DNA of 21,188 nucleotides, taken from a virus. The DNA is taken from the IMG/VR virus record IMGVR_UViG_3300025102_000352, positions 1 through 21,188 of that record; one strand, written 5' to 3'. This document shows positions 1 to 21,188 of the stretch, one piece after another (within the stretch, counting starts at the first letter, position 1; every line of letters starts with the position of its first letter). The translations under genes were made by a program, and so were the position numbers. The notes beneath the pieces were generated by a model that was not told the DNA's origin, searched no databases, and was given only the letters and a program-made list of their open reading frames with translations.

Positions 1-319
1 CTGTTAAAAGTTTTTCAGTTTGTTTTTGTAAGAATTGAATATTTACTTTGTTGTGCATCATGTCCTCAATCCTTATTTCAATTTTCTCTACAGTTTTATA
101 AAGATCCTCCAACAACATCAGCTGTTCTTGATCCACAGGTTTCTGATCTGAAGCCTTAAGTAAATCAGCTTGCATCAGTTCACGTGAAGTCTCCAACGAT
201 ACTAATCTGGCTGTTAATTCTGTGTATGCGAAGACGCCCATTGCGACGAGCACGATTAAACTGGCAACCGTCTTCATCGGCATCTGTACGGCAGCAGACT
301 CAGAAATTTTTAGGGCCAT
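1..319 (-). CDS. Membrane-anchored coiled-coil protein, C-terminus cut by the window edge
   Basis: Reading the minus strand from the ATG at 319 gives an open frame of 106 codons with no stop before the left edge, so the gene is partial at its 3' end. The protein starts MALKISESAAVQMPMKTV, followed by one hydrophobic segment (about residues 17-33, VASLIVLVAMGVFAY). After that comes a charged, heptad-like stretch rich in Leu, Glu, Gln and Lys (about residues 35-106) that should form a helix or coiled coil. This predicts a small protein with one membrane span near its N-terminus. It is the last visible gene of the leftward replication-side operon. Small one-span proteins with this N-terminal style are common in marine phages, but I know of no proven role. 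A lysis accessory or holin-like function is possible and is inference only. Confidence 0.75.
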   Translation of the reverse strand, partial: MALKISESAAVQMPMKTVASLIVLVAMGVFAYTELTARLVSLETSRELMQADLLKASDQKPVDQEQLMLLEDLYKTVEKIEIRIEDMMHNKVNIQFLQKQTEKLLT

Positions 320-322
320 AAA

Positions 323-412
323 CTACCTGTTGAATCTTGACACGATCCATTCCCAGCCAGCTTTTATTTTGTTCCAAACTTTGCAACAAACTGCTTTACA
401 TTTATTAATCAT
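323..412 (-). CDS. Putative 29-aa basic, Trp- and Cys-containing peptide
   Basis: The minus-strand ATG at 412 opens a 29-codon frame ending in TAG at 323. It encodes a basic, possibly amphipathic peptide with three Cys and three Trp residues (MINKCKAVCCKVWNKIKAG at the N-terminal part). The start overlaps the stop of the upstream 216-aa gene by 8 bases. It has a good Shine-Dalgarno, GAGGAG, 6 bases before the ATG, placed inside the upstream gene. It fills the gap exactly, ending just before the ATG at 319. The ribosome site and the fit support a real gene, and the short length argues caution. I do not recognise a family. An amphipathic membrane-active peptide is one possibility. Confidence 0.45.
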   Translation of the reverse strand: MINKCKAVCCKVWNKIKAGWEWIVSRFNR

Positions 413-1055
413 GTTTTTTCTCCTCAATTTCGTAAAAGAAGTTGTCCGTATCTTCGGTCTTCCATTTACTTGTATTTTCTACGTTCCACTCAGATGTTTG
501 CACTTTCCAGTCAGGCACATTGTCTTTAACAGTGAATGAAGGTATGTCCCAAATACATCTGTTGTTAGGTTGTGCTGCATAGTTCCCGTCGTCTAGGGCT
601 ATGATGTGAGCACATTTGTGCTCGTGCGGAATTTCTGAATGATCCGTGTCAAGGATATTAGCTTCAGGATGGGCAAAGTCAACCGTAAATAAGTATTTGC
701 CGGGGTGCCATTTTTTGTCTTTTCCTATGTATTTTCCTGATTGTGCTTCTAGAATATCCCAAGAAGTAACAGCAGGATAATAACTAAAACAATTCCATAA
801 CTGTAACTCGTCAAGTCTATGTCTAGGAACTTCTTCTGGCTTAAAGCCTCTTTGAATGAATGCAGATATCGGTAAACGATAGAAGACAGCTCCATTTTCC
901 ATAATACAATGAAAAAGGATACTACGCCCTGTAATAGCCGAAAGACCAAAAATAATGCAGTCTTCAACTTCTCCATGATGTTTCTTAAGGTCATATAAAT
1001 ATTCCCTTCTTATCTGTGCGTATTCCGGCGGTATGTTTGCGTTTAGATATGCCAT
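405..1055 (-). CDS. Conserved marine-phage protein of unknown function (216 aa)
   Basis: A 216-aa protein starts at the ATG at 1055, preceded by a strong GAGGAG-type ribosome site about 5-8 bases upstream. It begins MAYLNANIPPEYAQIRREYLYD and has an HHGEVEDC segment followed by GLSAITGRS and an LQLWNCFSYY segment. The C-terminal 40 residues are rich in Trp, Asp and Lys. No signal peptide, membrane span or known catalytic motif is visible. From memory, proteins with this N-terminal pattern recur in uncultured marine phage genomes near the DNA polymerase, without assigned function. It sits 9 bases after the polymerase stop and overlaps the next small ORF, consistent with co-transcription. Function is not inferred. 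Confidence 0.85.
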   Translation of the reverse strand: MAYLNANIPPEYAQIRREYLYDLKKHHGEVEDCIIFGLSAITGRSILFHCIMENGAVFYRLPISAFIQRGFKPEEVPRHRLDELQLWNCFSYYPAVTSWDILEAQSGKYIGKDKKWHPGKYLFTVDFAHPEANILDTDHSEIPHEHKCAHIIALDDGNYAAQPNNRCIWDIPSFTVKDNVPDWKVQTSEWNVENTSKWKTEDTDNFFYEIEEKKHD

Positions 1056-1064
1056 AATTACTCC

Positions 1065-3068
1065 TCATTTAATATTACCCCAATTTGGTCCAGATTCATA
1101 GTCAACTTTGTTTGGAACTTTTAGTTGTATTGCATTTTCCATTGTCTCTTTTATTATCTTGGCTTCTTCTTCAGTCTCAATAGAAAAACAAAGTTCATCA
1201 TGAATTTGTATGTGTGGAACTATACCTTGTTCGTATAATTTTACCATGGCCCTTTTTGTCATGTCCGCCGCAGACCCCTGAATTAATCTATTCAATGCTT
1301 TGTATGTAAAAGCAGGTCTATAGTAGTTTTCAAAATTCGAACAATGAGGATCGCTTTCTTGTGAGTTTCTTGATCTGTTTGCTAGATAATGTTCCATGGC
1401 TTCTCCTCTTTCCATGATTGGCACAGGTATAGTTTCAATAACATTCTTACCCTCTTTTTCGACGATTTGTTTACATGTAAATATGCCTTTTGAGTTATCC
1501 CATTCTTTGTTAACAGGTTCCCATTTGTCAAAACGACAGAATCTATCCTCAAGGGTATATATGTGTTTCTCTTCCTCTGCATATTTTTGTAATCCTTGTG
1601 CTAATCCTCTCACAAAAGGCACATCACTATGATATTGATTAAATAAATCTTTAGCTTCTTCAGGTTCTAATTCCAATGATCGAGCTAATTTTCCCTTACC
1701 CATACCATAGAACAGTCCTAAATTAATTGTTTTCGCTTGTTTTCTAGTTATGTTTGCCATTTTAGCGACGATGTCATGGAAGTCAGTATTGTCATCCTCG
1801 TGATATTTATCTGCAATAACCTGCGCATTTGTAAAACCACTTTTTAAAGCATAATGCACTACAAGTCTTGGTTCTTGTTGTGAGTAGTCAAATGACGCCC
1901 ACTTACAGTTTTCATCTGGTAAAAATAGTGATCGTATTTGATTCCCTTGTTCTGTTCTAGCTGGTATCTGTTGTAAATTAGGATTAGACATAGAGAATCT
2001 TCCCGTAACAGTACCACCTCTTTCAGATTTAATTTGATTTATTTCTGCGTGAATTCTACCATTATGCACAAACTTCAAAATACCATGCACAAAAGTGTTG
2101 AACAGTTTATCATACTGTCTAGCTCTTGCAATCAATTTTAAATATTTATTAGGGTGGGATTCTAAGTATTGTTTTGATAACATAGGACGCTTTGTTTTTT
2201 CCGTAATTTTATAATCTGTAATCTTTTGGTGATCTAATAATTCTTTTATGGAATCTGCAGCCCATATTGAAACCTCTATACCTGTTCGTCTTTTTACACC
2301 CTTAACAATATTAGCTTGTTTACTTTTTAGTTTATTCCCTAAAGCTTCAGATTTTTCTTTATCAACTCTTACACCTTTAAATCGCATATCAACTAAACAA
2401 GGAAACAGTTTTGTTTCTAAATCAAATATATTTTGTAACGTTTTATATTTTATTGGATTATCTTCAGGACCTGCAACTTGTATGGGCTTATCTATAATAT
2501 CTTTAAATTTTTTCCAAAGACGTAATGTAAGACTAACGTCTTGTTCTGCGTAATCTTTAACAAGATCATATGGAAGTTTATCCATGTTAGACATTGGATC
2601 AGCTATGCCATGTTCAGCAAGTGCTCTATCTTTTAAATCATACTTATATTTTTTGTCTTTTAAATAATCCGCTGATAAAGAATCTAAACTATAGCTTTTC
2701 CTATTTTCATCAATGACGGATGCCGCAATCATTGTGTCATACAAAGTACCTTTTAACATAAGACCTGTCACAGATCGAATCCAACACACGTCGTACATTG
2801 CATTGTGAAACACCTTATCAATTTTTTCGTTTTGAAATATTTTTTTATTTAAAACTTTCCAGACTAAATTAGTAGCTAGTTTAGGACCTTTATGTTTTAT
2901 TGGAAAATAAAATCTTTTGTCTCCATACGCAATTGCTATGCCACAAACAAATCCGTTGCCAATGATGGCCCCTGATCCGTGGGTCTTCAGCTTTGGATCG
3001 TATGTCTCTAAGTCGACAGCAACAACATCACCATCTTTAACGTCTATATCTGATGGACATGGAATCAC
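1065..3068 (-). CDS. polA: DNA polymerase I-like family A polymerase with 3'-5' exonuclease
   Basis: A 667-aa replicative polymerase. The N-terminal DEDD proofreading domain shows Exo I (D19, E21 in AVDLETYDP), Exo II (HNAMYD, N89/D93) and Exo III (YAEQD, Y173/D177). The polymerase domain shows motif A (DYSQQEPRL, D394), motif B (R442, K446, L450, Y454 in RKQAKTINLGLFYG) and motif C (HDE, 623-625), so all catalytic residues are present. There is no 5'-3' exonuclease domain, as is usual for phages. The residue matching E. coli Phe762 is Leu450. The stretch between motifs B and C is about 54 residues longer than in E. coli Pol I, with an extra segment around residues 505-580. The start is GTG, directly abutting the upstream TAA (TAAGTG), with GGAGG about 10 bases upstream. 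It belongs to the leftward replication operon. Confidence 0.97.
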   Translation of the reverse strand: MIPCPSDIDVKDGDVVAVDLETYDPKLKTHGSGAIIGNGFVCGIAIAYGDKRFYFPIKHKGPKLATNLVWKVLNKKIFQNEKIDKVFHNAMYDVCWIRSVTGLMLKGTLYDTMIAASVIDENRKSYSLDSLSADYLKDKKYKYDLKDRALAEHGIADPMSNMDKLPYDLVKDYAEQDVSLTLRLWKKFKDIIDKPIQVAGPEDNPIKYKTLQNIFDLETKLFPCLVDMRFKGVRVDKEKSEALGNKLKSKQANIVKGVKRRTGIEVSIWAADSIKELLDHQKITDYKITEKTKRPMLSKQYLESHPNKYLKLIARARQYDKLFNTFVHGILKFVHNGRIHAEINQIKSERGGTVTGRFSMSNPNLQQIPARTEQGNQIRSLFLPDENCKWASFDYSQQEPRLVVHYALKSGFTNAQVIADKYHEDDNTDFHDIVAKMANITRKQAKTINLGLFYGMGKGKLARSLELEPEEAKDLFNQYHSDVPFVRGLAQGLQKYAEEEKHIYTLEDRFCRFDKWEPVNKEWDNSKGIFTCKQIVEKEGKNVIETIPVPIMERGEAMEHYLANRSRNSQESDPHCSNFENYYRPAFTYKALNRLIQGSAADMTKRAMVKLYEQGIVPHIQIHDELCFSIETEEEAKIIKETMENAIQLKVPNKVDYESGPNWGNIK

Positions 3069-3365
3069 TTATTCTGCCCTCCATTTTTTATAACCATCTA
3101 CCCAAGACTCTATCTTCTCTTCTGTATCCAAATAATCTCTTTCAATAATCATTTCTATAAAATGTATCGCTTTCAATAAATCTTGTTTTTTTCCCTTATC
3201 CTGATGCCTAATTATGTATTTTATAGCACATCCCTCCGGGTATAACAACTTGTTCTCAACCACAAACTTGCTGGGCTGTATGACATACTTTTGATAATGG
3301 GATCCTCCGTGCTGTTTATTCCAAACACCTACATTGTCATTCTTGTTCTGCTTTTTACTAGCCAT
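3069..3365 (-). CDS. DUF3310 protein, T7 gp1.7-like (possible nucleotide kinase)
   Basis: A 98-aa protein with the DUF3310 layout: HGGSHY near residue 20, then IQPSKFVVENKLLYPEG, then the conserved CAIKYIIRHQDKGKKQDLLKA segment and a helix (IHFIEMIIERD). DUF3310 includes T7 gp1.7, which has been described as a nucleotide kinase acting on dGMP and dTMP. Activity of this member is inferred only from the family. Unlike many family members it has little beyond the core domain. Its ATG at 3365 lies inside the 3' end of the helicase gene (37-base overlap), with an AAGGAA ribosome site 6-7 bases upstream. Its stop touches the polymerase GTG start. The position between helicase and polymerase fits a role in nucleotide supply for replication. 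Confidence 0.85.
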   Translation of the reverse strand: MASKKQNKNDNVGVWNKQHGGSHYQKYVIQPSKFVVENKLLYPEGCAIKYIIRHQDKGKKQDLLKAIHFIEMIIERDYLDTEEKIESWVDGYKKWRAE

Positions 3366-4966
3366 AATGTTTCCTTTGATCTAGAACACGCAACAAACTT
3401 CATACGTCTTCTTACAAAGTCCTCCTCCTTTTTTGTTAGTGTTAAATCTACGACCACATGGTCAAACTCTTTACCTTTAATTGTGTGAATATTTTCAACA
3501 AATATTCTTTTCTTTTCTAGATCTCTGTTTTCACTCACTACTTTTTTTATGTATTCTCTAATTGCTGGAGAATGTGTTACGCAGATATCTTGAAAATCTG
3601 TTGTCTTTTTTACACCAGGTACTAAAAAACCACTATTAACAAGCCAGTCTAATCCATAGCTACCTCGTGATACCTCTTCTATCTTTTCACTGTTGTGGTT
3701 TGGCCCCCTGTAAGTTGGATGAACACTCTTTAGCAATTTTTTAATATTGCTAAATGGAAGTATCTCCCCCCTGTGCAAGTTAACAAACGCCCTCTGGTTA
3801 TTTATTTCGCCACCAGGATATTTAAAATCACGAACTCTACTGTTGAAAGGTATAGAGAACGGTAGACCAAGACGAACTAAGTATTTGATAATATCAATAG
3901 GTTGTCCACCACGGTAGGTGAATACAGTGGTTTGTTTTGTATTAAGTAAAATATTATCTAAATCTTCTAGATATGGATCTTGATGTAAACTAGACAACTC
4001 ATAGATCGCTCCTTCAACTCCCTCCTTTGGTAGCCACTCTCGTGTGTATCCGTAATAATCCCAAACAGGTTTAATAATACTTTTACAGTATTCGTTCACT
4101 GTACGCGGACATCTATATCCCTGCGTTAGTTCTATTTCAGGGTGAGCAAACTCTTTGTGAAATGAGTCTGGGTCTGCTCCAGAAAACTCAAATATAGATT
4201 GATCTGGGTCACCTGCTTTGTAGAATAAGTCTACGTTTTTTGACATAGATGCTTCAGCTTTTCTTTGCACAACACTAGAGTCTTGTGCTTCATCAATAAT
4301 TAAAACTTTGATATTACGACACTGGTCTTGTGCCTCTTGTGATTCTGCAAAGTCCTCAATCATATCTTGAAAATCTAATATCTTTGCAGTTCTTAAGTTA
4401 ACTTTTTGGTTTGTTTTAAAACTGTGGTAACTAGCATATAATCTTTGTAATTCATCAAGAGTATACTTGTAGTGATCTTTTTCCTCAAAAGATAACTCCT
4501 TATAAAAATCGTAAAAGGACATACCGTGATCTCTTGATCGACTCATGTACTCAAAGAATGGATGAAATTTAAATAAAGAATCAACAGACTTAAAATTTCT
4601 TTCTCGAGTAAACTTATTAAATAATGGATATAAGTTTACTAATATTTCGTAGTCTTCAATTAAAAATGCTTTACCTGTTATTTTGTTTTTACAAAACGTG
4701 TGTATGGTACTAACATGATCGTCTAGAGTTTTCTTGGACTCTTGAATTATTTTAAGCAACTCTAGGTCAGTTTTATTTTCTTTACAATACGCTTCAATTG
4801 ATTCTGGACTCTTAATCTGCTCTCGTAAATGATCCGAGGCTGCATTCGTGTGTGATATCAACTGTATATTTATTGGACTGTATGTCTCCAATAGTTCATA
4901 ATACTTACGTACTAGAGTTGTCGTTTTTCCTGTTCCAGGTGGCCCTGCTATTCTAATTTTTTTCAT
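3329..4966 (-). CDS. UvrD/Rep-like superfamily 1A DNA helicase
   Basis: A 545-aa helicase with a full SF1 motif series. Walker A is GPPGTGKTT (8-16), followed by motif Ia ISHTNAASDHL (37-47), an STIHTFC segment (86-92), Walker B IIDEAQD (223-229), motif III GDPDQSI (252-258), QGYRCP (282-287), motif V IHTIKGKEFDHV (493-504) and motif VI KFVACSRSKE (523-532). The order and spacing match UvrD/Rep/PcrA, but the protein is clearly shorter than bacterial UvrD (about 700 aa), so accessory 1B/2B regions must be reduced. It should translocate 3' to 5' on ssDNA if it follows the family. It overlaps the primase gene by 14 bases and the DUF3310 gene by 37, which suggests tight translational coupling. 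With no DnaB-type helicase in view it may be the replicative or a fork-assisting helicase (inference). Confidence 0.93.
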   Translation of the reverse strand: MKKIRIAGPPGTGKTTTLVRKYYELLETYSPINIQLISHTNAASDHLREQIKSPESIEAYCKENKTDLELLKIIQESKKTLDDHVSTIHTFCKNKITGKAFLIEDYEILVNLYPLFNKFTRERNFKSVDSLFKFHPFFEYMSRSRDHGMSFYDFYKELSFEEKDHYKYTLDELQRLYASYHSFKTNQKVNLRTAKILDFQDMIEDFAESQEAQDQCRNIKVLIIDEAQDSSVVQRKAEASMSKNVDLFYKAGDPDQSIFEFSGADPDSFHKEFAHPEIELTQGYRCPRTVNEYCKSIIKPVWDYYGYTREWLPKEGVEGAIYELSSLHQDPYLEDLDNILLNTKQTTVFTYRGGQPIDIIKYLVRLGLPFSIPFNSRVRDFKYPGGEINNQRAFVNLHRGEILPFSNIKKLLKSVHPTYRGPNHNSEKIEEVSRGSYGLDWLVNSGFLVPGVKKTTDFQDICVTHSPAIREYIKKVVSENRDLEKKRIFVENIHTIKGKEFDHVVVDLTLTKKEEDFVRRRMKFVACSRSKETLWLVKSRTRMTM

Positions 4967-6668
4967 TAGACCCTATTCTTTTTGTATTTGTAATATTTAT
5001 TGCACGTTCTTCTGGTAATTTAATTCTGGACATATCTGGGTTTTTTATTTTAAAATGAACACAAGATACTCTTTTGTCTGCTATTTCATCTTTAACGTAA
5101 CCCTTTACTTCTTTACAATCATCAGGATTCTCATTTGCAAAAGCTTGTTTTAATAAAAGAGCTATATTCCGTTCGTCTGTTTCCTCGTTTTTATCTTTTA
5201 AATATTGTCTAAGGTTCTTAAATTGAAACCATGCTTCCGTGTCACTCAAATTTTTATTTTTCTTAATATAAACACTGCCTCTTTTAACATCTATTTCTTT
5301 GTAAGAAGTTAAAGAGTCTTCAACAAAGTCATAGAATATATTTTTAAAGTTTTCGATTTTGTTTGCAGCTGCAGGAGCTTGTTCGTAATTCATGTTTGCA
5401 AGTCTTACATACTGATGTTCTAAAAACTCACCTGGTTTCATTTTCATCACTGGTAAAGGTAAAAAATATCCCATGTTAGCTAACTTATTGACATATTTAT
5501 TTTTGTCGATTAAATCTTCACCAGACATGATGACTGTAATACGTTGTGTTCCCCCATCAGATGTTTGTACATCGATGCTTTCATAGTATTTTGGTGGATG
5601 AGATTCATACTTTGTTAACGTCCCAAAACTTTCTCTTGCATCTTTTAATTCTTTTGCTTCTTCTTCATTAATACCATAGAGATTAAACTTACAACTTAAA
5701 GCGTTACAATATTTTTTTATTGCTGGTCGTTTACATAAATATTTATAATCTTTTTTAGATGCAGATTTTAAGACTGTGTTTTCTAATTCTTTATCAGGCA
5801 AAGGGTCTTCCATATACTCCGGTGTATTTATCTTTTTTAAAATTGCTTCTGCTGTATCAAGATTTTTAAAGTTCTCTGTTTTCTTTAATTCTTTCTCTGC
5901 TCTTTTTACAAACGTCATTGTGTGTAATAAAAAATCACTACGTCCAATGTCTGCTGGTATTTTTCCGTTAAGTTCTAAACAACCTTTAATGCAAGGTATC
6001 AATAGATCTTGAAGTAATGGGGTCTTGTCCTTTGTTTTTTGTTTCTTAACTATTTTTACATCTTCGGCTAGGTATGCACCTAGATCGTCTTGTGCATATT
6101 TTTTATGCATTTCAAAAAATTCCTCTAGTGTCGCAGCATCTCCATTCTCTTTCCAAGCGTACCGAGTGCCTTCTTCGTGATTGTAGTACGGCATGTTTAA
6201 CCAAGATCCACAGTCCTGGCCTTGTAGTGTTGTTTGCTGTGGATAGAGTTTATCCATTTTGTCCGCCACACCAAGTTTTGCTGCAAACTTTTTAACAACT
6301 TGTTGAACCTCGGTTGCTTGTGCAAAATTTTTCATAAATAAAAATAAATGTGCTCCACCACTTTTTGATCTAATTGGTATTAATGGTAATTTTAATTTGT
6401 GTATCTTTTGAATTATGTCTGTGTAGTCGTGGTCGTATAGATCGATGTCAATCATTCCCCACTTGCAGGTGCCGTCATCTTTCAAAGGCATAATACCAAG
6501 TCCTGGTCCTTTACCATCTAAATGATTTTGCCAAAGTTCTGTGCTTGGTTTACCTCTGATAACTAAATTCTTGCCCTGTATCTTTACAGCGGTTCGATCT
6601 TTTATTCTTTCAAAGGTGCCATACGCACGGTCTAAGCCCTCAAATATCTTTATAAATTCCTCAACCAT
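4953..6668 (-). CDS. Archaeo-eukaryotic-type primase (TOTE-like AEP) with Cys-rich C-terminal region
   Basis: A 571-aa protein. The N-terminal AEP domain covers about residues 40-175. It has the metal-binding pair D74/D76 in MIDIDLYD, the SKSGGAH segment (S103, H107), then KLYPQQTTL and GSWLNMPYYN. This matches the primase type found in TOTE conflict systems and phage primases. Residues about 220-335 look like a primase C-terminal helical region with four cysteines: C226 (IPCIKG), C312 (YLCKRP), C321 and C326 (KYCNALSCKF). These could bind zinc or an Fe-S cluster. Residues 340-571 are not recognised. No fused helicase is seen; the helicase follows as a separate gene with a 14-base overlap. 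The ATG at 6668 lacks a nearby Shine-Dalgarno and is preceded by a structured leader, so its translation may be controlled. Primer synthesis for PolA is the likely role. Confidence 0.88.
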   Translation of the reverse strand: MVEEFIKIFEGLDRAYGTFERIKDRTAVKIQGKNLVIRGKPSTELWQNHLDGKGPGLGIMPLKDDGTCKWGMIDIDLYDHDYTDIIQKIHKLKLPLIPIRSKSGGAHLFLFMKNFAQATEVQQVVKKFAAKLGVADKMDKLYPQQTTLQGQDCGSWLNMPYYNHEEGTRYAWKENGDAATLEEFFEMHKKYAQDDLGAYLAEDVKIVKKQKTKDKTPLLQDLLIPCIKGCLELNGKIPADIGRSDFLLHTMTFVKRAEKELKKTENFKNLDTAEAILKKINTPEYMEDPLPDKELENTVLKSASKKDYKYLCKRPAIKKYCNALSCKFNLYGINEEEAKELKDARESFGTLTKYESHPPKYYESIDVQTSDGGTQRITVIMSGEDLIDKNKYVNKLANMGYFLPLPVMKMKPGEFLEHQYVRLANMNYEQAPAAANKIENFKNIFYDFVEDSLTSYKEIDVKRGSVYIKKNKNLSDTEAWFQFKNLRQYLKDKNEETDERNIALLLKQAFANENPDDCKEVKGYVKDEIADKRVSCVHFKIKNPDMSRIKLPEERAINITNTKRIGSNEKN

Positions 6669-6728
6669 AAATGTCAGTGGGGCAGCTCCAGTCTCCCATC
6701 GCCGCCCCGACTTCCTCGCTACGAGAAA
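6669..6728 (-). promoter_or_regulatory. Structured RNA leader of the primase: two tandem hairpins
   Basis: This 60-base gap is GC-rich against its AT-rich surroundings. As minus-strand RNA it folds into hairpin I (UUUCUCG, loop UAG, CGAGGAA; 6728-6712) and, directly after it, hairpin II. In hairpin II, GUC and GGGGCGGC pair with GCUGCCCC and GAC, across a 14-base loop (6700-6687) and a 3-base ACU bulge (6678-6676). Each stem contains one G.U pair that would be a mismatch in plus-strand RNA, so the fold belongs to the minus transcript. Together they use 56 of the 60 bases and leave AUUU before the primase AUG. The apical loop carries GGGAG and UGGA, Shine-Dalgarno-like. There is no U-tract, so it is not a standard terminator. 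A translational operator, an RNase processing site or an origin-type hairpin is possible. Confidence 0.5.
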
Positions 6729-7487
6729 CTATAAAGTTATTCCTTGTTTTTTAGTCCCTTCTGACTCGTGTTTAGCTTCTACATTTCCTTTAGCAACGCT
6801 ATTACTAAAGTCTTTCGCTATAGTGTAAACACCTTGATCAGAGATTGGGCCAACTTTAGCAACATCCCAACCAAACCAAGTTCCCTTGTCGTTAGACTGT
6901 TGAACTGTTTTTAGTTTATAAATGTGGCTATATGTTGGTGGTGTAAACATACCATTTTTACCCTGCATTTTTAGACCCATCATCATTGAGTTCCACTTTC
7001 TACTCACTTTTAATTGAGTGGCTTTCATGGAAATCAAAGCTGTCGTTGGGTTTTTGCCGAGCACAACCACAAAGTGACTAGCAGTATTTTCAAGATAATT
7101 GCCATTAGCAAGTCTATCTTTATTAAACTTATCTCTTTGTGTTTTAGGTAGATCATCCCCAGCTTCGTATATCTTAACTGGAGCACCTTGACTCTCACCT
7201 CTATCTTGCCATTCTATGTGTTGTCTTTTGTAATACACAGGAACGACATCTATCCCCTTTTCTCCGTCATAAACTTCGTTTGTAACGGTGTTAATAATCA
7301 TGCCAGGTTCTGCCCCCTCGACATATTTTGCATTTCGCTTATTAACCTCTGGTGATAATTGGCCAAGAACTTTTAAGAACGGAAGCGCAAGGTCGTCTTG
7401 TGTGATGTTTGCAATGCCTTGACCTGCATCAGTTTCAAACATATTTGCACTTATCTCGTTTTTCTTTTTTGTTTGTACTTCACTCAT
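6729..7487 (-). CDS. Conserved phage replication-region protein, possible ssDNA-binding protein
   Basis: A 252-aa soluble protein. The N-terminal 25 residues are polar, followed by DDLALPFLKVLGQLSPEVNK, a GAEPGMI(I)NTVTNEVYDG segment and GIDVVPVYYKRQHIEW. Further on come an ASHFVVVLG strand, a KVSRKWNSMMMGLKM segment and aromatic-containing strands with THW-type spacing (GTWFGWDVAKVGP). The strand-rich pattern with conserved aromatics and its place directly upstream of a primase suggest a ssDNA-binding role. From memory, relatives in marine phages are found at this position and sometimes labelled that way. Against this, the C-terminus is not the acidic tail typical of phage SSBs such as T7 gp2.5. 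It could also be a recombination-associated protein. The gene starts 2 bases after the upstream stop, with AAGGA about 11 bases before the ATG. Confidence 0.8.
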   Translation of the reverse strand: MSEVQTKKKNEISANMFETDAGQGIANITQDDLALPFLKVLGQLSPEVNKRNAKYVEGAEPGMIINTVTNEVYDGEKGIDVVPVYYKRQHIEWQDRGESQGAPVKIYEAGDDLPKTQRDKFNKDRLANGNYLENTASHFVVVLGKNPTTALISMKATQLKVSRKWNSMMMGLKMQGKNGMFTPPTYSHIYKLKTVQQSNDKGTWFGWDVAKVGPISDQGVYTIAKDFSNSVAKGNVEAKHESEGTKKQGITL

Positions 7488-7489
7488 GT

Positions 7490-8041
7490 TTATTGTTTCC
7501 TTTTTATTGTTGTCTTATTTCCAACAAAGATGTTGAAAATTTCCGTTGGCATTTCTTTACCTGCCTCAATACGCTCACGGACTAGCGCTTTTAGAGTCAT
7601 AGGCTCAACCTTTAGCTTTTGCCTTGGGTCAAGGCCTTGACTCTTTGCAAGGTCGGCATAATCAGCCGCCTTGTTATCCTCGTTACGACCGAACGATACG
7701 GATATCTCATTTTTGATTATATCGCCCAGGCCATTCTCACGAAGCCAGTTAAACGCCGCTTCTTTATTTGCTTGTGTAATAGTGGCGCTGTAATTTGTTT
7801 TTACTTCTACAGAAGATCCATCCTGTAGTTTTAAAAAAGACAAACCCATTTCGGACAACATTGTTGGTATGACTTCACCTGATAAATGTTCTATGTCTTT
7901 TTTCTTTTGTTTGATTGCGTCCTCTTGGACTTCTAGTTGTTGTTGATGTGCTTGCAGTTCTTTTATTTTATCTGCAAGTTTATTTATATTGGTTGTTTTT
8001 TCCAAGACTTCTTCTTGGTCTTTCTCAAAATCAATCGTCAT
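7490..8041 (-). CDS. Coiled-coil phage protein of unknown function (183 aa)
   Basis: The ATG at 8041 is chosen over the longer frame from 8068 because AGGAG lies 7 bases before it, giving 183 aa beginning MTIDFEKDQEEV. Residues about 5-62 form a strongly heptad-like coiled coil (many E, K, Q, L). A compact domain follows, with LSFLKLQDGSSVEVK, FNWLRENGLGDIIKNE and SVSFGRNEDN, and the C-terminus carries MTLKALVRERIEAG and PTEIFNIFVG. This domain pattern is familiar from many phages, in replication or recombination neighbourhoods, but I know of no established activity. The start overlaps the stop of the upstream gene by 11 bases. A DNA-metabolism scaffold or nuclease-modulating role is only a guess from position. 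Confidence 0.82.
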   Translation of the reverse strand: MTIDFEKDQEEVLEKTTNINKLADKIKELQAHQQQLEVQEDAIKQKKKDIEHLSGEVIPTMLSEMGLSFLKLQDGSSVEVKTNYSATITQANKEAAFNWLRENGLGDIIKNEISVSFGRNEDNKAADYADLAKSQGLDPRQKLKVEPMTLKALVRERIEAGKEMPTEIFNIFVGNKTTIKRKQ

Positions 8042-8411
8042 TCTTTGCTCCTGTTCCGTACAAATCAATCTCTATTGGATAGTATCTTTTTTCTTGTCTA
8101 TCCCACTTCAAGAGATTAAATCTGCCGTTTGTTATATCTGATACCAAACTGCAGACAACACCTATTATAGCAGGATCTCCTGTTAATAACAAGTGGTCTG
8201 TTGGTTTGAAATCTTTCAATAACGTTTTTAATTTAAAAATAAGTGGACCAGGTGAAAAAATCATTTGTGATCTTTCATCTAATAAAAATTTTAACTTACC
8301 ATATTCTGCTGCACCCATAATATTAAATTTAGGACGGCCTTCTCTTGTGCCTGCAATCTCTTGCACAACATAAACAGTAGGTATACTTCTTTTTATATCT
8401 TTGTAATCCAT
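8031..8411 (-). CDS. First gene of the replication operon, unknown function (126 aa)
   Basis: A small protein beginning MDYKDIKRSIPTVYVVQE, with segments GRPKFNIMGAAEYGKLKFLL and DHLLLTGDPAIIGVVCSLV, and a C-terminal strand pattern ending GTGAKNDD. The TGDPAIIG stretch is reminiscent of small phage proteins of unknown function; no catalytic motif is certain. Three in-frame starts exist. The one at 8459 lies inside the -35/-10 region of a promoter and is unlikely. The one at 8429 would give a leaderless mRNA. The one at 8411 leaves an 18-base leader with a weak purine site (AAAGAAAG) and is preferred here. It heads a leftward run of genes whose next member overlaps it by 11 bases, and it lies back to back with the SNF2 gene. 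Confidence 0.75.
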   Translation of the reverse strand: MDYKDIKRSIPTVYVVQEIAGTREGRPKFNIMGAAEYGKLKFLLDERSQMIFSPGPLIFKLKTLLKDFKPTDHLLLTGDPAIIGVVCSLVSDITNGRFNLLKWDRQEKRYYPIEIDLYGTGAKNDD

Positions 8412-8428
8412 ACTTTCTTTTACTTTCA

Positions 8429-8464
8429 TATTGACTTTATAATAAAATCCTATATACATGTCAA
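8429..8464 (-). promoter_or_regulatory. Sigma70-like promoter for the leftward replication operon
   Basis: On the minus strand there is a perfect -35 TTGACA (8464-8459), a 17-base spacer and a -10 TATAAA (8441-8436), five of six to consensus. The predicted start is near 8429, just upstream of the 126-aa gene. It lies in the only divergent gap of the window and overlaps a rightward promoter. Assigned from consensus and position only. Confidence 0.65.
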
Positions 8465-8465
8465 T
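8431..8465 (+). promoter_or_regulatory. Sigma70-like promoter for the SNF2-type helicase gene
   Basis: On the plus strand there is a -35 TTGACT (8431-8436), five of six to consensus, a 16-base spacer and a -10 TATACA (8453-8458), four of six. The alternative -10 TATATA at 8451 has a short 14-base spacer. The predicted start is near 8465, 9 bases before the ATG at 8474, with a weak AGAAAG ribosome site between. It is weaker than the leftward promoter with which it overlaps. Confidence 0.5.
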
Positions 8466-8473
8466 AGAAAGTT

Positions 8474-9904
8474 ATGAATTATAAATTTAAGACTAAGCCG
8501 TATGCACACCAACTCACTGCGTTGGAAAATTCTTGGCACAAAGAAGAGTATGCATATTTTATGGAAATGGGAACTGGCAAAACAAAAGTTCTAATTGATA
8601 ACGTAGCTATGCTTTACGATAAAGGTAAAGTAGATGGTGTATTAATTATTGCACCAAAAGGTGTGGTAGGCACTTGGTACAATCAAGAGTTGCCAAATCA
8701 CTTAGCAGATCACATAGAAAATGTGACCGTATTGTGGCAAGCTAATATTAATAAAAAACAGCAAGAAAAGTTAGATCAACTGTTCAAAACGGGTCATGAA
8801 CTTCACATACTTGTTATGAATGTTGAGGCGTTAAGTACAGATAAAGGAAAGTTATTTGCAGCTAAATTTTTAAGATCGCACAAATCAATGATAGCTATTG
8901 ATGAATCTACTACAATAAAAAATCCAAAAGCAAAGAGAACAAAAAATATTTTAAGTTTAGGTGACATTTGTAAATACAGAAGAATAATGACTGGTTCACC
9001 CGTTACAAAAAATCCGCTTGATTTATACTCACAGTGTGAATTCTTAAATCCTAGTTTATTGCAGTTTACTTCTTATTATGCATTTCGAAATCGATATGCG
9101 GAGATGAAGACTATACACGTGCATGGTCGTAGTGTGGACGTTGTACACAAGTTTCAAAATCTTAAAGAACTTTCTGAAACATTAAAGCCTTTCTCATACA
9201 GAGTTTTAAAAAAAGACTGTCTGGATCTACCAGAAAAGGTATATATTAAAAGAGAAATTAGTTTATCGCCAGAGCAAAAGAAACTATACGAGCAGATGAA
9301 AAAGCAAGCTTTTGCTACATTAAACGGCAAACAAGTGACATCAGTTACAGTGTTAACTCAGTTAATGAGATTACAACAGATAACTTGCGGACATTTTACA
9401 GCTGACGATGGTAGTATTCAACCTATACGAAATAACAGACTAGCAGAGTTGTTAGATGTATTAGAAGAGATTGAAGGCAAAGTAATTATTTGGGGACATT
9501 ATCAAGAGGATGTTAAGAACATTGTTAATATTCTAACGGACAAGTATGGTCCGGGGTCCGTGGTCAGTTATTATGGACTCACGCCACAAGAAGAACGGCA
9601 AAAGAATATTAAAAAATTTCAAGCTAATAATGGGGTGAGATTCTTGGTTGGTACTCCACAAACCGGCGGGTATGGTATCACACTTACTGAAGCAAATACA
9701 GTAATTTATTATTCTAATGGATATGATCTTGAAAAAAGAATGCAATCAGAAGACAGAGCACACAGAATAGGGCAAAAGAAAACAGTGACATACGTAGATA
9801 TTATTGCTCAAGATACCGTTGATGAAAAAATTGTCAAGTCTCTCCGTAAGAAGATTAATATTGCATCCGAAGTTATGGGTGAAGAACTAAAAGATTGGAT
9901 TTAA
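8474..9904 (+). CDS. SNF2-family DNA-dependent ATPase/helicase (SF2)
   Basis: A 476-aa protein covering both RecA-like lobes of an SNF2-type enzyme. It shows YAHQLTALENS (10-20, Q-like), Walker A MGTGKTK (32-38), motif Ia IIAPKGVVGTWYNQEL (58-73), a Walker B variant AIDEST (141-146), motif III MTGSPVTKNP (172-181), VIIWGHYQEDV (337-347), motif V VGTPQTGGYGITL (392-404) and motif VI QSEDRAHRIGQ (424-434). The protein is minimal: no accessory DNA-binding domain or nuclease is fused. Enzymes of this type usually translocate on duplex DNA or remodel protein-DNA complexes rather than unwind. It is the only plus-strand gene here, with its own promoter, and ends with a stop overlapping that of the converging 64-aa gene. 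A role in replication start, fork restart or displacing host proteins is inference. Confidence 0.93.
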   Translation: MNYKFKTKPYAHQLTALENSWHKEEYAYFMEMGTGKTKVLIDNVAMLYDKGKVDGVLIIAPKGVVGTWYNQELPNHLADHIENVTVLWQANINKKQQEKLDQLFKTGHELHILVMNVEALSTDKGKLFAAKFLRSHKSMIAIDESTTIKNPKAKRTKNILSLGDICKYRRIMTGSPVTKNPLDLYSQCEFLNPSLLQFTSYYAFRNRYAEMKTIHVHGRSVDVVHKFQNLKELSETLKPFSYRVLKKDCLDLPEKVYIKREISLSPEQKKLYEQMKKQAFATLNGKQVTSVTVLTQLMRLQQITCGHFTADDGSIQPIRNNRLAELLDVLEEIEGKVIIWGHYQEDVKNIVNILTDKYGPGSVVSYYGLTPQEERQKNIKKFQANNGVRFLVGTPQTGGYGITLTEANTVIYYSNGYDLEKRMQSEDRAHRIGQKKTVTYVDIIAQDTVDEKIVKSLRKKINIASEVMGEELKDWI

Positions 9905-10095
9905 GTTATAAATCTTTCTAATAAAAGTATGGCCACGGTCCCCACCGCAGCTAAAAGAACCCAATAGATTTTGTCTATCTTGCCACCCAATTCGTGAATA
10001 CCTTTGTGCATATGATGAATATTCTTTTTGACACCTGATATGTGTCCATACAGGGATACGATGTGTTCTCTAGTTGTTTTAGGTTCTATTGCCAT
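9901..10095 (-). CDS. Small single-span membrane protein, holin-like or XhlA-like (64 aa)
   Basis: A 64-aa protein. Residues 1-41 are polar, with a helical, His/Lys-rich region (ISGVKKNIHHMHKGIHELGG). Residues about 43-61 are a single hydrophobic span (YWVLLAAVGTVAILLLERF). This helix-then-C-terminal-span layout resembles haemolysin XhlA-type and small holin-accessory phage proteins, but sequence evidence for a family is thin. Its ATG overlaps the stop of the 1375-aa gene in a TAATG junction, with AAGGA about 12 bases before it. Its stop overlaps the stop of the converging SNF2 gene within TTAA. It is the last gene of the virion-module transcript. No endolysin is visible nearby, so a lysis role is unproven. 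Confidence 0.75.
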   Translation of the reverse strand: MAIEPKTTREHIVSLYGHISGVKKNIHHMHKGIHELGGKIDKIYWVLLAAVGTVAILLLERFIT

Positions 10096-13000
10096 TAAAC
10101 TCTTTTAATCCTTTGTCTTATAAGTTGTTCTTCTGGAGATAATAATGCAGTTTCAGTCTGTGTCAAGCCAGACATTGGGTTTACCACATTTGCTGTTTGT
10201 GTGTTAGATATTATTGGCGCAGGAGTGCTAGGTAAAGGTGGCGTTTCTAATTGACTAACGTTTACTCTCTCTGTAGCCAAAGCTGGCTCCACCTCAGATC
10301 TATCGTCTTCTATTTTTCTTTCCGTTGGCTCTTCTGGTTTTAGAGATTTGTTTCTATACTCTCTCATAACTTTGTAGAAATCAGCCGCCGGAAAAGCAAA
10401 CTGTCTGTCTATTTTTTCGTTTGGAAAAGCCTTTTCGATATCTCTTACTCTTTTATTCATTCTAGAAACTGAAAATTTTACCGGAGTATATTTACCCCTT
10501 AACAAAAGGTTAAACTCTTTATTAGATAATCTTCTTCGGTTAGCAAGTCTTAAAGTTTGTTTAGATACACCCATTTTTAATGCATCTTGTACAACTTGAT
10601 AAAACTCTCTTTGCACCAGAAGAGCTTCATCCTGTATCTGTTCAAACTCTTTCACTAATTGGTTGCCACCTCTTACTTGTGCATTTTCAGCACTATAAAA
10701 TTTTTCTGCCACAGTAACTGATCTTTTCTTTTTGTTGTACTCTGTAAGTTTATAGTTATAAGCTCGTGGCGCATCTACGTTTATAATTCTAATACCAGAG
10801 AACAAAGCTAACAGCTCATCTCGTAAGTTTACTGGCACTCCTCCTCTTGTTAAATCTTGATTAATACCTTTTGTTATTTTTTTACCCGTTGTTACAGCAC
10901 CAGGTTCTACACCTTTTAATATGTGTACAAAACTTTTTGTTATCTTATCACTTGTACTATCTGTCATTGAATAGACTCTACTTCCTGTTTTTGTTACACC
11001 GCCTCTTCCACCAACTCCAATACCTGCTGGAATAACATCAGAAGTTCTTTCAAGAGCAATTGCTTCAGAAACAAATGGTTCAATTAGTGGACCCATAAAA
11101 GAACCAAACAATGCGAGTGTCCTGTCATCAACATCTTTTTGTAACAGTTTACCTTGTTCTATTTCTGTAAATAAAGATGAAAAAGGTTTTTGCACAACTT
11201 CATAGGGACTAAAATATGAAAAGTTTATTGCTTTACCTTTACCTTCTTTCCATTTTGTCATGGGTAATAAAATAGAATCTTTATTCCACGACGCTGCAAA
11301 AGATCTTTTGTATGCGTCCAACTCTTCTAGTGTTGTGCCTGTTAAAGCAGAAGCTAAGTTTAGCGCTGAAGTTCCAGCTCCACCTAGTGTAAAACTAGCA
11401 CCAATCATTCTTCGGTAACCTATTTGTCGTAAGGCTTCATTACTAGACGCCATCTCTTTTGCGCCAATGTTCATGATGTTAAACGTTGTACGTATCATTT
11501 CTGCGGGGAATGATACGAAGTTACCAAATGGTAATTTTCTAATTGCTTTAATTGCTTCTGGAACTTTACTATACGTCGGGTAAGTATTTCTAATATACCA
11601 AGCTGCAGCTTCATCCAAAGCATCATCAAATGTTTTTAATTTTTGAGTAAATGGTAAGAATCTATCATATTCTTTTCCTGTTATTTCTTTAGTCCATTTA
11701 GCGATATCACCTACATTTTTATATGTGGACTTTAGTTGTGACTTAACATATTCATGACCATACCATTTCCAAAGGTTGTCACCTCCGGCGTAAAGTCTTG
11801 TTGCGCTTTTAAAGAATCTTCCGTTTGTTAATTTATTATATAAAGCATCTAGGTTATTAACCGAGCCTTTTTTAATTTCTTTTAATACAGCGCCAAGCTC
11901 TGACGCTACGATGTTTTCATCTAATACACCTAATCGTATTTTATTTTCAATACTTTTAACAAGTTGTGGTGTAGTTACATCTTTACCTGCACCAAAAATA
12001 TCATCCATAACTATTTTTACTGCGTCCGTGACAGATGCACGGCCACCAATGTGTCCATTTGCTAATGGAAACAAACTAGCTGAAGTTACGTTACGTACTT
12101 GTGTAGCAGGAGATAGCACGGTTTTACCAAACTGTGTAGCCACCTTAAATTGTAATAAACTTCTATATGCTTTGTTTTGTATTAAACCATCTAAAGTGCC
12201 GGGGACACCTCTAATAGCTTGTGATACCTGTGCACTAGAATATAAATTATTAAGTCTTGTATTTAATAAACCTAAACTTTGTGGTGCTTGCACTTTATGT
12301 GGATCTAAAACTCCTTTTCCTAAAGCTGCTGATCTTGATTTATGTAACCAACCTTCTTTAAGACCCAGAGTCGCTATTCTATCTGCTAATTTTTTATTTG
12401 TTGTATTTACAATTGCATGATTGACTGTTGTTAAAACAGACGCTTTCAAATCATCCTCTGCACCTAAAAGTCTTTTAATCGCGTCTGGTAATTCTTCACC
12501 TGTTTTAATTAGTTTATCTGATCTTAAATCTTTTTTACCTATTCTGTTTAGTAATTGTAAAGGATCTAAATCATTTGTTTTGCCATCTCGTAATAATTTA
12601 GCCGTAAGCGTTTTTGCATACTCTGTTATTCTTTGAGATTCTGTTGGCTTTTTAATAAATTCGTTAGCTGCCTCTTTCATGTCTCTATTGCTTTTTATAA
12701 CACCGGTAAAATACTTCACTGCATCATCAACTACTTCTTTTTTAGGTGCGTATTCAGGATTAGTAAATACTGCAAAAGATTTACGCATATATGATTGCAC
12801 GTTATTAGTTATAAAGTCTTTGAGTTCACCCTCTGGTAATAGATCAGCAAAATTCTTTTTAGCTTTTAATAATTCTTCATTTAATGCTTTTGATGAAGGT
12901 CTTAGTTCTTCAGGTAATCTATTAAGAGGCATTTCTTTTTTAAGATATGCTAACACGTCATTTAAGTATTTATCTCTTAACGCTGGAGATGGACTTGATT

Positions 13001-14222
13001 TGTCAAATTGTTTTAAAAAACCACCAGCTAAATTGTAGGCTCTTTTTTCTAAATCTTCTAAATATTTTTCAATAGTTCTATTCACAGCTTTTATTTCTTG
13101 TTTTGCAGCTGTAGATAGTCTGTATTGTCTAGCTGTTTGTTCTCCAGTAGATCTAAATTTTGCTAGCACGTTGTCTAATTTTTTAACACGTCTTTGTACC
13201 TCATCTTTTGAGTTTACAGAAAACATTCGCCATTTTTCAAATTTAGGCAGTCTAGTTTTAATGGGTAGTTTACCAATTAACAGTGGAGACACAACTTGTT
13301 CAAGCGTGTAAGCAGATCCTTGTTGAAGTTTTTTTGATATCGTTGGTATAACAACCTTATCTTTTGCTAAAAGATAGGAAGCTGGTTGTACAACAAGTTT
13401 ATCTGCTGTTTTTAATCCAATACCCATGACAGTTGTCGTAGGTTTGTAAAGACCGTATTTAAAAAGAAGAGAAGCTGGTTTACCTGCTAATGAAAAGCCA
13501 GCACCTATTAAAGCACCTTCAGCACCAAATCTTATTCTATTTCTAAATTTTGCAGCTGCTCTTTCTCGTCCTGATAAACCATCAGTTTTTTCTAACTTCA
13601 TTGCAAAAGTTTTTTTGTCGGGTTCGTTAACTAAAAACTCTGTTGCACCAACAGCGCTTGCCATATAACCTGCTTTACTTGCAACGTTAGATACTGTTTT
13701 ACCCGCGACAGCTGCAACAGCAGCTTTACTTTTATTAACAACAGCAGCTTTTCGAAGTCTATTTATAAGTTTAAAAGCAACACCACCACCAATTGTGTAA
13801 CTTCCAATTAATTCAGTGCCTTTTCCAATTAAAGTTTCAGGCTTTTCTAATTTATTTTCTTCAAAAAGTTTATCTACCTTCTCATTAAGATCAGTATTGG
13901 CAACAGCGTCGATACCAGCTGTTACAAGATCACCAACTGAGTAAGCTAAATTTTCACTAATACCGTATGCGCCTTTTTCAATGTCTTCAAAAAGATCGAT
14001 ATAGTCTTTCTCCTCTGGCTTGGCTTTGTTTTCAGAAAGTTCTATAATTCTTTGATATTTATAATTAAGATCTGGGCTAAGATTTCTAGCAAATTTAGCA
14101 AACCCCTTCCAAGTAAATTTAACTTTCTTTTTTTCTTTACGATTTGTTTGGGCTTTTAAAGCCTCTAGAATTTCATCTGACTCATCAAACTCAGTGGGTG
14201 GTTTTGATTTAAAGAGAGGCAT
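10095..14222 (-). CDS. Giant internal virion / DNA-ejection-type protein (1375 aa)
   Basis: A 1375-aa, mostly helical, Lys/Ala/Leu-rich protein. The N-terminal 90 residues are charged. Residues about 131-250 hold several Gly/Ala-rich hydrophobic stretches (ELIGSYTIGGGVAF, GAEGALIGAGFSLAG) that could insert in membranes. The central part is long and helical, with a conserved-looking block around GDNLWKWYGHEYVKSQL. The last ~75 residues are Pro/Thr-rich and end in LLSPEEQLIRQRIKRV. No peptidoglycan-degrading catalytic motif was recognised. The size, composition and place at the end of a virion operon behind Gln/Ala-rich and Lys-rich small proteins match podovirus internal-core or ejection proteins (T7 gp15/gp16 as analogy, not proven homology). 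A strong GGAGGT lies 6 bases before the ATG, with a one-base gap to the previous stop. Confidence 0.8.
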   Translation of the reverse strand: MPLFKSKPPTEFDESDEILEALKAQTNRKEKKKVKFTWKGFAKFARNLSPDLNYKYQRIIELSENKAKPEEKDYIDLFEDIEKGAYGISENLAYSVGDLVTAGIDAVANTDLNEKVDKLFEENKLEKPETLIGKGTELIGSYTIGGGVAFKLINRLRKAAVVNKSKAAVAAVAGKTVSNVASKAGYMASAVGATEFLVNEPDKKTFAMKLEKTDGLSGRERAAAKFRNRIRFGAEGALIGAGFSLAGKPASLLFKYGLYKPTTTVMGIGLKTADKLVVQPASYLLAKDKVVIPTISKKLQQGSAYTLEQVVSPLLIGKLPIKTRLPKFEKWRMFSVNSKDEVQRRVKKLDNVLAKFRSTGEQTARQYRLSTAAKQEIKAVNRTIEKYLEDLEKRAYNLAGGFLKQFDKSSPSPALRDKYLNDVLAYLKKEMPLNRLPEELRPSSKALNEELLKAKKNFADLLPEGELKDFITNNVQSYMRKSFAVFTNPEYAPKKEVVDDAVKYFTGVIKSNRDMKEAANEFIKKPTESQRITEYAKTLTAKLLRDGKTNDLDPLQLLNRIGKKDLRSDKLIKTGEELPDAIKRLLGAEDDLKASVLTTVNHAIVNTTNKKLADRIATLGLKEGWLHKSRSAALGKGVLDPHKVQAPQSLGLLNTRLNNLYSSAQVSQAIRGVPGTLDGLIQNKAYRSLLQFKVATQFGKTVLSPATQVRNVTSASLFPLANGHIGGRASVTDAVKIVMDDIFGAGKDVTTPQLVKSIENKIRLGVLDENIVASELGAVLKEIKKGSVNNLDALYNKLTNGRFFKSATRLYAGGDNLWKWYGHEYVKSQLKSTYKNVGDIAKWTKEITGKEYDRFLPFTQKLKTFDDALDEAAAWYIRNTYPTYSKVPEAIKAIRKLPFGNFVSFPAEMIRTTFNIMNIGAKEMASSNEALRQIGYRRMIGASFTLGGAGTSALNLASALTGTTLEELDAYKRSFAASWNKDSILLPMTKWKEGKGKAINFSYFSPYEVVQKPFSSLFTEIEQGKLLQKDVDDRTLALFGSFMGPLIEPFVSEAIALERTSDVIPAGIGVGGRGGVTKTGSRVYSMTDSTSDKITKSFVHILKGVEPGAVTTGKKITKGINQDLTRGGVPVNLRDELLALFSGIRIINVDAPRAYNYKLTEYNKKKRSVTVAEKFYSAENAQVRGGNQLVKEFEQIQDEALLVQREFYQVVQDALKMGVSKQTLRLANRRRLSNKEFNLLLRGKYTPVKFSVSRMNKRVRDIEKAFPNEKIDRQFAFPAADFYKVMREYRNKSLKPEEPTERKIEDDRSEVEPALATERVNVSQLETPPLPSTPAPIISNTQTANVVNPMSGLTQTETALLSPEEQLIRQRIKRV

Positions 14223-14223
14223 T

Positions 14224-15237
14224 TTAAACCTCCGCTGGTAATACTAGATCTACTTTGTATCTTTGGTTAAAATCGTCAACGTCTTGTTGTGTTCTTATGT
14301 TAGCAAAATCTGTAAGAGCTTCTCCGCTATCAGCTATAAGTTTAACAATGTCGTCTCCTATTTCTTTTGGTAATCTTGATCTAAGTGTTGAAAAATCTAA
14401 GTTTGCAACTTCAGATCGTGTAGGGGCCTCTACCATTGATCCTGCTTGATAGCCTATTCTTCCGCCTTCAGCACTACCTTCTCTTGGCACTTTACCCGTT
14501 TTTTTGTATTCTTCGTATTGATCAAACGTAAATATTCCATTAGCAATTCCTTTTAAAATTGCAGAAGCAACAGGATCTTTTTGAGCACCTGTTATTAATT
14601 CTTGTTTTATTTTATTATTGTCAATTTGTCTTTGAATGTCTTTTTTAGCTGCGTCTATTCCTGGTTGTCTCTCTTCTATATCAATGTCACTACCTGTTTG
14701 AGGTTTATCTAATTCTTTAAGTTTATCTTGTAATTCTTTTTGTTTCTCTTGTAAATTACCAACTATTTCTTGTTCAACTTCTACATTCAATCTATCTCCT
14801 CCACCTTCTCCTTCTATTTTTGCCTCTCTAATTCTTCTAGCTGCATCTAATGTGTCACCAAATAGTGCTTCATCTCTTGCTGTATCAAGATCTTGTTCTC
14901 TTTGTCTAGCTGATACAAATTGTTGATAAGGTGTCTGTGCCGCTTTTGCAGCTGTTTGAAATATATTTGATCCACCAGGTTGTGATAATAAATTTAAACC
15001 AAATCCAGTTAAAAAATTAGATACAGATCCAGGCGCGCCTCTGCCTCTTTCTTTATCTATAAGTTCTCGTCTAAGTTCTTGCAATTCTGGATACATTTCT
15101 CTTACATCTGATACTAAGTCTCCTTCTTGATAACCAGTTCGAGAAGCTTCTAATTTAGGTGTATCTAATCCTGATAAAATACCTTCAGTTGATCCGCCCA
15201 TTCTGAACATTGGTCTTTTTAATATTCTGTTTTTCAT
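14224..15237 (-). CDS. Virion-module protein with GG-RIGY tags (337 aa)
   Basis: A 337-aa protein. It starts with KRPMFRMGGSTEGILSGLDTP (residues 8-27 region), then SRTGYQEGD (32-40) and a GFGLNLLSQPGGSNIFQTAA segment (78-97). A long charged helix or coiled coil spans about 105-215, and EGGRIGYQAGSM (257-268) precedes a helical C-terminal domain. The MFRMGG start and the GFGLNL-NIFQTAAKAAQ pattern recur, from memory, in marine phage virion operons, with unknown function. It sits between the Gln/Ala-rich 312-aa protein and the giant 1375-aa protein, suggesting an internal or ejection-complex component (inference). Its ATG overlaps the upstream stop in a TAATG junction, with GGGAG about 12 bases upstream. 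Confidence 0.8.
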   Translation of the reverse strand: MKNRILKRPMFRMGGSTEGILSGLDTPKLEASRTGYQEGDLVSDVREMYPELQELRRELIDKERGRGAPGSVSNFLTGFGLNLLSQPGGSNIFQTAAKAAQTPYQQFVSARQREQDLDTARDEALFGDTLDAARRIREAKIEGEGGGDRLNVEVEQEIVGNLQEKQKELQDKLKELDKPQTGSDIDIEERQPGIDAAKKDIQRQIDNNKIKQELITGAQKDPVASAILKGIANGIFTFDQYEEYKKTGKVPREGSAEGGRIGYQAGSMVEAPTRSEVANLDFSTLRSRLPKEIGDDIVKLIADSGEALTDFANIRTQQDVDDFNQRYKVDLVLPAEV

Positions 15238-16175
15238 TATTTTCTTAAGCTCCCATATATTCCAGCCAACGTAGCACCTATACCAAGAGATGTTTGTAAA
15301 GGTGTTGGGTTAGGCACAGATGTAAATTGTTTTTGTCCTGGGTATCCACTTATAAGTTGTGCAACACCAGAACCAAAAGTTCCAAGTCTTTCGTAAGGCT
15401 CAAACGCAGCTAATCTATTTGCTTCTCTTGTTGCATCTAACTGTGCTTGTGATTGTGCTTGTTGGATAGCGCCCACTGATCCTAACGTGCTAATATCGCC
15501 TCTTTGTAGACTAGGAACTAGCTGTGCTAATCCTGATTGAAATTGTGCTTGTCCTAATTGTTGTCCAGCTAAACTTGCTCTTTGACCTGCTAGTGCTTGT
15601 CTGTTTGCTAAATCTTGTTGTCTTGCAGATTGTGCTTGACCAAAACCTTGTTGTAATAATCCTGCTTGTAATAATGCTCTTTCTCTAGCTTGGCCTGTAC
15701 CAAACTCTGCAAGTTGAACTCCTGCTCTACCTGCACCAAGGGCACCTAATTGTGCTTGTTGATCTCTGATGGCTTGTTCTTGTATAGCTCTGTTTCTATC
15801 AAACTCTTCTAGTGTAGCATCAATAACTTGTGTTTGGTATGGAGACATATATGAAGATACAGAACCTGTTCCTGTTCCAGCTCCTGTTCCTAACAAAGAC
15901 TCTGCTCCTGCTATACCCGTGGCTGCAGTTCCTAATTGTGTTCCAGCAGCTGTAGCTTGTTGTTGTGCTGCAGTTACAAAAGGTTGAAACGAACCAATAC
16001 CGGAAGATGCAAGTGTTGCAGCTTGTGCTTGTAATGGGTCCTGCGCTGCAACCGTAGGTGCAAATTTAGACGTATCTATGGCTTGCGAAGTTAACGCTGT
16101 TAACTGCGTGCCGTAATCGGTTGCCAGATCTTCTATAAATTTTGGTGGTAATACTCGTGATTCTTGTACAGCCAT
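15237..16175 (-). CDS. Gln/Ala-rich helical virion protein, ejection-complex candidate (312 aa)
   Basis: A 312-aa protein with strong Gln, Ala and Gly bias. Residues 1-105 are Ala/Gln/Thr-rich and end in a Gly/Thr linker. SSYMSPYQTQVIDA (107-120) leads into a long helical Gln/Arg/Ala domain (about 120-255). A C-terminal tail has GSGVAQLISGYPG and a Gly/Ala/Leu end (LGIGATLAGIYGSL). The YMSPYQ-V-D start of a long Gln-rich helix is a pattern I recognise from many uncultured marine phage virion proteins. Position and composition suggest an internal protein injected with DNA, comparable in style to T7 gp14; homology is not shown. It is joined to both neighbours by TAATG overlaps, with an AGAGGA site about 11 bases before the start. 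Confidence 0.8.
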   Translation of the reverse strand: MAVQESRVLPPKFIEDLATDYGTQLTALTSQAIDTSKFAPTVAAQDPLQAQAATLASSGIGSFQPFVTAAQQQATAAGTQLGTAATGIAGAESLLGTGAGTGTGSVSSYMSPYQTQVIDATLEEFDRNRAIQEQAIRDQQAQLGALGAGRAGVQLAEFGTGQARERALLQAGLLQQGFGQAQSARQQDLANRQALAGQRASLAGQQLGQAQFQSGLAQLVPSLQRGDISTLGSVGAIQQAQSQAQLDATREANRLAAFEPYERLGTFGSGVAQLISGYPGQKQFTSVPNPTPLQTSLGIGATLAGIYGSLRK

Positions 16176-16477
16176 TATTTTTTAAGTCCTCTTAATTTTG
16201 CATAATTACCTATCTGCATTTTTTCATGAGCTCTGTCATATTCTTTCATTTTTTGAATATAATTTTTTTTACCTTGCTTTCCTTTTACTGGAGTTTTATC
16301 TGGAATAGTTTGCATTTTACCTGTTCTATCAGATTTTACTTTTTTGGTTTTTATATTAACATGTTTAAATTGTTTGTTAGGAGTTTTTTTAGCTCTTTTT
16401 ACAGCATTTTTTAAAAGAGCTTTCCCTGCTCCTCTTATTGCTATTCCTGCTCCTGCTCCTAAAAATGGTAATGGCAT
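16175..16477 (-). CDS. Small highly basic protein with hydrophobic N-terminus (100 aa)
   Basis: A 100-aa protein. Residues 1-24 are Gly/Ala/Leu-rich (LPFLGAGAGIAIRGAGKALL). The rest is extremely lysine-rich (for example NIKTKKVKSDRTGK and KGKQGKKNYIQKMKEYDR) and ends LRGLKK. It could bind DNA or the membrane surface, which fits a virion-internal protein packed with the genome. No family is recognised. It is coupled on both sides by TAATG junctions, with GAGGA about 11 bases upstream of the ATG inside the 548-aa gene. Role uncertain. Confidence 0.75.
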   Translation of the reverse strand: MPLPFLGAGAGIAIRGAGKALLKNAVKRAKKTPNKQFKHVNIKTKKVKSDRTGKMQTIPDKTPVKGKQGKKNYIQKMKEYDRAHEKMQIGNYAKLRGLKK

Positions 16478-18123
16478 TATGCTACTCTATCCTCTAGTTG
16501 TTTCATTGTTTTATACATTAGATCTGCTCCCTTATCAACACTTCCTCCACCTGCTGCTCTAACTGCATCAGCTGTGAATACAAACTCATTTTTTGATAAT
16601 CTAGCTGGTACGTCATCTGCCTTCTCTTTGGCTCCTAAAGGCACAAATCCACCGCCTCTAAGGTCCATTTCCATGCCACCTAGATTCATTATACCACCCT
16701 TTGCTTTGTTAATTCTTCCACCATCTTTCAAAGCAGAGTCAGCTCTTGTTAAAAATGGGTATTTTACAGATAATTCATCTAATGCATCTTGACCTTTTGC
16801 TGTTGCTTCTTGAACTTCTTTTCTAATCTGAGCAATAGGTAAGCCTGTTTCTTTAGATATTCTAGTTGAAATCTCATCTTCTTCTTGTTCTGGAGTCGCT
16901 AAACCTCCTGCTAAAGACGCAGCAGCTATGCCTAATCCTACGTTTCCTCCTAACGCATCTTTTGCTTTACCAAATAAAGTTGAAGCTTTACCTCCGCCTC
17001 CTGAAAAAAAGTTAGATATGGCTCCCGCTCCTGGTAAATTACCAAAAGAAAAACCTTTTGTAGCTAAACCAGCTCTCTGTAATCCAAATAAATTACCACC
17101 GCCACCATAATATAAAGCAGCTCCGGCTAATGCAGCTTTACCTAAATCACTCTTAGCAACTTTTTTAACAGCTTTTGCTACACCCTTAACAGCTTTTTTT
17201 GCTCCTCTAAAAACTTTTTTAATAAAAAATGATGGTATGCCCGTTGGGTTTACAGGTCTTCCAGCGCCTCCTAATGATTTTAACAATGCTGCTTCATCAT
17301 CATTAATATATGCCAATGATTCGCCTGGAGGTGCCATCTTCTCTGCGTCATCTACAGAAACTTCGCCACCATCTTTTGCTTCAAATCTTGGATCTAAAAA
17401 GAATCTAACATCAAATGATTTTTGTAAATCACTTGATGGTGTTTCAATGTCCGTGGGCAGTTGTGCAACTTGCGGTAATTTTGGAATGATTGGACCATCG
17501 CCACCACCTCCACCAGGAGGCCCACTTGGCCCAGTTTTCATACCTGTTGTTTGTTTGTACGCTGTTGTTAAACTTCTAGGCGTTGCACCAAAAAATTGTT
17601 GACCACCTTGAATAGCGTTCATTAAATCTTTTTGTTTTTGTTGTTCTTCTTTTAATTGTTGATTTACAGTGTATCCTAAAACTGGATTAATCTGTCCTGC
17701 TATAAATGAAGCTGTTCTTCTTCCAAGATTAGTTACCGGTTTACCGTATGGATTTTTTGTAATGTATTGTCCAGATCCTCCATCGCCTACAGTTGGGGGC
17801 CCTTTTGGTCCTTTAGTTATAGTAGAAAAATTTCCACCGCCATCTCCATTTCCGCCTCCGCCGCCGCCGGATGGTCCGCTCAAACCTGCAGCTTCACTTA
17901 AACTTTCTGATACAGATCCTGGGCCAGCTCCGAAGTCAACGAAACTTGGAATACCTAGAGGTGTCATGATACCAGAGCCTCCAGCATCTTTTAACATCTC
18001 TGCTTCTTTTGGATTTATGTATGCAAGAAACTCACCTTCTGGTGCCATTGCTTTGGCATCATCTAATGATACTCCACCTTCTGCTAGTAGTTGTCTTGCT
18101 ATTTGTGATCTAGTTATTGCCAT
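16477..18123 (-). CDS. Modular virion protein with duplicated LAYIN/GIPSF module (548 aa)
   Basis: A 548-aa mosaic. Module A (residues 15-61) and module B (251-299) are two copies of one unit, GG-VS-DDA-MAP-GE-LAYIN-EA-LLK-GG-GIPSF. Between them lies a Gly/Pro-rich disordered linker (66-240) with GPSGGGGGG and GPPGGGGG runs. Right after module B comes a cationic amphipathic stretch (303-327, KVFRGAKKAVKGVAKAVKKV) leading into ALAGAALYYGGGG (331-343). More Gly/Ala-rich hydrophobic regions follow (390-409). The C-terminal domain (468-545) carries DGGRINKAKGG and ADDVPARLSKNEFVFTADAV, a signature I know from many marine phage virion proteins. Its ATG is 9 bases after the previous stop, with a GGAAAA site. 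A structural or ejection role with membrane-active helices is likely but unproven. Confidence 0.85.
   Translation of the reverse strand: MAITRSQIARQLLAEGGVSLDDAKAMAPEGEFLAYINPKEAEMLKDAGGSGIMTPLGIPSFVDFGAGPGSVSESLSEAAGLSGPSGGGGGGNGDGGGNFSTITKGPKGPPTVGDGGSGQYITKNPYGKPVTNLGRRTASFIAGQINPVLGYTVNQQLKEEQQKQKDLMNAIQGGQQFFGATPRSLTTAYKQTTGMKTGPSGPPGGGGGDGPIIPKLPQVAQLPTDIETPSSDLQKSFDVRFFLDPRFEAKDGGEVSVDDAEKMAPPGESLAYINDDEAALLKSLGGAGRPVNPTGIPSFFIKKVFRGAKKAVKGVAKAVKKVAKSDLGKAALAGAALYYGGGGNLFGLQRAGLATKGFSFGNLPGAGAISNFFSGGGGKASTLFGKAKDALGGNVGLGIAAASLAGGLATPEQEEDEISTRISKETGLPIAQIRKEVQEATAKGQDALDELSVKYPFLTRADSALKDGGRINKAKGGIMNLGGMEMDLRGGGFVPLGAKEKADDVPARLSKNEFVFTADAVRAAGGGSVDKGADLMYKTMKQLEDRVA
17227..17373 (-). 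repeat. Protein-level repeat, copy B in the 548-aa protein
   Basis: Codes residues 251-299 (DGGEVSVDDAEKMAPPGESL, then AYIN...GIPSF), the second copy of the module at 17941-18081. It directly precedes the cationic amphipathic helix. Confidence 0.8.
17941..18081 (-). repeat. Protein-level repeat, copy A in the 548-aa protein
   Basis: Codes residues 15-61 (EGGVSLDDAKAMAPEGEFL, then AYIN...GIPSF). Aligned to copy B with a few short gaps it shares GG, VS, DDA, MAP, GE, LAYIN, EA, LK, GG and GIPSF. The DNA has diverged, so this is an old duplication or module exchange. Confidence 0.8.
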
Positions 18124-18132
18124 TTTTCCACA

Positions 18133-18303
18133 CTACTTTGTTTTAGGGAACAAATCAAGCGCAGGCATGATTACCTTGACATCTCTTCTGATGTCAGATT
18201 CGGGTACACCCTTAGCTTTCCATTCCTCATCTGTATTGTATTTCTCACCTGTTTTCAAGTTAGATATAGTTGTTATTATCTTTTCTGGCTTTATTGCTTG
18301 CAT
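18133..18303 (-). CDS. Small protein of unknown function (56 aa)
   Basis: A 56-codon frame, MQAIKPEKIITTISNLKTGE at its N-terminus, with EEWKAKGVPESDIRRDV and an IMPALDLFPKTK end. It is soluble and charged. Three facts support it. The ATG overlaps the upstream stop as TAATG like its neighbours, GAGAGG lies about 10 bases before the ATG, and without it there would be a 180-base hole in a tightly packed operon. Its stop (TAG) lies 9 bases before the 548-aa gene. The KTGEKY...EEWKAKGVP..DI pattern resembles small phage proteins found beside head-tail genes, but no function is known to me. Confidence 0.75.
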   Translation of the reverse strand: MQAIKPEKIITTISNLKTGEKYNTDEEWKAKGVPESDIRRDVKVIMPALDLFPKTK

Positions 18304-18644
18304 TACGTAGTTACCTCTCTTGGTTCTATTTCTAGTATAGAAGCTATGACATGCAGTTCGTTTGCATCACTGGCTTGGACCTTCAAAGCTTCACCAGCCT
18401 CCATAACAAGAGGTTGTGTTAATAGCTCTGTCGTAGCATTTGAAGATATAGCTTTTGTCTTAAATAAGCTAAATATATTAGACGATGCGTCCACTAAAGT
18501 CACTGTTATATTAGCTCCCGATCCTGCATCTTCAGATACTAAAATTGATTTAATTACAGATGTTTTAAATGACGGCACTGTATATAGTGTCGTGAGATTT
18601 GTTGTTGTTAAATCTGCTTTTTTATTTATAAAACTATTTGCCAT
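18303..18644 (-). CDS. Small beta-rich virion protein (113 aa)
   Basis: A 113-aa protein with alternating hydrophobic and polar residues and Ser/Thr-rich strands: TTLYTVPSFKTSVIKSILV, ITVTLVDASSN, ATTELLTQPLVMEAGEALKVQ and ASILEIEP. This looks like a compact beta-sandwich. Marine and T7-like phage genomes often carry such small proteins (VP-type strands with TLYTVP and EAGE-LKV patterns) in the virion module, possibly as decoration or tail-associated proteins; the exact role is not known. It is flanked by TAATG junctions at both ends. The ribosome site before its ATG is weak, so translation may depend on coupling to the 54-aa gene. Confidence 0.8.
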   Translation of the reverse strand: MANSFINKKADLTTTNLTTLYTVPSFKTSVIKSILVSEDAGSGANITVTLVDASSNIFSLFKTKAISSNATTELLTQPLVMEAGEALKVQASDANELHVIASILEIEPREVTT

Positions 18645-18808
18645 TAATTTATAAAGAAGCTTTCTGCTTCCATCTCATCTTTTAATTCTTGCTGATACGT
18701 TGTATTTAATTTTTGTATAATACCGTCAAGATCTCTAACCTGTGCGTCAGCTACTTCTTGTTTGTATGTATTACTTGGTCGTGTCAATATCTGTACTATC
18801 TTTGCCAT
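18644..18808 (-). CDS. Small protein of unknown function (54 aa)
   Basis: A 54-codon frame beginning MAKIVQILTRPSNTYKQEVA, then RDLDGIIQKLNTTYQQELKD and an acidic end (MEAESFFIN). It is predicted to be mostly helical and possibly a short coiled coil. It exactly fills the space between the 723-aa and 113-aa genes, with TAATG overlaps at both ends. The upstream ribosome site is weak (GGACGG), so reinitiation after the 723-aa gene is likely. No family is recognised; a small chaperone or assembly factor for the neck proteins is only a guess. Confidence 0.72.
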   Translation of the reverse strand: MAKIVQILTRPSNTYKQEVADAQVRDLDGIIQKLNTTYQQELKDEMEAESFFIN

Positions 18809-20979
18809 TATCTTCTACCGTCCGGTTGTATATCTAATCTAAATGTGCCGAGCTTCCAATCTTGAGCTGTGCTTGTGTTTTCTACTTTTAGAGCTATAGC
18901 TCTTGCTCTTGCACGTGTATCTACCTTTGTTGTAGACGAACTAATATCAAAAGGCCCAAGTGATGAGCTAGATGCTGTATCATTCGAATAGTTTTTTAAA
19001 TTTAAAGTTACTCTTGTATTACCTGTTTGAGATATAAAGTCAGGAATAAATCTTCTAACTTTCATAATAAACTCACCGTCACCTCTTAAGTTTGGAACAC
19101 CTGGTTGTTGTTGTGTAATATCAAAATCTCCTGAAAGTATATTTGCTGTAATCGCTGTAACTGTACCGGACTTAACTTGATCTGTACCTGTCTCATGTTG
19201 ATAGTATGTTGAGATACCGTCTGTGTTTCCTTGCACATACGTAGCTGATGTAGCTGGCTCTGTGCTATTTGCATCATACTCTAAAGCATGAGGTTTACCA
19301 AAAATTGCAGAGTCTTTCCAAACAGTTCTAGCTAATGTTCCAATTGTCCATATTGGTCTTTGTGGTGATGAGTCTTGATAATTATAACAGACCATTTTAT
19401 TAACCACACCTGAAGTTGCAGATGGATAAAACCACATAATCTCACCAAACAAATTATTAAGACCTGCTGTAATCATTTGGTTACCAGAATCTAAATTAAT
19501 ATCATCATAAACAAAATCCTCTACTAAACATGGTAGTGTTTCGAGTGCACCAGCATATTTAAAGAAACCATTTTCAGATAGCCAGTATGCTGCACCATCT
19601 ACCTCAACCACCGCATTCTTACCTGCTAGTCCGCAGTTCGTTCCAACCTGTACGAAAGCAAATGTAAATGGTTGACCTACAAATCTTTGTAAGAACAAAG
19701 CTGTGTCTGTGTATACATAGATTGCATCTCTACCTCTAATAGCCCCCATGATCCGTGATCCGTCGGCCAGTCTTTGTGTACCAGCTGTATTGGTTGCTGT
19801 AGGTGTATAAGTATTAATGTCTTCTTGGTCCGAGAATCTAACAAACATATCGTCTTGTGTTGTCTTATCACCAATCGTTGTTTCTGTACCAAAGAATACT
19901 AAGTGCCTGTCCGGTGTAGATACAAGCATGTGTCTTGATGCTGTAGGTGCACCTGAAATAATAGTTGCTCTATTAGATGTAGCATTAGTAGCTACTGAGT
20001 TCCATTCAAATACTTCACCATCGGCAATCAAACAAATAGCCTTATCACCAAAGTTATCTAAGGACCATGATCCAGGCTCCAATACTAAGTCACCAGATGC
20101 TGCCTCACCCCAAGCTACGAAGTCAGATGTATTTGTAACTGTATCACCTGCAGTGTGTGATGCGGCTGTGGTATTTCTCACACCTCTTGTTACGCCTGTA
20201 AGTGTGTTTGTTGATATTCCTGTGTAAGATATTTCTTCCGTTCCAATTTTTATAAAGTTAGTTCCAGAACTTGGTAACTGTGATGCGTCGTTTACTGTTA
20301 CGCTGGTTGCAGCTGCAGATATGTCCGCTGATAAAACTGTTGTGTATGCTCCTACTGCTTCTCCACCCCAAGTTCCAAGTGACCAACCCAGTCCTTGTGC
20401 TTGAACAGCGGGTCCTACTCTATAGTAATGTTGAACTCTAATACCACCAGATTGTGTTGCACCAGATCCGGTTTCTGCTGAGGGCATTGTAATTGTAATT
20501 GTGTTTGATGAGGGAACAGTGGTTGCCATAAATCTTATGTCATCAAAATCAGATGCACTAAAGTTTGAATTTGTGATTGCTGAAAAGTTATCTAATAAAA
20601 CTATATCTCCTGCTTGAATACCGTGATCACCAGAAAAGTTTATAGTAACAGAAGCTGATCCGTTAGTTGTACTAAATGCATTTGATAATGTGTTTGTAGA
20701 TTTGATTGGGTGTATATCATAGAACACGCCACCTGAATAAGCGTATAAAATTCTATTTGTTCCAATAATAGAGTATTTAATACTTTGACTATTAATAAAC
20801 TGGTGCATACCTCTTGCAGCTCCAGTAACGTTATCTGCTCCAAGCTGTGACCAACCACCTATTTTTTCAGGTGTATCATATCTAAAACGAACATTATCAC
20901 AATCTATCCACTGACCTTCAGCGGCTGTCGCAGTAATTTGTTTGTTGATTCCAGGCGCAAACCCTATCTTTTGTAACAT
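18808..20979 (-). CDS. Propeller-type neck / DNA-stabilisation protein (723 aa)
   Basis: A 723-aa beta-rich protein starting MLQKIGFAPGINKQITATAAEG. It has WIDCDNVRFRYDTPEKIGGW (24-43) and then repeated short strand units (YSIIGTNRILYAYSGG, HLVFFGTE, IYVYTDTALFLQRFVGQPFTF) like a propeller. The N-terminal pattern and repeat style match the P22 gp10-type packaged-DNA stabilisation protein as I know it from marine podovirus genomes; this is family recognition, not a proven match. A separate module of about 70 residues (215-286, with KIGTEEISYTG and LTGVTRGVRNTTA) interrupts the repeats. The start is well supported by GGAGGT 2-7 bases before the ATG (20982-20987). It likely forms the neck or tail-closing ring under the portal. 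Confidence 0.85.
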   Translation of the reverse strand: MLQKIGFAPGINKQITATAAEGQWIDCDNVRFRYDTPEKIGGWSQLGADNVTGAARGMHQFINSQSIKYSIIGTNRILYAYSGGVFYDIHPIKSTNTLSNAFSTTNGSASVTINFSGDHGIQAGDIVLLDNFSAITNSNFSASDFDDIRFMATTVPSSNTITITMPSAETGSGATQSGGIRVQHYYRVGPAVQAQGLGWSLGTWGGEAVGAYTTVLSADISAAATSVTVNDASQLPSSGTNFIKIGTEEISYTGISTNTLTGVTRGVRNTTAASHTAGDTVTNTSDFVAWGEAASGDLVLEPGSWSLDNFGDKAICLIADGEVFEWNSVATNATSNRATIISGAPTASRHMLVSTPDRHLVFFGTETTIGDKTTQDDMFVRFSDQEDINTYTPTATNTAGTQRLADGSRIMGAIRGRDAIYVYTDTALFLQRFVGQPFTFAFVQVGTNCGLAGKNAVVEVDGAAYWLSENGFFKYAGALETLPCLVEDFVYDDINLDSGNQMITAGLNNLFGEIMWFYPSATSGVVNKMVCYNYQDSSPQRPIWTIGTLARTVWKDSAIFGKPHALEYDANSTEPATSATYVQGNTDGISTYYQHETGTDQVKSGTVTAITANILSGDFDITQQQPGVPNLRGDGEFIMKVRRFIPDFISQTGNTRVTLNLKNYSNDTASSSSLGPFDISSSTTKVDTRARARAIALKVENTSTAQDWKLGTFRLDIQPDGRR
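20122..20337 (-). other. TGVTRG-type module inserted in the 723-aa protein
   Basis: Residues about 215-286: SADISAAATSVTVNDASQLP, then KIGTEEISYTGISTNTL, TGVTRG and SHTAGDTV. This unit occurs, from memory, in diverse marine phage tail and structural proteins. The sequences on each side (GWSLGTWGG and AWGEAASGD) read as parts of one repeat region, so it looks like an inserted domain. Its function is unknown; a surface or interaction domain is plausible. Confidence 0.55.
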
Positions 20980-21003
20980 AGACCTCCAGATTATATTAGA
21001 TTG

Positions 21004-21018
21004 CGTTGATATTCAACG
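21004..21018 (-). repeat. Perfect 6-3-6 inverted repeat after the oxygenase stop
   Basis: CGTTGA, TAT, TCAACG lies directly next to the TAA of the partial oxygenase-like gene. It could form a short hairpin in the transcript. No T-run follows, so a factor-independent terminator is unlikely; it may affect processing or stability. It is short enough to be chance. Confidence 0.3.
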
Positions 21019-21188
21019 TTATTTGACTATTCCTAGCATAGGTCTTTTATCATACAAATTGCTCTTTGCAAACTGTCCATCTGCATGATTATAATGTAAG
21101 AATACTTGACCACATAATTGGCCTTCAAAAGGCTCTCTCCAGTGCTCTAACTCACAGCCAGAATAAATAAGCATATCTCCTGGTTTTA
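21019..21188 (-). CDS. 2OG-Fe(II) oxygenase-like protein, C-terminal 55 residues only
   Basis: The frame is open at the right edge and ends in TAA at 21019. The visible part reads KPGDMLIYSGCELEHWREPF, then GQVFLHYNHADGQFAKS and ends DKRPMLGIVK. The PGDMLIYSG..LEHWREP..G....VFLHYN pattern is that of the C-terminal double-stranded beta-helix of 2-oxoglutarate/Fe(II) oxygenases, with His15 of this fragment as the likely distal iron ligand. The HxD motif lies outside the window, so activity cannot be judged. Such genes are common in marine phages near virion genes. The substrate is unknown; modification of a virion protein, DNA base or host target is possible. Confidence 0.75.
   Translation of the reverse strand, partial: KPGDMLIYSGCELEHWREPFEGQLCGQVFLHYNHADGQFAKSNLYDKRPMLGIVK

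Follow-up and report, generated by a model that had tools for sequence, protein, structure and literature searches.

The T7 terminator T-phi separates gene 10 (capsid) from gene 11 (tail tube). The hairpin element described here, centered on a conserved core that we denote type I, occupies the same gene slot in Autographiviridae pelagiphages as a GC-rich hairpin after the capsid stop codon, where it would set capsid above tail expression. It differs from T-phi in that most phage cores lack a contiguous U-tract and have a conserved apical loop, and in that the core also follows a gp34-family gene and occurs in phages that have no RNA polymerase of their own. The RNase III hairpins of T7 and the REP/BIME elements are comparable intercistronic hairpins, with an internal loop and the potential to yield a protected 3' end. 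However, the core has a conserved GAGA/G.U apex and a far shorter duplex (8 bp, an internal loop, and 3 bp) than the T7-type RNase III site (about two helical turns, cut in vivo), and it occurs once per phage and generally once per SAR11 genome, whereas REP/BIME elements are dispersed in many copies per genome. The operators of T4 gp32 and gp43 are likewise structured RNAs adjoining a replication gene, but they are constantly linked to one start codon, while the core is tied to no single replication gene (an AEP primase, an unrelated open reading frame, or a tail tube gene lies downstream), follows stop codons, and is common to the host chromosome and capsid operons. The put antitermination RNA of HK022, of a class that lets RNA polymerase read through terminators, also comprises two adjacent stem-loops in phage mRNA, but the SAR11 host copy of the core lacks the first hairpin and appears to end a transcript.

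The SAR11 motifs of Meyer et al. (2009; PMC2704228) include an rhtB-associated bulged hairpin of 'Cand. P. ubique' with poly-U. It resembles the core in being a single SAR11 hairpin with a conserved loop and with poly-U after about half of its copies, but its gene context (rhtB, proC, liv) is unlike the host locus of the core; the two differ in context, though they may yet prove to be one element. The only GC-rich hairpin at the LysE-gene loci of complete SAR11 genomes was AUGCCCUCUA..UAGAGGGCAU, which lacks the core. In the LysE-gene flanks of two SAR11 genomes (L529, L530) this long conserved hairpin has flanking A and U runs, and it is perhaps the rhtB-associated element itself. Consistent with the first-pass annotation, which recognized no known RNA class, Rfam 15 yielded no match at or above the gathering threshold for the window or the host and phage loci. 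More permissive Rfam scans returned only weak, implausible matches, and literature searches recovered no description of the motif. We regard the RNA element as real and, as far as could be searched, apparently unreported in the literature.

The window, which is the whole 21,188-nucleotide stretch of viral DNA that was analyzed, has a GC content of ~0.36. The features of interest are as follows:

4953-6668, minus strand: downstream gene, an AEP-type primase (PF22548 AEP-TOTE, Pfam E 6.3e-13; phrog_21866 primase, PHROG E 1.1e-60)
6673-6711, minus strand: hairpin 2 with its flanking GUC/GAC clamp (minimum free energy fold)
6679-6708, minus strand: type I conserved core, 30 nt (covariance-model match and covariation)
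6692-6695, minus strand: GAGA tetraloop, closed by a G-C pair (6696/6691) and a G.U pair (6697/6690) (column statistics)
6712-6728, minus strand: hairpin 1, UUUCUCG-UAG-CGAGGAA, 7 bp, immediately 3' of the stop codon (minimum free energy and centroid folds)
6729-7487, minus strand: upstream gene of the Pam3_Gp34 family (PF23977, Pfam E 2.1e-72; phrog_2402, PHROG E 3.9e-71), function not assigned

The element follows the stop codon of the gp34-family gene within a 60-base gap (6669-6728, minus strand) that takes up the whole interval between the upstream TAG and the primase ATG. In minus-strand RNA, this gap folded into a pair of adjoining hairpins (-26.8 kcal/mol, z -3.32; 1 in 200 shuffles was equally good), while plus-strand RNA was unremarkable (-16.4 kcal/mol, z -1.14). 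Hairpin 1 requires a U.G pair and the long stem requires a G.U pair, both of which become A.C on the opposite strand. RNA folding therefore agrees with the first-pass annotation that the hairpins hold 56 of the 60 bases, and the strand-specific pairs and z-scores, together with covariation on the mRNA strand (below), bear out its view that the structure is shaped at the level of minus-strand RNA. Its two back-to-back hairpins also stand, but hairpin 1 begins directly after the TAG, with no base in between. Similarly, the 14-base apical loop is itself ordered, since it contains the GA/GA internal loop, the UGG/CUG pairing, and the GAGA cap. The type I core is thus laid out as an 8-bp stem (GGGGCGGC/GCUGCCCC), a GA/GA internal loop, and a UGG-GAGA-CUG apex. 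A covariance model detected the core at 42.1 bits (E 2.5e-6) as its sole match in the record to which the window belongs. The 3' flank of the hairpin is GCCCCACUGACAUUU, and the GC hairpin is therefore not directly followed by a U-tract as in an intrinsic terminator. The primase AUG indeed lacks a Shine-Dalgarno sequence, but this trait is general, as GGAG, GAGG, or AGGA was absent at positions -16 to -5 from 55 of the 58 distinct homologous gaps. As for the genes of the window, an SSB-like identity for the gp34 protein was unsupported (AlphaFold pLDDT 30; the search gave no solved relative), and a phrog_3704 protein labelled ferredoxin (auxiliary metabolic/host takeover) is encoded at 405-1055 on the minus strand, downstream of the DNA polymerase gene.

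With the exception of one frameshifted and one truncated contig and of eight distant ones (L016-L023), the gaps after the homologous upstream gene in all fetched relatives comprised a GC-rich stem with a G-[G/C]-GAGA-[C/G]-U cap. Among 48 distinct phage cores, pair -1 from GAGA was G-C or C-G (41 and 7, respectively), positions -4/-5 were mostly tandem A.G and G.A, forming a purine-rich internal loop, and the stem from -7 to -13 was Watson-Crick with many pair types. Pair -2 was G.U in all 48 phage cores and in all 41 distinct host cores, although the search expression already required that G and U; the gaps of close relatives all passed this expression, and the G.U pair is likewise present in cultured phages that were found through gene position. 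Across unrelated phages, conservation is higher in the apex than in the stem, where pairs covary freely.

The compensatory changes that the first-pass annotation proposed as a check were found both within one gene context and in pooled cores. Pooled covariation (alignment A2, 46 distinct cores) was 0.503 versus 0.144 when shuffled (0/500) and dropped to 0.073 or less when the alignment was slid; both sides change in 6 of the 10 pairs. Covariation within a single gene context was 0.346 versus 0.118 when shuffled (0/500), and RNAalifold recovered the same helices unaided. On the mRNA strand, the stems included 25 G.U versus 2 A.C cells, which are not independent of one another; this imbalance suggests that the selected strand is the mRNA strand. 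The comparative evidence shows selection acting on a predicted RNA structure. Two simpler readings of the loop were rejected: GGGAG as a hidden Shine-Dalgarno becomes GCGAG together with its partner in 15 of 46 distinct cores, and copies such as GCGAGAGUGAAACC are, by inspection, without the GGA of a CsrA-type site.

Hairpin 1 is best described as a companion hairpin with conserved predicted structure but not conserved sequence. Its region in relatives comprised wholly different sequences (e.g., CUUCC..GGAAG, AUUCAUUC..GGAUGAAU, and AUAGUC..GACUAU) that folded better than shuffles (combined p ~3e-12 for 20 representatives that are not fully independent). Some members have very short leaders in which hairpin 1 barely forms (L008-L012). 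A stop-codon hairpin also precedes the capsid-gap cores of several cultured phages.

Among the 238 viral contigs that were fetched and had a paired core, 215 had a gp34-like gene upstream. The gene downstream was more variable: in L033, L035, L268, and others the primase is replaced, and the core is kept before an unrelated open reading frame of ~490 residues with no Pfam match (L033:1070-2530, L035:2658-4145, and L268:142-1614). By eye, the N-terminus of this replacement (W..LGYTLVPC...RP) resembles Prim-Pol-type proteins. In the Autographiviridae pelagiphages HTVC031P, HTVC142P, HTVC109P, Eistla, and Bylgja the core lies between the genes for the major capsid protein and tail tubular protein A, where HTVC011P has a reduced form. 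It lies between capsid/decoration genes and tail genes in Skadi, 3' of the gp34 gene in HTVC027P, and between lysozyme and primase in HTVC019P and Jormungand. The lysozyme-primase gap of the latter two (L560, HTVC019P 8600-9300; L559, Jormungand 2400-3100) contains a strong GAAA-loop hairpin (GACGCUUCUAGUUAGAAAUAGCUAGAGGCGUUUC) followed by the type I core, and that of HTVC019P also has a tRNA-like sequence that may be an attachment site. Whole-genome scans yielded one type I match per phage. When two cores of 30-32 nt were queried by BLAST against 50,697 phage records, strong matches came only from Pelagibacter phages; a third core gave no useful match against the same records.

Chromosomal copies had a similarly narrow distribution. 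A pattern scan of 84,980 genomes identified 50 places, of which 27 (about half, by hand count) belonged to uncultured Pelagibacteraceae; some of these contigs were several hundred kb long. Of 297 SAR11-order genomes, 155 matched the covariance model of the core, almost always with a single copy. Among 240 Alphaproteobacteria, the two matches were both in SAR11 genomes and the non-SAR11 genomes showed none, in a scan whose first-look filter limits candidates in GC-rich genomes. Matches in Legionella and Brevundimonas MAGs were weak or isolated and were left out of the host-copy counts. The host copy has no hairpin 1, and the genes beside it vary between subclades. A further block precedes it:

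L351-L399 and L425-L470, ~34 nt before the GAGA loop: GAATCnnnTA host block

This block was invariant at 71 of 71 host loci and stood 34-35 nt ahead of the GAGA loop in most of them; on its upstream side, conservation weakened. GAATC is a GANTC (CcrM) site, which raises a possible connection of the host RNA with methylation or the cell cycle. A run of at least four U within 3 nt of the core was found in 31 of 54 distinct host flanks versus 1 of 58 homologous phage gaps. The arrangement points to a putative small RNA gene with a -10 box overlapping the TA and a start close to the hairpin. A chromosomal origin was considered and rejected: the host copy is roughly opposite dnaA, and the noisy GC skew suggests merely the terminus half.

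Collectively, these observations show that the core recurs in unrelated pelagiphages with little in common beyond their host and that many SAR11 chromosomes have it at a single locus. By these sequence comparisons, hairpin 2 is an RNA motif conserved in SAR11 bacteria and in the phages that infect them, and a predicted mRNA-strand hairpin located right after stop codons is shown to be specific to them. No bacterial group in the ocean outnumbers SAR11, and pelagiphages rank with the most abundant viruses, but the control of gene expression in these phages is poorly understood. A small RNA signal present both in SAR11 chromosomes and in several pelagiphage groups unrelated to one another suggests a host RNA-binding factor that they share, and the core is a short probe both for finding that factor and for recognizing pelagiphage contigs.

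The reading that we favor, at a probability of roughly 0.4, is that the core is a 3'-end element specific to SAR11 and recognized by a host factor. This factor, an RNA-binding protein or ribonuclease encoded by SAR11, would read the apex (the GAGA loop, G.U pair, and purine internal loop), and the core would thereby define or protect the 3' end of the upstream message (a gp34-like, capsid, or decoration gene), such that the upstream product outruns that of the downstream gene (primase or tail tube). At the stop codon, hairpin 1 would add a further barrier. The host copy would give rise to a very short hairpin RNA, transcribed from a promoter of its own and with its end set by the core hairpin. 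The reader is probably host-encoded because unrelated phage groups share the core and have no obvious gene for it in common. A host factor also fits Skadi-1, which carries the core and which has no phage RNA polymerase and was reported to lack terminators and riboswitches (PMC10504331).

That the core most likely sets or protects a 3' end is suggested by its stop-codon position and by two phage lineages in which relatives with high GC or another host fill the intercistronic slot with a classical terminator-like hairpin. Contigs L016-L023 (GC ~0.48) have an ordinary hairpin with a U-run in the slot after the gp34-family gene, as does Roseobacter phage CRP-114 in the corresponding slot. DSL-LC04, which has a gammaproteobacterial host, and 023Pt_psg01 have plain hairpins, and HTVC023P has a gap of only 5 bases. 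The first-pass annotation had held that homologous phages with the same gene pair but lacking the hairpins would count against it; the core is present in nearly all close relatives, but relatives with probably other hosts have plain hairpins and HTVC023P is almost gapless. Several observations argue against the 3'-end reading. A general 3'-end signal should occur at many host genes, yet there is generally one copy; a contiguous U-tract is almost absent in phages; the core of HTVC019P and Jormungand follows lysozyme, which is no known high-expression gene; and type I is missing from HTVC200P, 119P, 041P, and 025P, indicating that it is dispensable or replaceable.

The single host copy, which fits the 3'-end reading less well, keeps alive the main rival, namely that phages overproduce the host hairpin RNA within abundant messages and so titrate or occupy its putative partner (a regulator, an RNase, or a defence component). 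Such mimicry would account for the identical apex in host and phage, each with generally one copy, and for a host locus that resembles its own small RNA gene among variable neighbors, and capsid-type messages would supply a high dosage. The capsid context is late, and hence late for takeover, and the position of the core is tied to one intercistronic slot per lineage that relatives fill with plain terminators, which makes this rival unlikely on balance. We advance more tentatively than the 3'-end reading, as a proposal with somewhat less than even prospects, that SAR11 makes a hairpin RNA of ~45 nt from a GANTC-containing promoter and that unrelated pelagiphages each acquired the hairpin to exploit its putative SAR11 binding protein. 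If true, the hairpin and its binding protein would form a regulatory RNA-protein interface of a new class, in which a second phage loop (AACACAGACAA) would serve as a substitute.

That the core is instead an ordinary intrinsic terminator or attenuator with a loop conserved only by descent would agree with the U-tracts of host flanks and the terminators of relatives, but the near absence of such tracts in phage gaps and an apex conserved beyond its freely covarying stem make this quite improbable. We consider it highly doubtful that a replication protein binds the hairpin to control primase translation, as in T4, which the first-pass annotation had suggested. The gap is indeed 5' of a primase start without a Shine-Dalgarno, and the core is upstream of primase in HTVC019P and Jormungand too; the same core nevertheless persists before the unrelated open reading frame, recurs before tail-tube genes and in the host, and its phages have no known replication protein in common. 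The operator idea lacks support, since the constant neighbor of the element is a stop codon and not primase. Finally, a single-stranded DNA hairpin for replication initiation or primase loading is scarcely credible: the core adjoins replication genes in three groups and the G.U asymmetry would also suit a same-strand DNA hairpin, but contexts with no primase downstream, including capsid/tail gaps, carry the same core oriented with transcription, and the host copy, roughly opposite dnaA, has a promoter-like block and a U-tract.

The second conserved apical loop, type II, is (U)AACACAGACAA on a GC stem 3' of the capsid gene, where it takes the place of type I in sister phages:

L515 (HTVC019P 20900-21250), L517, L518, L521, L522, L525, and L538-L558: type II loci behind the capsid gene

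A pattern search of 147 SAR11 genomes recovered no type II loop. Two GGGAGACT matches, in HTVC011P and HTVC041P, were discarded because they lie inside coding genes and have no stem. The type II loop was in the capsid/tail gap in 20 of the 21 viral contigs that have it. Its carriers among Autographiviridae pelagiphages are HTVC019P, Jormungand, HTVC200P, HTVC119P, HTVC041P, and HTVC011P, the last of which has type I and type II in tandem.
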